From contig OMVT01000004.1 in NCBI GenBank assembly GCA_900314535.1, forward strand, positions 1 to 64,000: DNA of 64,000 nt, written 5' to 3'. Shown piece by piece: positions 1-64,000 of this stretch (position 1 is its first letter; each line of letters starts with the position of its first letter). Source of the stretch: an uncultured Olsenella sp. (GTDB lineage Bacteria > Actinomycetota > Coriobacteriia > Coriobacteriales > Atopobiaceae). Below the pieces are notes generated by a model, which was not told where the DNA came from, did not search any database, and was given only the letters and a program-made list of their open reading frames with translations. The translations under genes were made by a program, and so were the position numbers.

Positions 1-123
1 GTAAGCCGGTCGGACAACCGAAGCCTAACCCACGATGCCCCACAGAGGGCCCTTGTTTCTTGAATGAGGTTCCAGCTGCCTTTCTCCATATCGTCTAGGA
101 CAAAGCAGCCACAAGGCAGCACA
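1..123 (+). ncRNA. ssrS: Probable 6S RNA, 3' part (5' end outside window)
   Basis: 6S RNA binds the housekeeping RNA polymerase holoenzyme by imitating an open promoter. The segment GGACAACCGAAGCCTAACC near position 11 resembles the 3' side of the central bubble of known 6S RNAs (CCGAGAAGCCTTAAAAC in E. coli). It is followed, as in 6S RNA, by a stretch around 48-80 that resembles the apical and closing arm (CTTG..TTGAA..GGTTCCAGC..GCC). A strong terminator follows directly and no reading frame fits. The 5' half lies outside the window, so the closing stem cannot be checked. RNase P and tmRNA were considered and fit less well. Identification is from memory of the consensus, so confidence is moderate. 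Confidence 0.5.
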
Positions 124-161
124 AAGGCCGGACCTGCACTGAGCAGATCCGGCCTTCTTCG
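124..161 (+). terminator. Intrinsic terminator of the 6S-like RNA
   Basis: A 14-bp stem (AAGGCCGGACCTGC with GCAGATCCGGCCTT, one G-T pair) encloses a 5-nt loop and is followed by CTTCTTCG. It ends the rightward RNA and also lies 3' of the convergent queA gene. Confidence 0.8.
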
Positions 162-184
162 TAGCTTGATATGTTGCAGATAGC

Positions 185-1348
185 CTAGTCGATGAACATG
201 GCATCGCCGAAGGAGAGCATCCTGAAGCGGTGGTCGATTGCATCCTGGTAGGCATCCATGATCTGGTCCCTCGTCGCGAAGGCGGAGACAAGCATCATGA
301 GAGTCGAGCGCGGCACATGGAAGTTCGTGATCAGGGCATCGACCACGTGGTAGGTCGAGCCCGGCATGAGATAGAGGTTCGTCGTGGCGTTCTTGCGCTC
401 CACGATATCGCCCTTGCCCGTGACCTTGGCAGAATCCTGTGCATCCTCGAAGCGGCGTGCCGTTACCGGAGGATTGGAGACCGGTGCATCTGCCTCCCAG
501 GCGCTCTCGAGCGACCGGACGCTCGTCGTGCCGACGGCAATCACGCGGTGCCCCGCTGCCTTCGTTGCATGCACGGCATCCACGACATCCTGCGGGACGT
601 GATAGCGCTCGGTATGCATGACATGCTTCGTAGGATCGTCCTCCTCGACGAGGCGGAAGGTGTCGATGCCGACCTCGAGCTCCACAGTCTTCCAGCCGAT
701 GCCCTGCTTCTCGAGGCGCTCGATGAGCTCCGGCGTGAAGTGGAGGCCTGCTGTCGGGGCTGCTGCGGAGTGCTCCTCATGCATGGCATAGACGGTCTGG
801 TACTTCTCGGGGTCGCCCTCATACTGCGTGATGTAGGGAGGCAGGGGCACATGTCCTGCCTTGTGCATGGCCTCGTCGAGCGTAAGCCCCTCTGCCGGCG
901 TAAAGTGCACGAGCCTGCCACCGCGCGAATCGTCCACGTAGTCGACGATCTCGCCCGTAAGGACGACCGGAGCCGTCTCCGGTGCATGGGCGCCACCAGG
1001 ACGATACTCGACGACATTGCCCGGCTTCAGGCGCTTGCCCGGGTTCACGAGGCACTCCCAGACATGTCCCAGAGGATCCTTGTCCTCGCGGCGCTTCAGG
1101 AGCAATGTCTCGGAGACGCCGCCTGTCTGGCGCTTCCTGCCGACGAGACGTGCCGGCATGACACGGGTCTTGTTTGCGACGAGCAGGTCTCCCGGCTCGA
1201 GGTACTCGCCGATATCGGTGAAGGTGCGGTACTCGTGGCCACCGTTCTCGCGGTGCAGCACGAAGAGACGGCAGGAATCCCTCGGGTCTGCCGGCTCCTG
1301 CGCGATGAGCTCATCAGGCAGCGGATAGTCGAAATCGTCAGTGCGCAT
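185..1348 (-). CDS. queA: S-adenosylmethionine:tRNA ribosyltransferase-isomerase QueA
   Basis: QueA transfers and isomerises the ribosyl moiety of AdoMet onto preQ1 in tRNA (position 34), giving epoxyqueuosine. The 387-residue product is slightly longer than E. coli QueA (about 356). It opens with the family start (DYPLPDELIAQEPADPRDSCRL, shown here only in part: LIAQEPADPRDSCRL, about 14-28). It has NKTRVMPARL at 59-68, QTVYA at 184-188 and AAAPTAGLHFT at 195-205, all QueA hallmarks, plus a TTSVRSLES segment near 275. It lies 66 nt after queH on the same strand, so the last two steps of queuosine synthesis are encoded together. The protein is cytosolic. Function is clear. Confidence 0.97.
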   Translation of the reverse strand: MRTDDFDYPLPDELIAQEPADPRDSCRLFVLHRENGGHEYRTFTDIGEYLEPGDLLVANKTRVMPARLVGRKRQTGGVSETLLLKRREDKDPLGHVWECLVNPGKRLKPGNVVEYRPGGAHAPETAPVVLTGEIVDYVDDSRGGRLVHFTPAEGLTLDEAMHKAGHVPLPPYITQYEGDPEKYQTVYAMHEEHSAAAPTAGLHFTPELIERLEKQGIGWKTVELEVGIDTFRLVEEDDPTKHVMHTERYHVPQDVVDAVHATKAAGHRVIAVGTTSVRSLESAWEADAPVSNPPVTARRFEDAQDSAKVTGKGDIVERKNATTNLYLMPGSTYHVVDALITNFHVPRSTLMMLVSAFATRDQIMDAYQDAIDHRFRMLSFGDAMFID

Positions 1349-1414
1349 AGAGATAATCCTTTTTGTTCTTTACGTTATGCCTTGTTGATGATAGCGCGCT
1401 TTGAGCTTTCAGGC

Positions 1415-2035
1415 TCACTGTGCACAAGGCACACATCGAGCTGCTGCCCGATTCGCCTTGTGCTCGGCCTTGCGCATGTCGCGTGCTTCATGCCGTTCGA
1501 TGGCAGCTTCTGCCGCAGAGAAGCGGCAGCCGCAGTAGTTCTGCCGATACATCCCGAGCGCACGGGAATCGGTGACCGATTCCGGATAATGGGGCCTGAA
1601 GTCGCGCCAGACCTCTTCCAGGCCATACTTCGGTGCAAGCTTCGAAAGCACCTCATGGCAGGCATCGAAGAGCTGGTAGGGCGAGACGACAAGCGTCGTC
1701 GAGATGTAGTGGAAGCCCTCTTCCTTCGCCACCCTGCAGGACTCCTCGAGACGCACGCGGTAGCAGGCACGGCAGCGCGCCTCGCGCGCAAGCCCTGCTG
1801 GCGCCACCTTCGCCTCCCAGAGATCGCGGCGGTCCTCTGCAACGATCACCGGCACGTGGGCCACTTCATCTGCCCAGGCAAGCAGGGTCTTCAGGCGCTT
1901 GTCATGCTCTTCAATGGGCTGGATGTTCGGATTTGTCCAGCAGATGGTCGGCTCGAAGCCTTCCTCGCGCAGATATTTCACCGGCTCGAGCGAGCAGGGC
2001 CCGCAGCAGGCATGAAGAAGGAGCGGTGTGCCCAT
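1415..2035 (-). CDS. queH: Epoxyqueuosine reductase QueH
   Basis: QueH (DUF208 family) reduces epoxyqueuosine to queuosine in tRNA and replaces the cobalamin enzyme QueG. The 206-residue protein has the diagnostic cysteine pairs: HACCGPCS at residues 8-15, CRACYR at 88-93 and YCGC at 167-170. In the family these hold a 4Fe-4S cluster and an adjacent metal site. The start MGTPLLLHACC follows a GAGAGG ribosome site. Upstream on the minus strand lies a small dyad, GCTAC-4-GTAGC, at about 2061-2074, whose role is unknown. It is transcribed into queA and faces away from the TIM-barrel gene at 2188. Confidence 0.95.
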   Translation of the reverse strand: MGTPLLLHACCGPCSLEPVKYLREEGFEPTICWTNPNIQPIEEHDKRLKTLLAWADEVAHVPVIVAEDRRDLWEAKVAPAGLAREARCRACYRVRLEESCRVAKEEGFHYISTTLVVSPYQLFDACHEVLSKLAPKYGLEEVWRDFRPHYPESVTDSRALGMYRQNYCGCRFSAAEAAIERHEARDMRKAEHKANRAAARCVPCAQ

Positions 2036-2187
2036 AGATTCCTCTCTTATGGTCTATTGCTGCTACAACCGTAGCATTCAAAGCCATCTGTTGCAGCCAC
2101 AGAAATTTGTTCTGCGAAAAGCGTAAAACCCGCGCAGGTGGGTAGCATGAAGGCAGCAAGAATCCCAAAGACAGAGCGAGGTGCCCC

Positions 2188-2934
2188 ATGCCCGAAGCAA
2201 CGCCCATCAATCCCGGCAATCCCCCCGTCGTGGAAAGCGCTCCCCCGCTTTCGGGCAACCCTCAGATCCCCAAGGAAGAGCGTACCGTCCCCTCGATCGA
2301 GTCGAGGCTCCGCCACAACATCCTGAAGATGCCACAGGAGATAAGACGTGCCTCCGGCATCGTCATCTACGGCAGAAGGATCAAGAGCCTCGTCTTCACG
2401 ACCGACCTTGCCATCATCAAGAACTGCGATGCGGATGCCGTGTTTGCGGTCTATCCCTTCACTCCCCAGCAGTCCATCTCCGCTGCCATCATCAGCGCTG
2501 CGAGCGTGCCGGTATTCTGCGGCGTCGGCGGCGGCACGACACGTGGCATGAGAACAATATCGCTCGCGAAGGACGTGGAGTCCCAGGGTGCCATGGGCGT
2601 CGTCCTCAATGCGCCGATCTCGAATGTGAACCTGCTCGGCGTCTCCCGCGCTGTCGATATCCCGACCGTCGTGACAGTCGCGACACCCCAGACCGATATC
2701 GATGCCCGCCTCGCTGCAGGCGCTGCCATCCTGAATGTCGCAGGAGGCAAGGAGACGGCCAATATCGTGCGGGCCATCCGTGCCAAGCATCCGACAGTTC
2801 CTATCATTGCAACTGGCGGCAACAAGCCGGATACCATCCTGGCCACAATAGAGGCAGGAGCCAACGCGATCACGTACACGCCGCCTTCGGTGCAGGAGCT
2901 CTTCTCCGAGATGATGGCACGATACCGGAGCTAG
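2188..2934 (+). CDS. TIM-barrel (aldolase-type) hydrolase-like protein
   Basis: The 248-residue cytosolic protein has alternating beta/alpha segments typical of a phosphate-binding TIM barrel. Examples are SGIVIYGRRIKSLVFTTDLA, a glycine-rich FCGVGGGTTRG, ILNVAGGKETANIV, and PIIATGGNKPDTI before AITYTPPSVQELF. The late ATGG segment resembles the phosphate-binding strand of the IGPS/ThiE-like barrels. I recognise it as a conserved actinobacterial protein often annotated as hydrolase, but its substrate is not known. The first about 35 residues are proline-rich and probably disordered. It is monocistronic, with a GAGGTG ribosome site and its own terminator. The assignment of fold is fair; the reaction is open. 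Confidence 0.75.
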   Translation: MPEATPINPGNPPVVESAPPLSGNPQIPKEERTVPSIESRLRHNILKMPQEIRRASGIVIYGRRIKSLVFTTDLAIIKNCDADAVFAVYPFTPQQSISAAIISAASVPVFCGVGGGTTRGMRTISLAKDVESQGAMGVVLNAPISNVNLLGVSRAVDIPTVVTVATPQTDIDARLAAGAAILNVAGGKETANIVRAIRAKHPTVPIIATGGNKPDTILATIEAGANAITYTPPSVQELFSEMMARYRS

Positions 2935-2971
2935 CGGGCTAACAGGAGCGCATCCATAAGGCGCAGCGCAT

Positions 2972-3014
2972 GCAGGGCGGAATCCTTTGGGGTTCCGCCC
3001 TGCTCGTTTGCTTT
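2972..3014 (+). terminator. Intrinsic terminator after the TIM-barrel gene
   Basis: GCAGGGCGGAA pairs perfectly with TTCCGCCCTGC across a 10-nt loop and is followed by TCGTTTGCTTT. Confidence 0.85.
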
Positions 3015-3242
3015 CTATCAACGCTCCTGCGTTTCAGGGCGTTTTATCATGAACCGCTGAACGGAAGGCAGGAATCCACCCATGCGGCGAAATCCATAAC
3101 ACAAACGGCGCCGTCATACAGTATGGGTCGAGCTCTTGGAACTGAGAGACCCCACCGCTGAGGCAAGACCTCCTCAAACGCAGAACGTTTTTCTTCTCAG
3201 GGGAGGCGCGCAGCAACGTCCTGGTCAGCATGCTCCATATGA
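3015..3242. other. Non-coding stretch before an ABC ATPase relic
   Basis: I see no supportable reading frame, tRNA or known riboswitch here. It contains a weak AACG-CAGAA-CGTT hairpin followed by TTTCTT near 3176-3195. It is probably decayed sequence belonging to the neighbouring pseudogene. Confidence 0.4.
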
Positions 3243-3560
3243 GCAAGGGCCATTATCAGCTGCGTCAGCGCTGTCTGCATATGCATGGTCTTCGGGGTCG
3301 TCAGCCATGCGAGAATCGACGCAATCAGCACCCTGCCCGAGAATGGCGGCAAAGCCGATCCGGAATCTGTTCCGGACGCCCTGTGCCCCCATGAAGCTCC
3401 CCTGCTCTTCGCAGACAAGCCTACAGCCCCGCTCGATGCCAGAAACCGGAAGATGGCAGCCGACATGCTCCTCGGGCAGACGGCACATGGCGCTTCCGTC
3501 ATGCCCGCTGCGCACGACTTCGGTCTTGCGCAGGCATGCACTGCTGTCCTCGAGCTCTGA
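3243..3560 (+). pseudogene. Relic of an ABC transporter ATP-binding protein (C-terminal half)
   Basis: The reading frame after the stop near 3240 encodes a decayed nucleotide-binding domain. PLLFADKPTAPLDARN corresponds to a Walker B and D-loop of the type LLFADEPTGALD, with the catalytic Glu changed to Lys. VMPAAHDFGLAQACTAVLEL matches the switch region (VMATHD) and the C-terminal VLEL of LolD/MacB-type ATPases. NGGKADPESVPDAL sits where SGGQQQRVAIARAL should be. Walker A and the Q-loop are absent and a stop lies just upstream, so the protein cannot be functional. It ends 4 nt from the convergent DUF3267-like gene. No permease partner remains nearby. Confidence 0.6.
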
Positions 3561-3563
3561 GTG

Positions 3564-4139
3564 CTACCCCAGAAGGATGCAGCCGGTTTCGGAGTCCTTC
3601 ACATGGGTGACATGGGACGTCGTGGCAATCGTCCCGGCCATGTCCCAGTCCCCTACGCAGCCGGAGAGATGCACCGCTGCCACAATCAGCGACTCTGCAG
3701 GATAGGACAGGACGAAGCCAGCAGCAACGATGCCTGCCGTCACGAGAATGGTCGGCGCCAGGAGCACGCAGACGAAGCGCCCCTTCGGCAGCATGCAGTC
3801 ATCAGTCCTCGTGTAGAGGAAGCCTGCCTCGGCCCCGAAGCTGATATGGCACTTGCCATGGGACATGATGAGGAAGAAGAGGGCATGCACGAGCTCGTGG
3901 ACAGCAAAGCATGCCATCGTGACAAGGACAGTCCAGAGCACGGCCCAGCCGTTACGGAAGATGGTCCATCCGCCGATTGCTGCCGCAATGAGCGAGGGAG
4001 CCAGGCCCAGGGCCAGCACGAGCACAGACTGCACAAGCATCCTTCTCTGCAGCACGGCATCGCCGAGCACATCGACCTCTCCTCTGACTTCCACAGACGC
4101 TCTCCCTCCTTCAGCAAACACATATTCCATTCTGCCCAT
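3564..4139 (-). CDS. DUF3267-like putative membrane zinc metallopeptidase
   Basis: The 191-residue protein has about four hydrophobic segments (near 35-55, 65-95, 110-135 and 140-160). A HELVH zinc-binding motif sits inside the second, at residues 81-85. This layout fits the DUF3267 family of site-2-protease-like membrane proteins. The reading frame extends upstream into metG, but the HELVH family shape starts near here. I chose the ATG at 4139; a second ATG at 4130 has a better-spaced AGGCGG ribosome site and is equally possible. The gene is divergent from metG and convergent with the ABC relic. Substrate is unknown and proteolytic activity is not shown. Confidence 0.7.
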   Translation of the reverse strand: MGRMEYVFAEGGRASVEVRGEVDVLGDAVLQRRMLVQSVLVLALGLAPSLIAAAIGGWTIFRNGWAVLWTVLVTMACFAVHELVHALFFLIMSHGKCHISFGAEAGFLYTRTDDCMLPKGRFVCVLLAPTILVTAGIVAAGFVLSYPAESLIVAAVHLSGCVGDWDMAGTIATTSHVTHVKDSETGCILLG

Positions 4140-4161
4140 ACCGCCTGCCGTGGCATACAAT
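4133..4161 (+). promoter_or_regulatory. Candidate metG promoter
   Basis: TACAAT at 4156-4161 is a near-consensus -10 box 36 nt before the metG start. The -35 region (TGCCCA at 4133-4138) is poor, so support rests on the -10 box and position. Confidence 0.4.
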
Positions 4162-4197
4162 AGAGCGTGCCGTATAGCCAAGAATGAAGGATAGGTC

Positions 4198-6231
4198 ATG
4201 GCTTCAGAAGCAGCTAAAGCATCCACAGAGCGCCCGCAGTTCCCCAAGCGTGCGGTCATCACCGGCGGCATGCCGTATGGCAACAAGAATCTCCACTTCG
4301 GGCATATCGGCGGCGTGTTCGTGCCTGCCGACTTCTTCGCCCGCTTCCTGCGCGACCGCATCGGCCAGGAAAACGTGATCTTCGTCTCGGGCACCGACTG
4401 CTATGGCTCCCCCATCATGGAGGGCTACCGCAAGAAGGTGGAAGAGGAAGGCTACGAGGGCACGATCGTCGACTATGTCCAGGCGAACCACAACCTCCAG
4501 AAGGAAGCTCTGGATGCCTATGGCATCTCGCTCGATATCTTCGCAGGCTCTGGCCTCGAACCGGCACGTCCGATCCATGCAAAGCTCTCGAAGGAGATCT
4601 TGGAGCGCCTCTTTGAGCGTGGCTATCTGAGGAAGATGTCCACGAGGCAGTTCTACGACGTGAAGGCAGGCCAGTTCCTGAATGGCCGCCAGGTCATCGG
4701 CCGCTGCCCCGTCAAGGGCTGCAAGTCCGAGAAGGCCTACGCCGACGAGTGCGATCTTGGCCACCAGTTCGACCCCGAAGAACTCATCGACCCGGTGAGC
4801 CAGCTTACCGGCACGAAGCCGGAGCTCCGTCCTGTCGACAACTGGTACTTCGATCTCCCTGCCTTCCGCAAGGACCTCGAGAAGCTCACGGACGAGTGGG
4901 ACAAGGATCCGCAGGTGCGCCCGATTGTCACGAAGACGGTCCGCGAGAGCCTCGTCGACCCGGTCATCTACATCCAGCAGCGCTTCGAGGACGCCTTCAG
5001 AGCTGCAGAGCCGAAGCTTCCGGCCCATACCGTGACGCCGGCAGAGGGCAACCAGCAGTCCTTCTCTGTCAGCTTCGAGAACTGGGAAGACCGCGACCAT
5101 GCCCGCGAGATCCTCGAAGAGGCAGGTGTGCGCTTCCGCACCGGCAAGACGCTTCTCCCCTTCCGCCTCACCGGCAACATCTCCTGGGGCGTCCCGGCAC
5201 CCGATCTCGAAGACACGAAGGACCTCACGGTCTGGGTCTGGCCCGAGAGCCTCTGGGCACCTATCTCCTTCGTGCAGACCGTGCTTGCGAATGCCCCTGA
5301 AGGCCGCTACTCCTCCACGGACTGGCATGACTGGTGGTGTGCAGACGATGCAAAGGTCTTCCAGTTCATCGGCCAGGACAACATCTACTTCTACTGCGTC
5401 GCACAGCCTGCGATGTGGGAAGCGCTCGACTGGGGCCTCTTCCAGGACACGCCAGTCGCGAACTACCACATCCTCTTCATGAACAAGAAGGCCTCGAGCT
5501 CCGGCAAGATCAAACCGCCCATGGCAGAGGAGCTTCTGGACCACTACACGCCCGAGCAGCTCCGCACCCACTGGCTGAGCCTTGCTCTCGACCAGAAGGC
5601 TGTGAGCTTCTCTCCGAAGCCCTATGACACCTCCGTGAGCCACAAGGACAAGAAGACCGGCGAAGAGATTCTCGTGAAGGACGATCCGCGCGTCGTCGAC
5701 CCTGCCCTCAAGGAGAGCGCCTTCCTGACGAACATCTTCAACCGCCTTGCGAGGAGCTGCTTCTACGGTGCCGCAAACAACTGCGACGGGCACCTGCCAG
5801 AAGTCGCACCTGAGCAGGAAGTTGTCGATGCTGCAAACGAGGCGACGCTTACCTTCGAGCGTGCCTGTGCCGTCTTCGATGCCCATACGGCACTCTCTGT
5901 TGCAGAAGAGTACTGCCGCGCTGCCAACAAGCGCTGGGGCGACGAGTCGAAGGCCGCCAAGGACGACCACGACGCCTACGTCCAGGCACTTGCCAATGCG
6001 TTCCGAGCGCTTCGTACTGTGACGCTCCTCATGCATCCGGCAACGCCTTTCGGCTGCGCGAAGATCTGCGAGCATCTGAACTTCAAGCCCGAGCTCTTCT
6101 TCAGCTGGGACCACGCCTTCGACGGCGTCACCGAGCTCGCCGAAGCGCAGGGAGAGACGCCTGAGGCACACGAGCTCGTGGCGCTGCCTCCGCGCTACGA
6201 CTTCTTCGAGAAGAAGCCAGGGCAGAAATAG
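4198..6231 (+). CDS. metG: Methionyl-tRNA synthetase (class I), unusual KMSKS loop
   Basis: This enzyme charges tRNA-Met with methionine. The 677-residue protein has the class I fold. The HIGH motif appears as HFGH at residues 33-36 after ITGGMPYGN. A zinc knuckle with C170, C175, C185 and H189 interrupts the connective domain. VFQFIGQDNIYFY (387-399) matches the active-site strand of MetRS. The anticodon-binding helical domain follows residue 500. Where KMSKS is expected, the protein has KKASSSG at 430-436, so the second lysine is missing. There is no C-terminal EMAP/Trbp111-like domain. The ATG follows GAAGGATAG. It is probably a single-gene transcript with its own terminator. Whether it is the only MetRS cannot be seen here. 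Confidence 0.85.
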   Translation: MASEAAKASTERPQFPKRAVITGGMPYGNKNLHFGHIGGVFVPADFFARFLRDRIGQENVIFVSGTDCYGSPIMEGYRKKVEEEGYEGTIVDYVQANHNLQKEALDAYGISLDIFAGSGLEPARPIHAKLSKEILERLFERGYLRKMSTRQFYDVKAGQFLNGRQVIGRCPVKGCKSEKAYADECDLGHQFDPEELIDPVSQLTGTKPELRPVDNWYFDLPAFRKDLEKLTDEWDKDPQVRPIVTKTVRESLVDPVIYIQQRFEDAFRAAEPKLPAHTVTPAEGNQQSFSVSFENWEDRDHAREILEEAGVRFRTGKTLLPFRLTGNISWGVPAPDLEDTKDLTVWVWPESLWAPISFVQTVLANAPEGRYSSTDWHDWWCADDAKVFQFIGQDNIYFYCVAQPAMWEALDWGLFQDTPVANYHILFMNKKASSSGKIKPPMAEELLDHYTPEQLRTHWLSLALDQKAVSFSPKPYDTSVSHKDKKTGEEILVKDDPRVVDPALKESAFLTNIFNRLARSCFYGAANNCDGHLPEVAPEQEVVDAANEATLTFERACAVFDAHTALSVAEEYCRAANKRWGDESKAAKDDHDAYVQALANAFRALRTVTLLMHPATPFGCAKICEHLNFKPELFFSWDHAFDGVTELAEAQGETPEAHELVALPPRYDFFEKKPGQK

Positions 6232-6239
6232 ACCACTTC

Positions 6240-6270
6240 AAGCGTTCGCCTTCGGGCGGGCGCTTTCCTT
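6240..6270 (+). terminator. Intrinsic terminator after metG
   Basis: An 11-bp stem with a CTTCGG tetraloop (AAGCGTTCGCC and GGCGGGCGCTT) is followed by TCCTTT. It lies between metG and the hydrolase at 6289. Confidence 0.7.
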
Positions 6271-6288
6271 TGGAAAGGACCTTTCCCC

Positions 6289-7161
6289 ATGCATATGCCT
6301 GTCCCGCCACAGCTCCATTTTCCCTCGCCCTATGAGCGCCCCCATGTGGCACCTCTCAGAGCTGAGCTTATCGAGCGTCCTGATGGCGCGAGGATCGCTG
6401 CCTTTGCCTATGGGGCAGATGCGCCCTGGAAAGAGAATCCAGAGGATGCACCCGTCCTCTTCCTCCATGGAAATGGCGAGGAGCATGGCATATTCGGACC
6501 GACGATCGATGCGGTCGTGGCAGGCGGAAATCCTGCCATCGGTGTCGATTCGCGTGGCCAGGGCAAGAGCACGCGCGGGCATGAGCATCTGACCTATGAG
6601 CTCATGGAAGCAGATGCCCTTGCCGCGATGGACGCATGGGGCATAAGCAAGTTCCACATCCTCGGCTTCTCGGATGGCGGCATCCTGGCCCTTCTTCTGG
6701 CACGCGACTGTCCTGAGCGGGTTCTCTCCTGCACGGCATCCGGCGCAAACCTTTCGCCCGAGGGAATCTACAGCGACGGCTGGGATGTTGAGGGTGCAGC
6801 ACGCGAGCTCGACGAGTGGGCAAGCTGGACAGAGTCGCTCGATCCGGCAGGTGCCATAGACCCTGCGCTCCTTACTCCTGCCGCAGCAGAGGCACGCACG
6901 ACCGCAGACCTCCTTCGCCTCATGGACGAGGAGCCCCATATCGAGGCAAAGAGCCTCATGTCAATCTCCTGTCCGACCACGATCATGGCGGGAGAGAATG
7001 ACGTTATAAAGCCCGAGGAGACCGAGGCTATCGCCTCCGCCATCCCAGGCGCAGAGCTTGTGATTGTCCCAGGCCATGGCCATACGCTTCCGAAAGAGGC
7101 GCCCCAGGATGTGACGGACGCGCTCTTCCGGACGATGGTAAGGGCCTGCGAGGAATCCTAG
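6289..7161 (+). CDS. Alpha/beta-fold hydrolase
   Basis: The 290-residue cytosolic protein is a classic alpha/beta hydrolase. It has an oxyanion-hole segment FLHGNGEEHG (58-67) and strand VDSRGQGKS (87-95). The nucleophile elbow GFSDGG puts Ser at 128. Near the end come MAGENDVIKPEE (acid) and VPGHGHTLP (His). It resembles the 3-oxoadipate enol-lactonase/proline iminopeptidase-like group, but the lid region gives no substrate. The gene overlaps the convergent argD by 4 nt (shared CTAG). An AAAGGACC ribosome site precedes the ATG. Fold and triad are sure; substrate is unknown. Confidence 0.9.
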   Translation: MHMPVPPQLHFPSPYERPHVAPLRAELIERPDGARIAAFAYGADAPWKENPEDAPVLFLHGNGEEHGIFGPTIDAVVAGGNPAIGVDSRGQGKSTRGHEHLTYELMEADALAAMDAWGISKFHILGFSDGGILALLLARDCPERVLSCTASGANLSPEGIYSDGWDVEGAARELDEWASWTESLDPAGAIDPALLTPAAAEARTTADLLRLMDEEPHIEAKSLMSISCPTTIMAGENDVIKPEETEAIASAIPGAELVIVPGHGHTLPKEAPQDVTDALFRTMVRACEES

Positions 7162-8393
7162 GCCTCTTCGAGGATCTTCCCCAGGCGCTCAAGCATCGTG
7201 TCGATCTCAGCGTTGGTGATGACAAGAGGAGGCAGGAAGCGCAGGATCGAGTCGCCGATGTGGTTCAGGATGAGGCCTGCCTCAAGGCCCTTGTCAACAG
7301 CCTCAGTCGCAAACGGTACATCGAGCTGGGCTCCACGCATGAGGCCATGCCCTCTGACCTCGGTCACATGTGGAAGCTTCGCGAGGCCTTCTGCCAGATG
7401 GTTTCCTGCCTCGATCACGTGCTCGCCGATGTCCTCCTTGACCATCTCCTCGACGCAGGCACGTCCTGCCGTCGCCGCAAGGCAGTTGCCGCCGAAGGTC
7501 GAACCATGGTCGCCCGGATGCATGAGCGAAGCGACCTCTTCGCGAGCGCACACCGCACCCATCGGGAAGCCGTCCGCGATGCCCTTCGCAAGGGAGACGA
7601 TGTCAGGCTCGATGCCGGCAAGCTGGTAGGCGAAGGGAGCGCCGGTACGGAAGAAGCCGGTCTGCACCTCGTCGATGATGAGCATGAGGTGGTGCTCAGA
7701 GCAGAGCTCGCGAGCGCGCTTCAGGAATGCTGCCTCAGCCGGCCAGACGCCGCCCTCGCCCTGGATGCACTCGAGCATGACAGCACAGAGGGGACCGGTG
7801 CCTGCCGGAGGATTCACGATGGCAGCCTCGAGGGCATCCGCATCGTTCAGCGGGAAGGCCGCAAATCCTGCTGGCATCGGCAGGAACGACTTGTGGAAGA
7901 CTGCCTGGCCGGTCGCTGCAAGCGTTGCGAGCGTACGTCCGTGGAAGCTCCGCTGCGCTGTCAGGATGCCCGTAGCGCCGCCGAGCTCCTCTTCGCCCCA
8001 TCGGCGTGCGACCTTGATAGCACCTTCGTTTGCCTCGGCACCGGAGTTGCCGAAGAAGGCCTGCCACTTCGTGCCGGTAGAGCCCGTGATGTGGCCCTCT
8101 GTGTCCGTCGTCTTCGAGAGCAGGTCCGAGAGATCATGCGCAAGCTCCGCCCTGTTCTCCGCATAGAAGTAGTTGCTTGTCTGCCAGACCTTGCCGACCT
8201 GCTCGGCGAGGGCATCACGCACGACCGGGTTGCAGTGTCCCAGAGAGACCGCGCCGACGCCTGCCAAGAAGTCGAGATATTCCTTGCCCGTCAAGTCCAC
8301 GAGAGTGGATCCATGGCCAAGCACCGGCTCGATCGGGAGCCGGCCATAGGTATGCATAACGTACTCGGCGTCTTCTGCCATGAAATCAGCCAT
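7158..8393 (-). CDS. argD: Acetylornithine aminotransferase ArgD
   Basis: ArgD is the PLP enzyme that converts N-acetylglutamate semialdehyde to N-acetylornithine using glutamate. The 411-residue product follows the class III aminotransferase pattern: YLDFLAGVGAVSLGHCNP near the N-terminus, GNSGAEANEGAIKVAR, IIDEVQTGFFRTGAPFA, and a PLP lysine in SLAKGIADGFPMGA, followed by HGSTFGGNCLAA. I took MADFMAEDAEYVMHTYGRLP as the start because GATGAGGAG lies 8 nt before it; the frame extends 8 codons further into argB. It is last in argC-argJ-argB-argD, 4 nt after the argB stop. Confidence 0.96.
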   Translation of the reverse strand: MADFMAEDAEYVMHTYGRLPIEPVLGHGSTLVDLTGKEYLDFLAGVGAVSLGHCNPVVRDALAEQVGKVWQTSNYFYAENRAELAHDLSDLLSKTTDTEGHITGSTGTKWQAFFGNSGAEANEGAIKVARRWGEEELGGATGILTAQRSFHGRTLATLAATGQAVFHKSFLPMPAGFAAFPLNDADALEAAIVNPPAGTGPLCAVMLECIQGEGGVWPAEAAFLKRARELCSEHHLMLIIDEVQTGFFRTGAPFAYQLAGIEPDIVSLAKGIADGFPMGAVCAREEVASLMHPGDHGSTFGGNCLAATAGRACVEEMVKEDIGEHVIEAGNHLAEGLAKLPHVTEVRGHGLMRGAQLDVPFATEAVDKGLEAGLILNHIGDSILRFLPPLVITNAEIDTMLERLGKILEEA

Positions 8394-8397
8394 ATTG

Positions 8398-9279
8398 CTA
8401 CTCCTCATCCTGTACAATCATCGTGCCGATGCCGGCATCCGTGAACACTTCCAGAAGCAATGCATGCGGGAAGGTGCCATTGAGCAGATGGACTTCCTTG
8501 ACGCCGCCTTTGAGCGCTTCTACGACCGAGGAGATCTTCGGAATCATGCCTGCTGAGAGCGTGCCGCTTCCCAGCAGCTCTTCTGCCTCGCTCTTCGTGA
8601 GCTGCGAGATCAGCGATTCCTCATCCTCCACATCGCGGAAGAGGCCATCCACATCCGTGAGATAGACGAGCTTGTCGGCACCGAGGGCGCTTGCAACCTC
8701 TGAGGCTGCGACATCGGCGTTGATGTTGTAGAAGCCATCCTCTCCGCAGCCGACGCTTGCAATGACGGGGATATAGCCATCATCGAGCACCGACTCGATG
8801 AGCTCGGTATTCACGTGGGTGATCGTGCCGACTCGTCCCAGAGCGGGATCGGTCTGCTCCACCTCGAACGTCATGCCATCCGCACCCGAGATGCCGACAC
8901 CGACATTGCCGTAGGCGTTGAGGCCACGGACAAGCGTCTGGTTGACCTTGCCGATGAGGACCATCTGCACGGCTTCCATCGTCTGATCGTCGGTGATACG
9001 GAGTCCACGCTCGAACTTCACGGGGATATCGAGCTGCTTCAAGAGGGCATTGATGGCCTTGCCGCCACCATGCACGAGCACGATTCTCAATCCCATGAGC
9101 TTCATGAGCATGAGGTCGCCCACGACCTGGCGCATGAGGTCTGCATTCTCCATCGCAGCGCCGCCGTACTTCACGACGACCGTGCGGCCGTTCATCTTGT
9201 TGATCCAGGGCAGGGCCTCGGTCAGGACCTCTGCTTTCTGTGCGGCTTCGCTTCTGCGCTTGCGCTCTTCTGCCTTCAT
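8398..9279 (-). CDS. argB: Acetylglutamate kinase ArgB
   Basis: ArgB phosphorylates N-acetylglutamate, the second step of arginine synthesis. The 293-residue protein has the amino-acid-kinase signatures: VVVKYGGAAM near residue 35, VLVHGGGKAIN near 67, ADVAASEVASALGADKLVYL, and LTDVDGL. An N-terminal helix (AAQKAEVLTEALPWINK) precedes the first strand. That extension is typical of arginine-feedback-inhibited hexameric ArgB, so feedback control is likely but inferred. The gene lies 21 nt downstream of argJ and 4 nt upstream of argD, so it belongs to the arginine operon. Confidence 0.97.
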   Translation of the reverse strand: MKAEERKRRSEAAQKAEVLTEALPWINKMNGRTVVVKYGGAAMENADLMRQVVGDLMLMKLMGLRIVLVHGGGKAINALLKQLDIPVKFERGLRITDDQTMEAVQMVLIGKVNQTLVRGLNAYGNVGVGISGADGMTFEVEQTDPALGRVGTITHVNTELIESVLDDGYIPVIASVGCGEDGFYNINADVAASEVASALGADKLVYLTDVDGLFRDVEDEESLISQLTKSEAEELLGSGTLSAGMIPKISSVVEALKGGVKEVHLLNGTFPHALLLEVFTDAGIGTMIVQDEE

Positions 9280-9300
9280 TGAAATATCCTTTCCTGAGCG

Positions 9301-10575
9301 CTAGCTCCGGTAGTCGCCATTGATCGAAACGTAGTCATGCGTGAGGTCGCAGGTCCAGATGCGGCAGTGTGCACTCCCCTGCCCGAGGTCTATGGCTATC
9401 GGCACCTCGTCTGCCTTGAAGCGAACGAGCATGTCATCCTCATCGACCGGAACCGGCTGTCCCTTGCGGCAGACCGCAACACCCAGAAAGTCGATATCGA
9501 CCTTCGTCTGGTCGAAGGGAACGCCGCACTTGCCGGCTGCGGCTGCAACCCTGCCCCAGTTCGCGTCGTTGCCGAAGACGGCGCACTTCACGAGCGGCGA
9601 GTTCGCGATGGCACGCGCCACCGTCTCTGCCTCTGCGTCTGTCCTGGCACCGACGCAATCGACCGTGATGAGCTTTGTCGAGCCTTCGCCGTCTGCGGCG
9701 ATCTGGCGTGCCAGCTCCTGGCAGAGCTCCTTCAATGCTGCCGCAAAGACGGCAAAGTCCGCCGATCCTTCCTGGATCTCACGGCCACCAGCCGCCCCTG
9801 TTGCCATAAGGAAGCAGGAGTCGTTCGTCGAGGTATCGGAGTCGACCGTGACCTTGTTGTAGGAGCCCTGGACCGCAGCAAGAAGCGCTGCATGCGCTGC
9901 CTTCTGCGAGACATTTGCATCGGTTGCCACGACGGAGAGCATCGTAGCCATGTTCGGCTGGATCATGCCGGAGCCCTTCACGAAGCCGCCGAGGTGGATC
10001 TTCGTGCCCGAAGGCAAGGTTCCCTGAAGCGCTGCCTCCTTCGGGTGCGTGTCTGTTGTCATCACGGCACACGCCGCATCATGCGCGCCTTCAGAGGTTG
10101 CTGCGAGCTTTGACACGGCTTCCGGGATGCCCGACTCGAAGGGCCCCATCTCGAGCTGCGGGCCGATGACGCCGGTCGATGCGACCTCGACCTCGCTGTC
10201 TTCGCAGCCGAGCGCCTCGGCGAGCATATGGGCGGATTCTTCTGCATGCGCGAGTCCCAGCTCTCCTGTCGCGGCATTCGCGATGCCGGAGTTGAGCATC
10301 ACCGCACGGATCTTGCCTGTGGCAGCACGCTTGCGGTCGAGCTGGACCGGAGCTGCGCAGAACTGGTTCTGCGTGAACGTGGCGGCGCAGGTAGCCATCT
10401 TGTCGGCGACAACGACAGCCAGATCGAGCCTTTCGGGATTCTTCCGGAAGCCAGCGTGGACGCCAGAGGCCATCACGCCTTGAGCGGCACAGACACCGCC
10501 TTCTGAGGTTGAGAAGCCTTCCGGCATGGCCCCGGTAGCAGAGACAGGGACCGCAATAGGTTCATATGCATTCAT
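9301..10575 (-). CDS. argJ: Bifunctional ornithine acetyltransferase/N-acetylglutamate synthase ArgJ
   Basis: ArgJ recycles the acetyl group from acetylornithine to glutamate. Bifunctional members also make N-acetylglutamate from acetyl-CoA. The 424-residue precursor self-cleaves before the Thr of the conserved MATML segment, seen here in GSGMIQPNMATMLSVV. TSTND follows in VDSDTSTNDSC, and a GNDANWGR segment and the C-terminal strand ITHDYVSING are present. No argE or argA is visible, which fits the cyclic acetyl pathway. It lies between argC (86 nt) and argB (21 nt). Whether it has synthase activity cannot be read from sequence. Confidence 0.96.
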   Translation of the reverse strand: MNAYEPIAVPVSATGAMPEGFSTSEGGVCAAQGVMASGVHAGFRKNPERLDLAVVVADKMATCAATFTQNQFCAAPVQLDRKRAATGKIRAVMLNSGIANAATGELGLAHAEESAHMLAEALGCEDSEVEVASTGVIGPQLEMGPFESGIPEAVSKLAATSEGAHDAACAVMTTDTHPKEAALQGTLPSGTKIHLGGFVKGSGMIQPNMATMLSVVATDANVSQKAAHAALLAAVQGSYNKVTVDSDTSTNDSCFLMATGAAGGREIQEGSADFAVFAAALKELCQELARQIAADGEGSTKLITVDCVGARTDAEAETVARAIANSPLVKCAVFGNDANWGRVAAAAGKCGVPFDQTKVDIDFLGVAVCRKGQPVPVDEDDMLVRFKADEVPIAIDLGQGSAHCRIWTCDLTHDYVSINGDYRS

Positions 10576-10661
10576 TTGTTTTCAGGCCTTTCGAGCAGAG
10601 GCAGCTTCTGCTGCCGGATGGACGGAGACGTGCAAGTTATGTCTCCTCTGCCCGCGACCGA

Positions 10662-11741
10662 TCATGCCAGGGGCTGTATGAGATCGAGCCCTTCTGTTTC
10701 CGGGAGGCCGAAGACGGCGTTTGCGCACTGGATTGCCTGTGCCGCAGCGCCCTTGCCCAGATTGTCGATCGCGCAGGAGACGATGGCCATGCGTCGTCGT
10801 CGCGTATCGAATCCAAGGCCCACCTGGGCACGTGCGGAGCCAGCCACAGAGGCAGTCTGCGGCATCTGGCCCTGGGGCAGCACCTCGACAAGGGGCTCCT
10901 TCTCATAGCGTGCTGCATAGGCACCATAGAACTCATCTGCCGTGGCATCTTCTGCCATGGGCAGATAGACGGTAGCCAGAAGGCCGCGCTTGAGCGGAGC
11001 CAGGTGCGGCGTGAAGACGACAGAGATGGGACGTCTGGCAGCAGCCGAGAGCGTCTGCTCCATCTCAGGGGTGTGCCTGTGATGGGCAACGCCGTAGGCC
11101 TCGACGGACTCGTCGGCGTGGCAGAAATGAGTGCGTGCATTGGGCGTCCTGCCGGCACCGGTGACACCGGAGATGGCATCGGAAATCACAAGGTCGCCAG
11201 AAACGAAGCCTGCTTCGAGCGCCGGCACCGAAGCAAGCGCCGTCGCCGTCGGATAGCAGCCAGGAGCAGCCACCAGCACGGCCTTGCCGCTTTCACGCTT
11301 CTCGGCGAGCTTTGCAAGGTCTTTGCGCGCTAGCTCGGGCAGCCCATAGACCGCCTCGTCCAGAAGCTCAGGAGAGGTGTGCTTGACGCCGTACCACTCC
11401 TCATAGACTGAGGCATCCTTCAGGCGGTAGTCGGCAGAAAGATCGATGACGGAGACGCCAGCTGCAATAAGCGCAGGCGTGAGTGCCAGAGACGCCGTAT
11501 GCGGCACCGCAAGAAAGGCGACATCTGCTGCTGCAGCGATATCTTCTGCGACAGGTGCCGAGAAGGCCAGGTCCGTGATGCCGGCGAGGCCGGGATAGAC
11601 CTCGGCGAGCTTCGTGCCGACAAGCTTTCTGTCTGTTGCCATCGCCAGTTCGAAGGAAGGATGGCGGAGAAGAAGCCTCACAGCTTCGATGCCTGCATAA
11701 CCAGTAGCACCTACGACGCAGGCACGTATGCTCTGGGACAT
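10662..11741 (-). CDS. argC: N-acetyl-gamma-glutamyl-phosphate reductase ArgC
   Basis: ArgC reduces N-acetylglutamyl phosphate with NADPH. The 359-residue protein starts with the Rossmann motif ACVVGATGYAGIEAVRLL. It has the active-site cysteine in VAAPGCYPTATAL and the substrate-binding stretch SGVTGAGRTPNARTHF. I chose the ATG giving MSQSIRACVVG because GAGGTG lies 7 nt upstream; an in-frame GTG at 11750 is the alternative. It is first in the arginine operon. Upstream (11742-11923) I saw no convincing ARG-box pair. A TTGCAA with a TACGTG 18 nt further on near 11780-11815 is only a weak promoter candidate. Confidence 0.96.
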   Translation of the reverse strand: MSQSIRACVVGATGYAGIEAVRLLLRHPSFELAMATDRKLVGTKLAEVYPGLAGITDLAFSAPVAEDIAAAADVAFLAVPHTASLALTPALIAAGVSVIDLSADYRLKDASVYEEWYGVKHTSPELLDEAVYGLPELARKDLAKLAEKRESGKAVLVAAPGCYPTATALASVPALEAGFVSGDLVISDAISGVTGAGRTPNARTHFCHADESVEAYGVAHHRHTPEMEQTLSAAARRPISVVFTPHLAPLKRGLLATVYLPMAEDATADEFYGAYAARYEKEPLVEVLPQGQMPQTASVAGSARAQVGLGFDTRRRRMAIVSCAIDNLGKGAAAQAIQCANAVFGLPETEGLDLIQPLA

Positions 11742-11923
11742 CCCCAACACCTCATCTTTCCTTGAATCTCATGTATGCACCGTCACGTATCAGGCGGCTT
11801 CGATTTGTTGCAAGCATCCTAGCACGCAAGAGGTGGATGAGCCCCGCAAGCTTGCGTTGTTTTCCTTCTGGACACATTCCTGCAACAGAGCGGATGCAGG
11901 TGTCAAGTAAAAGTTAGGACAAT

Positions 11924-13342
11924 CTATCCATTATTCTGCATAGATTCATCGGCACTCGGGAACGTGACCGTGATGGTCGTCCCCTCGCCGAGCTTGCTCT
12001 TGAGATCGATCTTCGCGTTATGGAAAGCGGCAGCATGCTTCACGATAGCAAGGCCGAGACCTGTTCCTCCGTTGGAACGAGAGCGGCTCTTGTCGACACG
12101 GTAGAAGCGCTCGAACACCTTCGGCTGCGCCTCTTCGGGGATGCCGATGCCGGTATCGGATACCGATACGGTCGGGCGCCCCGCTATCTGATACACCCAG
12201 ACGTATACCTTGCCATTCACACGGTTGTAGCGGATAGCGTTGTCGCAGAGATTCGATACCATCTCATCGAGCAGCCCCGCATTGCCGACGACCATGCACT
12301 TCTGCCCTTCGAGCGTCAGGCGCACACCGGCACGCTCTGCCTTGTCCTGGAGGCGGTCCGTGACGTCTCCTGCAATCTGGCAGAGGTCGCATTCTGTCTT
12401 GGGACCCAGGAGCTGCGAGTCGCCCGCACGCTCCGACTCATCCATCTTGGAGAGCGTCAGGATGTCGCTCACAAGCGACGAGAGGCGCCTGGCCGAGCTG
12501 TAGATGCGTCCTGCGAACTCAGGGATGTCCTCGGGACGGGCAATGCCGTCACGTATCAGCTCAGCAGCGCCCTGGATCGAGGCAATCGGCGTCTTGAGCT
12601 CGTGCGTCACGTTCGCCGTGAACTCGAGCCGATAGGCGTCAGCATCTCTCAGCTTGTCCATCTGGGCAATGAGCTCTGCCTGCTGGTCGTTCAAGCGGTC
12701 TACCAGAGGCTCAAGCTCACGGTAGGGAGCCTCTGCCTTGGCAGCTGTCGTATCGATATCAAGTATGGGCTTCACGAGGCGCTTCGAGAGCATGCGGCTT
12801 GCCGCCCAGGCACCGAGCACGACGAGCGCGACAATCGAGACAAGAAGGCCGATATCGTGCGTGAAGATCGCTGTCACGGACTCCCGGTCCTCAGAGAGCC
12901 TCAGGACGTCGCCCGAGTCAAGCCGCTGCGCATAGTAGAGCGAGACATTGCCTGCGGTATCGGAGGGGCGCTCGGTCTCCCCGGTGCCAGAAGACAGAGC
13001 CTCCTGGATCTCCTGTCGGTCTGCGTGGTTCGGCAGGCTCGAAGCCTCGAACTTTGTGTCGTAGATGACCGTGCCGTCAGGAGCGACGAGCGTCGCCCTC
13101 ATCTTCTGCGGTGTCAGCATGCGCACGATATCCTGATCCGTATCGGTCGTATCGTCGGAATTGAGCGATGCCGCTATTGTTGCGCACTGGTCTGTCAGCT
13201 CATGCTTTGCATCGTCGACGAGCGTCGCATGGAAGACAAAAGCCGCCGCAAGCGTGGCCACGACAGCCACGCCCACGGCGAACATTGTGAGCGCTATGAA
13301 GATGATGCTGGAAAGAGACCGGGCCTCATGCTTCTCAGCCAT
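11924..13342 (-). CDS. phoR: PhoR-type sensor histidine kinase
   Basis: This 472-residue membrane kinase pairs with the response regulator directly upstream. It has a transmembrane segment at about 11-37, an extracellular sensor region of about 120 residues and a second transmembrane segment at about 162-183. The HisKA segment is FTANVTHELKTPIAS (phospho-accepting H247). The HATPase boxes include DNAIRYN (N box), VSDTGIGIPEE (G1), ERFYRVDKSRS (F box) and GGTGLGLAIVKH (G2). Position at the end of pst-phoU-phoP makes phosphate sensing through the Pst/PhoU complex the likely role. Its start lies 1 nt from the regulator stop. The gene name is by context. Confidence 0.9.
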   Translation of the reverse strand: MAEKHEARSLSSIIFIALTMFAVGVAVVATLAAAFVFHATLVDDAKHELTDQCATIAASLNSDDTTDTDQDIVRMLTPQKMRATLVAPDGTVIYDTKFEASSLPNHADRQEIQEALSSGTGETERPSDTAGNVSLYYAQRLDSGDVLRLSEDRESVTAIFTHDIGLLVSIVALVVLGAWAASRMLSKRLVKPILDIDTTAAKAEAPYRELEPLVDRLNDQQAELIAQMDKLRDADAYRLEFTANVTHELKTPIASIQGAAELIRDGIARPEDIPEFAGRIYSSARRLSSLVSDILTLSKMDESERAGDSQLLGPKTECDLCQIAGDVTDRLQDKAERAGVRLTLEGQKCMVVGNAGLLDEMVSNLCDNAIRYNRVNGKVYVWVYQIAGRPTVSVSDTGIGIPEEAQPKVFERFYRVDKSRSRSNGGTGLGLAIVKHAAAFHNAKIDLKSKLGEGTTITVTFPSADESMQNNG

Positions 13343-13343
13343 G

Positions 13344-14021
13344 CTATCCCCTCAGACGGTACCCCACGCCTCTGACCGTCTCGATCAGGTCGGCTGCATC
13401 TCCTAGCTTGGAGCGCAGCGTCTGGACATGGACATCGACCGTGCGCGACCCGCCATCGAAGTCCCAGCCCCACACACGCTGGAGCAGCGTCTCGCGCGTG
13501 AAGACCTCGCCCGGCGAGCGCATCAGGAACTCGAGCAGGTCGAATTCCCTCATCGTGAGCTGGAGCTCTTCGCCGTTGAGCGTGACCTCGCGCCTGCTCG
13601 GCCACAGCGTGAGCGGTCCGCACTTCAGGACCTCGGCGTGCTGCGACTGCGAGTGCTTGCCGACATGGCGGAGCATGACGCGGACACGGCTCACCATCTC
13701 CATCATGCCGAACGGCTTCGTGAGATAGTCGTCTGCACCCATATCGAGGGCACGGACCGTATCGAGCTCGGTATCCTTCGCCGTGAGCATCATCACGGGA
13801 ACATCCTTGAGCTCAGGCGTCTGGCGAATCCTCTTCAGGATCTGGATGCCGTCGGTATCGGGAAGCATGATATCGAGGAGGATGGCATCAGGCACGCGTT
13901 CAGCGCATCCGCGCCTGAACTCGACATCGGAGTCGAAGCCTCTGGCATCGATGCCCGCCTGCGTCAGCGCATAGATCGTGAGATCGCGGATATTCTTGTC
14001 GTCTTCGACGTAGTAGACCAC
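13344..14021 (-). CDS. phoP: PhoB/PhoP-type response regulator
   Basis: This 225-residue OmpR-family regulator has the acidic pocket EDD (6-8), the phosphorylated Asp50 in ILLDIMLPD, a Thr/Lys pair in MLTAKD and YLTKPF, and a C-terminal winged helix ending GVGYRLRG. The recognition-helix segment GGSRTVDVHVQTLRSKL is typical. It lies between phoU (2 nt) and the kinase (1 nt), so it is almost certainly the Pho regulator that controls the pst promoter near 19.3 kb. The family binds tandem 11-bp direct repeats, which is what that promoter shows. Confidence 0.92.
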   Translation of the reverse strand: MVYYVEDDKNIRDLTIYALTQAGIDARGFDSDVEFRRGCAERVPDAILLDIMLPDTDGIQILKRIRQTPELKDVPVMMLTAKDTELDTVRALDMGADDYLTKPFGMMEMVSRVRVMLRHVGKHSQSQHAEVLKCGPLTLWPSRREVTLNGEELQLTMREFDLLEFLMRSPGEVFTRETLLQRVWGWDFDGGSRTVDVHVQTLRSKLGDAADLIETVRGVGYRLRG

Positions 14022-14023
14022 AG

Positions 14024-14689
14024 CTAGTCCTTGTCCCCCATCGTGCGGCCACGATAGCTTCCTGTTGCCCTGAAGATTGCCCAGTCTGCGATGCTCTGGG
14101 AGTGGTCTCCCATGCGCTCGTAGTATTTGGCGATGGTAAGGACTTCCGGAGCGACAGCCGCCGGCTCGGCACCGGTCTTCAGCAACTCTACTACATCGCT
14201 GCGGATCTTTTCAAAGAGTTCGTCGACGCCGTTGTCGAGCGGGAAGACCTCCTCGGCCATCTTGACGTCTGAGCCCTCGAAGGCCTTGAGTGCCTTCTCG
14301 ACCATGCGGGCAACCTTCTCGGCGAGCTGCGCCAGCTCGGGAGCAAGCTCGGAATGTGCGATATCGTACTCTTCGATGAGAAGGGCGGTCTCGTAGGCCA
14401 TCTCGTCGATGCGGGCAAGGTCTGTGATGGAGCGGAAGCAGCCCGTGACGAGACGCAGGTCGGATGCAAGCGGCTGTTGCAGGAGCATGAGGTTCATGCA
14501 GGAATCCTCGATGCTGCGGCGGAGCCTCTCGGAGTCATTGTGACGGTCCTGGACATCCTTGGAGGCGCCGGAGTCCGCGTCGCCCACGGCGCGTGCCGTA
14601 TCGCGAATGGACTGGACAACCTGGTTGCCAAGCTCGGTCATGTGCTCGGACAGGGTATTGAGCTGCTTGAGATATGCGGTTCTCGACAT
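14024..14689 (-). CDS. phoU: PhoU phosphate-uptake/signalling regulator
   Basis: PhoU links the Pst transporter to the PhoR kinase and lowers Pho signalling when phosphate is plentiful. The protein consists of two three-helix PhoU repeats. Each repeat carries an acidic metal-binding helix: ITDLARIDEMAYETA in the first and AKYYERMGDHSQSIADW in the second. I chose the ATG of MSRTAYLKQL, 1 nt after the pstB2 stop; an upstream in-frame TTG at 14698 overlaps pstB2. The cytosolic 221-residue length is normal. Confidence 0.95.
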   Translation of the reverse strand: MSRTAYLKQLNTLSEHMTELGNQVVQSIRDTARAVGDADSGASKDVQDRHNDSERLRRSIEDSCMNLMLLQQPLASDLRLVTGCFRSITDLARIDEMAYETALLIEEYDIAHSELAPELAQLAEKVARMVEKALKAFEGSDVKMAEEVFPLDNGVDELFEKIRSDVVELLKTGAEPAAVAPEVLTIAKYYERMGDHSQSIADWAIFRATGSYRGRTMGDKD

Positions 14690-14690
14690 A

Positions 14691-15443
14691 TTAGCCAAAC
14701 CTTCCTGTGAGGTAGTCCTCCGTCTGCTTTTCCTTCGGTGCGGTGAAGATCTGCGGCGTCGGTCCGACTTCGATGAGCTTGCCCAGATAGAAGAAGGCAG
14801 TCACATCGGAGATGCGGGAAGCCTGCTGCATGTTATGGGTGACGATGATGACAGTATGCTCCTTGGCAATCTGCTGCGCGAGCTCCTCGACAAGGCCGGT
14901 AGAGATCGGGTCGAGAGCGCTTGTCGGCTCGTCCATGAGGAGGACATCCGGGTTCACGGCAAGCGCACGTGCGATGCAGAGACGCTGTGCCTGGCCGCCG
15001 GAGAGCGAGAGTCCGGAATGGTCGAGCTTGTTCTTGACCTCATCCCAGAGGCCGACGCCCTTGAGCGTGGACTCGACGATTCCGTCAAGCTCCGACTTCG
15101 AAGGACGGCCATGACGGCGGAGGCCATAGGCCACATTGTCGTAGATGGAGATGGGGAACGGATTCGGCTTCTGGAAGACCATGCCGACACGGCGCCTCAG
15201 CTCATAGACATCGATGTCCTTGTAGACATCGGTCTCGCCGAGCTTGACGGTGCCTGTGACCTTGCAGCCCTGGACACGGTCATTCATGCGGTCGAGGCAG
15301 CGCAGGAGCGTCGACTTGCCGCAGCCTGAAGGCCCGATGAAAGCCGTGATCTTGCCGGCAGGCATGTTCACGGAAATGTCGTGGAGGGCCTGGAAGTCCC
15401 CATAGAACAGGTCGAGATGCTCGACCGACATTGGTGTCGCCAT
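14691..15443 (-). CDS. pstB: Phosphate ABC transporter ATP-binding protein PstB (copy 2)
   Basis: This is the second of two adjacent PstB ATPases that energise phosphate import through PstC and PstA. The 250-residue protein has Walker [10 protein letters not shown] at 37-45, the Q-loop [12 protein letters not shown] near 87-98, LSGGQ at 147-151, Walker [13 protein letters not shown] and the switch VTHNM. All catalytic residues are present, so it is not a decayed copy. It starts inside the TAATG of the previous pstB stop and is followed by phoU. Paired pstB genes occur in several Gram-positive lineages. Confidence 0.95.
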
Positions 15444-16267
15444 TATCCAAACCTTCCCGTCAGATAGTCGTCGAGACGCTGGTCCTTCGGATGGGAGAAG
15501 AGCTCTGCCGTCTCGCCGGTCTCGATCATGTCGCCCAGGAGGAAGAAGGCGGTGCGATCAGAGACGCGCATGGCCTGCTCCATGTTGTGGGTGACGATGA
15601 TGATGCACATGCCCTGCTGCGCGAGGTCGCGGATCGTCTCCTCAATCGCGAAGGTGGCGATCGGGTCGAGGGCCGAGCAAGGCTCGTCCATAAGGATGAC
15701 ATCAGGGTTCATGGCAAGGGTGCGTGCGATGCAGAGGCGCTGCTGCTGGCCGCCGGAAAGAGCATAAGCCGAGCCATAGATCTTGTCCTTGACCTCATCC
15801 CAGATGGCAGCCTGTCTCAGGCTCTTCTCCACAAGCTCGTCGAGGTCTGCCTTCTTCGTGATGCCATGCCTGCGCGGCGCGAACGCAATGTTCTCGTAGA
15901 TGGACTTGTGGAACGGGTTCGGCTGCTGGAACACCATGCCGACATGGGTGCGCAGGGAGAACGTATCAATCTTGTGTCGGTTGATCTCCGTACCATGGTA
16001 GTAAATCTCGCCGCCGATCCTGCAGTTCGGGATCTCGCGGTTCATGAGATTGAGGCAGCGCAGGAACGTTGACTTGCCGCAGCCAGAAGGACCGATGAGG
16101 GCTGTGACGGAGCCAAGGCCGAACTCGAGGCTCGTGCCCTTGAGGGCGCGCTTTGGTCCGTAGTCAACCGTGACATCCTTCGTCTTGATGGCGGCTTCGC
16201 CACCAGCGTAGCTGGTCTTTCCCTGCGGCGTCACGAGCGACTGTGCCATCGTCTGATTCATGCTCAT
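15443..16267 (-). CDS. pstB: Phosphate ABC transporter ATP-binding protein PstB (copy 1)
   Basis: This is the first of two tandem PstB ATPases. The 274-residue protein has Walker [10 protein letters not shown] at 59-67, the PstB-specific [27 protein letters not shown] and [11 protein letters not shown] (Cys instead of the usual Thr in copy 2), and VTHNMEQA. It carries a 25-residue N-terminal extension rich in Gln, Ser and Thr that copy 2 lacks. It overlaps pstA by 4 nt (ATGA). The two copies diverge clearly in sequence, so this is an old duplication and not a recent one. Confidence 0.95.
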
Positions 16268-17199
16268 TCGGCCGTCATCTTCTTCCCCATATGCTTGCCG
16301 ACGATGCGGGCGATGATGTTGAAGGCAAGGATGCAGACCATGAGGACTGCTGCGGTGCCCGCAGACACGGCGGAGAGGTCAGGCACGACGCCCTCGGAGT
16401 TGATCTTCCAGATATGGACGGCAAGCGTCTCGGCAGGCCTGAACACGTTGAGCGGGTTCGCCTGGCTCGTGATCGGTGCTGTCCAGTTGAGAGCCGGTGC
16501 CGACTGGCCTGCCGTATAGATCAGCGCTGCTGCCTCGCCGAAGACGCGTCCTGCGGAGAGGATGACGCCGGTGACGATGGCAGGCATGGCGGCAGGGATG
16601 AGCACCTGGGTCGTTGCCTCCCAGCGGGTGAGGCCGAGAGCAAGGGCAGCGTCCCTCTGGTCGCGCGGCACTGCCTCGAGCGCCTGCTCGATGACGCGGA
16701 CCAGGATAGGCACGTTGAACATCGTGAGCGCGAGGGCGCCAGAGAGGATCGAGAAGCCCCAGCCGAACTGCAGGACGAAGATCAGCATGCCAAAGAGGCC
16801 GACGACGATCGAAGGGAGGCTCGAGAGCGTCTCGATCGCGGTCTTCGCGATGCTCGTGACAGGACCGACCGGTGCGTACTGCGTCAGGAAGATGGCACCG
16901 CCAAGAGAGATCGGGAGCGAGATAAGTAGCGTCAGGATCAAGAGATAGAACGAGTTGAAGAGCTCAGGTCCGATGCCGCCGCCTGCCTTGAACTGCTCAG
17001 GCTTCGCCGTAAGGAAGTGGATATCGAAGAGCTTGCAGGCACCCGAGACGACGATGTAGGCGATGATCGCGACAAGCGCGATGAGGATGAGCACGACGAT
17101 AGCGGTCAGGATGCCCGTTGCGATCTTGTCCTGGGTCTTGGCCATCTTCGTGGACTTCGTCGCCGTGAAGGCCGTGGCCTTCGCTTCTTCGCTAGTCAT
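16264..17199 (-). CDS. pstA: Phosphate ABC transporter permease PstA
   Basis: This 311-residue inner-membrane permease has about six transmembrane segments. The first is at about 27-55, after a Lys/Thr-rich cytosolic leader. The EAA loop that docks the PstB ATPase is seen as ALEAVPRDQRDAALALGLTRWEATTQVLIP. In part that is EAVPRDQRDAALALG, near 190-204. The segment SLPSIVVGLFGML is conserved in PstA/PstC. It overlaps pstC by 8 nt and pstB1 by 4 nt, so translation is probably coupled. Confidence 0.94.
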   Translation of the reverse strand: MTSEEAKATAFTATKSTKMAKTQDKIATGILTAIVVLILIALVAIIAYIVVSGACKLFDIHFLTAKPEQFKAGGGIGPELFNSFYLLILTLLISLPISLGGAIFLTQYAPVGPVTSIAKTAIETLSSLPSIVVGLFGMLIFVLQFGWGFSILSGALALTMFNVPILVRVIEQALEAVPRDQRDAALALGLTRWEATTQVLIPAAMPAIVTGVILSAGRVFGEAAALIYTAGQSAPALNWTAPITSQANPLNVFRPAETLAVHIWKINSEGVVPDLSAVSAGTAAVLMVCILAFNIIARIVGKHMGKKMTAE

Positions 17200-18160
17200 T
17201 CTTGGCCGCCCCCTTCCTGCCGATCAAGTGGACTATCAGGATGAAGAAGAGCGACATCACGAGAAGCACGAGAGCGAGCGACCAGAGGACATCGTTGTAG
17301 ACGGTGCCCATGGCCTCATTGCCCATGCCCATGGTAAGGACGGACGTGAGGGTCGCTGCCGGCGTGAAGAGGCCCTGCGGCATCTGGGCTGCGTTGCCGA
17401 CGACCATCTGGACGGCAAGTGCCTCGCCAAAGGCTCGGGCCATGCCCATGATGACAGCAGTCAGGATGCCCGGAAGCGCAGACGGGATCACGACGTGCAG
17501 GATCGTCTGCCACCTCGTGCAGCCAAGGCCGTAGGAGCCATCGCGATAGGCCTCAGGAACAGCGGCGAGAGCATCGGTGGAAAGCGACGTGACCGTCGGC
17601 AGGATCATGAAGGCAAGGACGATCGAGCCTGCCATGATGCCGTAGCCGGTGCCGCCTGACCAGGAGCGGACCCAGGGGACGATGATGGAAAGGCCGACAA
17701 GGCCGAAGACGACAGATGGGATGCCCGTGAGGAGCTCGATCATCGGACGGAAGACCTTGCTGCCGAAGCCCGGCTGGATCTCGACGACGAAGATTGCTGC
17801 GCCGAGCGCGAACGGAAGCGCCAGCACGCAGGAAAGGAGCGTGACAGCAAACGAGCCTGCGATCATGGGGAGAGCTCCCATGAGCGGCTGGCCATCATCG
17901 CCTGTCTGGTGCGGGTTCCAGGTCGTGCCCGTAATGAACGAGCCGAAGCTGATGCCGTCTGCCGTGAAGGTCGCAAGGCCTCTCGAGCAGACCATGAAGA
18001 TGAGCGTCACGACAAGAAGAACGACGAAGAGCACGCAGGCTCCGGTCAGGATCTTTCCCTTCCGCTCTATCCGGTACTTCGAGGAGGAGCCTTCGGCTAT
18101 GCTCCCCGCAGCACCTGTACTGTTAGTGGACACTGTTCCTCCTGAAAGTTGCAGCTGCAT
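17192..18160 (-). CDS. pstC: Phosphate ABC transporter permease PstC
   Basis: This 322-residue partner of PstA has about six transmembrane segments, the first at about 36-60. The conserved TGIPSVVFGLVGL lies near 150. The EAA loop AVPEAYRDGSYGLGCTRW lies near 205, and GMARAFGEALAVQMVVGN follows it. The N-terminal 30 residues are Ser/Thr/Gly-rich and cytosolic. It lies 73 nt after pstS. The intervening RNA can form stem-loops that may lower expression of the permeases relative to the binding protein. Confidence 0.94.
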   Translation of the reverse strand: MQLQLSGGTVSTNSTGAAGSIAEGSSSKYRIERKGKILTGACVLFVVLLVVTLIFMVCSRGLATFTADGISFGSFITGTTWNPHQTGDDGQPLMGALPMIAGSFAVTLLSCVLALPFALGAAIFVVEIQPGFGSKVFRPMIELLTGIPSVVFGLVGLSIIVPWVRSWSGGTGYGIMAGSIVLAFMILPTVTSLSTDALAAVPEAYRDGSYGLGCTRWQTILHVVIPSALPGILTAVIMGMARAFGEALAVQMVVGNAAQMPQGLFTPAATLTSVLTMGMGNEAMGTVYNDVLWSLALVLLVMSLFFILIVHLIGRKGAAKND

Positions 18161-18189
18161 GGCAAGACGGCACCTGGCGCATGTGCGCA

Positions 18190-18233
18190 GATGCCGCCTC
18201 GCATGCCGCTAAAAGGCGGCTGGGCCAAAGCCC
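18190..18233 (-). promoter_or_regulatory. Intercistronic stem-loops between pstS and pstC
   Basis: Directly after the pstS stop the minus strand reads GGGC-TTTG-GCCC, then GCCGC-CTTTTA-GCGGC. There is no long T-run, so this looks like an RNA-stabilising or attenuating structure rather than a full terminator. Such a structure would let the binding protein be made in excess of the permeases. Confidence 0.5.
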
Positions 18234-19166
18234 TTACTTGTTCGTGACGTTGCCGTCTGCGTCACGGGCGACCTTCATGCCAGTGACAGGGATGTAGCCC
18301 GTCTGCTCGACGAGGGAGCCCTGGACATCGTCGGAGAACATGTAGTCGATGAAGGCCTGCGTGGTCTCGTCAGGATCTGCTGCGGTGTACATATGCTCGT
18401 AGGCCCAGATCTTCCAGTCGTTGGTCTCGACGTTGGCTTCCTTTGCCTCGACGCCGTCGACCTTGAGTGCCTTGAAGGTGTCAGCGAAGTAGGAGAAGGC
18501 AAGGTAGGAGATGGCACCCGGGGTCTGGGCGACCATGGATGCGACGGTGCCGGAGGAATCCTGCTCCTGCGGCTTGAAGGACTCGGGGACCTTGTCGGAG
18601 CCGAGAACAGCGGACTCGAAGGTTGCACGGGTGCCGGAGCCGGAAGCGCGGTTGATGACGACGATGTCCTGATCGGAGCCGCCCACGTCCTTCCAGTTCG
18701 TGACCTCGCCCATGAAAATCTTCTTGAGGTCGGCCATGGAGATGTCGTCGACCGTGACCTCAGAGTTCACGACCGGGCCCATGCCGACAACGCAGACCTG
18801 GTTGTCCTTGAGCTTCTTTGCGTCATCCTTGTTGGAGAGCTTCTCCTCGGCGAAGACATCGGAGTTGCCGATCTGGACAGCACCCTGGGAGATCTGCGTG
18901 ATGCCCTGGCCGGAACCGCCACCCTGGACCGTGATCTGGACATCCGGGTAGGTCTCCATGAACTGCTCGGATGCAGCCTCGACGAGCGGCTGGAGTGCCG
19001 TGGAGCCGACAGCGGTGATGCTGCCGGACAGATTCTTCGTCTCGCTCGAGCTGGAGTCTGTGGTGGACGTGCTGCCACCGCCGCAGGCGGCAAGGCCGAG
19101 ACCTGCGAGTGCTGCAGCGCTTCCGCTCATAGCAAGGAAGCCGCGACGGGTAAGGCTCTTTGACAT
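18234..19166 (-). CDS. pstS: Phosphate-binding lipoprotein PstS
   Basis: PstS captures phosphate outside the membrane and delivers it to PstCA. The 310-residue precursor has a signal peptide with twin arginines (residues 7-8, TRRGFLAMSG) and a lipobox LAAC with Cys28. Both Tat export and lipid anchoring are therefore possible. A Ser/Thr linker follows. The mature domain has the phosphate-binding segments AVGSTALQPLVEAA, GGGSGQGITQ and RASGSGTRATFE, all PstS hallmarks. It is first in the pst operon with an AGGAGG ribosome site, behind a long leader and the candidate Pho promoter. Confidence 0.95.
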   Translation of the reverse strand: MSKSLTRRGFLAMSGSAAALAGLGLAACGGGSTSTTDSSSSETKNLSGSITAVGSTALQPLVEAASEQFMETYPDVQITVQGGGSGQGITQISQGAVQIGNSDVFAEEKLSNKDDAKKLKDNQVCVVGMGPVVNSEVTVDDISMADLKKIFMGEVTNWKDVGGSDQDIVVINRASGSGTRATFESAVLGSDKVPESFKPQEQDSSGTVASMVAQTPGAISYLAFSYFADTFKALKVDGVEAKEANVETNDWKIWAYEHMYTAADPDETTQAFIDYMFSDDVQGSLVEQTGYIPVTGMKVARDADGNVTNK

Positions 19167-19291
19167 ATCTGTCCCTCCTGAGACTGGGCAGCCCTTCGTG
19201 TATATTCGGAAGTTCCTGCATGGTGCAAGGCTGCCCTCTGCTGACTTGAATGCTAGGGCCTGAAAGAGCTCCGAAATCTGCGCCCACCCGT

Positions 19292-19331
19292 CTATTACGC
19301 AGCTTTGATACCGGCTTACATGTCCTTTACA
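19292..19331 (-). promoter_or_regulatory. Candidate Pho-controlled pst promoter with 11-bp direct repeats
   Basis: On the minus strand, TGTAAA (19331-19326) and TGTAAG (19320-19315) lie exactly 11 bp apart. After the second comes a 17-bp gap and then TAATAG (19297-19292) as a -10 box. PhoB/PhoP-class regulators bind tandem repeats with an 11-bp period that replace a -35 box, so this fits. A third, weaker unit (TGAACT) may lie 11 bp further upstream. The leader to pstS would be about 120 nt. Confidence 0.55.
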
Positions 19332-19448
19332 ATCCCAGTTCAGCGACTCTGTTTATATAGGGAAGCCATTGCGTGGCTTCCACAAAGGCAGTTTTCCTGC
19401 ACGGTTCTCTCCCCCGGCGCACCTCCTCTGCACACTCTGTACATAGTT

Positions 19449-19488
19449 GTCTAGGTACCTTGACATCTATTTGCTAGGTACCTAACAT
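19449..19488 (+). promoter_or_regulatory. MarR-operon promoter with twin palindromic operators
   Basis: TTGACA (19460-19465), a 17-bp spacer and TAACAT (19483-19488) form a near-consensus promoter. Two palindromes sharing AGGTACCT overlap it: GTCTAGGTACCTTGAC at 19449-19464 touches the -35 box, and TAGGTACCTA at 19475-19484 touches the -10 box. Their centres are 23 bp apart, about two helical turns. This is the expected layout for autorepression by the MarR dimer encoded next. Confidence 0.75.
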
Positions 19489-19557
19489 TTTATAGGAAAA
19501 AACATTTGCCCACCTTGCGATTCCACAGGCGGGCCCGAGAATCAGAAGAGGTGAAAC

Positions 19558-20049
19558 ATGGCAAACGGAACGGGGGCACGCTGCTGCAGGCCCCCTGAGC
19601 ATCGTTCAGAATCGACAATCGAGCACAGCATCATGCAGGACTTCGGCTACTTCGGTCACTTCATGCATGTGCACAGCGGCGGCAGGAGCGGCAAGCAGCA
19701 TATGCTCATCAAGCTCAGCCTTGCAGGCGGCACGCTCCAGCAGCGCGACCTCCAGAACTCGGAGCCGATCAGCTCCGCATCTCTGTCCGAAGTGCTGACG
19801 AAGCTCGAGCGTGAAGGTCTTATCGTGCGCACGCGCTCCGAGAAGGACAGAAGGCAGCTCGATATCACGCTGACCGATGCTGGCTGGAAAGAGGCAGAAG
19901 CGCTTGCCAAGCGCCGGCAGGCATTCGAATCCCATGCGTTCGATATCCTCACGGACAACGAGCGCACGCAGCTGCTCGAGACGCTTGACCGGCTGGTCGG
20001 TCATTGGAATGAACTGGAAGACGAGAGAAAGAAGGCGATGCCGGAGTGA
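19558..20049 (+). CDS. MarR-family transcriptional regulator
   Basis: The 163-residue regulator has a MarR winged helix: helices around 60-100 (TLQQRDLQNSEPISSASLSE, then VLTKLEREGLIVRTRSEKDR) and the wing with RTRSEKDRRQLDITLTDAG. The first helix-turn element and the DRR wing arginines are conserved. The N-terminus has two cysteines (RCCRPP), possibly redox- or metal-responsive, but this is inference. It heads a three-gene transcript with two ABC exporter subunits, overlapping the first by 4 nt (GTGA). It most likely represses its own promoter and releases on binding a toxic compound. Confidence 0.92.
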   Translation: MANGTGARCCRPPEHRSESTIEHSIMQDFGYFGHFMHVHSGGRSGKQHMLIKLSLAGGTLQQRDLQNSEPISSASLSEVLTKLEREGLIVRTRSEKDRRQLDITLTDAGWKEAEALAKRRQAFESHAFDILTDNERTQLLETLDRLVGHWNELEDERKKAMPE

Positions 20050-21914
20050 AATTGACCCGAAGCATCAAGAATGCGATGGAGGCGGGCACGGACAGCACGC
20101 TTCCAGAATACGGACTGAGGGAGATAGTGCATACGCTGGCGCAGTCGCTGCGCGAGTACCGCAAGTATGCGTGGGAGACCCCTTTGCTCGTAGCCTTCGA
20201 AGCCATCATCGAGTGCACCATTCCGTTCTTCACGGCGCAGCTCATCAATCAGATTGCAGCAGGAGAGCCGCTTGAAGGCATCATCCCTTCTGCTGTCATC
20301 TTGATCTGCCTCGCCCTGGTCTCGCTTGCGTTCGGCACCGCTGCAGGCGTCACCTGTTCCATCGGTGCGACCGGCCTTGCCAAGAACCTGAGGCATGACC
20401 TGTTCCACAAGATCCAGGGCTTCTCGTTCGCCAATATCGACCGCTTCTCTACAAGCTCGCTCGTGACGAGGCTCACGACCGATGTCACGAACGTCCAGCA
20501 GGCCTACATGATGATCATCCGCATGGCCATCCGCTGCCCGATGCTTGCCATCTTCTCCATCATCATGGCATTCATCTCCGGCGGCCCCATGGCAGTCGTC
20601 TACGTGATCGTCGCCTTCTTCCTTGGCTATGCCATCTTCAAGATCGCGCTCACAGCCATGCCGATCTTCCGCCGCATCTTCCGCAAGTACGACCGCCTGA
20701 ACGATTCCGTCGAGGAGAACGTCTCCGGCATCCGCGTCGTCAAGTCCTATGTGCGCGAGGATTACGAGAAGCAGAAGTTCAATGAGGCTTCCGGCACCCT
20801 CTATCATGACTTCGTGCACGTGGAGCGCATCCTTGCCTGGAACACGCCTCTCATGACGCTGGCAGTCGATATCATCTACACCTTCGTCATCTACTTCGGC
20901 TCGATGGCCATCGTCACGACCCAGTCGCAGGCCATGGGCGTGGGCCAGCTCTCCGCGCTCATCACCTACGGCTTCTCTCTCCTCATGAGCCTCATGATGT
21001 TCTCCATGGTCTTCGTCATGATCACGATGGCTGAAGAGTCCTCGAGGCGTATCTGCGAGGTCCTGCAGGAGAAGCCGACGCTTGCCAACCCCGAGCACCC
21101 GATCATGGAGGTGCCAGACGGCTCCGTCGATTTCGACCACGTGAGCTTCAAGTACTCCGAGAAGGCAGAGCGCCCCGCGCTCAAGGACATCGACCTCCAT
21201 ATCAAGAGCGGAGAGGTCATCGGCATCCTCGGCGGAACCGGCGCCTCGAAGTCGACCTTGATCCAGCTCATCAGCCGCCTCTACGATGCGACGGAAGGCA
21301 CCGTCAAGGTTGGTGGCCACGATGTGCGCGACTACGATCTCGACACGCTCAGGAATGAGGTCGCCGTCGTGCTTCAGAGGAACGTCCTCTTCTCCGGCAC
21401 CATCAAGGACAACCTCCGCTGGGGCAACCAGAATGCGACCGACGAGCAGATGCTCGAGGCCTGCAAGCTTGCCCAGGCAGACGAGTTCATCCAGCGCTTC
21501 CCTGACAAGTACGACACCTATATCGAGCAGGGCGGCACGAATGTCTCTGGCGGCCAGAAGCAGCGCCTCTGCATCGCCCGTGCCCTCCTGAAGAACCCGA
21601 AGGTCCTCATCCTCGACGACTCCACGAGCGCTGTCGACACGAAGACCGACCGCCTCATCCGCCAGGGCTTCAGGAGCTTCATCCCAAGCACGACCAAGAT
21701 CATCATCGCGCAGCGCACCTCCTCTATCGAGGATGCCGACCGCATCGTCGTCATGCGTGACGGCCAGATCGATGCCATCGGCACGCACGACGAGCTGCTG
21801 CGCACGAACGACATCTACCGCGAGGTCTACATGACCCAGAACAAGCAGTCCCACGACGAGAAGATGGGCATCCTCGAAAAGGATGCCGAAGCAGGAAAGG
21901 AGGCCACGAAGTGA
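20046..21914 (+). CDS. ABC exporter half-transporter, subunit with degenerate catalytic site
   Basis: The 622-residue protein has six transmembrane helices in the first about 340 residues (ABC type IV exporter fold) and a C-terminal ATPase domain. Walker A is GGTGASKST (about 396-404), with Ala/Ser variation typical of this subunit class. The signature is VSGGQKQRLCIAR. The catalytic Glu after Walker B is replaced by Asp (LILDDSTSAVDT, near 520). This marks the degenerate half of a heterodimeric exporter of the BmrC/LmrC type. The gene starts with GTG overlapping the MarR stop and overlaps the next subunit by 4 nt. Drug or peptide export is likely; substrate is unknown. Confidence 0.93.
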   Translation: MKLTRSIKNAMEAGTDSTLPEYGLREIVHTLAQSLREYRKYAWETPLLVAFEAIIECTIPFFTAQLINQIAAGEPLEGIIPSAVILICLALVSLAFGTAAGVTCSIGATGLAKNLRHDLFHKIQGFSFANIDRFSTSSLVTRLTTDVTNVQQAYMMIIRMAIRCPMLAIFSIIMAFISGGPMAVVYVIVAFFLGYAIFKIALTAMPIFRRIFRKYDRLNDSVEENVSGIRVVKSYVREDYEKQKFNEASGTLYHDFVHVERILAWNTPLMTLAVDIIYTFVIYFGSMAIVTTQSQAMGVGQLSALITYGFSLLMSLMMFSMVFVMITMAEESSRRICEVLQEKPTLANPEHPIMEVPDGSVDFDHVSFKYSEKAERPALKDIDLHIKSGEVIGILGGTGASKSTLIQLISRLYDATEGTVKVGGHDVRDYDLDTLRNEVAVVLQRNVLFSGTIKDNLRWGNQNATDEQMLEACKLAQADEFIQRFPDKYDTYIEQGGTNVSGGQKQRLCIARALLKNPKVLILDDSTSAVDTKTDRLIRQGFRSFIPSTTKIIIAQRTSSIEDADRIVVMRDGQIDAIGTHDELLRTNDIYREVYMTQNKQSHDEKMGILEKDAEAGKEATK

Positions 21915-23845
21915 GCGAGGAAGCAACCAAGAAGCAGCAGGCACCGGGCCGCGGCCATGGTGCACAGAATCCCGGCACAACGTTCAAGCGCATCATGTCG
22001 CTTGTCTTCCACTACTACCCTGGCCTCGTGACCATCCAGATCCTCTGCATCGTGGCAGCCGCCATCATCGCCTCGGTGCCTTCGATCTTCATGCAGCAGG
22101 CCATCGCCGTCGTCGAGGACACGTTCCAGACCGGCGACTGGGCAACGGCGCAGCCCCAGATTCTGCGCATCGTCCTTACGCTCATCGGATGCTACGTCGC
22201 CGCCCTTGCCTGCAACATCGGCTGGACGCAGCTTGGCGCCGTCATCTGCCAGGGCACGATGATGAAGGTCAGGAACGAGATGTTCTCTCACATGGAGGAC
22301 CTCCCGATCCGCTACTTCGACACCAACAAGCACGGCGACATCATGTCTCACTACACGAACGACGTGGATACCCTGCGCCAGTTCATCGGTCAGTCGCTCC
22401 CGAACCTCTTGACGACCATCATTGCCATGATCTCTGTCGTCTACATCATGTTCTGGTATTCCGTGCCGCTGACGCTTGTCGTCCTGGTCATGGTTGCAAT
22501 CATGATGGCCCTGACACGTGTGCTCGGCGGCCGCTCTGCCCACTTCTTCCTGGCGCAGCAGCGTGCTCTTGCGGCCGAGGAAGGCTTTGCCGAGGAATCC
22601 ATGAACGGCCAGAAGGTCATCAAGGTCTTCACGCATGAGAAGCTGACCGAAACTGACTTCGACAAGGTGAACGAGCAGCTCTTCCAGGCCTCGAAGAACG
22701 CGAACATCTACGGCAACACCCTTGGCCCCATCCTCATGAACACGGGCAACCTTGCCTACGTGATCGTCGCCCTCGCAGGCTGCATCTTCCTTGTCGCCGG
22801 CATCCCGAACCCCTCGATCTCCGGCATGATTCTGGGTATCGACATCATCGTCCCGTTCCTGAACCTCACGAAGCGCTTCGCAGGATCGATCGGCCAGGTC
22901 TCCCATCAGATCAACTTCGTCGTCATGGGCCTTGCCGGTGCCGAGCGCATCCTCTCGCTTCTCGACGAGGAGCCTGAAGAGGACAACGGCTATGTCACGC
23001 TTGTCAATGCCAAGCGCGCCAAGGATGGCTCGCTCGAGGAGACGGACGAGCGCACCGACCTCTGGGCCTGGAAGCACCCGCACGAGGATGGCTCTGTCAC
23101 CTACACCCAGCTCGAGGGCAAGGTCGACCTCTACGACGTGGACTTCGGCTATACGCCCGAGCACATCGTGCTCCACGACGTGACAATCCATGCGAAGCCG
23201 GGCCAGAAGGTCGCCTTCGTCGGTGCGACCGGTGCCGGCAAGACGACGATCACGAACCTCATCAACCGCTTCTACGATATCGACGACGGCAAGATCCGCT
23301 ACGACGACATCAACATCAACAAGATCAAGAAGGCAGACCTGAGGCGCTCCCTCGGCATGGTCCTCCAGGACACGAACCTCTTCACCGGTACCGTCATGGA
23401 CAACATCCGCTACGGCAGGCTCGACGCGACAGATGACGAATGCATCGCAGCTGCCAAGCTCGCAGGCGCCGACTCCTTCATCACGCGCCTTCCTGAGGGC
23501 TACCAGACGATGCTCAGGGACAACGCCGCTTCCCTTTCCCAGGGCCAGCGCCAGCTCATCTCGATTGCCCGCGCCGCTGTCGCAGATCCCCCTGTCATGA
23601 TCCTCGACGAGGCAACATCTTCGATCGATACCCGTACGGAACAGATCGTCCAGCGCGGCATGGATGCCCTCATGCAGGGACGCACCACCTTCGTCATTGC
23701 CCACCGCCTCTCGACGGTCAGGAACTCCGATGTGATCATCGTCCTCGACCATGGCCGCATCATCGAGCATGGCACGCACGACGAGCTCATCGCCCAGAAG
23801 GGCACCTACTACCAGCTCTACACCGGCGCCTTCGAGCTCGAATAG
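21911..23845 (+). CDS. ABC exporter half-transporter, catalytic subunit
   Basis: This 644-residue half-transporter is the partner of the preceding gene. After six transmembrane helices the ATPase domain has Walker A GATGAGKTT (about 438-446), Q-loop LGMVLQDTNLF, the signature LSQGQRQLISIARA and Walker B MILDEATSSIDT with the catalytic Glu intact, plus HRLSTVRN as switch. The combination of one degenerate and one complete site is the hallmark of asymmetric multidrug exporters. An insert of about 45 residues (around 355-400, with many Glu and Asp) precedes the ATPase domain. Start is GTG overlapping the upstream stop. A terminator follows. Confidence 0.94.
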   Translation: MSEEATKKQQAPGRGHGAQNPGTTFKRIMSLVFHYYPGLVTIQILCIVAAAIIASVPSIFMQQAIAVVEDTFQTGDWATAQPQILRIVLTLIGCYVAALACNIGWTQLGAVICQGTMMKVRNEMFSHMEDLPIRYFDTNKHGDIMSHYTNDVDTLRQFIGQSLPNLLTTIIAMISVVYIMFWYSVPLTLVVLVMVAIMMALTRVLGGRSAHFFLAQQRALAAEEGFAEESMNGQKVIKVFTHEKLTETDFDKVNEQLFQASKNANIYGNTLGPILMNTGNLAYVIVALAGCIFLVAGIPNPSISGMILGIDIIVPFLNLTKRFAGSIGQVSHQINFVVMGLAGAERILSLLDEEPEEDNGYVTLVNAKRAKDGSLEETDERTDLWAWKHPHEDGSVTYTQLEGKVDLYDVDFGYTPEHIVLHDVTIHAKPGQKVAFVGATGAGKTTITNLINRFYDIDDGKIRYDDININKIKKADLRRSLGMVLQDTNLFTGTVMDNIRYGRLDATDDECIAAAKLAGADSFITRLPEGYQTMLRDNAASLSQGQRQLISIARAAVADPPVMILDEATSSIDTRTEQIVQRGMDALMQGRTTFVIAHRLSTVRNSDVIIVLDHGRIIEHGTHDELIAQKGTYYQLYTGAFELE

Positions 23846-23867
23846 CCGAGGGTTCCAGAGAGCGTCC

Positions 23868-23897
23868 GGAGCCGGGCAGATGGCCCGGCTCCTTTCA
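23868..23897 (+). terminator. Intrinsic terminator of the MarR-ABC exporter operon
   Basis: GGAGCCGGGC and GCCCGGCTCC form a perfect 10-bp stem around AGATG, followed by TTTCAT. Confidence 0.85.
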
Positions 23898-23954
23898 TAT
23901 AGTCTCTTATCGCGGGTATCTTGGTCGCAGGGGAACTACAAGGAGAGGAAAATC

Positions 23955-25073
23955 ATGAGCGAGTACTTTGGAAAGGATGTCCCGAAGCTCGGTTTCGGCC
24001 TCATGCGCCTGCCGAAGCTTGAGGACGGCACAATCGATATCGAGCAGACGAAGCAGATGGTCGACCGCTTCCTGGCGGCAGGCTTCACCTACTTCGATAC
24101 AGCCTATGTCTACGCGGGCTCTGAGGATGCAGCGAGGCAGGCGCTCGTCGAGCGCCATCCGCGCGATTCCTACACGCTTGCGACGAAGATCAACGCAATG
24201 GCGGCATGCACGGACGAGGAATCCTGCAAGAGGCAGTTCCAGACATCGCTTGACCGCACACAGGCAGGGTATTTCGACTACTACCTGCTCCATGCCCTGC
24301 AGACCTCGAACTTCAGGAAGTACGACGACTACCACATCTGGGACTTCGTGCACGAACAGAAGGAAAAGGGCCTCGTGAAGCACATGGGCTTCTCCTTCCA
24401 TGCAACGCCTGAGCTTCTGGACGAGCTCCTGACAAAGCACCCCGAGGTCGACTTCGTGCAGCTCCAGCTGAACTACGCCGACTGGGACAATCCATCCATC
24501 ACGAGCCGTGCCAACTACGAGGTAGCACGTGCCCATGGGAAGTCCATTGTCGTCATGGAGCCTATCAAGGGCGGAACGCTCGCAGCGCCGCCTCAGCAGG
24601 TCGCCGATATCCTCAAGGCAGCCGAGCCCGAAGCCTCGCTTGCTTCCTGGGCCATCCGCTATGTCGCCTCGCTCGATGGCATCATCACGGTGCTTTCCGG
24701 CATGTCGGACATGCAGCAGATGGAGGACAACGTCTCCTACATGGAGCACTTCAAGCCGCTCACAGATGACGAGCAGGCAGCGATCAGGCGTGCACAGAAG
24801 GCGCTCGCCGAGATCGAGCAGGTGCCCTGCACGGCCTGCCACTACTGCACGCCGGGCTGCCCTGCGCACATCCATATCCCGGAAATCTTCTCAGCACTCA
24901 ACCGCGAGCTTGTCTGGGGCCAGACGGAGCATGCGAAGAAGGGCTATGAGGATGCGACGAAGGAAGGCGCCCTTGCCTCGGCCTGCCTTCACTGCGGCCA
25001 GTGCGAGCGCGCCTGCCCTCAGCAGATCAAGTGCATGAGCTGGCTCGAGCGCGCAGCAGAGGTCTTCGAATAG
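23955..25073 (+). CDS. Aldo/keto reductase with C-terminal Fe-S cluster domain
   Basis: The 372-residue protein has an aldo/keto reductase barrel with KLGFGLMRLP, the catalytic FDTAYVYAGSED (Asp, Tyr), K in TLATKINA and H in YYLLHALQ. After residue 285 it carries two cysteine groups: CTACHYCTPGC (about 293-303) and CLHCGQCERAC (about 346-356). These form a ferredoxin-like 4Fe-4S domain. Such fusions occur in anaerobes and may pass electrons from ferredoxin to a carbonyl substrate. The open frame extends further upstream, but MSEYFGKDVPKLGFG follows AAGGAGAGG and begins the domain properly. Substrate is unknown. It is monocistronic. Confidence 0.93.
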   Translation: MSEYFGKDVPKLGFGLMRLPKLEDGTIDIEQTKQMVDRFLAAGFTYFDTAYVYAGSEDAARQALVERHPRDSYTLATKINAMAACTDEESCKRQFQTSLDRTQAGYFDYYLLHALQTSNFRKYDDYHIWDFVHEQKEKGLVKHMGFSFHATPELLDELLTKHPEVDFVQLQLNYADWDNPSITSRANYEVARAHGKSIVVMEPIKGGTLAAPPQQVADILKAAEPEASLASWAIRYVASLDGIITVLSGMSDMQQMEDNVSYMEHFKPLTDDEQAAIRRAQKALAEIEQVPCTACHYCTPGCPAHIHIPEIFSALNRELVWGQTEHAKKGYEDATKEGALASACLHCGQCERACPQQIKCMSWLERAAEVFE

Positions 25074-25120
25074 GCTTCCAGAAACCTGTTCTGATAGCAT
25101 TCAGGTAGCGCTTTGCATAA

Positions 25121-25168
25121 GGTGTCCACCAATATGCATGATTTTGTGCATGTGGTGGACACCATTTT
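25121..25168 (+). terminator. Long hairpin with T-run after the Fe-S aldo/keto reductase
   Basis: GGTGTCCACC (25121-25130) and GGTGGACACC (25154-25163) pair perfectly. An inner ATGCA/TGCAT extends the stem. ATTTTTG follows. It reads as a terminator, although the 43-nt hairpin is larger than others in this window. The next 160 nt before 25328 show no recognised element. Confidence 0.7.
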
Positions 25169-25327
25169 TGCAACTTGTGGCCTTTAGCTGGATAATCGCC
25201 AATCATGTCGGCTTCGGGAGTAGCATAGAGAACATGAATTGACGAGAAGTAGCACTGCGCAATCAGCCAATTCCAGATCTGCAAACGGACCTGATAAGGT
25301 CCCCGACGAGATTATGGGTTAGAAGAG

Positions 25328-26410
25328 ATGCGAACACCTGCAAGATTCTTTCGCCATGCCGCTGTAGCAGCCATCACGGCTGCCCTCGTGGCAAGTTCGG
25401 TGCCTGTGGCAGCATTTGCTGAAGACACCGACCTCGAGTCGCTCCAGAATGCCGCTATCGCGGCCGGCGAGCAGTATGACCAGGCCCAGCAGGAGCTGGA
25501 CAGCCTGCAGCAGCAGATAGACGACAACGAGGCCCGCATCGAGGAGATCGAAGACCAGCTCCCCGAGCTTAAGGCAAACGCCTCGAACGCTATCGCCACG
25601 TCCTACAAGATCCACCAGGACCAGAACTCCCTTCTGGCCCTCCTGCTTTCTGCCGACACGTTCAATGACTTCATCACGCAGCTCGCGTACCTGAACCACA
25701 TCGTGGGCAATGCGACGAACGATATGAACGATCTTGTTGCAGCTCAGCAGGAGCTCACGCAGAAGCAGGCCGAGCTCTCGCAGCAGAAGGCCGACGAGGA
25801 AGCCAAGGTCCAGGCCGCCAAGGATGCCTATGACAGCGCAAATGCTGCCATCGAGGCTGCCAAGGAGAAGGCCATGGAGAACGCCGCTGCCCAGGAAGCA
25901 GCCTATGAGGCCGAGCAGGCCAAGGGCCAGCAGGATGCAACGGTGACCGAGATCCAAGAGGCAACACAGGACAGCTCCTCCGACTCCTCTGCTCAGACGA
26001 GCACGCAGGCACAGGAGACGTCCTCCCAGAGCCAGCAGCAGGACACCTCCTCCCAGAGCTCTGCCCCCCAAGCCTCCGCTCCCGCCTCTTCGTCTTCTTC
26101 CTCTTCGAGCGCAGCGCCAGCCGCGAGCTACACCTACGTCGAGGCATCGATGTACGGTGAGGGCGACGGCCTCATGTATGGCACGACAGCTTCCGGCGAT
26201 ACGCTGACGCCGACCTCCATGGGCGTCGCAATGAAGACGATGCCGCTCGGCACGATCATCGAGATCACCTACAACGGCAGGACCGTCACCGCTGTCGTGA
26301 ACGACCGTGGCCCCTACTCCGGCAACCGCCAGATCGACATGCAGCCTGCAGTCGCATCTGTCCTCGGCTTCTCCGGTGTCGGCACGGTCGGCTACCGCGT
26401 CGTAAGCTAG
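25328..26410 (+). CDS. Secreted coiled-coil protein with 3D/RlpA-like double-psi barrel
   Basis: The 360-residue precursor has a Sec signal peptide (about 1-31, ending VAAFA before EDTD). A long coiled coil follows (about 34-210), of the kind seen in NlpC/P60- and PcsB-like wall hydrolases. Then comes a Ser/Gln/Ala-rich linker (about 210-270). The C-terminal domain has MYGEGDGLMYGTTASGD, VAMKTMPLGTIIEIT and VVNDRGPYSGNRQIDMQ. This matches 3D/RlpA-type lytic transglycosylase domains, including the two catalytic-type Asp residues. It probably acts on peptidoglycan at the cell surface. Which bond it cuts cannot be told. Confidence 0.9.
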   Translation: MRTPARFFRHAAVAAITAALVASSVPVAAFAEDTDLESLQNAAIAAGEQYDQAQQELDSLQQQIDDNEARIEEIEDQLPELKANASNAIATSYKIHQDQNSLLALLLSADTFNDFITQLAYLNHIVGNATNDMNDLVAAQQELTQKQAELSQQKADEEAKVQAAKDAYDSANAAIEAAKEKAMENAAAQEAAYEAEQAKGQQDATVTEIQEATQDSSSDSSAQTSTQAQETSSQSQQQDTSSQSSAPQASAPASSSSSSSSAAPAASYTYVEASMYGEGDGLMYGTTASGDTLTPTSMGVAMKTMPLGTIIEITYNGRTVTAVVNDRGPYSGNRQIDMQPAVASVLGFSGVGTVGYRVVS

Positions 26411-26432
26411 CACAGAGGCTGAAAGACACAGC

Positions 26433-26467
26433 GAAGGCGGCTCTCATCGAGGGCCGCCTTCCTTCTT
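26433..26467 (+). terminator. Terminator between the wall protein and the UbiB-like gene
   Basis: GAAGGCGGC and GCCGCCTTC form a 9-bp stem with an 11-nt loop, followed by CTTCTTAT. It separates two convergent transcripts. Confidence 0.75.
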
Positions 26468-26508
26468 ATAGAGATGGATTGGAGCAAGCTGCTCAGCTCT
26501 CCTGTCCC

Positions 26509-28251
26509 CTAGCGCCGGTTCTGCTTGCGCTCCTTCATGATGTTGCGGACAATCCAGAGTCCCAGGAAGAGCGCCAAGAAGAAGCCGACGAAGCCGATGA
26601 TCGGGATGCCGAAGATGACAGGCTGGATGCGGGCATAGTAGATGACCGAAGAGCCGATGAAGAGTCCCGCCACGACGATGCCCATCGTCAAGCGGTCTGC
26701 TGCAGCAGCGAGATCGGATATCGGGCTTGTCGTGTCCGAGAAGTCGAGCTTCATCCTGAGCTGGCCGCGCGTAAGCATCTTGGCGGCAAGGCCTGCCTCC
26801 GATGCTGCCTCGAGAAGGCCATGGGAGGCTGCCTCGGCCTCACGCGCGTAGGTCTTCGCTTCCTTCTGCACAAAGTCGAGCGGCGTCTCATGCGCACGGA
26901 TATGGTTCTTCACGATCTCGATGATGGAGACACCAGGAAGGAAGTCGTTCACGACGCCTTCGAGCGTGACAAGGCTGCGTGCAAGCATCGTGACCGTGCC
27001 CGGAAGCTCGATCCCGCTCTTCCTTGCCATAGCTATGAGTGAGTTCATGAAGGCAGCGATATCGAGGTCGTCCAGATCTGCCGCACCATAGTCCTCGATG
27101 ATCGCATCGAGGTCCTCCAGGAGCTGTGCATGGTCGACCTTGCTCGTATCTGAGACGGCGAAGCGCAGAAGCCCGTTCTTGAGTCGTGCCGAGTTCCTCT
27201 CTGCGACAGCGAATACCATCTCGCGCGTCGCATCGCGGTCATGCGATGAGAGCCTGCCCATGATGCCGAGATCGATATAGACGATCTTGCCGCCTGAGAT
27301 GATGATGTTTCCGGGATGGGGATCTGCATGGAAGAAGCCATCGTCGAGCATCTGCTGGGCATAGTTGTCGATGAGCTTCATGCCGATCTCGTTCAGGTCA
27401 TAGCCATCCTCGGCCAGACGCTTCGTGTTCGAGATCGGTATGCCGTTCACATAGTCCATCACCACGACATGGTGCGTGCACCATTTCATATAGGGCTTGG
27501 GGCAGCCGATGAACTTCACGTTCGCATTGTTGTGGCGGAACTCCTCGAGGTTCTTCGCCTCGACGAGGAAGTCCGTCTCCTCGCGGAATGAATGCCAGAG
27601 CTCCTCGATGACAGAGCCGAGATCGAGCACCTGCGTATCGGGGAGGAAGCGCGAGGCATAGCGGGCAAGGCGGCGCATGATATCGATATCCTGCGCCATC
27701 GTCTCCTGCACATGCGGGCGCTGGACCTTCACGGCGACAAGCTCGCCGGTAATGAGGCGGGCCTTGTGGACCTGGGCAATCGAGGCAGAGCCCAAGGGGA
27801 CATCGTCGATTGCATCGAAGATGTCCTCAATCGGTATCGTATATTCGGACCTCAGGGCCGAAAGGACGGCATCCCTGTCCATCGGCTCGACATTGGCCCT
27901 CAGCTTCGTGAGCTCCTGGCAGAACGGCTCAGGCAGGATCTCGGAGCGCATCGAGAGGATCTGCCCTGCCTTCACAAAGGTAGGGCCGAGCTCTTCGAGC
28001 ATCTTCCTGAGCGTCACCGGCGTGAGGCCGTGCAGGATATCGTACTTGCGCACGACAGCAAGAATCTCGCCCATGCGCTTCCTGCGCGAGGCGCGCGTCC
28101 CGCTCTCATATCCGCCCTGGCGGCCGCCGAGAAGCCCTATCGTCTCTTCGAAGGCGGCATCCTTTATGCCCTCGTAGGCGTCCTTGCCCTCGGCGGCTGC
28201 CTCTTCATCTGTCTTCTTGGAGCTTGCTCCGGCTTTTCCGGAATCTGCCAC
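26509..28251 (-). CDS. AarF/UbiB (ABC1) family kinase-like protein
   Basis: The 580-residue protein belongs to the ABC1/ADCK atypical kinases. It has the KxGQ motif within TFVKAGQILSMRSEILP. The Ala-rich loop PLGSASIAQVHKA replaces the usual Gly-rich loop, and VAVKVQRPHV carries the invariant Lys. DPHPGNI follows HAD and IYIDLGIMGRL carries the metal-binding Asp. Two C-terminal transmembrane segments lie near 520-565. In respiring bacteria UbiB supports ubiquinone synthesis. This lineage is expected to lack ubiquinone, so the role here is probably lipid- or isoprenoid-related, which is inference. It is 3 nt downstream of the phasin-like gene, as a pair. Confidence 0.93.
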   Translation of the reverse strand: MADSGKAGASSKKTDEEAAAEGKDAYEGIKDAAFEETIGLLGGRQGGYESGTRASRRKRMGEILAVVRKYDILHGLTPVTLRKMLEELGPTFVKAGQILSMRSEILPEPFCQELTKLRANVEPMDRDAVLSALRSEYTIPIEDIFDAIDDVPLGSASIAQVHKARLITGELVAVKVQRPHVQETMAQDIDIMRRLARYASRFLPDTQVLDLGSVIEELWHSFREETDFLVEAKNLEEFRHNNANVKFIGCPKPYMKWCTHHVVVMDYVNGIPISNTKRLAEDGYDLNEIGMKLIDNYAQQMLDDGFFHADPHPGNIIISGGKIVYIDLGIMGRLSSHDRDATREMVFAVAERNSARLKNGLLRFAVSDTSKVDHAQLLEDLDAIIEDYGAADLDDLDIAAFMNSLIAMARKSGIELPGTVTMLARSLVTLEGVVNDFLPGVSIIEIVKNHIRAHETPLDFVQKEAKTYAREAEAASHGLLEAASEAGLAAKMLTRGQLRMKLDFSDTTSPISDLAAAADRLTMGIVVAGLFIGSSVIYYARIQPVIFGIPIIGFVGFFLALFLGLWIVRNIMKERKQNRR

Positions 28252-28254
28252 GCT

Positions 28255-28614
28255 CTACTCCGTCTTGCTGTCTGCGTCCCCGGTCTCGGCGTCTTCGACA
28301 TCGACGTCGACCTTCACATGGGAGGCTTTCGCCGCATCTGCCATCTCCTGGACCTTGCGGACGAACGCGTCGCGCTCCTCATCGGACATGGAGTCGATCT
28401 TCGACTTCAGGGCACCATCCGAAACGCCGTCCACAACGTCGCGCGTGCGGTGCCTGAGCTCCTCGTTCAGGGCCTGGCCCTGCTTCACGGTCTCCTCGCC
28501 CTTGCGGATGAGATCGTCGAGCATCTCCGTGCTCTTGTCGCTTGCGGTGGCAACGGCACCGACGCCTGCCAGGAAGATCTTGTGCGCAGTATCGAATGCA
28601 TCGAATCCGGACAT
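28255..28614 (-). CDS. Phasin-like helical protein
   Basis: The 119-residue protein resembles PhaF/PhaI-type phasins. It has an N-terminal amphipathic helix with FLAGVGAVATASDKSTEMLD, then a long charged helix (LIRKGEETVKQGQALNEELR) and an acidic tail (DVDVEDAETGDADSKTE). True phasins coat polyhydroxyalkanoate granules. No PHA synthase is visible in this window and the lineage is not known for PHA, so binding to lipid or membrane surfaces is a more likely role. It is cotranscribed with the UbiB-like kinase 3 nt downstream, which suggests that the two work together. Confidence 0.75.
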   Translation of the reverse strand: MSGFDAFDTAHKIFLAGVGAVATASDKSTEMLDDLIRKGEETVKQGQALNEELRHRTRDVVDGVSDGALKSKIDSMSDEERDAFVRKVQEMADAAKASHVKVDVDVEDAETGDADSKTE

Positions 28615-28832
28615 GGCAGCTCCTTATCTCGAACAACCAATATGCATTCTTTCTACCCGAAGAGCGCATCCAATTTCTCGCCGTTTCCGGAGGCGGCCCC
28701 TATGCGTGCCGGAATGGAGGAAAAACCTGCCACAGAAATGTCAGCCGTATGCTATCCAGCAGGATGCACTTGGTAACAGTTGAGATAATTTCCGGCTTTT
28801 TGCAGAGCTGTATCAGACTGAATAGCTACAGT

Positions 28833-28913
28833 GTTCGCATCTATACATCTCGCCTTCGCTGCTTCGGCAGGAGGGCGCATCTGTGCCTTGGCGCAGGTGC
28901 CGAACGATGGGAG
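28833..28913 (+). ncRNA. Candidate structured leader (three-way junction) of serC
   Basis: P1: GTTCG (28833-28837) pairs with CGAAC (28901-28905). P2: an 11-bp stem at 28851-28877 with one bulged G and a C(TTCG)G tetraloop. P3: CTGTGC/GCGCAG at 28881-28896 with a CTTG loop. Single-stranded joints contain CATCT three times. GATGGGAG, the serC ribosome site, starts immediately after P1, so CATC segments could mask it. Promoter boxes upstream (TTGCAG at 28800, 17-bp gap, TAGCTA) are weak. I do not match it to a known riboswitch class. The rest of 28615-28832 holds nothing recognisable. Confidence 0.5.
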
Positions 28914-28920
28914 CATGTAG

Positions 28921-30006
28921 ATGGCTCGCGTGTTCAACTTCAACCCAGGTCCGGCAGCAATGCCCGAGAGTGTGCTCCAGGAAGCCCAGTCCGAGCTTCT
29001 CGACTACCAGGGCAGTGGCATGAGCGTGCTTGAGATGAGCCATCGATCTCCGGAGTTCGAAGAGATCCTCCAGGATGCCAAGGCAGCCCTCAAGACGCTC
29101 TATCGCATTCCTGACAACTACTCGATCCTGTTCCTGCAGGGCGGCGCCACGCTCGAGTTCGCAGGCGTGCCGATGAACCTCATGTTCACGGGCCATGCCG
29201 GCTACATCGTGTCTGGCAACTGGTCGAAGAAGGCCTACAAGGAAGCTGCCAAGTATGGCACGGCAGACCTTCTGGCCTCCTCTGAGGAGACGCACTTCGA
29301 CCATACCGCAACGATTTCCGGCCCCGTCGACCAGAGCCTCGACTATGTCTATCTCTGCCAGAACGAGACCGTCTATGGAACGATGACAAAGGAGCTGCCG
29401 GAGACGGGCTCGGTCGATATCGTGGCCGACATCTCGTCGATGTTCCTCTCCTGCCCGCTCGATATCTCCCGCTATGGCATGCTGTATGCGGGCGCCCAGA
29501 AGAATGGCGGCCCTGCCGGCATCACGGTCCTGATTGTCCGGAACGACCTCCTCGAGAAGGCACCGGCACGCGCCGACATCTGCCCGCAGTACCTTGACTG
29601 GCACGTCGAGGCAGAGAAGGACTCGCTCCTCAATACGCCGAACACCTTTGGCATCTATCTCTGCGGCAAGGTGTTCCACTGGGTCGAGAAGACCGGCGGC
29701 CTTGAGGCCATGGGCGAGCGCAACTGGACCAAGATGAACAAGCTCTACGACGAGATCGACTCCTCCAAGCTGTACAGGGGCCTGGCAAGGCCCGAGGACC
29801 GCTCCATCTCGAACGCCGTCTTCACGACAGGAGACAAGGAGCTTGACGCGGCCTTCGTGGCAGGCGCCAAGGAGCGCGGCATGGTCGGTCTCAAGGGCCA
29901 CAGGATCCTGGGCGGCATGCGCGCAAGCTGCTACAATGCCGTCTCTCCTGAGGCAGTGGACGCCCTCATCGCCTACATGGAGGACTTCGAGCAGGCAAAC
30001 GCATAA
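28921..30006 (+). CDS. serC: Phosphoserine aminotransferase SerC
   Basis: SerC transaminates 3-phosphohydroxypyruvate to phosphoserine with glutamate. The 361-residue class V aminotransferase begins FNFNPGPAAMPESVL. It has EMSHRSPEF (38-46), LFLQGGATLEF (70-80), WSKKAYKEA and the PLP lysine K194 in AGAQKNGG, and ends with RASCYNAVSPEAVDAL. All are SerC-specific. It begins 15 nt after the candidate structured leader and leads a serC-serA-DUF1015 transcript. Subunits are cytosolic dimers in the family. Confidence 0.97.
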   Translation: MARVFNFNPGPAAMPESVLQEAQSELLDYQGSGMSVLEMSHRSPEFEEILQDAKAALKTLYRIPDNYSILFLQGGATLEFAGVPMNLMFTGHAGYIVSGNWSKKAYKEAAKYGTADLLASSEETHFDHTATISGPVDQSLDYVYLCQNETVYGTMTKELPETGSVDIVADISSMFLSCPLDISRYGMLYAGAQKNGGPAGITVLIVRNDLLEKAPARADICPQYLDWHVEAEKDSLLNTPNTFGIYLCGKVFHWVEKTGGLEAMGERNWTKMNKLYDEIDSSKLYRGLARPEDRSISNAVFTTGDKELDAAFVAGAKERGMVGLKGHRILGGMRASCYNAVSPEAVDALIAYMEDFEQANA

Positions 30007-30043
30007 GAGCCTGATTTCCCATAGATTCGAAAGGAGCGCATCC

Positions 30044-31234
30044 ATGCGCTATGTAAAGGTGCTCGACAACATCGCAAAGAACATCACCCGAGATGGTGTG
30101 GCCGAGCTCGGCGAAGGCTACGAGAAGACCGACGACATCAACAAGGCAGATGCTATCCTGGTCCGTGCCTCCGACATCCACGGCCTCGACTTCGGACCTT
30201 CGGTCCGCTGCGTCGCCCGCTCCGGCGCCGGTGTCAACAACATCCCGCTCGAGGAGTGCGCTGAGCGCGGCATCGTCGTCTTCAACTCCCCCGGCGGCAA
30301 CTCGAACGCCGTGAAGGAGCTCGTAGTCGGCATGATCCTCGTGAACTCCCGTGACACCCAGGGCTCCATCGACTGGGTCGAGGACCACACGGACGACCCC
30401 AACATCGTGAAGGATGCAGAGCGCAACAAGAAGGCCTTCGTAGGCCATGAGCTCATGGGCAGGAAGGCCGGCGTCGTGGGACTCGGCGCTGTCGGCTCGA
30501 AGGTCGCCAATGCCCTTGTCGCCCTCGGTGCCGATGTCTATGGCTACGATCCGTATCTTTCCGTCGAGCATGCCTGGCAGCTCGACCGCTCCGTGAAGCG
30601 CGTCGAGAGCCTCGATGACCTCTGCCGTGGCGCCGAATATCTGACGCTCCATGTGCCCGCGAAGGAAGACACGATCCACATGATCTCGACCGAGCAGCTG
30701 GCGCTCCTCGCACCTTCTGCGATGCTTCTGAACTATGCCCGTGCCGACATTATCGACGAGGACGCCGTGGCAGCAGCCCTCGAGTCCGGCCAGCTCGGCA
30801 AGTTCATCTGCGACTTCGCGACGCCGAAGACGACGAAGATGCCACGCACGACGATTACCCCGCACATGGGTGCCTGCACGAACGAGGCCGAAGAGAACTG
30901 CGCGCACATGGCTGTCGGCGAGATGAAGGCCTACCTCGAGATGGGCACGATCAGGAACTCCGTGAACTACCCTGCCTGCGACCTTGGCCCCTGCAAGGCA
31001 GGCGGCCGTGTCGCCCTTCTGCACAAGAACGTTCCGGGCATGATCGGCAAGATCTCCTCGATCCTCGGCAATGCCACGGCAAACATCCAGAGGATGGCAA
31101 ACGAAGCACAGGGAGCGCATGCCTACACGCTGCTTGATACCGACGTTCCCCTCGATGAGGGCACTGTCGATGAGCTTTCCAAGATCGATGGCATCTACCG
31201 TGTCCGTGTCATCAAGCCGGCACGCACTGCCTAG
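30044..31234 (+). CDS. serA: D-3-phosphoglycerate dehydrogenase SerA
   Basis: SerA oxidises 3-phosphoglycerate with NAD to start serine synthesis. The 396-residue protein begins MRYVKVLDNIA after AAGGAGCGC. It has the NAD-binding GLGAVGS at 146-152, catalytic Arg in NYARADIIDEDA and His in TPHMGACTNEAEEN. The C-terminal ACT domain (about 318-396, VALLHKNVPGMIGKISSIL) is where serine usually inhibits. It lacks the long intervening domain of mycobacterial SerA. It is 37 nt from serC. Feedback inhibition by serine is expected but not visible. Confidence 0.96.
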   Translation: MRYVKVLDNIAKNITRDGVAELGEGYEKTDDINKADAILVRASDIHGLDFGPSVRCVARSGAGVNNIPLEECAERGIVVFNSPGGNSNAVKELVVGMILVNSRDTQGSIDWVEDHTDDPNIVKDAERNKKAFVGHELMGRKAGVVGLGAVGSKVANALVALGADVYGYDPYLSVEHAWQLDRSVKRVESLDDLCRGAEYLTLHVPAKEDTIHMISTEQLALLAPSAMLLNYARADIIDEDAVAAALESGQLGKFICDFATPKTTKMPRTTITPHMGACTNEAEENCAHMAVGEMKAYLEMGTIRNSVNYPACDLGPCKAGGRVALLHKNVPGMIGKISSILGNATANIQRMANEAQGAHAYTLLDTDVPLDEGTVDELSKIDGIYRVRVIKPARTA

Positions 31235-31252
31235 CGAAGGAGATTCCATCCT

Positions 31253-32536
31253 ATGCATGCCTATCCGATGAGCTGCCTTCGTCCTGCGCCTGACAAGGCG
31301 TCGACATTTGCAGCCCTTCCCTACGATGTCTTCGACCGCGCCTCCGCCAAGGCCTATGTCGAGGCGCATCCGAAAAGCTTCCTTGCTATCGACCGTCCCG
31401 AGACCGCCTTCGGGCCCGGCCAGGACATGTATGCCCCTGAGGTCTATGCAAAGGCCAAGGAGCTCTTGGACGAGCGCATCGAGGACGGGACGCTCGTAGC
31501 CGATGGCAGGAAGTGCTACTACCTCTATAGGCTCGAGCAGGCAGGACGATCGCAGACGGGCATCGTCTGCGCCGCTGCGGTCGATGACTTCGTCGATGGC
31601 ACGATCCGCCGCCACGAGAATACCCGTGCCGACAAGGAGAAGGACCGCATCGACCACATCGCGGCCCTCGATGCACAGACGGGTCCGGTATTTCTTGCCT
31701 ACCGCGACAATCCGGTCCTCGCAATCATCTTGAATGCTGCGATGTCGGGACGTCCGCTCTATGACTTCACGGACGAATACGGCGTGCGCCAGACCGTCTG
31801 GAGGGTTGCCCGCCAGGACGCTGTCGATGCGATCGAGGCCATGCTCGAGCAGATTCCCTGCGCCTACATCGCAGATGGCCACCACCGTGCGGCAAGCGCC
31901 GTTAAGGTGGCCCTTGCCCGCCGCGAAGAGCATCCGAACGCAAGCTCCAAGGCCCCCTGGAACTTGGTCCTTTCCGTCCTCTTCCCTGCCTCCGAGCTCA
32001 AGATCCTGGCCTACAACCGTGTCGTCGAGGACACGGCGGGGCTCACGGCAGACGAGCTCCTCGCTGCTGCAAAGGATGCTGGCTTTGCCGCAGAGGGACC
32101 CTTCACGGAAGCGCCTGAACCTGAAGAGCGCCATACGTTTGCCCTCTTTGTCGGCGGCTCCTGGTATAGGCTCTCGCTCGCCCTCACCCCAGAGGAGGAG
32201 CAGGACCCTGTCGCCTCGCTTGACTGCTCGCTTCTCCAGGACAGGTTCCTCTCTCCTGTGCTCCACATCGAAGACCCGCGCCGTGACCCCCGCATCAGCT
32301 TCGTCGGCGGCATCGAGGGGACAGAGGCTCTTTCGAAGGCAGCAGGCGATGCAGGCTGTGCATTCTCGCTCTTCCCCACGAGCATGGACGAGCTCATGCG
32401 CGTGGCCGATGCAGGACTCCTCATGCCTCCGAAGTCGACCTGGTTCGAGCCGAAGCTCAGAAGCGGCCTCTTCATCCGCCCGCTTTCCGGCATCGACCCT
32501 GAGCTTGCGATGAAGCAGGAAGCAGGAGAGGCCTAA
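31253..32536 (+). CDS. DUF1015 family protein linked to serine synthesis
   Basis: The 427-residue cytosolic protein belongs to DUF1015. Family marks are LPYDVFDRASAKAYVEAHP near the start, FLAIDRPE, RHENTRADKEKDR (charged loop) and YIADGHHRAASA near residue 206. The His-rich ADGHHR motif resembles that of ParB-like nucleotide-using folds. Its place directly after serC-serA, 18 nt downstream, is conserved in several anaerobes. Some relatives have been proposed to be free-serine kinases. Since no phosphoserine phosphatase gene lies here, a role at the phosphoserine/serine step is plausible, though unproven. A strong terminator follows. Confidence 0.85.
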   Translation: MHAYPMSCLRPAPDKASTFAALPYDVFDRASAKAYVEAHPKSFLAIDRPETAFGPGQDMYAPEVYAKAKELLDERIEDGTLVADGRKCYYLYRLEQAGRSQTGIVCAAAVDDFVDGTIRRHENTRADKEKDRIDHIAALDAQTGPVFLAYRDNPVLAIILNAAMSGRPLYDFTDEYGVRQTVWRVARQDAVDAIEAMLEQIPCAYIADGHHRAASAVKVALARREEHPNASSKAPWNLVLSVLFPASELKILAYNRVVEDTAGLTADELLAAAKDAGFAAEGPFTEAPEPEERHTFALFVGGSWYRLSLALTPEEEQDPVASLDCSLLQDRFLSPVLHIEDPRRDPRISFVGGIEGTEALSKAAGDAGCAFSLFPTSMDELMRVADAGLLMPPKSTWFEPKLRSGLFIRPLSGIDPELAMKQEAGEA

Positions 32537-32559
32537 AGGCCCCAACAGAGATACGCAGG

Positions 32560-32595
32560 CGGCTCCCCCGGCATGCCGGGGGAGCCGTTCTCTGT
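32560..32595 (+). terminator. Terminator of the serC-serA-DUF1015 operon
   Basis: CGGCTCCCCCGG and CCGGGGGAGCCG pair perfectly across CATG, followed by TTCTCTGT. Confidence 0.85.
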
Positions 32596-32643
32596 GTCAG
32601 CTACAATGAAGGCACGAGCAGACTCTCAGGAAGGATCCAAACC

Positions 32644-33888
32644 ATGGGGAAGAAGCGCACGGTTCTCGTCGGTCAGTCAGGCGGTCCCACTGCCGCAATC
32701 AATGCAAGCCTTGCAGGCGTCATCGCCTGTGCCCGCGAAGCCGGCGCCCATACCCTGGGCATGCGGTATGGCATTGAAGGACTCTTGGAGGGCAGGACTG
32801 TCGACCTCGATGCGGCAGCCCCTGATGCCAAGGCACTCGAGCTTCTTGCACTCACGCCTGCCAGCTATCTTGGCTCCTGCCGCTACAAGCTCCCGGACTA
32901 TCAGGAGGACGAGGCACCCTACCAGAAGCTCTTCACCCTCTTCGACGAGCTTTCCGTCGACGCCGTGCTCTATATTGGCGGCAACGATTCGATGGACACG
33001 ATCTCGAAGCTTTCAGCCTACGGCGCCGAGAAGGAGAGCCCGATCCGCTTCGTCGGCGTCCCGAAGACGATCGACAACGACCTCATGGCCACTGACCATA
33101 CGCCTGGCTACGGCAGCGCCGCGAAGTTCATTGCAACCGCTGTCGGCGAGATTGCACGTGACGCCTCCGTCTACGACCTCAAGAGCGTCGAGGTCATCGA
33201 GATCATGGGCAGGAATGCCGGCTGGCTCGCCGCAGCAGCTGCCCTTGCCTCATCTCCTGAGCTCCCCTGCCCCGACCTCGTCCTCCTGCCGGAGGTGCCG
33301 CAGACAGAAGAGCACATCGTGGAACGTGTCGCTTCGCTCCTCGAGCACAAGAACACTGTCGTGATTGCCGCCTCCGAAGGCGTGCGCGATGCCTCGGGCA
33401 AGCTTCTCTGCGAAGCGGACGGCGCCAAGGCGGCAAAGGATGCCTTCGGCCATGAGGCGGCGCTTTCCGGCACCTGCCGCTACCTCGCAGGAGTCTTGAA
33501 GCGCGAGCTCCATGTGAAGACACGCGGCACGGAGCTCTCGACGCTCCAGCGCGCAGCAACGCATTGCGCTTCTGCAACCGACCTCGCAGAGGCCAGGGGT
33601 CTCGGTGCCGCCGCCGTACGTGCTGCCTTTGCCGGCTCCACGGGCATCATGTGCACGATCGAGCGCGTGAGCTCTCTTCCCTACCAGACGAAGATCGGCA
33701 CGGTCGCAATCGCCGATGTCGCAAACGAGGAGCGCACCGTTCCTGCCTCCATGATTGCAGCAGATGGCATGCACGTGACCGATGCATACCTGAGATATGC
33801 CCGTCCCCTCATCGCGGGAGAGCCGCATCCGCTCTACGTGGATGGCATGCCGCTCAGGCTTCCTGCCTTGGATGCCGCTTCCTGCTAG
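32644..33888 (+). CDS. pfp: Pyrophosphate-type 6-phosphofructokinase
   Basis: The 414-residue phosphofructokinase has GQSGGPTAAINAS at the phosphoryl-donor site, GGNDSM at 112-117 and PKTIDND at 140-146. ATP-using enzymes have GGDGS and PGTIDND; the Asp after GGN and the Lys in PKTIDND are the established marks of PPi use. MGRNAGWLAA (about 190) and the family ending YLRYARPLI are also present. The enzyme probably interconverts fructose 6-phosphate and fructose 1,6-bisphosphate using PPi, in both directions. It is monocistronic and overlaps the convergent arsR-type gene by 4 nt (CTAG). Confidence 0.9.
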   Translation: MGKKRTVLVGQSGGPTAAINASLAGVIACAREAGAHTLGMRYGIEGLLEGRTVDLDAAAPDAKALELLALTPASYLGSCRYKLPDYQEDEAPYQKLFTLFDELSVDAVLYIGGNDSMDTISKLSAYGAEKESPIRFVGVPKTIDNDLMATDHTPGYGSAAKFIATAVGEIARDASVYDLKSVEVIEIMGRNAGWLAAAAALASSPELPCPDLVLLPEVPQTEEHIVERVASLLEHKNTVVIAASEGVRDASGKLLCEADGAKAAKDAFGHEAALSGTCRYLAGVLKRELHVKTRGTELSTLQRAATHCASATDLAEARGLGAAAVRAAFAGSTGIMCTIERVSSLPYQTKIGTVAIADVANEERTVPASMIAADGMHVTDAYLRYARPLIAGEPHPLYVDGMPLRLPALDAASC

Positions 33889-34238
33889 GCGTCTTCTCCG
33901 CCATCACCTTCGCAGCGGTAATGGCCTGCATGCTCGAGACCGACCTCGATGAGCGTTGCCACATGGTCGTCGTCGAGCGAGTAGACCATCCGCTGCCCAT
34001 CGCGCTTGGAAGCGACGATGCCACGGTCCTTGAGAAGCCTCAGCTGGTGCGAGATGGCTGATTGGGAGACATGGCAGAACTCCTGGAGCTCGCCGACCGA
34101 ACGGTCCTGGATGCTCAGGGCGCAGAGGATCTGGAAGCGCGTGAAATCGGACAGCGCATCGAAGATCTGCGTTGCCCCATATACGATATCGTCGTCAGCT
34201 ATCGCCGTCTCGAGATAGCGCTTCTCTGTTTCGCCCAT
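33885..34238 (-). CDS. ArsR/SmtB-family transcriptional regulator
   Basis: The protein of about 117 residues has the ArsR winged helix: ALSDFTRFQILCALSIQ, then VGELQEFCHVSQSAISHQLRLL and a wing KRDGQRMVYSLDD. In part the recognition helix is VSQSAISHQLRLLKDRG. The C-terminal HVATLIEVGLEHAGHYRCE has His and Cys residues placed as in the alpha5 metal sites of SmtB-like sensors. I chose the ATG at 34238 with AGAGGG 8 nt upstream; an ATG at 34259 is the alternative. It is divergent from the large TPR-like gene. The space between holds a direct repeat TATGCCAT-6-TATGCCAT near 34302-34323 that could be its site. Confidence 0.9.
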   Translation of the reverse strand: MGETEKRYLETAIADDDIVYGATQIFDALSDFTRFQILCALSIQDRSVGELQEFCHVSQSAISHQLRLLKDRGIVASKRDGQRMVYSLDDDHVATLIEVGLEHAGHYRCEGDGGEDA

Positions 34239-34389
34239 CAGCAATCCCTCTTTCTCCATATTTCCAATCAGTATACGCTCTGCGGCGTTTTCAGGTCCGA
34301 TATGCCATCCCGCGTATGCCATTCCAAACGGTGGGGTAGGTAAAAAGCATCTGCATTCTCTGCGCTCCAGAAGGAGACGGGAGGCCTGG

Positions 34390-36822
34390 ATGGAGAGGTG
34401 CACGCAAAAGCTCGCAGCAAGAGCCCAGCTCTTCGTCGTGCTTGCACTCTGCGCCACCGTACTTGCCCAGGCAGGGCTTGCCTCCGCGCTTCCTGCGCTT
34501 GCCGCAGGAGCGGCAGCTGCAGCAGCTGTCCTCTGTGGGGCCGCCGCAGCAGGCATGGCACAGGGCGATGCAGGAGGCACGTGCACATCGAAGGAGCATT
34601 TCATGGACGAGCAGCATACAGATACCGAACGCAAGACAGAGGTTCCCGCCCCTGCCCCGAGCGCGCCGGCGACCCCGCTCTCCACGCTCACGGCAGAAAC
34701 GATCACCAAGAGGCTTCTTGGAGCAGAAGATGCGATAGCAGAGCTCAAGGCCCAGGTCGGCGACATCGCGACCCGGAAGGCCGCTGCCCTCGGCGAGAGC
34801 CAGCCAGACGAGCAGCAGAAGGTGCAGACCCGTCCGCAGGCGCCGACAGAGCTCGAGCTCTGGTATGCCCGCATGCTCGAGGAAGCAGGCCTTTTCGACA
34901 AGGACATTGAGCTTCCCCAGACGACAGCCGTGCTGCTCCATAGGAGCCATCTCTTCTATCTCCGCGTCATGCAGCCGCGCGTCCCCTTCGGGACGAAGCT
35001 TGCCCTCGTTCGCATCGAGGCAGCGCTCAACGCACTGCTCTTCACAACAGGATTCCACAAGGACGATGCACCCCTGACGGAGAGGGAGTGCTTCCGCACG
35101 AACCAGAGCGTCGCCCGCTCGATCACCTCGCAGGTCCCGACCATCTCGGACAAGCTTCCCACCATCGATGAGCCGTTCTCTGACGGCGAGTGGGCAGTGC
35201 GCAAGGGCATAGCGACAGAGCTCGAGAGCTTCCGCCTCCCCTACAGGCTCGAGGCAGGATACCGCGTGAACATGCATGAGGGACGGGTGCTCTTCGAGCT
35301 CGAAGCGACGCCTGCCGCCTGCTTCCCGAGGAGCGCCTGGGTGGATGGCCTCGGCAGGGTCGTGCCGACGACGCAGTTCATGCGTGCCCGCGAAGCAAGC
35401 CAGTATGCGCTGAGAGTAGGTCTTCTTCTTGCCGCAGGCGCCTTCCGCTGCTCCCCTGCCGTAAAGGATGTATTCGTCTCTGCCATGGAGACGACGGGCA
35501 CGAAGCGCAGCTGCCTCTATACGGTGCACTTTGACAGGAACCGCTTTGCTCTCCTCGATATGGAAGAAATCTCGGATCCCTGGGCTGTCTTCGCATCGTT
35601 CGATGCGCACATGGATGCACCGTCCGAAGCCCTGAATCCGATACCTCAGGAGCTGTCTCTTTCGGACGTCCGCTTCTGCCCCGCATTCCGCTACGAGCCA
35701 GTCGCCACCTCGAAGAGAAGGATCTTCGGTGCCTCTGCAAAGGCGCTCGGCTGCGACCATGTCTCAGGCCTTGCCATCAACGAGGACACGGCCAGGATCC
35801 AGGCAGCAGAAAAGATTGGAAGGAACCTCGGCACGACCGCTGAGGAAGCAGTCCATGCTATCCTTTCCGTCACAAAAGACATAGAGGACGAAGGCGTCCA
35901 GGATGCTGCAAAGCGCACGATGGGCCACATCATCGATGGGAGCCTGGATTCTTCAGATGCGCTCTCCATCGAGGATGACTTCATCTCGGGAGACGCCCTC
36001 ACACGCGCCGTGGAGCGTGCTGAAGGCTTGGCACGCAAGCAGCAGTACTCAGATGCCGCAGCAATCCTCAGAGACGCTCTCAGGGACTATGAGGGCGCAC
36101 ACAGCCTCGCGGATACCGAGACCTCGGTGCACCGCTTCTTCAGAAGCTACTGCGACCGTGCGCTCTTCAACCGCCTCATGGCAAACGAGGGGCAGAAGAC
36201 CATCCTTGTGCCCGATGCCTACTACCAGGCGCGCCTCATGCTTGCGCAGGCAGCGCTTGCCGGAGGCGAGGCGGAGGAGGCAAGGCGCCAGAGCGCATCG
36301 ATGATGGTGCTCGCGCCTATGGACACCTCTGCCTATCTCCTCCATGCGCAGGCACAGACCGCCTTGGGGGACCTCGAAGGAGCGAAAGAGACGCTCATCC
36401 TTCTTCTCGAGCACGCCTACGACCCCGAGACGCTTGGCAATGCCTATGCAGCGCTTGCCCAGATCTTCGAGCAGATCGGAGATGAGATGGCCTCTGCCGC
36501 CTCGTGGCGCAGGTGCACGCGCTTCGTCTCCTCCTCCTACCTCATGGCCGTCATGAACCTGAACTCGCTCTCCCAGAAGAAGCCGACAGAGATGGCAAAG
36601 ATGGAGACCGACGAGGACGTGGACTACGTGCTCGCCTCCCACAATGTGCCGGCAGCGCCGACCGAGGAAGTCTCGGAAGCCTTCGTCCTTGCGATGCGTG
36701 CTGCCTTCGACGCCGAGGTCTTCCCCGTCGCGAAGAACTTCGTCGATGTGCTTGCGATGCTTTCAGGCGACGACGTCGTGCTCGATATCAGCCGCTCGCT
36801 CGAAGGAGAGCCCGACCGCTAG
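34390..36822 (+). CDS. Large membrane-anchored protein with C-terminal TPR-like helices
   Basis: The 810-residue protein begins with a short cytosolic lead and two adjoining Ala-rich hydrophobic segments (about 13-33 and 36-55), so it is membrane-bound. A Pro/Ala/Thr-rich stretch and a short coiled coil (about 95-130) follow. The middle (about 140-480) has no recognised domain. Residues about 530-700 form helix pairs (AERAEGLARKQQYSDAAAIL, ARLMLAQAALAGGEAEEAR, YLLHAQAQTALGDLEGAKET, AYAALAQIFEQIGDEMASA) with TPR spacing. The protein probably acts as a scaffold at the membrane. I do not recognise a named family. It stands alone between divergent arsR and a terminator. Confidence 0.75.
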   Translation: MERCTQKLAARAQLFVVLALCATVLAQAGLASALPALAAGAAAAAAVLCGAAAAGMAQGDAGGTCTSKEHFMDEQHTDTERKTEVPAPAPSAPATPLSTLTAETITKRLLGAEDAIAELKAQVGDIATRKAAALGESQPDEQQKVQTRPQAPTELELWYARMLEEAGLFDKDIELPQTTAVLLHRSHLFYLRVMQPRVPFGTKLALVRIEAALNALLFTTGFHKDDAPLTERECFRTNQSVARSITSQVPTISDKLPTIDEPFSDGEWAVRKGIATELESFRLPYRLEAGYRVNMHEGRVLFELEATPAACFPRSAWVDGLGRVVPTTQFMRAREASQYALRVGLLLAAGAFRCSPAVKDVFVSAMETTGTKRSCLYTVHFDRNRFALLDMEEISDPWAVFASFDAHMDAPSEALNPIPQELSLSDVRFCPAFRYEPVATSKRRIFGASAKALGCDHVSGLAINEDTARIQAAEKIGRNLGTTAEEAVHAILSVTKDIEDEGVQDAAKRTMGHIIDGSLDSSDALSIEDDFISGDALTRAVERAEGLARKQQYSDAAAILRDALRDYEGAHSLADTETSVHRFFRSYCDRALFNRLMANEGQKTILVPDAYYQARLMLAQAALAGGEAEEARRQSASMMVLAPMDTSAYLLHAQAQTALGDLEGAKETLILLLEHAYDPETLGNAYAALAQIFEQIGDEMASAASWRRCTRFVSSSYLMAVMNLNSLSQKKPTEMAKMETDEDVDYVLASHNVPAAPTEEVSEAFVLAMRAAFDAEVFPVAKNFVDVLAMLSGDDVVLDISRSLEGEPDR

Positions 36823-36843
36823 CATCAGATCCGACATGCATGA

Positions 36844-36878
36844 AAGAAGGCCAGGACGCACGTCCTGGCCTTCTTCGT
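36844..36878 (+). terminator. Terminator after the TPR-like gene
   Basis: AAGAAGGCCAGGACG and CGTCCTGGCCTTCTT form a perfect 15-bp stem with a CA core, followed by CGT. Its symmetry means it could also act for the convergent dipeptidase gene (reading AAGAA on that strand, without a T-run). Confidence 0.8.
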
Positions 36879-36900
36879 ATCGCGTCTGTGCCTTGAGACC

Positions 36901-38313
36901 TTAGAGGTCGAGATTCATGAGGCGGGCGATGCTCACGATGTAGATCTTGAGAGCGAGCTTCAGCTGGTCCTCGAGGATGCCCTCGTCCGGACCATGCTCG
37001 ATGCCGACCCACTCAGGCGTCTCCATGCGGGAGTCGTGCGGGCCGAAGGCGCAGGCGTTCTTGAAGTGGCGGGCATAGGTACCGCCGCCAATCGTGAACG
37101 GCTTGTCGTCGTGTCCCGTGAACTCGTTGTAGGTCTTGACGAGCGTCTGGATCTCGGCCGAGTTCGGGTCCGTGTAGAACGGCTCGACCTTGCGCTCGGG
37201 ATGGAATGTGACGCCGAAGCTCTTTGCCAGCGTCTCAAGCTTGGAGTCGAGCTCTTCGCCCGTGACAGAGGTCGGATAGCGGCAGTCGAGCGTCTGGGAG
37301 TAGCGGCCGTCCTTGAGATGGATGACGCCACCGCAGCTCGTGAGGGCACCGAACTTCTCGTCGGACGTGGCGATGCCCATGCCCGATCCGTCGCTTGCCG
37401 CAAAGATCTTCTGCTCGAGCTCGAAGAAGTTGCGCTCGTCACCCTCGACGAGGTCGTTTGCCAAGAGATAGGAGACGAGCATGCCGATAGCGTTCTTCGT
37501 GCCTTCAGGCATCGAGGCATGTCCGCCCTTGCCGTGAGCCGTGAGCTTGGCAAGCCCCTCACCTGCAGGCTCGATCGCGATACCCTCTGCTGCCGGAAGC
37601 TTGTCTGCATCGGCCTTGAGCACCAGCTCGGCCACACCGGGGATAGCGTTGGAGGCCGTGCCGGCATCGAAGGAGACGATGCGCTGGGCAACCGGTGCCG
37701 TCGTGAACGCGCAGCCGTAGAGGCCCTTCTCGCCGCAGATCAGCGGGAAGTCTGCATCGGGCGTGAACAGGAAGTCAGGCTCCGGATAGTGGGCCAGATA
37801 CCACTCGACATCCTCCATGTTCGTCTCTTCGTTCACGCCGACAAGGCAACGAAGGGTGTACGGGACCTGCTCGCCCGAAAGCTGTTCCTTGCGTGCGAAG
37901 AAGTGTGCCGCATAGAGCGAGAGCGTGAAGGGACCCTTGTCGTCGAGGACGCCGCGACCGAGAAGGTAGCCTTCCTTCCTCGTCACATGGAGCGGGTCGG
38001 TATGCCAGCCCGTGCCGAGCGGCACGATATCGGTATGTGCGATTGTCGCTATCTGCTTGTCGGATGCCCCTGGAAGGTCCGCATAGCCGATATGGCCGCC
38101 GCAATTGTGCGGCTCGAGTCCTAGGCGCCCGGCAACTTCGAGCGCACGTTTGAGCGCCTCATAGGGGCCCGGACCGAACGGCTTCTCTTCATCGGCATGC
38201 GCCAGATCCTCTACGGATTCGACCTGCACGAGATAGTCGATGTCACGGATCACGTCGTCCCATACCTCATCCACATAGGCGTCGACTTCTGCGCGCGTAG
38301 GTTCTGCTTGCAT
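36901..38313 (-). CDS. Sapep/PepV-type metal-dependent dipeptidase (M20 family)
   Basis: The 470-residue cytosolic peptidase has the M20 metal ligands: H in IATIAHTDIVPLG, D in GRGVLDDKGPF, EE in GVNEETNMED and D in FTPDADFPLICGEKG. It also carries the large lid insert typical of PepV/Sapep. Family members are Mn- or Zn-dependent and cleave dipeptides. I set the start at MQAEPTRAEVDAY because AAAGGAGAC lies just upstream; the frame continues 8 codons further. Metal and substrate are inferred from the family. Confidence 0.93.
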   Translation of the reverse strand: MQAEPTRAEVDAYVDEVWDDVIRDIDYLVQVESVEDLAHADEEKPFGPGPYEALKRALEVAGRLGLEPHNCGGHIGYADLPGASDKQIATIAHTDIVPLGTGWHTDPLHVTRKEGYLLGRGVLDDKGPFTLSLYAAHFFARKEQLSGEQVPYTLRCLVGVNEETNMEDVEWYLAHYPEPDFLFTPDADFPLICGEKGLYGCAFTTAPVAQRIVSFDAGTASNAIPGVAELVLKADADKLPAAEGIAIEPAGEGLAKLTAHGKGGHASMPEGTKNAIGMLVSYLLANDLVEGDERNFFELEQKIFAASDGSGMGIATSDEKFGALTSCGGVIHLKDGRYSQTLDCRYPTSVTGEELDSKLETLAKSFGVTFHPERKVEPFYTDPNSAEIQTLVKTYNEFTGHDDKPFTIGGGTYARHFKNACAFGPHDSRMETPEWVGIEHGPDEGILEDQLKLALKIYIVSIARLMNLDL

Positions 38314-38393
38314 GTGATGTCTCCTTTCAAGGCACATCTCGATCGTCTCTGAACCATCCCAGTGTACGATACTGAACGCAGCAAAGCAGAAAT

Positions 38394-39122
38394 ATGCGGA
38401 AGGTCATTACCGTGAGTTCATCTTCACCTGACAAGAAAGCTCTGGCGCCGGCAGCGCCCGAGAGGCTCTGGCCGCTTCCCGAGAAGGCCGCCATCTTCGA
38501 TTTCGATGGCACCGTCTCCGATACGGCGTCTCTCTGGGAGGAGGTGGACCGCGCCTTCCTCGCGAAGCGCGCCATCCCCTATACGGTCGACTTTCCGCGC
38601 CAGCTCTCGGCCCTGGGGTTCCATGAAGGGGCACGCTATACGGTCGAGCGCTACCACCTCGACGAGGATCCGGACGATATCGTGGAGGAATGGATGCACA
38701 TGAGCCGAGCGCTCTACATCTCGAAGGCCGTGCTCAGGCCCGGCGTGACAGAGTACCTCGAAGCGCTCCAGCGAGCGCACATCCCCTATGCGCTCGCAAC
38801 GACCAACACGCCCGATCTCCTCGAGTCCATGCACAGGATCGATATCCAGAAGTGGTTCCCCGTGAAGGTCTATGGGCAGGAGGTCGCACGCTCGAAGGCC
38901 TTCCCCGACATCTACGAGGAGGCAGCGAAGAGGCTCGGCGTGGCACCATCTGACTGCATCGTCTTCGAGGACCTCGCCGAAGCCCTTCTTTCAGCCCGCC
39001 GTGCCGGCTGCACGACCTGTGCCGTCTGCTCAGGCGATGCCCTCCAGGACACGAACGAGGTACGCCGCATCGCCGACATCTATCTCGAGGACTGGCGCGA
39101 CATCCCGCTCGGCACAGACTAG
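38394..39122 (+). CDS. HAD-superfamily hydrolase (beta-phosphoglucomutase-like)
   Basis: The 242-residue protein has the HAD nucleophile motif IFDFDGTVSDTAS (Asp36 and Asp38), motif II in YALATTNTPDLL, Lys in VARSKAFPDIY and the acidic motif CIVFEDLAEALLSARRAG. The helical cap inserted after motif I (about 45-105) places it in the beta-phosphoglucomutase/Gph-like group. It is likely a small-molecule phosphatase; substrate unknown. There is no SerB-like sequence match, so I do not assign phosphoserine. It stands alone before a strong hairpin. Confidence 0.88.
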   Translation: MRKVITVSSSSPDKKALAPAAPERLWPLPEKAAIFDFDGTVSDTASLWEEVDRAFLAKRAIPYTVDFPRQLSALGFHEGARYTVERYHLDEDPDDIVEEWMHMSRALYISKAVLRPGVTEYLEALQRAHIPYALATTNTPDLLESMHRIDIQKWFPVKVYGQEVARSKAFPDIYEEAAKRLGVAPSDCIVFEDLAEALLSARRAGCTTCAVCSGDALQDTNEVRRIADIYLEDWRDIPLGTD

Positions 39123-39162
39123 GTCGGAAACGTCTGGCAGCACAATCCCTCTCTATATGAAA

Positions 39163-39191
39163 CGAGAGGCTCCTCGAAGAGGAGCCTCTCG
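39163..39191 (-). terminator. Strong terminator between the HAD gene and cspA
   Basis: CGAGAGGCTCCTC and GAGGAGCCTCTCG pair perfectly around a 3-nt loop. On the minus strand TTTCATATAG follows, so it probably ends cspA, and it may also stop the HAD transcript. Confidence 0.75.
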
Positions 39192-39220
39192 GGCATCACA
39201 GAGATATGTCTTGTCTGAGA

Positions 39221-39424
39221 CTAGATCTTGCGAACGTTGGAAGCCTGGAGCTTGCCGTTCTGGCCGGTCGTGATGTCGAACTCCACAGCCTGGCCCTCGT
39301 CCAGGGTCTTGAAGCCATCCATCTGAATCTCGGAGTAGTGGACGAACAGATCGTCGCCGTCCTCACGAGAGATGAAGCCGTAGCCCTTGTCGGGGTTGAA
39401 CCACTTAACAGTACCTTGAGCCAT
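39221..39424 (-). CDS. cspA: Cold-shock domain protein CspA-type
   Basis: The 67-residue OB-fold RNA chaperone has RNP1 KGYGFI (13-18) and RNP2 LFVHY (26-30), with [13 protein letters not shown] after them. It binds single-stranded RNA and DNA and melts secondary structure. I set the start at [17 protein letters not shown], as in all relatives; the frame continues 6 codons upstream. A hairpin lies in the leader 17 nt before the start. It is monocistronic. Confidence 0.95.
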
Positions 39425-39441
39425 GACGTGCCTTTCTTTCA

Positions 39442-39460
39442 TTTGCCCTGACAGGGCAAA
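39442..39460 (-). promoter_or_regulatory. Hairpin in the cspA leader
   Basis: TTTGCCCT-GTC-AGGGCAAA, an 8-bp perfect stem with a 3-nt loop, ends 17 nt before the cspA ATG. It lies just upstream of the AGAAAGG ribosome site and could respond to temperature or insulate the site. The further upstream 39461-39684 holds no gene that I can support. Confidence 0.4.
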
Positions 39461-39684
39461 ACACAGTGCGCTTGCGCGCGATACCTGCGCCCTTAAGAAC
39501 GCGTTGTCTATGATACCCTAAGCACCCTTCGCGAAACCCGACAATCTCGTTCTGGCATCTCTTTCTTGTGACAGGTCAGAAAAAGTGCAGGTAGATGCCT
39601 TGTCAAGTAAGACGGTGCCACCATTCACGGATTTATATGGCCGCTCGGCGTATCCGTCCGAGCCCTGACACATAATTTATTCCC

Positions 39685-40629
39685 TTAACCTTCTGCTGGC
39701 TGGCCCGAGAAGTTGAGGCCATCCGTGAGCTCTGCTGCCTCCGCGAGCGTGAAGCTGTCATCGGCGAAGAGCGCAAGCGCAGACGAAGCGCGCTTCCTGG
39801 CTGCGTCATAGATGTCCCAGAAGGAATCGGTCGACTCCTCCTTCGTGAACGGATTCGTCCACGAAGCGTGGCCCCTGTTGTCGAAGTCGCTCGTCTCCTC
39901 CGCACGAGCCCGGTGCGCCATCGCGCGCTCGAGCGAATACGGCTTTCTTGTCGCAAGCTTCTCGACCGTGCCGAGCACTCCTGCCTTCTGGCCATTCTTC
40001 GAATAGAACAGGTGCTGCACGACGCGGAAGTCATGCACAGCCTTCACATAGAGGTTCTGCGGCGCATAGAGGCCATAGACGCTCTGGAGCACGAGCGCAT
40101 ACATGCGGCCCACGGCTTCGAGCGCCGGCTCGTCGAGGCGCAGCACCTCGCGGTAGGGCTTGTAGGTCTGGACCGTGCGGTGAAGCTTCGTATAGAGCAC
40201 CATCTCGTCGAAGTCTCGCTCGATCTCTGCGTGCACATAGGAGCCGGCGGAACGGTCAAGCCCCTCGACGCCAGCATCGCAGAACGCATACTGCTCGGCA
40301 TAGACGAGCGGATGCATCGCGGAGTCGAGGAGATAGTGGCAGAGGAACCCGAGCGCATAGGCACGCCCGCTTGCACGGTCGCTGCTGTCGAGCGCCTCAT
40401 AGGCCAGGCGCATCGCACAGATGAGCGACGTCGGCCTCTCATGGTGCATCACATCGCCGACATTGCGGAAGTCCTTGAGCGCAGGATCGATGAGGGTGTA
40501 GAAGAGCGGGTCCGGCCCCTGGTTGCCGAGAAGGAACGCATCGCGCTCGTCTGCCGTCATGCCGATCGTCGAAAAGCACTCGTCGTAGACGTCCTTGCCG
40601 AAGAAATCGTGCGTCATTATTGCAGGCAT
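39685..40629 (-). CDS. Zinc-dependent phospholipase C-like protein (paralogue 1)
   Basis: The 314-residue protein has the all-helical fold of zinc-dependent phospholipase C proteins. The start MPAIMTHDFFGKDVY carries a metal-type His at position 7. FLLGNQGPDPLFY follows and the core is FLCHYLLDSAMHPLVY, with H-x3-D-x3-H ligands. It lacks a signal peptide, so it is probably cytosolic or membrane-associated and not a secreted toxin. The C-terminal part has AMAHRARAEETSDF and ASWTNPFT. A second, diverged copy lies at 49824. Enzymatic activity is not shown; family membership is fairly certain. Confidence 0.85.
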   Translation of the reverse strand: MPAIMTHDFFGKDVYDECFSTIGMTADERDAFLLGNQGPDPLFYTLIDPALKDFRNVGDVMHHERPTSLICAMRLAYEALDSSDRASGRAYALGFLCHYLLDSAMHPLVYAEQYAFCDAGVEGLDRSAGSYVHAEIERDFDEMVLYTKLHRTVQTYKPYREVLRLDEPALEAVGRMYALVLQSVYGLYAPQNLYVKAVHDFRVVQHLFYSKNGQKAGVLGTVEKLATRKPYSLERAMAHRARAEETSDFDNRGHASWTNPFTKEESTDSFWDIYDAARKRASSALALFADDSFTLAEAAELTDGLNFSGQPAEG

Positions 40630-40693
40630 GGAAGCTCCTCACATGGTCCTTACCGAAACAAGACCTGCCGCTTACCAGTTCAGGCCTTCAGTC

Positions 40694-40764
40694 CGGTAAG
40701 ACGTTACCGTACTGTGTTCATGGGTTTTCTACCCCAACGCACATCTCCGGATGCGGAGGTGCGC
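40694..40764 (+). promoter_or_regulatory. Hairpins in the leader of the UMF1-type MFS gene
   Basis: CGGTAA-GACG-TTACCG at 40694-40709, and GCAC..CTCCG-GATG-CGGAG..TGC near 40739-40764, are two short stems about 90 nt before the MFS start. No known element matches; they may be leader structure. Confidence 0.3.
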
Positions 40765-40848
40765 ATTTCGCTAGAAAGTCCACGGCACATGAGTCTATCC
40801 CATTGCTTGAGAGGGACCGTGCACGACACGGTGGAAGGCGGAAGACCT

Positions 40849-42075
40849 ATGGCACAGAAATTCACGAAACGCGAGAAGAGCTGGATCGTCTACGACGTCG
40901 GCAACTCGGCACTTGTCCTGCTCTCGACAGCGCTCATTCCGATCTATTTCAACAGCCTGGCAGAAGGAAACGCGCTTGTCGCCTGGAGCTACGCCCAGAC
41001 GATCGCTTCCCTCGTCATTGCCCTCCTCATGCCGTTCCTCGGCTCTCTTGCCGATATGCAGGGCATGAAGAAGAAGTTCATCATCGGCACGGTCGGTACG
41101 GGCGTCATCGCGACCTGTGCCCTTGGCATCCCCACGGCGTGGCTGCCGTTCCTCGTGATCTATATCATCTCCTCGATCATGCTGAACAGCTCGCTCGTCT
41201 TCTATGACTCGCTGCTCGTCGATGCCACGACAGACGAGCGCATGGATGAGGTCTCCTCCCAGGGCTATGCCTGGGGCTACATCGGATCGTGCGTGCCCTT
41301 CATCTGCTGCCTTGCCATCGTGCTCCTGCTCCCCTTCGACATCTCCGTCCGCACAAGCATGCAGCTCTCCTTCATCGTCACTGCAGCCTGGTGGCTCGCA
41401 TTCACGATTCCGATGCTCAGAAACGTTGACCAGACGCATTACAAGCCGCTCGAGCGCCATGCTGTCTCGAAGGCAATACGGGGCCTCGGCAAGACGATGA
41501 AGAGCATCGCAGCCAACAAGCCGATGCTCTACTACATCATTGCCTACTTCTTCTACATCGACGGCGTCCACACGATCATAAACCTCGCCACGAGCTACGG
41601 CTCCCAGCTCGGCATCGACTCGACCCAGCTTCTGCTGGCGCTCCTCGCAACGCAGTTCGTCGCCTTCCCCTCTGCCATCATCTACGGCAAGCTCGGCACG
41701 AAGGTCGGCACGAAGAAGATGATCCTTGCCGGCATCATCGGCTACGGCTGCATCACGTTCTACGCTGCCTTCCATCTCCAGACCGCGGTCGACTTCTGGA
41801 TCCTGGCCATGGCCGTCGGCCTCTTCCAGGGCGGCATCCAGGCGCTCTCCCGCTCCGAGTTCGCAAAGCTCGTCCCGAAGGAGAACTCGAACGAGTACTT
41901 CGGCTTCTTCGATATCTTCGGCAAGTATTCCGACATCATGGGCACGCTCATTGTCGCTGTCATGACGCAGCTCACGGGCATGGCAAACCTCGGCGTCTTC
42001 TCGATCGCAATACTTTTCGTCGTCGGCTTCATCTTCATGCTGAAGGTCCCAGCAGACGCGCACGCAAAGGCGTAA
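40849..42075 (+). CDS. UMF1-type MFS transporter
   Basis: The 408-residue membrane protein has about 12 transmembrane helices. The start IVYDVGNSALVLLSTALIPIYF matches the UMF1/Atg22 branch (pattern YDWANSAF). It also has FLGSLADMQGMKKKFI between helices 2 and 3 and a late QALSRSEFAKLVPKENSNEYFGFFDIFGKYSD motif, here seen as SRSEFAKLVPKENSNEYFG. The open frame runs 980 nt further upstream, but that part is antisense to the phospholipase-like gene; the ATG at 40849 follows GGAAGGCGGAAG. Substrate is unknown; relatives are linked to amino acid efflux. Confidence 0.9.
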   Translation: MAQKFTKREKSWIVYDVGNSALVLLSTALIPIYFNSLAEGNALVAWSYAQTIASLVIALLMPFLGSLADMQGMKKKFIIGTVGTGVIATCALGIPTAWLPFLVIYIISSIMLNSSLVFYDSLLVDATTDERMDEVSSQGYAWGYIGSCVPFICCLAIVLLLPFDISVRTSMQLSFIVTAAWWLAFTIPMLRNVDQTHYKPLERHAVSKAIRGLGKTMKSIAANKPMLYYIIAYFFYIDGVHTIINLATSYGSQLGIDSTQLLLALLATQFVAFPSAIIYGKLGTKVGTKKMILAGIIGYGCITFYAAFHLQTAVDFWILAMAVGLFQGGIQALSRSEFAKLVPKENSNEYFGFFDIFGKYSDIMGTLIVAVMTQLTGMANLGVFSIAILFVVGFIFMLKVPADAHAKA

Positions 42076-42106
42076 GCGAGCCGGCGTACGAATTCCGATC
42101 GATAGC

Positions 42107-42143
42107 AGGAAGGCCAGGGCAGACGCCCTGGCCTTCCTTTTCA
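42107..42143 (+). terminator. Terminator after the UMF1-type transporter
   Basis: AGGAAGGCCAGGGC and GCCCTGGCCTTCCT pair perfectly with an AGAC loop, followed by TTTTC. Confidence 0.88.
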
Positions 42144-42160
42144 TCTGTCTTATGCAGCTT

Positions 42161-42721
42161 CTAGCGCTTCGTGTGCCTCTCGATATCGTCTCTCTCCCAT
42201 GTCTCGATCGGCACGAGATAGCCGCGGTCTTTCAGCTTCTCCTCGACCGCATCGAGGATATCCTCGGAAGGCGCGCTGATATGGTGGAAGTGGTAGCCAT
42301 CTGTGAGGAGCATGAGGGGCGAAGATACCCCTGAATGGATGCCCTCCAGGAAGTCCTGGACATCCCGCCTGCTCCTGGCACCGAGCGGGGCCGAGATGAC
42401 GCCGTAGGTCCTGTGGTTCACGATCACGTCCTCCATCGTGGCCCCGGCATCGACGACGATATCCATCTCGTCCTCGAGCTGATCGTCGGTGTGGTGGCAT
42501 TTGATGAGGCGGCGAAGCCCCTTCCTCTCTTCGCGGAGCACATACCCAGTATGGAGCCCCACGATCTCGTGGCCTTCATGCCGGAGGAGCGCGATATCCT
42601 GGACGATGACCTGGCGGCTCACCCGGAGCATGTCAGAAAGCTCCTTGCCAGAGAGCGGACGCGCGCTCCCCTCGAGTGCTGCCACGATCTGCCTGCGCCT
42701 TGCTGCGCCGTCCATTCCCAT
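42161..42721 (-). CDS. niaR: NiaR-type repressor of NAD synthesis (HTH and 3H domains)
   Basis: The 186-residue regulator has an N-terminal HTH (RRRQIVAALEGSARPLSGKE, then MLRVSRQVIVQDIALLRHEG) and a C-terminal 3H domain. The metal ligands of that domain are seen as CHHTDDQLEDE (about 75-85) and YHFHHIS (about 143-149). In relatives the 3H domain binds nickel and niacin, and the protein represses nad genes when niacin is present. I set the start at MGMDGAARRRQIV because CTGGAG precedes it and the upstream part is antisense or shifted nadBC sequence. It starts 5 nt after nadBC, last gene of nadA-nadBC-niaR. Confidence 0.93.
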   Translation of the reverse strand: MGMDGAARRRQIVAALEGSARPLSGKELSDMLRVSRQVIVQDIALLRHEGHEIVGLHTGYVLREERKGLRRLIKCHHTDDQLEDEMDIVVDAGATMEDVIVNHRTYGVISAPLGARSRRDVQDFLEGIHSGVSSPLMLLTDGYHFHHISAPSEDILDAVEEKLKDRGYLVPIETWERDDIERHTKR

Positions 42722-42726
42722 CGCTT

Positions 42727-44955
42727 CTACTCCAGCATCGTCAGATTCTTGTTGCTGAGATCGAGGATGCCGGCAGAATGCGTCAGCGCCCCGCTCGAGA
42801 TGTAGTCTATCCCGAGATCTGCCATCTGGGGAGCATTCTCGAGCGTGATGTTGCCGGAGCACTCTGTGAGGGCACGGCCATCGATGATCTTGATGGCCTC
42901 CTTCATCTGCTCGTGCGTCATGTTGTCGAGCATGATGACATCAGCGTGTGCGGCGACTGCTTCCTTCACCTGGGCAATCGTCTCGCACTCGACCTCAATG
43001 CGGTAGATGAAGGGGCTCCTCCTCTTCGCTGCTGCCACAGCCTGGCGGATGCCTCCAGCAGCGGCGATATGGTTGTCCTTGAGCATGACAGCATCAGAGA
43101 GGCCGAAGCGGTGGTTCGTGCCGCCGCCGATTCTCACTGCCATCTTCTCGAAGTAGCGCATGCCAGGCGTCGTCTTCCTCGTATCGACGAGCGTCGCCTT
43201 GGCGCCTGCCTGCTGGAGCGCCTGCACCATCTCATGCGTATAGGTTGCAATGCCGCTCATGCGCTGCAGGTAGTTGAGGGCGGTCCTTTCGCCCGAGAGC
43301 AGTGCCCTTACATCTGCCTCGACCTCGGCGATGACCTGGCCAGGCATGACTTCGTCGCCGTCTCCGGCACGGGCCACCATCACGGCAGAGGCATCGAGCA
43401 GCTTGTAGACGCGGAAGTAGATATCGATGCCGGCAAGTATGCCCTGCTGCTTGCAGATGAGCTGCACGCGGGCACGGCGGGCACGGGGCATGACAGCCTC
43501 GGTCGAGACATCGCCGTAGGGCATATCCTCGGCAAGCGCCTCCCTGATGTGGTTGTCAATCATGAGGCCCAGCGAAGAGGTATCCATGCTGTGGCCCTTC
43601 TGATAGCTCGGCGTGAGCGGCCTCGGCTCGCCCACGGCAGGGTGCTTCATGGTCTCGTCCATCTCGATCCTCCTTGTAGGTGCGGCAGGTGCCGTCTTCT
43701 TCGGCTCGAGCATCCAGGAGCCGAATTCCTTCTGGTCAGAGATCATCCTCTTTGCAGCACGGGCAGAGAAGACAAGGCTCTCGAGCAGGCTGTTCGAGGC
43801 AAGGCGGTTCTTTCCGTGCACGCCGTTGCAGCTTGTCTCGCCTGCTGCAAAGAGATGGTTCATGGTCGTCTCGGAATCCTCGCCGACATGTATGCCGCCC
43901 ATGAAGTAGTGCTGGGCGGGGACGACAGGGATGGGCTCCTTCGTGATATCGTAGCCCTCCTCGAGGCAGTGCTCGTAGATGTGCTTGAAGTGGTGGCGGA
44001 TCGTCTGCTCATCGATGTTCTTGAAGCTGAGCCAGACGTGGTTCGTGCCTTCCTTCTTCATCTCTTCGTGGATGGCAGCAGACACCACATCGCGCGGCTG
44101 GAGCTCATCGGTGAAGCGCTCCATCTTGCCGTTCAGGAGCACCGCGCCTTCGCCCCTGCAGGACTCGGAGATCAGGAAGCTCCTGCCAGGCTTCGTCGTC
44201 CAGAGGCTCGTCGGATGGATCTGGATGTAGTCGGTATGCTCGAGCGCGACGCCGTGCTCCTTTGCGATGCGCACGCCGTCTCCCGTGAGCAGCGGATAGT
44301 TCGTGCTGTGCGTGAAGAGGCCGCCGATGCCACCCGTGGCAAGAAGCGTATGGTGCGCATGCAGGCGAAGCACCGTGCCGTCGCGCCTTACAGCCACAAG
44401 GCCTGCGCAGTACGGCGTACCATTCTGGTCCTTGCGCTCGATGAGGTCGACCATCTCAGTGTTCTCGAGAATCTCGACGTTTTTGAGCTTCTTCACCTGT
44501 GCCAGAAGCTTTGTCGTGATCTCCTTGCCCGTGATGTCCTCGTGGAAGAGGATCCTCGGGCGTGAGTGCGCGCCTTCGCGCGTGAACGCAAGGCTGCCAT
44601 CGGAAGTGCGTGCGAACTCCACGCCGTAGTCGATGAGGCGCTTGATCGTCGGGCGCGACTCCTGAATCATGATCTTCACGGATTCGCGGCGGTTCTCATA
44701 GTGTCCTGCCCGAAGGGTATCCTCGAAGAATGCCTTGTAGTCGTTATCGTCGTGCTGGACGCAGATGCCGCCCTGCGCAAGCATCGAATCGCATTCCTCG
44801 AGCGTGCCCTTCGAGAGCATGACAATGCGGGCGGAGGCAGGAAGCGTCAGGGCACAGAAGAGTCCTGCGACGCCGCACCCCGCAATCGCCACATCGCATG
44901 ATTCGTCCTGCGGCTCTGCTGTGCGGGCCGCCTCGATAGTCTCTTCTGTTTCCAT
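42727..44955 (-). CDS. nadBC: Fused L-aspartate oxidase / quinolinate phosphoribosyltransferase (NadB-NadC)
   Basis: The single 742-residue frame has two enzymes. Residues 1 to about 430 are NadB: FAD motif AIAGCGVAGL (24-33), TREGAHSRPRILFHEDITG, ESCRGEGA, QPRDVVSAAI, HYFMGGIHV and GKNRLASNSLLESL, so active-site Glu, His and Arg residues are kept. The C-terminal helical domain (about 110-130 residues in E. coli NadB) is missing. A Pro/Thr/Lys linker of about 35 residues follows. Residues from about 463 on are NadC: LIDNH-type start, RTALNYLQRMSGIAT, VDTRKTTPGMRYFEK, RIGGGTNHRFGLSDAVMLKDNH and ECSGNITLEN. The fusion joins the FAD oxidase and the phosphoribosyltransferase on either side of NadA. 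It lies 5 nt after nadA and 5 nt before niaR. Confidence 0.93.
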   Translation of the reverse strand: METEETIEAARTAEPQDESCDVAIAGCGVAGLFCALTLPASARIVMLSKGTLEECDSMLAQGGICVQHDDNDYKAFFEDTLRAGHYENRRESVKIMIQESRPTIKRLIDYGVEFARTSDGSLAFTREGAHSRPRILFHEDITGKEITTKLLAQVKKLKNVEILENTEMVDLIERKDQNGTPYCAGLVAVRRDGTVLRLHAHHTLLATGGIGGLFTHSTNYPLLTGDGVRIAKEHGVALEHTDYIQIHPTSLWTTKPGRSFLISESCRGEGAVLLNGKMERFTDELQPRDVVSAAIHEEMKKEGTNHVWLSFKNIDEQTIRHHFKHIYEHCLEEGYDITKEPIPVVPAQHYFMGGIHVGEDSETTMNHLFAAGETSCNGVHGKNRLASNSLLESLVFSARAAKRMISDQKEFGSWMLEPKKTAPAAPTRRIEMDETMKHPAVGEPRPLTPSYQKGHSMDTSSLGLMIDNHIREALAEDMPYGDVSTEAVMPRARRARVQLICKQQGILAGIDIYFRVYKLLDASAVMVARAGDGDEVMPGQVIAEVEADVRALLSGERTALNYLQRMSGIATYTHEMVQALQQAGAKATLVDTRKTTPGMRYFEKMAVRIGGGTNHRFGLSDAVMLKDNHIAAAGGIRQAVAAAKRRSPFIYRIEVECETIAQVKEAVAAHADVIMLDNMTHEQMKEAIKIIDGRALTECSGNITLENAPQMADLGIDYISSGALTHSAGILDLSNKNLTMLE

Positions 44956-44960
44956 GGCTC

Positions 44961-45896
44961 CTAGTCTTTCGCAAGCTCCAGCATGCGCCTGAGCGCACGG
45001 CGTGCGCCCTCGGTCGCAGCGTCATCGACCTCGACCTCGCCCGACCCGGTCTCGAGGCACGAGAGGATCTTCTGGCCTGTCACCATTGCCATGTTCGGGC
45101 AGATGGGCGTCGTCTCAGGGAAGAAGATCTCCTTTCCCTGGCCGGCGATCTTCTGCTCGATCGTGCGGCGGACGCCAATCACGGTAGCGATGATGTAGGA
45201 CTTCTCCTCGCCTTCGGCGACGCGCTTGATGATGCCTGAGGTCGAACCGACATAGTCTGCTGCCTCGACGACCCAGGGCGTGCATTCAGGATGGGCGCAG
45301 ACCACGGCATCAGGATGCGCGGCCTTGAGCTTCTCGATCTCGGCAAGCTCGATTGCCTCATGCGTCGGGCAGAATCCGTCGTTCAGGATCACATGCTTTT
45401 CCGGCACCTGGTCAGCCACATAGCGGCCGAGGTTCATGTCCGGAATGAACAGGACGTGGTGCTGGGGCAGCCTGCGCACGATCTTCACGGCATTCGAGGA
45501 GGTGACACAGACATCGGACCATGCCTTCATCTCGGTCGTCGAGTTCACATAGCAGGCAACAGCGAGGTCGTCTCCGTACTCGGTACGAGCGTTATCGACC
45601 GTCTCCTTCACGACCATGTGCGCCATCGGGCAGTCAGCCTTCGGCTCGGGCATGAGGACACGCTTCTCGGGCGACAGCAGCTTTGCGCTCTCTGCCATGA
45701 AGCGCACGCCAGCAAAGACGAGCGTCTTGCAGTCGAGTCCGGCAGCAAGCTTGCTCAGATAGAAGGAGTCGCCGATATAGTCTGCCACTTCCTGTGCAGA
45801 GTCCTTCACGTAGTAGTGGGCAAGGATGACGGCATCCTGCTCCTTCTTGAGCTCGGCGATGCGCGCAGCCATCGTGCCTGTGGTCTTCGTGTCCAT
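44961..45896 (-). CDS. nadA: Quinolinate synthase NadA
   Basis: NadA condenses iminoaspartate (from NadB) with dihydroxyacetone phosphate to quinolinate using a 4Fe-4S cluster. The 311-residue protein has three conserved Cys positions: AVACYVNSTTE, CAHPECTPWV and PICPNMAMVTG. It also has AHYYVKDSAQEVADYIGDS, FAGVRFMAESAKLLSPEK and PDMNLGRYV. It is the first gene of the NAD operon, with a candidate NiaR operator at its promoter. This makes de novo NAD synthesis complete in one operon. Confidence 0.97.
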   Translation of the reverse strand: MDTKTTGTMAARIAELKKEQDAVILAHYYVKDSAQEVADYIGDSFYLSKLAAGLDCKTLVFAGVRFMAESAKLLSPEKRVLMPEPKADCPMAHMVVKETVDNARTEYGDDLAVACYVNSTTEMKAWSDVCVTSSNAVKIVRRLPQHHVLFIPDMNLGRYVADQVPEKHVILNDGFCPTHEAIELAEIEKLKAAHPDAVVCAHPECTPWVVEAADYVGSTSGIIKRVAEGEEKSYIIATVIGVRRTIEQKIAGQGKEIFFPETTPICPNMAMVTGQKILSCLETGSGEVEVDDAATEGARRALRRMLELAKD

Positions 45897-45928
45897 GAAT
45901 CCCCTCTCGTATCCAGCGCCGAGTTGGC

Positions 45929-45965
45929 AGTATGGCAGCTGTCATGTCATCTGACAAGACAGATG
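45929..45965 (-). promoter_or_regulatory. nadA promoter with candidate NiaR operator
   Basis: On the minus strand TTGTCA (45957-45952), a 17-bp spacer and CATACT (45934-45929) form a promoter 32 nt before the nadA ATG. The dyad CATCTG-ACAAGA-CAGATG (45948-45965 on the plus strand) covers the -35 box. It resembles remembered NiaR sites built around ACAGATG/CATCTGT half-sites. With niaR as the last gene, autorepression of the operon is likely. Confidence 0.55.
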
Positions 45966-46091
45966 CAAAGCTTTATGCACACTCCACACAGAGAGCCGCC
46001 CGGCGCTCTCCCCATCTCAAGGGTGAAGCACCGGGCGGCATGGCTGCAATATGCCATCTCCGGACGGACAGACAAGGGGTGTCTGCGGAGT

Positions 46092-49000
46092 CTATTCGCT
46101 TCTCAGCGCCTCGACCGGATCTTCATGGGCTGCCTTCCTCGACGGGATGAGGCCCGCCAGGAACGTGAGCAGGACCGAGATGCCGATCAATGCCAATGCC
46201 GACTGCCAGGAGAGCCTCATGATGTTCGGCACATCGTAGACCGAAAGCACATAGGCATTGACCGGGACCGAGACGCCTAGCGTGATCAGGATGCCCATGA
46301 GGCCAGAGATGAAGCCCTCGATCACGGTCTCGGCATTGAAGACAGAGCTCACGTTGTGCTTGCTCGCGCCAAGCGCGCGGAGAATGCCGATCTCCTTCTT
46401 GCGCTCGAGGACGGAGATGTAGGTGATCACGGCGATCATGATCGAAGACACGACGAGCGAGATCGAGACGAAGGCGATGAGGATGCGGCTGATCATATCG
46501 ACAATATGGGTCACGGACTGCATGAGCGTGCCCACGATATCGGTATAGCTGATCTTCTTCGCCTCATCGGTCTGCTGGTCGTTGTAGTCGTCGAGGATCT
46601 CTATGACCTTGTTCTTGTCCTGGAAGTCCCCCGGATAGATGTCGATCTCTGAAGGCGTTGCAGGATCGGCATAGCCGAGCTTTGCGAGGTTGTCGTCGTA
46701 GCTGGCGCTCGAGTTCGAGAGCATGCCGGCCATGAGCTCCTTGAGCTGCGTCTCGTCGATATTGAGGCTGAAGGCGCTCTTGATCTTGTCCCCATCGACC
46801 GAGATCGCATTCGGGAACGAGGCCTGAAGCCTGCCCATGCTTGTCTGGAGGGCACTCGTGAGCTGGGTCTCGATAGCAGCAGAGGTCTGCTGCATGACAG
46901 AGGAGAAGGCAGACTGGATGTAGGACGTGAGGGCGGTTGTGATCTTTGCCTCGAGCTGGCTTTCCACCTGGCTTGCCAGCTGGGACACGATTTGGGACTC
47001 CAGGGCCTTTGCGACCGAGCTCTGGATCTTCTCGTCGACGATGCCGGAGAGCCGCTGCTCTATCTGGCTCTCGATCTCATCGAAGTTCACGATCTTGCGT
47101 ACGCCGTCCTCGATCTCCTTCTTCGTGCTGTCGAGGAGGAAGTAGTCCTGGACCTGGGCGTCTGGATGCTCCTGCATGTAGGTTTGCCAGCCTCGCACAA
47201 GCTCGGCTGTGAGTGCCTGGGCCGCTGTCTGGTCGAACTTGATATCGAGGCCGGAGACGAGCTCCCGCACATCGATATCGGAGAAGTCAGGAAGGAGCTC
47301 CTTGATCTCGTCCGTGCTGAGCGAGGAGACATCGATGCCGGAAAGGTCGAGCGAAGACATATCGACAGACGAAAGGTCGAGTGCCGGCACATCGATCGTG
47401 GGCGTCCGCATGGACGACATGTCGAGGTCGGAAAGATCGAGGTCGAGCTTCGAGGTATCGAACGAGAACGAGGCCTTGAGGGCATCCGTATCCACATTGA
47501 AGAGGTTCGAGAGATCGATATCCTCCCCTGCCGTGCCTGCCGCCTCCTCGGCGAAGGTCTTGCCGGTGAAGACGTCGGTTTGAGGATCTGCCAGCTGCTG
47601 CTTCACGATGTCGGCATCTGCTGCGTGTGCCATCACATCCTTCGTGAGGGCGCTCGTGTAGTAGATGCCCGGATCGAGCGAAGAGGAGGAATCTGTTGCC
47701 TGGACGATGCCGACAACATGGATGTCCTTGCCAGACGAGACAAGCGACTTCATGAAGTCCGCATCATCCGAGCGGTCCGTCCAGATCCTGTACTGCTCGT
47801 CATAGGCATAGATGTCGGTCGGATAGACAAGCTTGAGATGAGCCGCCAGGATATCGTCTGTCGAGTAGCTCGCTCCGCTTTCTGCATCGATCGCGGACTC
47901 TTCGGTGGAGGAGCTCTCGGCGTTCGTGAGCGTCGAGACCATGTAGTCGAGCTGGCTGTGGTCGCGAAGGCCCAGCTCGAAGGCATCGAGATCGGGAAGC
48001 GTGCCATCAGGCCTGAGAACGACCAAGAGCTCGTCTTCAGCTTGCGGCCACTCACCTGCCACGAGGTTGTACTGGCTCTTGATGAGGTCGGTATCGTCCA
48101 TGAGCTCATGGAACGCGCTTGTCTGCGAGGTCATGCTCGAGGAGATCGAGGAGGAGACACCAAGTCCGAGCTGCGTGAACGAGGACTCGGGATTCACCTC
48201 CGCGACCGTGCCATCGGCATTCTCGAGGTAGAGCTCGGGCTTCACGTCGTAGGAGTACTGGATGGCGCGGGCATGCTGATGGATTCCTCCGCCATCGGCG
48301 TCAAGGTATTCCTTGAGCGATCTGAGGTCGTTCTTTCCGACGCTCTTGAACATGTTCGTGATGGTCGGCGCTTCCTTGATGCCGGAATCGGAAGAGCCAT
48401 CATCAGAGGAGCTGCCAGATGAGCCAGACGAGCCTGCCGTGCCATTCACCGACGAGAGGACGGACGTGATATCGAAGCTCGTGCCCTGGATCTGGAGCGG
48501 ATAGACCGTGAGCATCTTCTCTTCGGTATCCTCGATATAGCCGTTCGCGCCGTTCGCAAGCGCCAGGATCGCAGCGATGCCGATGATGCCGATGGAGCCG
48601 GCGAAGGCCGTGAGGAAGGTCCTTCCCTTCTTGGTCATGAGGTTCGCAAACGAGAGGCCGAGTGCCGTGAGGAAGGACATCGCAGTCTTGCGGGGAGGCT
48701 TTGCAGCCCTGTGCGTGGCATCAAGAGACGGGTCATAAGGGTCGGTATCGGATCTGATCGTGCCGTCCTTGAGCTCGACGATGCGCGTCGAGTAGCGGCG
48801 TGCGAGCTCGGGGTTGTGCGTCACCATGATCACGAGGCGGTCCTGGGCAACCTCCTTCAGAAGATCCATGACCTGGACGGAGGTCTCGGAGTCCAAAGCT
48901 CCTGTCGGCTCATCTGCCAGCACGATCTCAGGGTTGTTCACAAGGGCACGGGCCAGCGCCACGCGCTGCATCTGGCCACCCGAGAGCTGCGAGGGCTTCT

Positions 49001-49409
49001 TGTCGGCATGTTCGGCAAGGCCGACCTTGGAAAGCGCTTCCCTCGCCCTCTTCTCGCGCTCGGACGCTCCGACGCCTGAGAGCGTGAGCGCCAGCTCGAC
49101 ATTGGCAAGGACCGTCTGGTGCGGAATCAGGTTGTAGCTCTGGAACACGAAGCCGATCCTGTTGTTGCGGTAGGTGTCCCAGTCGCGGTCGCGGTAGCGC
49201 TTCGTCGAGATGCCGTCGATCAGAAGGTCGCCGTCGTCGAAGTGGTCTAGGCCGCCGATCATGTTGAGCATCGTCGTCTTGCCCGAGCCGGAGGGTCCGA
49301 GAATGGAGACGAATTCGCAGTCACGGAATGCGAGCGACACGTCGTCGAGCGCCTTCTGCGTGAACGTGCCGGTCGTATACGACTTGGAGATATGGGAGAG
49401 TTCGAGCAT
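46092..49409 (-). CDS. MacB-like ABC protein (ATPase fused to FtsX-type permease) with long extracellular domain
   Basis: The 1105-residue protein has an N-terminal ATPase (Walker A GPSGSGKTT 38-46, LSGGQ 142-146, Walker B with E167, VTHN) joined to an FtsX-type permease. The first transmembrane segment lies near 265-290. An extracellular region of about 650 residues follows, then three transmembrane segments in the last 150 residues with ERKKEIGILRALGASK and IPSRKAAHEDPVEALRSE. The outer region has a Ser-rich linker (near 320-345), a run of Leu/Asp/Ser repeats (about 655-715) and a long Gln/Glu/Ser coiled coil (about 755-860). Related MacB-like systems move lipoproteins, peptides or antibiotics, or signal to wall hydrolases. 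Substrate is unknown. No partner protein is adjacent. Confidence 0.88.
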   Translation of the reverse strand: MLELSHISKSYTTGTFTQKALDDVSLAFRDCEFVSILGPSGSGKTTMLNMIGGLDHFDDGDLLIDGISTKRYRDRDWDTYRNNRIGFVFQSYNLIPHQTVLANVELALTLSGVGASEREKRAREALSKVGLAEHADKKPSQLSGGQMQRVALARALVNNPEIVLADEPTGALDSETSVQVMDLLKEVAQDRLVIMVTHNPELARRYSTRIVELKDGTIRSDTDPYDPSLDATHRAAKPPRKTAMSFLTALGLSFANLMTKKGRTFLTAFAGSIGIIGIAAILALANGANGYIEDTEEKMLTVYPLQIQGTSFDITSVLSSVNGTAGSSGSSGSSSDDGSSDSGIKEAPTITNMFKSVGKNDLRSLKEYLDADGGGIHQHARAIQYSYDVKPELYLENADGTVAEVNPESSFTQLGLGVSSSISSSMTSQTSAFHELMDDTDLIKSQYNLVAGEWPQAEDELLVVLRPDGTLPDLDAFELGLRDHSQLDYMVSTLTNAESSSTEESAIDAESGASYSTDDILAAHLKLVYPTDIYAYDEQYRIWTDRSDDADFMKSLVSSGKDIHVVGIVQATDSSSSLDPGIYYTSALTKDVMAHAADADIVKQQLADPQTDVFTGKTFAEEAAGTAGEDIDLSNLFNVDTDALKASFSFDTSKLDLDLSDLDMSSMRTPTIDVPALDLSSVDMSSLDLSGIDVSSLSTDEIKELLPDFSDIDVRELVSGLDIKFDQTAAQALTAELVRGWQTYMQEHPDAQVQDYFLLDSTKKEIEDGVRKIVNFDEIESQIEQRLSGIVDEKIQSSVAKALESQIVSQLASQVESQLEAKITTALTSYIQSAFSSVMQQTSAAIETQLTSALQTSMGRLQASFPNAISVDGDKIKSAFSLNIDETQLKELMAGMLSNSSASYDDNLAKLGYADPATPSEIDIYPGDFQDKNKVIEILDDYNDQQTDEAKKISYTDIVGTLMQSVTHIVDMISRILIAFVSISLVVSSIMIAVITYISVLERKKEIGILRALGASKHNVSSVFNAETVIEGFISGLMGILITLGVSVPVNAYVLSVYDVPNIMRLSWQSALALIGISVLLTFLAGLIPSRKAAHEDPVEALRSE

Positions 49410-49823
49410 GGCCGCCTTTCAGCCGGAGATCCTTCATGCAAATGCTGCAATGCAGATATCTGAATATCTGGCAGCTTCTGTCTTCTCGCTTCATTATGCC
49501 CATGGCGCTGCTCGCGCCGATGCGGCCCTCTGCCCAAATCCCAGCTATCCCCATGAATCTTTCAGCCGCTTCTGTCCAGCATCTGCACGGCACATCTGAG
49601 CTGCCCGAACCTTTCAGACAGATGCACTTTCTGTGTCTGGTGCCGGACATCTCCTCTTCTGAATGTCCAGCGCAAAAAGGAGGCGGCAGGACCTTATGCC
49701 CTTTCTTGCTGCCGCACACGGAGGTTAGTGCTTTTTCGACGCATCCGGCGCCACGGAGCCCGTGTATGTCCGATACTGTAGAGTGCGACAAGGCCAGACG
49801 ACCATTGACAGGAGGGCTTCTGC
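49410..49823. other. Intergenic region with an orphan terminator-like hairpin
   Basis: This 414 bp region holds the divergent starts of the MacB-like gene (-) and the phospholipase-like gene (+). I see no gene in it. On the minus strand GCGGCAG (49716-49710) and CTGCCGC (49690-49684) pair across 19 nt and are followed by CTCC and TTTTT, like a terminator without an obvious upstream gene. A weak promoter candidate, TTGTCG-17-CATACA, lies near 49765-49795 on the same strand. Confidence 0.35.
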
Positions 49824-50789
49824 ATGCCAGCCATCATCACGCACTACTTCTACGGGCAGGACATGTATTTCACGGCAGCGAACTCGCTCAAGAGCGAATC
49901 CGATGAGGAGCGCAAGGCCTATCTTCTGGGCTGCCAGGGCCCCGATCCCTTCGAGTCGCTCGATCTCGATCCGCGCCTCAAGGAATACCGCAATATCGCG
50001 AAGCTCCTCCACACGGAGAAGATCGAGGAGTGCATCGCCGCCTTCAAGGGCTCGCTTGCCTACCTCTCAGACCATGAGAGGCCGACGGGACGTGCCTATG
50101 TGGCAGGCTATATCAGCCACTTCGAGCTCGATTCGAGGGTCGGACCGTTTGTGGCAAGCTGGACCCGCGGCATCTGCGAGGCAGGCGTCGAAGGCCTCGA
50201 CGAGCGCGATGCAAAGGTCGTCACGGCAGAGGTCGAGCGCGACCTCGACGAGATGGTGCTCTACACGAAGTCCGGCAAGACCGTCGAGACCTTCCACCCA
50301 GCCCATGAGTGCCTCGATGCCACCGAGCGCATCCTCGGCATCTGCGACAGGATGTATCGCTACATGCTCTTGAAGGTCTATGGGCTCGTCGTGCCGCACA
50401 CGCTCTTCTCTGGCGCCATCAATGCCCACAGGACCCTCATGCGCCTCATGAGGGCACCGCACCTGACCGATGCGAAGTCCCAGATCGCCTCTGCGATCGA
50501 GGTCAATGTCCTGCACCGCCGCCATTCGCTCTACCGGGCCATGGCACACAGGGCAAGGAAGGAAGCCTCCTCTGTCTTCGAGAACAGGGAGCACCAGACG
50601 TGGACCGATCCCTATACGGGCCATGAGCACACGGCAAGCTTCTGGGATCTCTACTACGGCACGCAGGGCGAGCTGCAGTGCGATCTCAAGTGCTTCCTCG
50701 ATGATGGCTTCGATGCTCAGAAAGCCCAATCCATCACCCATGGCAAGGACTTCGACGGCAGGCCCGAGAAGGCCGGAGAGACCCTGTAA
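49824..50789 (+). CDS. Zinc-dependent phospholipase C-like protein (paralogue 2)
   Basis: The 321-residue protein is a diverged copy of the gene at 39685: MPAIITHYFYGQDMY, YLLGCQGPDPFESL, AGVEGLDERDAKVVTAEVER, DEMVLYTK and AMAHRARKEASSVFENREHQTW align along the length. The central ligand segment reads YISHFELDSRVGPFV, where the other copy has CHYLLDSAMHP. The second His of the H-x3-D-x3-H set is therefore lost, and activity may be reduced or changed. There is no signal peptide. Its stop shares an A with the start of the NUDIX gene (TAATG), so the two are cotranslated. Ribosome site is GACAGGAGGG. Confidence 0.82.
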   Translation: MPAIITHYFYGQDMYFTAANSLKSESDEERKAYLLGCQGPDPFESLDLDPRLKEYRNIAKLLHTEKIEECIAAFKGSLAYLSDHERPTGRAYVAGYISHFELDSRVGPFVASWTRGICEAGVEGLDERDAKVVTAEVERDLDEMVLYTKSGKTVETFHPAHECLDATERILGICDRMYRYMLLKVYGLVVPHTLFSGAINAHRTLMRLMRAPHLTDAKSQIASAIEVNVLHRRHSLYRAMAHRARKEASSVFENREHQTWTDPYTGHEHTASFWDLYYGTQGELQCDLKCFLDDGFDAQKAQSITHGKDFDGRPEKAGETL

Positions 50790-51328
50790 TGGCAGAAGAA
50801 GAGATGCTGCCTCAATGGCACGGCAACGACGGCATCGCGCTTCCGCATGAGCGCTACTGCAGCATCTGCGGATCTGAGCTCGTGCTGAAGGAGCAGCCAG
50901 AAGACGGCCCGGAGCCGTGGTGCCCGACCTGCAATGCATGGCGCTATCCAGCATTTTCTTCTGCCATCAGCACGATCGTCTACTCCCCTGACGGGACCAG
51001 GATCCTGGCAATCGACCAGTATGGCAAGCACGGCGTGCTCGTGGCTGGATACGTCTCCCAGGGAGAGAGCCTCGAGGAAACCGTCAGGCGCGAAGTCAAA
51101 GAGGAGACAGCGCTCGACGTCTCGGACCTCCGCTTCAATGCAAGCCAGTTCTATGCCCGCACGAACACGCTGATCTCGAACTTCGTCTGCTGGGCCAGGA
51201 CGGAAGACTTCCATCTCAACCGCGAGGTCGACCGTGCCCGCTGGGTGCCGAAAGACGAGTTTGCCGATGCCCTTGTGCCGGGCTCTCTTGCCCAGTGGTT
51301 TGCCCGCCACCATCTCATGAACGCCTGA
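50789..51328 (+). CDS. NUDIX hydrolase with zinc ribbon (NudC-like)
   Basis: The 179-residue protein has a zinc ribbon with C24, C27, C45 and C48 (CSICG, CPTC). A NUDIX box follows from about 87 to 109: GYVSQGESLEETVRREVKEET. The core here is GESLEETVRREVKEE (92-106) with the metal-binding REVKEE. The order of ribbon then NUDIX is that of NADH pyrophosphatase NudC, but the N-terminal NudC domain is short and the SQPWPFPxS specificity motif is not visible in full (NASQFYARTN instead). I therefore call it NudC-like. It overlaps the phospholipase-like gene by 1 nt. Confidence 0.9.
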   Translation: MAEEEMLPQWHGNDGIALPHERYCSICGSELVLKEQPEDGPEPWCPTCNAWRYPAFSSAISTIVYSPDGTRILAIDQYGKHGVLVAGYVSQGESLEETVRREVKEETALDVSDLRFNASQFYARTNTLISNFVCWARTEDFHLNREVDRARWVPKDEFADALVPGSLAQWFARHHLMNA

Positions 51329-51330
51329 CG

Positions 51331-51357
51331 AAGAGCCTGCACAGGCAGGCTCTTCTC
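51331..51357 (+). terminator. Bidirectional terminator between the NUDIX gene and the dinB operon
   Basis: AAGAGCCTGC and GCAGGCTCTT pair perfectly across ACAG, followed by CTCAT on the plus strand. It ends the NUDIX transcript and lies just inside the 3' edge of the convergent small gene. Confidence 0.75.
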
Positions 51358-51544
51358 ATATGAGGCCGCGCTTCTGCCTGTCGCGAATCTCCTCTTCCTT
51401 CTTCTTGAGGAGGCCCCGGTATTCCGGCAGCGCATCGAACGGCATGAAGATCTTTGCCCGCTCTGCTGCGCTCATGGACGGATGCCCATAGCGGATGCGC
51501 CCTGGCCTATCTGCGCCAGACGTCTTCGACCCCATCGTTCTCAT
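51356..51544 (-). CDS. Small conserved-looking protein cotranslated with the Y-family polymerase
   Basis: The frame encodes 62 residues with MSAAERAKIFMPFDALPEYR followed by a charged helix (GLLKKKEEEIRDRQKRG). The segment RAKIFMPFDAL resembles small proteins found next to UmuC/DinB-type genes in Gram-positives. The frame begins 38 nt inside the polymerase gene; an internal ATG at 51475 would give 39 residues and avoid overlap. Likely translationally coupled. Function is unknown; possibly a polymerase regulator, which is inference. Confidence 0.6.
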   Translation of the reverse strand: MRTMGSKTSGADRPGRIRYGHPSMSAAERAKIFMPFDALPEYRGLLKKKEEEIRDRQKRGLI

Positions 51545-52859
51545 CTCCCGATCTGTGTCCGCCGATCTGGCTGTTGCGCTCGCGCGCTGTCGCCTTCGGC
51601 ATGAGGTCCATGCCCTTCAGGATCGCATTCTTGCCGAAGCGCTGCCTGATATCGTTCACAGTCCGCTGGCGCGAAAGCTCGCCTTCATCTGTCTCCTCTT
51701 CAGCAAAGAGGCTCATCTGCGCGCCCTTCGCATCCTCAGGAGCGACCTCGAAGGCACCGATGCCGAGGCGCTTGATCTGCCGCTCGGGATCCACCCGGTC
51801 GTGGAAGATTGCCTCTGCCGCCTGCCGGATCTTCCTTGAGGAGCTTGTCGGCACGAGGAAGGACATCGAGCCCGAAGCGCCGGGGCCATAGCGGTGGAGG
51901 CGCCTTCTCTCCTGCGCATATTCGCGCTCCTCCTCCGTGATCGCATAGCCTACAAAGACCGAGATGCCGCCTGCAACAAAGCCGCCTTCCGTGAGCCGCT
52001 GGGCAAGCGCATCTGCCATCTCCTTGAGCACGAGGAGCGCATCCTCTGCGTCATAGGCGCAGCCGAAGACCTGGTTCGAGCTCAGGGAATGCGCCTGCGG
52101 CTTGTAGGCCTTGATATCTGCCATCGTCACGGGCTCGATGCCCCAGGCATGGTCGATCAAGATCTCGGCGTCCTTCCCGAACTCGCGGAAGAGCGGCTCT
52201 GTCGGGGCATGCGCAAGCTGTCCCATCGTGTGTATCCCCATCTCGGCGAGACGCCTCGCGATGCCAGGGCCGATGCGCCAGAAGTCCGTGAGCGGCCTAT
52301 GGTTCCAGAGCGTCGTCCTGAAGCTCTCCTCGTCGAGCTCGCCGAAGAAGTCATCCGAATGCTTTGCCGTGATATCGAGGGCAATCTTTGCGAGGTAGGG
52401 ATTCGTGCCAAGGCCGCAGGTCGCGGTGATCCCTGTCTCCTTTGCAACTTCGCTCCTGAGCGCCTCGCCGAGCTCGCGTGCGGTCATCCCATAGAGCGAC
52501 AGATAGGGCGTGATATCGAAGAAGGCCTCGTCGATCGAGTAGACGAAGATGTCTTCCGGAGCGATCTTCCTGAGGTAGATGCCGTAGATCTCGGCCGACT
52601 TCTCCATGTAGTAGCGCATGCGGGGCGGAGCCATGATGTAATCGATGCCTTTGGGAATCTCGAACACGCGACAGCGCCCCGGGACCCCGAGCTTCTTCAT
52701 CGCCGGAGAAACAGCCAGACATATCGTTTTCTCGGTGCGCGTGGGGTCTGCTACCACTAAATTGGTAGTGAAGGGATCGAGCCCGCGCGCGATGCACTCG
52801 GCAGAGGCATAGAAGCTTTTCAGGTCTATGCACAGATAGCGCTTCTGCGTGCCTGCCAC
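51507..52859 (-). CDS. Y-family DNA polymerase (UmuC/DinB-like)
   Basis: The 450-residue translesion polymerase has the palm acidic residues in CIDLKSFYASAE (D and F steric gate region) and VYSIDEAFFDIT (catalytic DE). It also has the helix-hairpin-helix WRIGPGIARRLAEMGI and a little-finger domain after about 240. Near the C-terminus AQMSLFAEE is a typical sliding-clamp binding motif. It is of the UmuC/UvrX-like Gram-positive type with a C-terminal extension. The start is GTG with AAAGGAGC upstream. A LexA-like site lies just upstream of the start, so damage control is likely. Confidence 0.92.
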   Translation of the reverse strand: MAGTQKRYLCIDLKSFYASAECIARGLDPFTTNLVVADPTRTEKTICLAVSPAMKKLGVPGRCRVFEIPKGIDYIMAPPRMRYYMEKSAEIYGIYLRKIAPEDIFVYSIDEAFFDITPYLSLYGMTARELGEALRSEVAKETGITATCGLGTNPYLAKIALDITAKHSDDFFGELDEESFRTTLWNHRPLTDFWRIGPGIARRLAEMGIHTMGQLAHAPTEPLFREFGKDAEILIDHAWGIEPVTMADIKAYKPQAHSLSSNQVFGCAYDAEDALLVLKEMADALAQRLTEGGFVAGGISVFVGYAITEEEREYAQERRRLHRYGPGASGSMSFLVPTSSSRKIRQAAEAIFHDRVDPERQIKRLGIGAFEVAPEDAKGAQMSLFAEEETDEGELSRQRTVNDIRQRFGKNAILKGMDLMPKATARERNSQIGGHRSGDENDGVEDVWRR

Positions 52860-52873
52860 GGAGCTCCTTTCTT

Positions 52874-52887
52874 CGAACGGATGTACC
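52874..52887 (-). promoter_or_regulatory. Candidate LexA/SOS box at the polymerase promoter
   Basis: CGAACGGATGTACC resembles the Gram-positive SOS site CGAAC-N4-GTTCG: one half is perfect, the other matches at three positions. On the minus strand an extended -10 TGCTAATAT lies 8-10 bp upstream, so binding here would block initiation at the polymerase gene. Confidence 0.35.
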
Positions 52888-52936
52888 CATATTAGCAGAC
52901 AGGCCCGACAGCCTGGACAGGACAGGAAGGTTTGGA

Positions 52937-53485
52937 ATGGCGAAAGGAAAGACCACGACCGGCTCGGCGACGAAGAAAGCCTCGCCTCAGCTCGACGACG
53001 TCGTGAGGGTGGACAAGTCCGGCAGGAATGTCTACTACAACGACTATCTCCACCAGTACTACTATGTGCCCGAGTCGAAGATGCGCCAGCTCGCCTTCTT
53101 CGACCGCCAGCGCACGATCTTCGCGGTCTCGCTTGCAGCGATCTTCGGTGCTACGACCTCGCTCTGGATCGGCATTGCCCTCTTTGCGGGGCTCTATATC
53201 CTGACGTCGGGCTATTTCTACCTGAGCTTCATCCCGGCCCTCAAGAAGGCCGAGGAGCCGAAGCTCTCCGAAAGCGAGCAGGTGCTCGAGCGCGGCAGGC
53301 GCCAGAAGCGCACGAGCCGCCGCATCGGCTATGCCGTCGTCTGCTTTGCGACAGCAGCCATCCTTGCCTATTACGGCATGAACCAGACCTTCTCCGGTCT
53401 TGACTTCTGGTCCGCCGTCATCCTCGGCGTCGGCTGCCTTGTCTTCGGCGTCTACCAGCTCATCATCTATTTCAAGAGGCGCTAG
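52937..53485 (+). CDS. Two- to four-helix membrane protein of unknown function
   Basis: The 182-residue protein has a polar Lys/Thr-rich N-terminus, then RNVYYNDYLHQYYYVPESK (about 30-48). Two transmembrane helices lie close together at about 63-100. A basic loop follows (SESEQVLERGRRQKRTSRR), and two more helices lie at about 128-178. I do not recognise a named family. The layout, basic loops inside, suggests a small integral membrane protein with both ends in the cytosol. It is divergent from the polymerase and shares 4 nt with the next, convergent gene. Confidence 0.75.
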   Translation: MAKGKTTTGSATKKASPQLDDVVRVDKSGRNVYYNDYLHQYYYVPESKMRQLAFFDRQRTIFAVSLAAIFGATTSLWIGIALFAGLYILTSGYFYLSFIPALKKAEEPKLSESEQVLERGRRQKRTSRRIGYAVVCFATAAILAYYGMNQTFSGLDFWSAVILGVGCLVFGVYQLIIYFKRR

Positions 53486-54303
53486 TCTCCCAGCACATGC
53501 ATAAGGCCGAAGATCAGGAAGGCCGCAAACACGATCAGGCACGCCCAGAGGAACCGGATCAGGCTCTCATGGGCGTGCTGCTGCTTCTCGAGCTTCTCGA
53601 TCTCCTTCTGGATGGCCTCTGCCTTGTTCTCCTTGCGGCGGATCACGCTGTGGAGCTCGTCGTCTCCCGTGTTGTCCGTGATGCAGTCTGTCACATAGGC
53701 GCGCTTGAGCGCGATGTCCTCGAGCTCGATCTGGGCATCCTGGACGGCCTTCTGGTGGCGGTCGAGGTTGTTCTTGACGGCAGCGATGTTGTCGTAGACG
53801 GGCTTCTGGCTCTCGTCGAAGCGCTTCTCAGCTTGCCTGAGCGCCTCGTCGGCAGCCGAAAGCGCCTGGTTCCTGAGCTTCACATCCTCGGCGAGGCTAT
53901 GGCGGCGCTCCTTCTCCTCGTCCGAGAGCCTCTCCGTGTGCGTGAGGTCGAAGGAGCGAAGCCTCTCTTCGGCTTCCTCGAGCGCTCGCGCATTCTTCTC
54001 CTGCGTCGCCCGCTCGCCCTTCGTGAAGTCGCTCTTGCCCTGGGCAAGCTCGGCCTTCATCTCCTCGAACGGCTTTCTCACCATATCGAGGCTCCCCAGA
54101 AGCTTCTGCTCGTGGGAAAGCGTCGCTTCGAGCTCCTTCTCGCGTGATGCATATTCGGCAAGCATCTGGTCGGAGTTCTTCCGGATATCGTCACGCATGG
54201 CAAGCTCTTCATGATCCAGCTCGATGCTCTGCTTCACCGTGCCGAGCTCATGCTGCTTCGCTTCGATCTTGTCCTTCACCTGATCTGTCGAGGATATTGC
54301 CAT
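53482..54303 (-). CDS. Coiled-coil protein with C-terminal membrane anchor
   Basis: The 273-residue protein is mostly charged coiled coil (about 8-245, high in Glu, Lys, Gln and Asp). A single hydrophobic helix closes it (FLWACLIVFAAFLIFGLMHV, about 250-269). It therefore looks like a tail-anchored cytosolic rod. The last four codons overlap the convergent membrane-protein gene. No enzymatic motif is visible. It might be a structural or envelope-associated scaffold; this is inference. Confidence 0.75.
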   Translation of the reverse strand: MAISSTDQVKDKIEAKQHELGTVKQSIELDHEELAMRDDIRKNSDQMLAEYASREKELEATLSHEQKLLGSLDMVRKPFEEMKAELAQGKSDFTKGERATQEKNARALEEAEERLRSFDLTHTERLSDEEKERRHSLAEDVKLRNQALSAADEALRQAEKRFDESQKPVYDNIAAVKNNLDRHQKAVQDAQIELEDIALKRAYVTDCITDNTGDDELHSVIRRKENKAEAIQKEIEKLEKQQHAHESLIRFLWACLIVFAAFLIFGLMHVLGD

Positions 54304-54499
54304 CCGTGACCACTTCCCTGCATCCGGAATGCCTGCCTTGGAGCCGCGCTACCTTCGAGCCTAATGGAAACGCTTCATCCTTTCCACCCCAATCGGCAGC
54401 GGTGGGAATGGAGCGGCCGACGGCCACACATTCCTGAGAATTCCGACGCTTGCTCTCATCCATGCGCATAAAAACTTGCCATCATGCGCATTCTTCACT

Positions 54500-54976
54500 T
54501 CAGCGATGCTCGAGGAGGAAGCGCACGACAAGCACGAGCACAAGAAGCTCGTCCGTGTGGCGGCAGTCGGAAATCGTTGCCACATAGCTGCCGAGAGATT
54601 CCTCGCCACGCACGACCGTCGCGATCTTGTCACCCCTGAAGTTCGTGATGTGATACATCCCGCGCACAGGCGAGCGGTCGAGATTCCAGCCGTAGTCCGG
54701 CACAGAAAGATGCGGCGTATGGTGGACGCCTGAAAAGCTTGCTGCAAAGCGCACGCCGTCTGCCATCGTCACCATGAGCATGCCGCGCTCCTCGAAGGCA
54801 CGGACCCGGTAGCGTGCAATCTCGTTGCCATTCGGATCATGCAGCATCATATGGTCGACACCGCCTACAAGCTGTATCTGCGCATTGTAGGCAATGTGCC
54901 CCTCTGCATCGAAGATATCGAGCACATGTGCTGCGGAACCGGTCCGGTGGTTCTTGATCGTGAATCTCTTGGACAC
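54500..54976 (-). CDS. LURP-one-related (Tubby-like fold) protein
   Basis: The 158-residue protein has the beta-rich LURP-one pattern: FTIKNHRTGSAAHVLDIFDAEGHI near the start, NAQIQLVGGVDHMMLHDPNG, and later MYHITNFRGDKIATVVR with a C-terminal hydrophobic helix (LLVLVLVVRFLLEH, about 143-156). The short N-terminal part here is KRFTIKNHRTG. The family is related to Tubby/scramblase folds and may bind membrane lipids. Biological role in bacteria is unknown. Alone on its strand between the coiled-coil gene and LysR. The 54304-54499 gap has no recognised element. Confidence 0.8.
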   Translation of the reverse strand: MSKRFTIKNHRTGSAAHVLDIFDAEGHIAYNAQIQLVGGVDHMMLHDPNGNEIARYRVRAFEERGMLMVTMADGVRFAASFSGVHHTPHLSVPDYGWNLDRSPVRGMYHITNFRGDKIATVVRGEESLGSYVATISDCRHTDELLVLVLVVRFLLEHR

Positions 54977-55089
54977 GGATTCCCCCTTCCGGATGGTTCA
55001 AGCTTGCGGAAAGCTAGCTAGACCGTATCACAAACCTTGCAGGAAAAGCCGCCTGCATGCCATATCAGGCACCAATTGGCACTGCGCTT

Positions 55090-55992
55090 TCAGCTCTGGA
55101 CCAGACGGACGAACGGGTAGGGCGAGCTTGCAGAGGAGGATATGACCTTCTCCGCAAAGCGCTTCGAGGCCAGAGGCAGGGTCTCGTCCAAACGCCAGGC
55201 AAGGCAGATGTTCCTCTTCGGACGCTCCCGCACATGCTTCGTGAGGAGGCCCGCATCGTAGTTCGAGAGCATGAGCTCATAGAGGAGCGTGACGCCCAGC
55301 CCTTCCCTCACCATCTGCAGTATCGAATAGTCGTCCGTGACCGTATATTCGACTTTCGGCGTGATGCCAGCATGCTCGAAGGCACGAAGAGCCACCGACG
55401 ATTCGCCTTCGTCGAGCACGATGAGCGGCTCTGCCGCAAGGTCTTCGAGCGATACCGTGCGCTTCCTTGCAAGCCGGTGCCCATGCGGCACGACGGCCAT
55501 CATCTCGTCTGCGAGGAGCGGCACACGCTGGAGGCCTGCTGCATCCTCCATATCGGTGAAGCCAAGGTCGAGCTCCCCTTCGCGCACCCAGTCTGCAATC
55601 GAGGTGTACTCCCCCTGGCGCAGCACGAAATGCACCTCGGGCCAGACTTCCTTGAACTCCTTCATGAGGGGAGGCAGGATGTTTCGGCTCACGCTCGTGA
55701 ACGTGCCGATAGAGATCTCGCTGCCGACAAGGCCTGAGAGCTCCCGCTGCCGGCGCGAGAGCGCATCCTCTGCATGGCTTATGGCTTCGAGATAGGGCAT
55801 GAGGACCGAGCCATCCTTCGTGAGCCGCACGCCGTCGCGGCGCCTTTCGAGAAGGGTGCATCCCAGCTCCTCTTCGAGCGAGCGTACCTGCTGCGATATG
55901 GCAGACTGCGTATAGCCGAGCTCCTCGGCCACTGCCGTGAAGCTGCCTTTCTCGGCAACCCTTACGCACACCCCTGCACGCGATGCTCTCAT
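55090..55992 (-). CDS. LysR-family transcriptional regulator
   Basis: The 300-residue LysR protein has an N-terminal HTH (VAEKGSFTAVAEELGYTQSA, then ISQQVRSLEEELGCTLLERR). A periplasmic-binding-protein-like effector domain follows (about 85-295), starting ISIGTFTSVSRNILPPLM. I set the start at MRASRAGVCVRVAEKGSF because GGAAGGAGC lies 4-10 nt upstream; the frame runs 35 codons further. It is divergent from azlCD with a 103 bp shared space, so it most likely controls that exporter in response to an amino acid. The site itself was not found with certainty. Confidence 0.93.
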   Translation of the reverse strand: MRASRAGVCVRVAEKGSFTAVAEELGYTQSAISQQVRSLEEELGCTLLERRRDGVRLTKDGSVLMPYLEAISHAEDALSRRQRELSGLVGSEISIGTFTSVSRNILPPLMKEFKEVWPEVHFVLRQGEYTSIADWVREGELDLGFTDMEDAAGLQRVPLLADEMMAVVPHGHRLARKRTVSLEDLAAEPLIVLDEGESSVALRAFEHAGITPKVEYTVTDDYSILQMVREGLGVTLLYELMLSNYDAGLLTKHVRERPKRNICLAWRLDETLPLASKRFAEKVISSSASSPYPFVRLVQS

Positions 55993-56095
55993 GGCGCTCC
56001 TTCCATTAGCTCTGCTTATTATGCCATTACATACAATCGTTTTACTTATGGTTTGCCGAGGCGTACAAGTATGCAAAACGGCGCAAGGAGGCACC

Positions 56096-56899
56096 ATGGA
56101 AAAGACAGCAGCAGCTCAGAGAAGCGCATCGAAGGCAAGGACAGCATCTTGCTTCTGGCAGGGTGCACATGACGGCGTGCCGATTGCGCTTGGCTACCTT
56201 GCCGTCTCGTTCTCGCTTGGCATCTCTGCAGCAGGGGCTGGGCTCGACCCTCTGCAGTCTCTCGTCGCAAGCTTCCTCTGCAATGCCTCGGCGGGAGAAT
56301 ATGCCGCCTATTCCTCGATCGCACAGGGAGCAGCCGTGCTCGAGCTCGTAGCGGTGACCCTCATCGCAAATGCCCGCTACATCCTCATGGGTGCCGCGCT
56401 TGCCCAGCGCTTCGATGCGAAGACGCCGCTCTGGCAGCGCATGCTCATCGCCTACGACAACACCGACGAGCTCTTCGCGCTCACGATCGCCCGTCCGGGC
56501 AAGGTCTGCCCGGCCTATTCCTTCGGCTCCTTCCTGCCGGCGCTTCCCGGCTGGGCGCTCGGTGGTGCCCTTGGCGCCCTTCTCGGCAATGTCTTGCCGG
56601 CACGCATCCTCTCTGCCCTCTCCGTCGCCCTCTTCGGGATGTTCCTCGCCGTGATCATTCCGGCAGCGCACCAGGAAAAGGCCGTCTGCGCCGTCGTGGC
56701 CGCAAGCTTTGCCGCAAGCATGCTCTGCGATGCAGCCCCCATCATCTCGGAGCTCTCAAGCGGCACGCGCACGATCATCCTGACACTCGCGATTGCAGGC
56801 GCTGCAGCTTGGCTCTTCCCGGTGCATGGCGGAGTGCCGACATTCCGCTATGCCGCGCAGGAGCGCCAGTCCTGGACGACGCAGGAGGCCCTCTCATGA
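56096..56899 (+). CDS. azlC: Branched-chain amino acid exporter large subunit AzlC
   Basis: AzlC and AzlD form an exporter for branched-chain amino acids or their analogues. The 267-residue protein has the family segments GVPIALGYLAVSFSLGISA and LVASFLCNASAGEYAAYS, plus NARYILMGAALAQRF and DNTDELFAL, with about seven hydrophobic helices. I set the start at MEKTAAAQRSASK because AAGGAGGC lies 4-10 nt before it. It overlaps azlD by 4 nt (ATGA). The divergent LysR regulator probably controls it. Confidence 0.93.
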   Translation: MEKTAAAQRSASKARTASCFWQGAHDGVPIALGYLAVSFSLGISAAGAGLDPLQSLVASFLCNASAGEYAAYSSIAQGAAVLELVAVTLIANARYILMGAALAQRFDAKTPLWQRMLIAYDNTDELFALTIARPGKVCPAYSFGSFLPALPGWALGGALGALLGNVLPARILSALSVALFGMFLAVIIPAAHQEKAVCAVVAASFAASMLCDAAPIISELSSGTRTIILTLAIAGAAAWLFPVHGGVPTFRYAAQERQSWTTQEALS

Positions 56900-57198
56900 A
56901 CATGTGGATCTATGTGCTGGCTATGGGAGCGGCGACAGTCTCCCTGCGCATCCTTCCTGTCGTCTTCATCAGGAAGCCCATCGAGAGCCCCTACCTCAAG
57001 TCCTTCCTCTTCTATGTGCCCTATGTGACCTTGGCAGTCATGACAGTACCGGCGATATTCCAGAGCACGGAGTCGCCTTTGGCAGGCGCAGCCGCGCTTG
57101 CCCTGGGCATCTATGCATCCTGGCGGGGAAAGAGCCTCTTCGCTGTCGCCGCTGTCTGCTGTCTGTCCGTGCTTGTCCTCGAGCTCTTCCTTGCGTAG
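56896..57198 (+). CDS. azlD: Branched-chain amino acid exporter small subunit AzlD
   Basis: The 100-residue membrane protein has about four helices. Its core RILPVVFIRKPIESPYLKSF and YVPYVTLAVMTVPAIF match AzlD, and it ends with LSVLVLELFLA. It starts within the azlC stop (ATGA) and has no room for another start. It is likely required with AzlC for export. Confidence 0.92.
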   Translation: MNMWIYVLAMGAATVSLRILPVVFIRKPIESPYLKSFLFYVPYVTLAVMTVPAIFQSTESPLAGAAALALGIYASWRGKSLFAVAAVCCLSVLVLELFLA

Positions 57199-57335
57199 AC
57201 GGAAAAATCGGCTCATCCGCCGATATCTGTGCGTTAGTTTATAAATTTGTTGTTATGAGATGCGCACAGGCAGGGCTTCCAGGCATTTGTGCTGCTACCA
57301 TGGGCAGCGTTTGATGTGCTATCTGAGGAGGCTTC

Positions 57336-58703
57336 ATGTACCGCGATGCAATTTCCTACCACAGCAATGTGCTCGGCGAAGATCTCGGCGTGATCGTGTA
57401 CGGCATGACGGGATACCCCATCATCGTCTTCCAGACCCAGGACTCGAAGTGCACGAACTACGAGGACTTCGGCATGATCTCCGAGCTTGCCGACTACATC
57501 GATGGTGGAAAGGTGCAGCTGTTCTGCGTCGACTCCATCGACCAGGAATCCTGGTCGAACACGAACGGCGACAAGAGCTGGCGTGCCCAGCGCCAGGAGG
57601 ACTATTTCCGCTTCGTGACGGACGAGCTCGTCCCGTATGTCCATGACAGGAACGGCTCCGACCTCCGCCCGCTCGCAACCGGCTGCTCCATGGGTGCTAC
57701 CCACTCCGCTATTGCGGCACTGCGCCGTCCGGACCTCTTCCAGGGCTGCATCGCGCTCTCCGGCGTCTATCGCACGAGCTTCTTCTTCGGCGACTGGATG
57801 GACGAGAACCTCTACATGAACGATATGGTCCAGATGCTCCATGATCTTCCGGCAGACCATCCCTACATCGACCTCTACAACCACCGCTCGCTCTGCTTCT
57901 GCGTCGGACAGGGTGCCTGGGAAGATGGTCTTTCCGACCTGCGCGACATGGACGCCTCCTTCAAGCGCCTGGGCATCAGTGCCTGGTGCGATTTCTGGGG
58001 CTACGATGTGAACCACGACTGGCCATGGTGGAAGAAGCAGATGCGCTACTTCCTGCCGATCGTCCTCGAGGACGTGAAGAAGGAGCTCGCCGAAGAGGCA
58101 GCCTCTGCCAAGAAGGAAGCTGCTCCTGCGCCGAAGAAGGAAGAGAAGCCTGCAGCAGCATCGAAGGCTGAGGCAAAGCCTGCTCCCAAGAAGGCAGAGG
58201 CTCCGAAGGCCGAAAAGCCCGCTCCTGCTGCAAAGCCTGCAGCCAAGAAGGCTGAGCCCGCAGCAAAGCCTGCCACCAAGGCTGCAAAGCCCGCAGCGAA
58301 GAAGGCCGAGCCTGCTCCCAAGGCAGCTGCAAAGCCGGCTGTCAAGGCAGCCCAGAAGCCAGCTCCTGCCGCAAAGAAGGCCGAGCCGAAGGCAGCTCCT
58401 GCAGCAGCTGAGGCAAAGCCGGCCACCAAGAAGGCTGAGTCCGCAGCACAGGCGGCACCGAAGACTGCTGCAAAGGCAGCAGAGAAGCCGGCTACCGCAA
58501 AGAAGGCAGCACCCGCCAAGACCGCAGAGGCAAAGCCCGTGGCGAAGCCCGCTGCCAAGAAAGCTGAGCCCGCTGCAAAGCCTGCCGCCAAGGCTGCAAA
58601 GCCCACAGCGAAGAAGACGGCTGCCACCGCTTCCAAGACCGCAGCAAAGCCTGCAACGAAGAAGACCACGACCCGCAGGTCTTCCACGCGCCGCGCAAAG
58701 TAG
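57336..58703 (+). CDS. Esterase-like alpha/beta hydrolase with long Lys/Ala/Pro tail
   Basis: The 455-residue protein has two parts. Residues 1 to about 245 are an esterase of the alpha/beta fold: GMTGYPIIVFQTQDSKCTNYEDFGM, PLATGCSMGATHSAI with Ser118 as nucleophile, an acidic segment near 195-206 and NHDWPWWKKQMRYFLP with His227. Residues about 256-455 are a low-complexity tail of AAKPAAKKAEPA-type repeats ending RRSSTRRAK. This resembles histone H1-like and AlgP tails and is strongly basic. There is no signal peptide. The tail probably binds DNA, RNA, polyphosphate or a wall polymer, which is inference. It precedes an ATP-grasp gene by 160 nt after a terminator. Confidence 0.85.
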   Translation: MYRDAISYHSNVLGEDLGVIVYGMTGYPIIVFQTQDSKCTNYEDFGMISELADYIDGGKVQLFCVDSIDQESWSNTNGDKSWRAQRQEDYFRFVTDELVPYVHDRNGSDLRPLATGCSMGATHSAIAALRRPDLFQGCIALSGVYRTSFFFGDWMDENLYMNDMVQMLHDLPADHPYIDLYNHRSLCFCVGQGAWEDGLSDLRDMDASFKRLGISAWCDFWGYDVNHDWPWWKKQMRYFLPIVLEDVKKELAEEAASAKKEAAPAPKKEEKPAAASKAEAKPAPKKAEAPKAEKPAPAAKPAAKKAEPAAKPATKAAKPAAKKAEPAPKAAAKPAVKAAQKPAPAAKKAEPKAAPAAAEAKPATKKAESAAQAAPKTAAKAAEKPATAKKAAPAKTAEAKPVAKPAAKKAEPAAKPAAKAAKPTAKKTAATASKTAAKPATKKTTTRRSSTRRAK

Positions 58704-58726
58704 CTCGCATCGGTTGCATGCATCTG

Positions 58727-58756
58727 GGCCTGTCCTTCGGGACAGGCCCTTTTTCA
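58727..58756 (+). terminator. Terminator after the tailed esterase
   Basis: GGGCCTGTCC and GGACAGGCCC pair around TTCG and are followed by TTTTTC. Confidence 0.9.
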
Positions 58757-58864
58757 TCTGCAAGGCAGTTCCTGCAAAGATTGCGTAATGTCTTCCTGTA
58801 ACAAGCCTGTAGCCCTGCACGCGCTAGCATGAATGAGTCCTGAATGCTTCGTCAGAGGTAGTCC

Positions 58865-60088
58865 ATGAATTTCGTCTTCATATCCCCGCAGTTCCCTCCT
58901 GTCTTCTGGCAGTTCTGCAACAGGCTCCAGAGGAACGGTGTCACCGTCCTCGGTATCGGCGATACCCCGTATGACGGGCTGGCACCAGAGCTCAAGAGCT
59001 CGCTCACCGAGTACTACTACACGCCGAATCTCGCCGACTACAGCCAGGTCTTCCGTGCCGTCGCCTTCTTCTCGTACAAATATGGAAAGATCGACTGGCT
59101 CGAATCGAACAACGAATACTGGCTCGCGCAGGATGCACGCCTGCGCGATGACTTCCATATCGTGACGGGAGCATCGACCGCGCAGATGGCCGTCTGGCAG
59201 AGCAAGGCCGGCATGAAGCCGCTCTATGCGATGGGGTCCATTCCGACAGCACGCCAGATCAAGGCTTCGACGCTCGACGATGCAAAGCAGTTCGCCGCAC
59301 AGGTCGGCTATCCCCTCTTCGCGAAGCCCGAGGTCGGCATGGGCTCGCTCGGTGCCCGCAAGATTGCAGACGAGGCAGCTCTTGCCGCCTTCTTTGCAGA
59401 TAGGCCGAAGGGCAGCTATGTGATCGAGGAGTTCGTCTCGGGACGCATCTGCTCCTACGATGCCATCTTCGACAGCCACGCCAATCCCCTCTTCGAGAAC
59501 ATGGAAGAGTTCCCGAGGAGCATGGCACGCGTGGCCGAAGAGAAGCTCGATATGGCCTATACCTGCCTTCCTGCAATCGATCCGAGGCTCCAGAAGCTCG
59601 GCCGCGCTGCCGGCAAGTCCTTTGGCATCAGGAGCCGCTTCACCCACATGGAATTCTTCCGGCTCGATAAGGCCAAGGAAGGCCTGGGAGATGCCGGCGA
59701 CTATGTCGGCCTCGAGGTGAACCTGCGTCCGCCCGGATCTAACACGCCGAACATGATGAACTATGCACACTCCTGCGATGTCTACCAGATCTGGGCCGAC
59801 ATGGTCACGAATGATGCGACTGACGTGACCCAAGGCGAGCAGTTCTTCTGCGTCTATGCCTCGCAGCGCGACTGCCACCGCTATGTCCACTCGGATGCCG
59901 ATATCAGGCGGACCTATGGAGAGCGCCTCGTCGAGGCAGACCGCATCTCCCCTGCCCTTGCCGACGATATGGGAGACATGGCATACACAGCAAAGCTCAG
60001 GACAGACGAGGAGCGCCGCGAGTTCATCCGCTACGTGCAGGAGCGTACGCCAGACGACGCGGCGCGTCCGGAAGACCTCGCGCTCTAG
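58865..60088 (+). CDS. ATP-grasp carboxylate-amine ligase-like protein
   Basis: The 407-residue protein has an N-terminal Rossmann-like part (NFVFISPQFPPVFWQFCNRL) and an ATP-grasp core. The core shows VGYPLFAKPEVGMGSLGARKI (nucleotide lysine and loop), VIEEFVSGRICSYDAIFD and GLEVNLRPPGSNTPNMMNYA with the metal-binding Glu and Asn. The shorter seen motif is LEVNLRPPGSNTPNMMN. Such enzymes join a carboxylate to an amine using ATP. The product is unknown. It lies after the tailed esterase and before a lysophospholipase. ATP-grasp plus esterase neighbours are recurrent in Gram-positives, but each here has its own terminator. Confidence 0.9.
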   Translation: MNFVFISPQFPPVFWQFCNRLQRNGVTVLGIGDTPYDGLAPELKSSLTEYYYTPNLADYSQVFRAVAFFSYKYGKIDWLESNNEYWLAQDARLRDDFHIVTGASTAQMAVWQSKAGMKPLYAMGSIPTARQIKASTLDDAKQFAAQVGYPLFAKPEVGMGSLGARKIADEAALAAFFADRPKGSYVIEEFVSGRICSYDAIFDSHANPLFENMEEFPRSMARVAEEKLDMAYTCLPAIDPRLQKLGRAAGKSFGIRSRFTHMEFFRLDKAKEGLGDAGDYVGLEVNLRPPGSNTPNMMNYAHSCDVYQIWADMVTNDATDVTQGEQFFCVYASQRDCHRYVHSDADIRRTYGERLVEADRISPALADDMGDMAYTAKLRTDEERREFIRYVQERTPDDAARPEDLAL

Positions 60089-60111
60089 CCAAGCACGCAT
60101 AGTTTCCTTCT

Positions 60112-60141
60112 GGCCTGGAAGCTCTTTCCAGGCCTTTTTCC
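60112..60141 (+). terminator. Terminator after the ATP-grasp gene
   Basis: GGCCTGGAA and TTCCAGGCC pair perfectly with a GCTCT loop and are followed by TTTTTCC. Confidence 0.9.
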
Positions 60142-60256
60142 TGCCTGTCCTTCCTTCCGCATGCGCCGTCTTTTGTGCCGTCTGGCCTGCCTTCCGTGTA
60201 TGCATCAGAGGCTTCGGCCTAGGATGGGTCCGTGAGCGATTGCAGGGAGGCACGCA

Positions 60257-61213
60257 ATGGATACATCCACGAGCGCAGGGCTCAGGAAAGAGAGCCTCAC
60301 GTTTCCGAGTGCAGACGGCACCACCCAGATCCACGCAAAGATCGTGTGGCCAGAAGGCGAGCCGAAGGCCATCTTCCAGATCGTCCATGGCATGGCAGAG
60401 CACATCAGCCGCTACGAGCGCTTTGCCGAGTATCTTGCCCATGCGGGATACGTCGTCTGCGGCCATGACCAGATAGGCCACGGCGAGAGCGCAGCTCCAG
60501 AGCGCTGGGGCAAGCTTCCTGCCCAGGGCGGCGACAAGATCATGGTCGACGATATCAGGCGCATGGCAAAGGAGATGGAGAAGAGGGTGCCGGGCGTGCC
60601 GCATGTGCTCTTCGGCCACTCGCTCGGATCCTATCTTGCCCGTGCCTACCTCGCGACCTACCGCGACCCTGACCTCAAGGCCTGCATCCTTTCCGGCACG
60701 GGACACGTCCCGCCTGCAGCCTCTGCCTTCATGCATGGCCTCGCTGCGCAGGCGGCAAGGCGCCACGGCGAGGATGCCTACCTCGAGATGCTCCATTCGC
60801 TTGGCGACGGTGCCTATGCAAAGCAGATCAAGAATGCAAGGACCGACTTCGACTGGCTGAGCTACAGCACGGAGAACGTCGACGCCTATATCGCAGACCC
60901 TGCCTGCGGCTTCCCATTCTCTTGTGGCGGCTATGCGACGGTCTCTGCCATCACCCGCTTCGTCTGCTCTCCTGACTGCTTCGCGAAATGGAACAAGGAC
61001 CTGCCTGTCTTCTTCGTGGCAGGCGCCGAGGACCCCGTCGGCTCCTGCGGCAAGGGCGTCGAGCATGCAGCCCGGATGGCGCGCGATGCCGGCGTGAAGG
61101 ATGTCTCCGTGCACATCTATGCGCACATGCGCCACGAGATCCTGAACGAGACCGATGCGGACGATGTGATGCGCGACATCCTTGTCTGGACGAAGCAGAA
61201 GGTCGGCGCCTGA
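60257..61213 (+). CDS. Lysophospholipase / monoacylglycerol lipase-like hydrolase
   Basis: The 318-residue alpha/beta hydrolase has FQIVHGMAEHISRYERFA (oxyanion HGMAEH at 44-49), GHDQIGHGES, and the nucleophile elbow GHSLGS with Ser122. AGAEDPVGSCGKG carries the Asp and IYAHMRHEILNE the His. This is the pattern of PldB/monoglyceride lipase proteins. It has no signal peptide, so it acts on cytosolic or membrane-face lipids. It is followed by a terminator convergent with glmM. Confidence 0.92.
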   Translation: MDTSTSAGLRKESLTFPSADGTTQIHAKIVWPEGEPKAIFQIVHGMAEHISRYERFAEYLAHAGYVVCGHDQIGHGESAAPERWGKLPAQGGDKIMVDDIRRMAKEMEKRVPGVPHVLFGHSLGSYLARAYLATYRDPDLKACILSGTGHVPPAASAFMHGLAAQAARRHGEDAYLEMLHSLGDGAYAKQIKNARTDFDWLSYSTENVDAYIADPACGFPFSCGGYATVSAITRFVCSPDCFAKWNKDLPVFFVAGAEDPVGSCGKGVEHAARMARDAGVKDVSVHIYAHMRHEILNETDADDVMRDILVWTKQKVGA

Positions 61214-61236
61214 GCACAGAACGGCAGCATCAAGAT

Positions 61237-61277
61237 GAGGCGGGGTGCCCGCAGATGCAGACGCCCCGCCTCTTTGC
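61237..61277 (+). terminator. Terminator between the lysophospholipase and glmM
   Basis: GAGGCGGGG (61237-61245) pairs with CCCCGCCTC (61264-61272) across 18 nt, followed by TTTGC. It separates convergent genes. Confidence 0.7.
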
Positions 61278-61292
61278 TGCTTTCAGTTCGTG

Positions 61293-62630
61293 CTAGACGC
61301 GGTACGGTGCGAGCGCCTCGATCACGATATCGTCCGCCTTCTGGCAGAGATCCTGTTCCGGTGCCTCGGCAAGCACGCGGATCAGAGGCTCGGTGCCGGA
61401 TGCACGGACGAGCACGCGGCCATTGCCCTCGAGGAAGTGCTCTGCCTCGGCCACTGCTTCCTGGATCTCGGGAGCCTCCATCACGGCATTCTTGTCCTTG
61501 ACCTCGACGTTGATGAGAAGCTGCGGATAGCGCTTGACCGGACGCGTGAGCTCGGAGAGCTTCTCCTTCTCGGCACGCAGCACCTCCATGAGCCTCAAGC
61601 TTGTCATCACGCCGTCACCTGTCGTCTCGATATCGCCGAAGATGATGTGGCCAGACTGCTCGCCGCCGAGCGAGTAGCCGTTCTCGCGCATGCAGGCATA
61701 GACGTTCTTGTCGCCCACGGCCGTCGCCTCGTACTTGATGCCGGCATCGTCGAAGGCACGGAAGAGGCCGAAGTTCGACATGACAGTCGGGACGACCGTA
61801 TCATGGGCAAGCTTGCCATGCTTCTTGAGGTAGGTGCCGCAGACATAGAGGATGAGGTCGCCGTCGACGACATCGCCCTTCTCGTCGACCGCGATGCAGC
61901 GGTCAGCGTCACCGTCGTAGGCGAAGCCCACGTCGAGGCGGTTGTACATCACGAAGTTCTGAAGCGTCTCGATGTGCGTGGAGCCGCAGTCGACATTGAT
62001 GTTGAAGCCATCCGGAGCATTGTTGATCACGTAGGTATCGGCACCGAGGGCGTCGAAGACCGGGCGGGCGACGCTCGAAGCAGCGCCGTTGGCGCAGTCG
62101 AGGCCGACCCTCATGCCCTGGAGGCTGAAGCCGCAGGAGGCGATCAGATAGGCGATGTAGCGGTTCCTGCCCTGCATGTAGTCGATCGTGCGGCCGATCG
62201 CATTGCCGGTCGCAAGCGGCACCTCGACCTTTCCATCGAGGTAGTCCTCGATCTTGAGGAGCACATCCTCGTCCATCTTGTAGCCCTCATGGTTCACGAG
62301 CTTGATGCCGTTGTCCGTGTAGGGGTTGTGGGAGGCCGTGATCATGATGCCGCAGTCGAACCCGCCATCGAGCGTCTCATAGCAGAGTCCCGGCGTCGGG
62401 ATCACATGGAGCATGTAGACATCGGCGCCCGATGCCACGAGGCCCGAGATGAGGGCGCTCTCGAACATGTAGGACGAACGGCGGGTATCCTTCCCGAGGA
62501 CGACACGGGCCTTCCTGCCCTGGTTCGCTCCGTAGTACCAGCCGACATAGCGGCCGATCTTGAACGCATGCTCGACATTGAGGCCTTCATTGGCCCTGCC
62601 GCGGAAGCCGTCCGTACCGAAATATTTCAT
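61293..62630 (-). CDS. glmM: Phosphoglucosamine mutase GlmM
   Basis: GlmM converts glucosamine 6-phosphate to glucosamine 1-phosphate for peptidoglycan precursors. The 445-residue protein starts KYFGTDGFRGRAN. It has the phosphoserine loop TASHNPYTDNGIK (Ser100), the Mg site FAYDGDADRCIA, the sugar loop GGEQSGHIIF and a C-terminal phosphate loop RASGTEPLIRV. GEQSGHIIF distinguishes GlmM from other hexose mutases. I set the start at MKYFGTDGFRG because AAGGAGAG precedes it; the frame runs 11 codons further. Confidence 0.96.
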   Translation of the reverse strand: MKYFGTDGFRGRANEGLNVEHAFKIGRYVGWYYGANQGRKARVVLGKDTRRSSYMFESALISGLVASGADVYMLHVIPTPGLCYETLDGGFDCGIMITASHNPYTDNGIKLVNHEGYKMDEDVLLKIEDYLDGKVEVPLATGNAIGRTIDYMQGRNRYIAYLIASCGFSLQGMRVGLDCANGAASSVARPVFDALGADTYVINNAPDGFNINVDCGSTHIETLQNFVMYNRLDVGFAYDGDADRCIAVDEKGDVVDGDLILYVCGTYLKKHGKLAHDTVVPTVMSNFGLFRAFDDAGIKYEATAVGDKNVYACMRENGYSLGGEQSGHIIFGDIETTGDGVMTSLRLMEVLRAEKEKLSELTRPVKRYPQLLINVEVKDKNAVMEAPEIQEAVAEAEHFLEGNGRVLVRASGTEPLIRVLAEAPEQDLCQKADDIVIEALAPYRV

Positions 62631-62810
62631 CGCTCTCTCCTTGCATCGGCGCCTGCTCCACACGCAAGCAGGCCAGATCGCTTACAAGCTCGTTTCCCCA
62701 TTGTAACGGTATCGCTCCCGTCTGCCGTCTGCCGATGGCTGCCCACACGGAAGAAGTAGGACTTATATGGTAGATACCACCTCATCATCGCAGCAGAATC
62801 GGAGCACGCT

Positions 62811-63134
62811 ATGCCCAGACATTTCACAGCAGAGGACGCAGCCTTCTCGGCGGATGACGAGCCCATCACGCCTGGCGGCTATATCGGATTCACGATCCTC
62901 TTTGCCATTCCGCTCGTAGGCCTTGTCTCTTCCCTCATCTTTGCCTTCGCAAGCAAGAACATGAACAGGCGGAGCTTTGCGCGTGCTGCCCTCTTCTGGC
63001 GCATCGTGTGCTACGCGCTCGTGGCCCTCTATTACTTCGTACCGCCTGCTGCCGGTGCCATGAGGAGCCTGCCGGCAATCGCTTCCGACCTTGCAAACCG
63101 TCTTGCGGCACTCCTGCCCTTCTCGCTTACGTAG
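62811..63134 (+). CDS. Small two-helix membrane protein
   Basis: The 107-residue protein has an acidic N-terminus, then GGYIGFTILFAIPLVGLVSS-type helix (about 22-46), a basic loop with ASKNMNRRSFARAALFWR and a second helix (about 65-85). The arrangement resembles short YtxH-neighbour or DUF-type proteins with IPLVGLV and a KNMNRRSFARA loop, but I do not assign a family. It lies 24 nt before the next gene, likely one transcript. Confidence 0.7.
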   Translation: MPRHFTAEDAAFSADDEPITPGGYIGFTILFAIPLVGLVSSLIFAFASKNMNRRSFARAALFWRIVCYALVALYYFVPPAAGAMRSLPAIASDLANRLAALLPFSLT

Positions 63135-63158
63135 CCGCGCCCAGAAAGGAGCTTCTGC

Positions 63159-63920
63159 ATGCGGATCCATCACGCTTCCCTCTCCTTCTTGATGAAGCTT
63201 GCCATCTCTGCCCTGTGCGTCCTGGCGCTTGCCCTGACCTTCGGCTGGAGAAGCGGCTCCTGGCATTTCGAGGGGCTCCACTACTTCGCTGTCCTCATTG
63301 CCGCTGCTTCTGCCATCTACTGGCTCTGCGAGGCGATCTTTGTCCTCGCGCATCGCAAGGAGGACCGCGGCGGCTCTGTCATCGAGCCGAGCCTCAAGTA
63401 TGCGCTCACGATGTGCCTTGTCGTCACCTGCACCGTCACGCACTTCCTTCTGAAGGTCGGTCCCTTCTGGGGTTACGGCTGGGACTTCCCGTTTTTCGCC
63501 CTCCATTACCTGATTCCGGCGCTTGCCGTCGCCGACTGGCTCCTCTTCGACCGGAAGGGCCTCATGCATGGGTGGGGACCGCTTGTCTGGACCTGCCCGC
63601 TTCTGATCTATCTCCTGATCACGGAGCTCCTCGTTGCCGGCACAGGCATCGATCTTGCCGGAGACTTCCAGATCTCGGGTGTCTCACGCTATCCCTATCC
63701 CCTGCTCGATGTCACGCAGATTGGCCCCGAGCATGTCCTTCTGCTTGTCGGCTGCGGCTATGCCTTCTTCACGGCACTCGGCTACGTCGTCTTTGCCCTC
63801 GACCGCCTGCTTTCGACAGTCGGCAGGGATGCCCGTGCCGCCGAGGCCCAGGAGGAAGCCGAAGCAGAGCTGCCGATCCAGTCGCCGCTTTCGGCAGCGC
63901 CCCGCCACTTCCGCTCCTGA
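63159..63920 (+). CDS. Pr6Pr-like six-helix membrane protein
   Basis: The 253-residue integral membrane protein has about six helices (near 10-28, 43-65, 82-105, 115-135, 145-162 and 190-220). THFLLKVGPFWG, ALHYLIPALAVADWLLFDRKG and RYPYPLLDVTQIGPE match the Pr6Pr family of bacterial membrane proteins. A charged C-terminal tail (AAEAQEEAEAE) is cytosolic. Function unknown. An AGAAAGGAGC ribosome site precedes it. A terminator follows. Confidence 0.85.
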   Translation: MRIHHASLSFLMKLAISALCVLALALTFGWRSGSWHFEGLHYFAVLIAAASAIYWLCEAIFVLAHRKEDRGGSVIEPSLKYALTMCLVVTCTVTHFLLKVGPFWGYGWDFPFFALHYLIPALAVADWLLFDRKGLMHGWGPLVWTCPLLIYLLITELLVAGTGIDLAGDFQISGVSRYPYPLLDVTQIGPEHVLLLVGCGYAFFTALGYVVFALDRLLSTVGRDARAAEAQEEAEAELPIQSPLSAAPRHFRS

Positions 63921-63936
63921 CAGAAGACTTCCGCAG

Positions 63937-63968
63937 AGCGCCGTGTGCTTGCACTCGGCGCTTCTTAT
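63937..63968 (+). terminator. Terminator after the Pr6Pr-like gene
   Basis: AGCGCCG and CGGCGCT pair, with an inner GTGC/GCAC, followed by TCTTATG. Confidence 0.65.
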
Positions 63969-64000
63969 GTCTAGTCTTTCAAGGATGTAGAGGTGACAAG

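Follow-up and report, generated by a model that had tools for sequence, protein, structure and literature searches.

A predicted two-hairpin leader upstream of serC in an uncultured Olsenella, kept in shape in one sister species

The closest known RNA to the element reported here is the alphaproteobacterial serC motif (RF00517), yet the two do not match. As described by Corbino et al. (2005; PMC1273637), that motif precedes a serC-serA operon and comprises two stems directly following the putative transcription start; the last stem, together with its GNRA loop, contains the ribosome site, and the start codon lies no more than 11 nt further on. In the same account the motif is thought to act on translation, and none of the seven compounds tested there bound. 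Its trigger is still unknown, as far as these accounts go (PMC1273637, PMC7266159). A structured leader of another serine-synthesis gene, the serine T-box leader of serA in Paenibacillus polymyxa, is described as 280 bp long and as containing both a terminator and a T-box sequence of 14 bp (PMC8002221). Our literature search returned no paper on the serC leader of Coriobacteriia. More generally, some bacterial mRNAs, such as ompA, carry stabilising hairpins at their 5′ terminus, which are stable, lie near the 5′ end and depend on shape more than on sequence.

We analysed a stretch of 64,000 nucleotides (the window) from an uncultured Olsenella sp. (source genome, G000), together with two other genomes of the same genus (G001 and G002). 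Features are on the forward strand unless stated otherwise. The serC gene (28921–30006, ATG at 28921) encodes a phosphoserine aminotransferase (Aminotran_5) and is followed in the operon by an ORF with a serA-like 2-hydroxyacid dehydrogenase (29843–31234, the real start lying downstream of the ORF start) and, as the third gene, by a DUF1015 gene (31253–32536), after which come a gap and the PFK gene. At ∼32555–32590, before the PFK gene, is a very strong GC-rich hairpin (GGCTCCCCCGGCATGCCGGGGGAGCC), in whose place G001 has another hairpin of different sequence; this is probably an operon-end element. The next gene upstream of serC, a phasin-like gene (28255–28614), points in the opposite direction, and serC must therefore have its own promoter. 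The serC ribosome-binding site, read from the sequence as GATGGGAG, occupies 28906–28913, and an ATG-TAG start-stop (28915–28920) that abuts the serC ATG is absent in G001.

A sequence-only reading of this stretch had placed before serC a compact three-way-junction RNA, formed by helices P1, P2 and P3, which it took for a possible riboswitch or attenuator and could match to no known class. The absence of a match was confirmed, with Rfam giving nothing relevant over the whole window, in the leader at E ≤ 5 (28640–28960), or at the loci of both G000 and G001. The RF00517 covariance model gave no above-cut-off match in G000, G001 or G002, and none of its weak matches lay at serC. The leader resembles RF00517 in having two stems, in its similar position and in standing before a serC-serA operon, and differs in that its ribosome site lies downstream of the stems, beginning 5 nt after P3, and that its loops are UUCG and CUUG, not GNRA. 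With the serine T-box, as far as that leader is described, it shares the character of a structured leader of a serine-synthesis gene, whereas it is ∼80 nt long, is without a terminator and has no Rfam T-box match. Hairpins P2 and P3 are like 5′-terminal stabilising hairpins in place and in the conservation of shape, with an effect on stability being predicted here; unlike those hairpins, the serC leader also has an invariant 15-nt 5′ block.

In the minimum free-energy (MFE) fold, P2 (28852–28876) is a hairpin of 10 bp with a bulged G28858 and a C(UUCG)G loop, in agreement with the loop and single bulge read earlier by eye, and P3 (28877–28900) has the CUUG loop assigned to it then, with 10 bp in place of the 6 proposed. 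The segment 28825–28925 has an MFE of −49.6 kcal/mol (z = −3.79), and none of 200 shuffles was as good; for the single G000 sequence, folding of the serC leader thus exceeds chance. The background was a set of 170 ORFs from 464 kb of G000, some of them false, each leader comprising 95 nt of upstream sequence plus 5 nt; in this set the serC leader placed sixth in z and third in energy. By eye, the five leaders with a better z were shadow or false ORFs, hairpins resembling terminators, or leaders with another layout. The G001 leader has a modest z of −2.1. As a group, serC leaders show structure at most slightly above background, with z below −2 in 18% of 117 leaders vs 14% of background at 82 nt, and in 9% vs 11% at 60 nt. 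This set was reduced from 123 loci by removing L036 (without upstream sequence), L123 (start unrecognised) and four identical leaders, and seven of the 117 come from other families of the order (L020, L023, L026, L030, L032, L033 and L034).

The letters on which the three-way junction was founded are all present, namely the serC ATG, the ribosome site, GTTCG/CGAAC and three copies of CATCT, and the ribosome site does directly follow CGAAC. The 5′ arm of the proposed P1 (GTTCG) lies at 28833–28837 and its 3′ arm (CGAAC) at 28901–28905, but their pairing is absent from every minimum-energy fold computed. The G000 minimum-energy fold pairs upstream CTACA.TGTTC.CATC with GATG.GAGCATGTAG, and when the RNA starts at 28833 or later the partner of GAAC is a GUUC in the serC coding region. 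The CATCT copies, at 28838, 28846 and 28878, had all been assigned to junctions; the third sits within P3 and is not conserved in G001.

Conservation of the hairpins was assessed against G001, whose SerC is 83% identical to that of G000. P2 and P3 share register in a structure-blind MAFFT alignment of the two leaders, and all 14 aligned pairs form in both species, six having changed on both sides and three on one, with five unchanged and none broken. The outer six pairs of P2 are kept with two double changes and one single change, and the eight aligned pairs of P3 with four double and two single changes. Sliding the partner by 1–3 columns, as a control, lowered pairing to 37–64%, and when the changed letters of G001 were shuffled within this stretch all 14 pairs were recovered in 43 of 200000 trials (P ∼2 × 10⁻⁴). 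Because of this retention and the shuffle P value, the RNA structure of P2 and P3 is probably under selection, a judgement drawn from one comparison of two species. The loops and helix sequences have diverged between G000 and G001, and what is kept is therefore shape and not sequence; junction J3/1 and both loops are not conserved. P1 retains three of its five pairs in G001, of which two have changed on both sides. The compact structured RNA proposed before serC is thus upheld by compensatory changes in P2 and P3, seen in G001 only, and its closure into a three-way junction through P1 is not.

From shortly after the proposed P1 5′ arm into P2 runs the invariant block, ATCTATACATCTCGC (28839–28853), identical in G000 and G001 at 15 of 15 positions and containing two ATCT copies 8 nt apart. 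The remaining upstream alignment is only 52% identical, and the chance of an identical run as long as this at the local identity is ∼0.007. The last bases of the block are part of P2; its other bases are for the most part unpaired in the folds of shorter RNAs. No further exact copy was found in G000, G001 or G002; allowing up to three mismatches gave otherwise about as many matches as the reversed-pattern control, and the one-mismatch match in G002 has no adjoining serC. By eye, the block is absent from 27 other relatives and from 13 more (L123, L130 and L131 viewed off-position). Further upstream, TTGGTAA and GATAATTTCC (28770–28794) are identical in the alignment of G000 and G001 and form a candidate regulator site.

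A consensus scan found no sigma-70 promoter at the serC leader. A −10 motif (GGCTATGATG) was learned from the 117 serC leaders, drawn from the family and order, after exclusion of the two that carry the element. Its best aligned match, AGCTACAGTG / AGCTAACGTG, gives a tentative −10 region at 28824–28833 (AGC-TACAGT-G; AGC-TAACGT-G in G001) and implies a start at ∼28838–28840, just before the invariant block. Of the shuffled alignments, 35% gave an equally good joint score, and this start assignment is therefore only a lead. Tentatively, then, transcription may start near 28838–28840, which would remove P1 from the RNA, and P1 may lie before the transcription start. The leader contains no terminator-like site, which speaks against attenuation by termination.

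The element has a narrow distribution. Among the genomes surveyed, serC was found in 44 of 60 relatives, in all three genomes of the genus and in 122 of 140 family genomes, and G001 is the only relative with the same leader layout; G002, from the same genus (SerC 70%), does not show it. A covariance model built from the two sequences, including their flanks, recovered the same two genomes each time, out of 140 in the family and out of 396 sampled in the class, and did not find the element in the other 394 sampled; with strict filters and a two-sequence model, weak relatives could be missed. The leader has no other copy in its own genome, and of two contig searches for more members of the genus one yielded no relative and the other gave, as the closest among 80 loci, an uncultured Olsenella (L012) at 69%.

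For four assumed starts, the predicted mean probability of being unpaired for GGGAG in the G000 ribosome site is 0.20–0.23; the longest RNA pairs this site with the far 5′ arm, and the shorter ones pair it with serC codons 2–3. In 32% of 63 leaders the ribosome site is similarly buried (≤0.25), and the burial at serC is therefore ordinary. Of the 14 pairs in the long-range helix by which the far 5′ arm covers the ribosome site in the G000 minimum-energy fold, 11 persist in G001 (six unchanged, one double change and four single changes, with three broken). The CATC:GATG pairing that had been offered as a switch is the same in G000 and G001; it shows no covariation and is therefore uninformative.

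Nine upstream regions were compared between G000 and G001, several of which fall in coding sequence. The clearly non-coding ones include the leaders of pfk and of a PstS-like gene, both of which have inverted repeats in the two species though their sequences have diverged, and serC is therefore not alone in these genomes in having hairpins whose shape persists while their sequence changes. Upstream of the promoter, 85 of the 117 serC leaders have, at ≥8 bits, a dyad resembling GTTTC-N6-GCAAAC, the motif having been trained on the same set (log-likelihood 302 vs 51 for shuffled). This dyad is a candidate site of a serine regulator. G000 and G001 have no clear copy of it, and have other conserved upstream blocks instead. 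As most serC genes of the order carry the dyad, their main control in this group is more likely to be at the level of transcription, and probably lies with a transcription factor.

The reading that we prefer, to which we give slightly less than an even chance, holds that the serC-serA-DUF1015 mRNA begins with a structured leader specific to this lineage, with hairpins that would tune stability or translation without a ligand. The transcript would start at or just before the invariant AUCUAUACAUCUCGC block, and in the RNA the two stable hairpins would follow directly one upon the other, P2 before P3, with the ribosome site after them. Acting by shape, the hairpins would shield the 5′ end of the mRNA from decay and set the exposure of the ribosome site, and so tune serC translation with no bound ligand. 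This is favoured by position, helices probably selected as RNA lying, in the two sequences available, downstream of a tentative promoter and ahead of the ribosome site, by the divergence of loop and helix sequences, and by the lack of an Rfam match and of a terminator. The pfk and PstS-like leaders, which also have inverted repeats in both species, suit a general structural role as well. Against it, the 15-nt invariant block exceeds the needs of a passive stabiliser, there are two sequences only, the G001 z is modest, and serC leaders are hardly more structured than background. The same features may have a DNA-level function, with the invariant and upstream blocks as promoter or regulator sites and the hairpins as inverted repeats of little function in RNA, an explanation that we consider unlikely. 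It gains from the dyad-based evidence for transcription-factor control, from a TATACA within ATCTATACAT that could be a −10, and from the dependence of the conserved-structure evidence on one species pair; it does not lead one to expect six two-sided changes that restore pairing, the family −10 motif gives the TATACA a negative score, and neither genome has a clear copy of the dyad.

We infer a role for the invariant block, which leaves room for a bound factor. It might be the strand of a narrow cis-regulatory RNA, bound by a protein, a small RNA or a serine-linked ligand, or pairing with the ribosome site, with P2 and P3 positioning it so that serC translation is switched. That an invariant 15 nt (P ∼0.007) adjoins covarying helices before a serine operon speaks for such an RNA, as do the largely paired ribosome site (0.20) and the long-range helix retained over it in G001. 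We nevertheless think it unlikely, as it is seen in two species only, J3/1 and both loops are not conserved, the strand covering the ribosome site depends on the start position assumed, about a third of other leaders are as buried, and the CATC:GATG pairs are uninformative. Distinctly improbable, in our judgement, is the more specific proposal of a very narrow and undescribed class of control RNA of the serine operon, in two species of one genus, in which an RNA-binding protein, a small RNA or a metabolite would recognise the 5′-terminal invariant AUCUAUACAUCUCGC and the two covarying hairpins after it and so expose or mask the serC ribosome site. The three-way-junction riboswitch of the sequence-only reading, a sensor of serine, glycine or a related ligand in which P1 would adjoin the ribosome site, has the gene context, real P2 and P3 hairpins and two P1 pairs changed on both sides that still pair; given a P1 that keeps only three of five pairs in G001 and that no minimum-energy fold contains, a narrow distribution, and no conserved core across junctions and loops save the one 15-nt stretch, we regard it as very improbable. 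Conserved covarying structure with core nucleotides in many species was not found, and a ligand-binding riboswitch is unsupported. Peptide-mediated attenuation by a short ORF from GTG 28831 to TAG 28920 was also considered; read by hand, it runs uninterrupted to a stop directly before the serC ATG, but it has few serine codons and lacks a ribosome site of its own, the frame and stop are not conserved in G001, and the candidate start at 28838–28840 would exclude it. We rejected this reading as having next to no likelihood.

Should the leader prove regulated, it would add another non-homologous RNA-level control of serC beside the alphaproteobacterial serC motif. If it is merely structural, it would indicate that shape-conserved, sequence-diverged leaders arise and persist in one genus, and would counsel caution against calling riboswitches from one sequence.

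Two further leaders were noted in the course of these comparisons. That of the PstS-like gene (18237–19166 of the window, reverse strand) has an inverted repeat, GGGCAGCC...GGCTGCCC, that is kept in G001, as are its upstream TTGTAAAG/TGTAA blocks. The gene at L226:4134 (forward strand), whose product by eye resembles an Abi-type abortive-infection protein, has a very stable hairpin leader (z = −4.7); some Abi-type abortive-infection systems have an associated small RNA.

Follow-up and report, generated by a model that had tools for sequence, protein, structure and literature searches.

Described relatives and make-up of the fused gene

The closest described relatives of the protein studied here are single enzymes. 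E. coli NadB (PDB entries 1chu and 1knp) shares its FAD and capping domains and catalytic residues with our protein, but is a separate chain with about 130 more C-terminal residues. S. pyogenes NadC (5hup/5hul) shows about 47% identity over the entire NadC domain, with all checked sites kept, whereas the NadC domain studied here is fused at its N-terminus to NadB. A short type of L-aspartate oxidase is represented by the NCBIfam model NF004820 (PRK06175), which with its 433 positions also lacks the C-terminal helical domain. Our protein passes the cut-off of this model (510.9 bits vs 472); the match ends at model position 389, and the chain then continues into NadC. In Olsenella and Collinsella, split nadA-nadB-nadC operons have the same gene order and a similarly short NadB, but a stop codon or a frame change separates nadB from nadC. 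A NadB-NadC fusion is unmentioned in passages of PMC6593275, PMC7713382, PMC4217691 and PMC4432964, and no report of one was found in the literature searched, which is weak evidence as subscription papers mostly fell outside the search.

The DNA analyzed is a stretch of 64,000 nucleotides from an uncultured Olsenella sp. (hereafter the window), in which Rfam and tRNA scans found nothing. The nadBC gene (42727..44955, minus strand) runs from ATG to TAG through 742 codons with no internal stop. It was annotated from the open reading frame, Pfam, NCBIfam and the predicted structure as a putative bifunctional L-aspartate oxidase/quinolinate phosphoribosyltransferase of 742 aa. Pfam matches are FAD_binding_2 (residues 21-390), QRPTase_N (482-567) and QRPTase_C (569-734). 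The NadB part (residues 1-408; 43732..44955, minus strand) has no C-terminal helical domain, its last predicted helix spanning residues 388-411. It is followed by a linker (residues 409-456; 43588..43731, minus strand), delimited by substitution rates against a second species, G096, and by the predicted structure, and by the NadC part (residues 457-742; 42730..43587, minus strand), delimited by Pfam, NCBIfam, Foldseek and conserved sites. The NadC part matches TIGR00078 (336.9 bits vs a cut-off of 198.4) and both PF02749 and PF01729. The longer NadB model TIGR00551 (489 positions) stayed below its cut-off (386.3 vs 452.75), as expected because the NadB part is of the short type.

A sequence-only reading had proposed an uninterrupted 742-codon NadB-NadC frame with intact active-site residues in NadB, a complete quinolinate phosphoribosyltransferase and no NadA, and these points were borne out. 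The frame is open and both domains exceed their NCBIfam cut-offs; TIGR00078 and both Pfam domains account for a complete NadC; no NadA domain is present in the chain, nadA being a separate upstream gene. All the active-site residues that were checked are present. E. coli NadB residues E121, Q242, H244, R290, H351 and R386, which we take to be catalytic, are all identical in the aligned window protein. The NadC residues of the GER, DTRK, NHR, LKDN, EVE and LDN motifs are conserved in 20/20 fused proteins (see below); the active-site Arg, Lys, His, Glu and Asp positions are taken from the M. tuberculosis enzyme. Overall, the catalytic positions are kept in all 20 fused proteins, except for a gap at 263-264 in one.

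The short NadB precedes the fusion

Alignment of the NadB part with E. coli NadB (540 aa) gave 157 identical residues out of 396 and extended to about E. coli residue 410. The C-terminal ~130 residues of the E. coli enzyme are thus absent, in agreement with the 110-130 missing residues estimated earlier. E. coli NadB (1knp) was also the top Foldseek match of the NadB part in the PDB (408 columns, rmsd 2.2), and S. pyogenes NadC (5hup) that of the NadC part. The suggested link between the fusion and the loss of this domain did not hold. The C-terminal helical domain, a feature of the E. coli type only, is absent from the window protein and from split relatives alike, and the NF004820 model is already short. 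NadB of split relatives usually extends 4 to 50 residues beyond the anchor; a few tails are longer and have unrelated sequences. Clostridial relatives likewise have a short NadB. The fusion was therefore ruled out as the cause of the truncation. Because the split relatives and the NCBIfam short-NadB model already lack the domain, these comparisons place the truncation before the fusion and indicate that NadB is short throughout the lineage. Membership in the short NadB type does not depend on the C-terminal helical domain. Separately, in two f3 genomes (L140 and L188), NadB ends in an unusual acidic tail of about 255-264 residues.

Operon organization and putative regulation

The fused gene is part of a nadA-nadBC-niaR operon. 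The upstream gene, nadA (44961..45896, minus strand), was identified as quinolinate synthase from the ORF, Pfam and NCBIfam and lies five bases upstream of the nadBC ATG. The last gene of the operon, after the nadBC stop codon, encodes a NiaR-like repressor with HTH_11 and 3H domains (42161..42721, minus strand; ATG placed at 42721 from the sequence). A sigma-70-like promoter, TTGTCA-17-CATACT, is located upstream of nadA (45929..45957, minus strand); two such sites were found, with 1.2 expected by chance. It is overlapped by the palindrome TGTCAGATGACATGACA (45940..45956, minus strand), a candidate NiaR operator that is identical in G096. The promoter stretch containing TGTCAGATGACATGACA is near-identical between the window and G096 (L164:3700-3935), while the flanks differ. 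NiaR may control the operon.

Other genes in the vicinity were noted. The operon is flanked by genes at 39685-40629 (minus strand) and 49824-50789 (plus strand), whose products, of about 315-320 aa, resemble each other (MPAI.TH.F.G.. starts) and are likely paralogues. At 46092-49409 (minus strand), a 1105-aa ABC transporter, read by eye, combines an ATPase domain and a permease in one chain, with a long inserted extracytoplasmic region.

Distribution and history of the fusion

The same join, with no stop codon, is present in G096, a second species, 82% identical. A further 17 fused Atopobiaceae genomes have a very short junction, two in genus g9 and 15 in genus g13; a restriction of the fusion to the window's genus (g1) was thus ruled out by reading their junctions. 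In total, 20 of the 146 fetched loci with both domains are fused, in a set that counts some genomes twice (e.g., L006/L058, L029/L054, L062/L064 and L034/L035; L006, from G015, matches part of L058, Olsenella sp. An188, exactly, which identifies family f1 as Atopobiaceae). These 20 are the window's genome (G000) and G096 in g1, G114 and G228 in g9, the 15 g13 genomes, and L042. The search of the family Atopobiaceae (f1) matched 110 of 140 genomes; weaker matches in G243 (g13) and G229 (g9) lie outside the fetched loci. The order search matched 298 of 395 genomes, and none of 15 further loci, taken from among the matches listed, was fused. The genome-contig search yielded one fused locus out of 23. 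This locus, L042 (JAFQWG010000006.1), is from a goat-colon Agathobacter draft genome (Lachnospiraceae), the one draft genome from which that fusion is known, and its join seems to have formed when the NadB tail was deleted together with the stop codon. Among the actinobacterial loci examined, fusions were found in 19 Atopobiaceae genomes, in none of 12 loci with full-length NadB from other orders of the class, and in none of the 19 full-length-NadB loci with a NadC match from other Actinomycetota (out of 20 retrieved, for the most part because of their long open frames). No relatives were found in viral contigs and plasmids.

In split neighbours, nadB and nadC are adjacent, and the length of an open frame was not a reliable sign of fusion: G268, G214, G128, G287 and G293, with equal open-frame lengths, are all split, as is G392 with its 708-aa frame. 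The split locus of G197 (L172), placed in the same genus as the window, was rejected as a picture of the ancestral state. The nad genes of this genome group with clostridial genes, and nadA is inverted, so they were probably replaced horizontally and say little about the ancestor.

A tree of 46 loci (IQ-TREE, linker excluded) grouped g1, g9 and g13 in one clade (bootstrap 96, SH-aLRT 90) and placed L042 among split Lachnospiraceae. The fewest fusion changes on this tree is two. Quick trees on other samples recovered the same clade with lower support (87; 92). By the simplest history that these trees suggest, g1, g9 and g13 inherited one fusion from their common ancestor and L042 acquired another. 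Two independent events in Atopobiaceae are possible, given that the junctions of g1 and of g9/g13 differ so much.

Two kinds of junction and possible internal nadC starts

Two kinds of join, newly distinguished here, are apparent in the sequences. In g9/g13, only a few residues separate the NadB helix from NadC, and the nadC start signals are degraded. The former NadC start is an ATG in G228 only and GTG, GTA, GTC, ATA or ATC in the others, and ribosome-site energies at this position are weak (0 to -6.6 kcal/mol). As the nadC ribosome site is gone and the start codon mostly replaced, the fusion appears to be obligate in these 17 genomes. In g1 and in L042, a Shine-Dalgarno-like site with an ATG is present. 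The g1 linker is about 45-55 residues long and contains two Shine-Dalgarno-like sites, each with an ATG. In the window, the motif AAGGAGG lies six bases upstream of the in-frame ATG of Met432 (43660..43675, minus strand; duplex energy -11.2 kcal/mol), and AGAAGGG precedes the ATG of Met457, the ancestral NadC start (43585..43601, minus strand; -7.6 kcal/mol). The sites of G096, at Met430 and Met464, both have -9.7, and one is homologous to the Met457 site. L042 has a AAAAGAGG-like site and ATG, as in its split relative L051.

A free NadC may thus be made from an internal start in the window's lineage and in L042. The corresponding alternative, one gene with two products in which free NadC from Met432 or Met457 would raise NadC above NadB, is plausible but less likely than not. 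The Met432 site is rare, as only 3 of the 349 internal ATGs in coding frames of the window, Met432 included, reach -11 or lower; 16 of the 349, including Met457, reach -7.5 or lower. The energy at the NadC ATG of L042 is -11.1, and nadC starts of split relatives have a median of -9.6 (n = 112; best ATG within 14 codons taken, hence biased low). However, chance alone also produces strong sites within genes: G096 has one of -10.6 at Met669 of NadC, and in three g13 loci an ATG 14 codons inside NadC has a value of -9.3. MAFFT did not align the Met432 site with the Met430 site. Finally, 11 of 13 amino acids at linker residues 444-456 are conserved between the two g1 sequences compared while synonymous sites have changed; conservation is thus at the protein level, which makes the conserved nucleotides preceding Met457 weaker evidence for a ribosome site.

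Selection on the fused protein and its possible benefit

Each fused Atopobiaceae genome has exactly one PF01729 match, inside the fused frame (19/19), and one PF02445 (NadA) match beside it (19/19; two cut by contig ends). Since no other NadC was found in fused genomes, the fused protein would have to supply NadC if the pathway is used. Between the two g1 species, dN is well below dS in NadB (0.152 / 0.81) and in NadC (0.074 / 0.74), and four g13 pairs compared over the whole chain are alike (dN 0.022-0.069, dS 0.40-1.49). In the window's lineage, purifying selection therefore acts on both domains. The linker middle is hypervariable (dN 0.73 / dS 1.33).

Such a linker is also what a selectively neutral fusion would leave: after loss of the stop codon, the join would have had no effect, the operon already giving co-expression. 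Most examined relatives are unfused, in line with this reading, to which we give real but minority weight. Against it, the fusion has been kept in three genera. Reversal would now be costly in g9/g13 because the separate nadC start is degraded, yet such entrenchment requires no benefit.

A metabolon, in which NadA would dock between the catalytic parts of NadBC and iminoaspartate and quinolinate would be handed between active sites, is unlikely. Because the join leaves out NadA, clustering of all three enzymes would be functionally sensible, and nadA is the next gene upstream of the fusion in the window, in 18/18 other fused Atopobiaceae genomes (two at contig ends) and in L042. However, nadA adjoins in many split relatives too, so this adjacency is not specific. 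The conserved segment 444-456 could serve in docking, but it is defined by only two sequences, and junction length varies greatly among lineages. AlphaFold2 predicted two confident domains joined by a disordered linker for the window protein (mean pLDDT 87.7, pTM 0.61), with residues 415-461 under 50, and gave a similar result for a short-junction protein of g13 (pLDDT 90.4, pTM 0.61; residues 393-401 under 50). With junctions under 50 and a pTM of 0.61 in both, the predicted models suggest no fixed domain arrangement. A combined reading, in which a dual-output gene makes the NadB-NadC chain and free NadC, NadBC scaffolds a NadA cluster, and g9/g13 represent a locked end state without free NadC, is quite improbable.

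A sequencing or assembly artefact, i.e., a stop codon or frameshift missed between the two genes, which the single in-frame stop often present at this place in split neighbours might suggest, has a negligible probability, being excluded by G096, whose linker is open yet different in length and sequence, with 17 more genomes also fused.

Proposed origin and role of NadBC

We consider it likely that nadBC encodes a bifunctional enzyme that arose by an in-frame join of neighbouring nadB and nadC genes, with NadB already short. In the ancestral nadA-nadB-nadC operon, NadB would have been without the C-terminal helical domain, through an earlier loss or from the outset, when nadB was joined in-frame to nadC. 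The NadB part would oxidize aspartate to iminoaspartate, separately made NadA would condense iminoaspartate to quinolinate, and the NadC part, on the same chain as NadB, would convert quinolinate to nicotinate mononucleotide. With both activities predicted, the join would mainly fix the NadB:NadC stoichiometry, and a flexible tether would hold the parts close. A further reading, with moderate support, is that an internal ribosome site kept in the window's lineage supplies some free NadC from this mRNA. The most economical interpretation is a flexible tether that fixes the stoichiometry, and a neutral fusion would look the same as an advantage of tethering.

The fusion is thus real, old enough to span genera and, judging from its sequence, bifunctional; its parts are all known enzymes. 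It joins two non-consecutive steps (one and three) of the universal NAD pathway, which hints that NadA, NadB and NadC cooperate, and it includes a NadB without the helical domain that is kept under selection. The possible series from split genes to a fusion with an internal start, and then to a fusion without one, would offer a testable case of operon neighbours becoming one protein.
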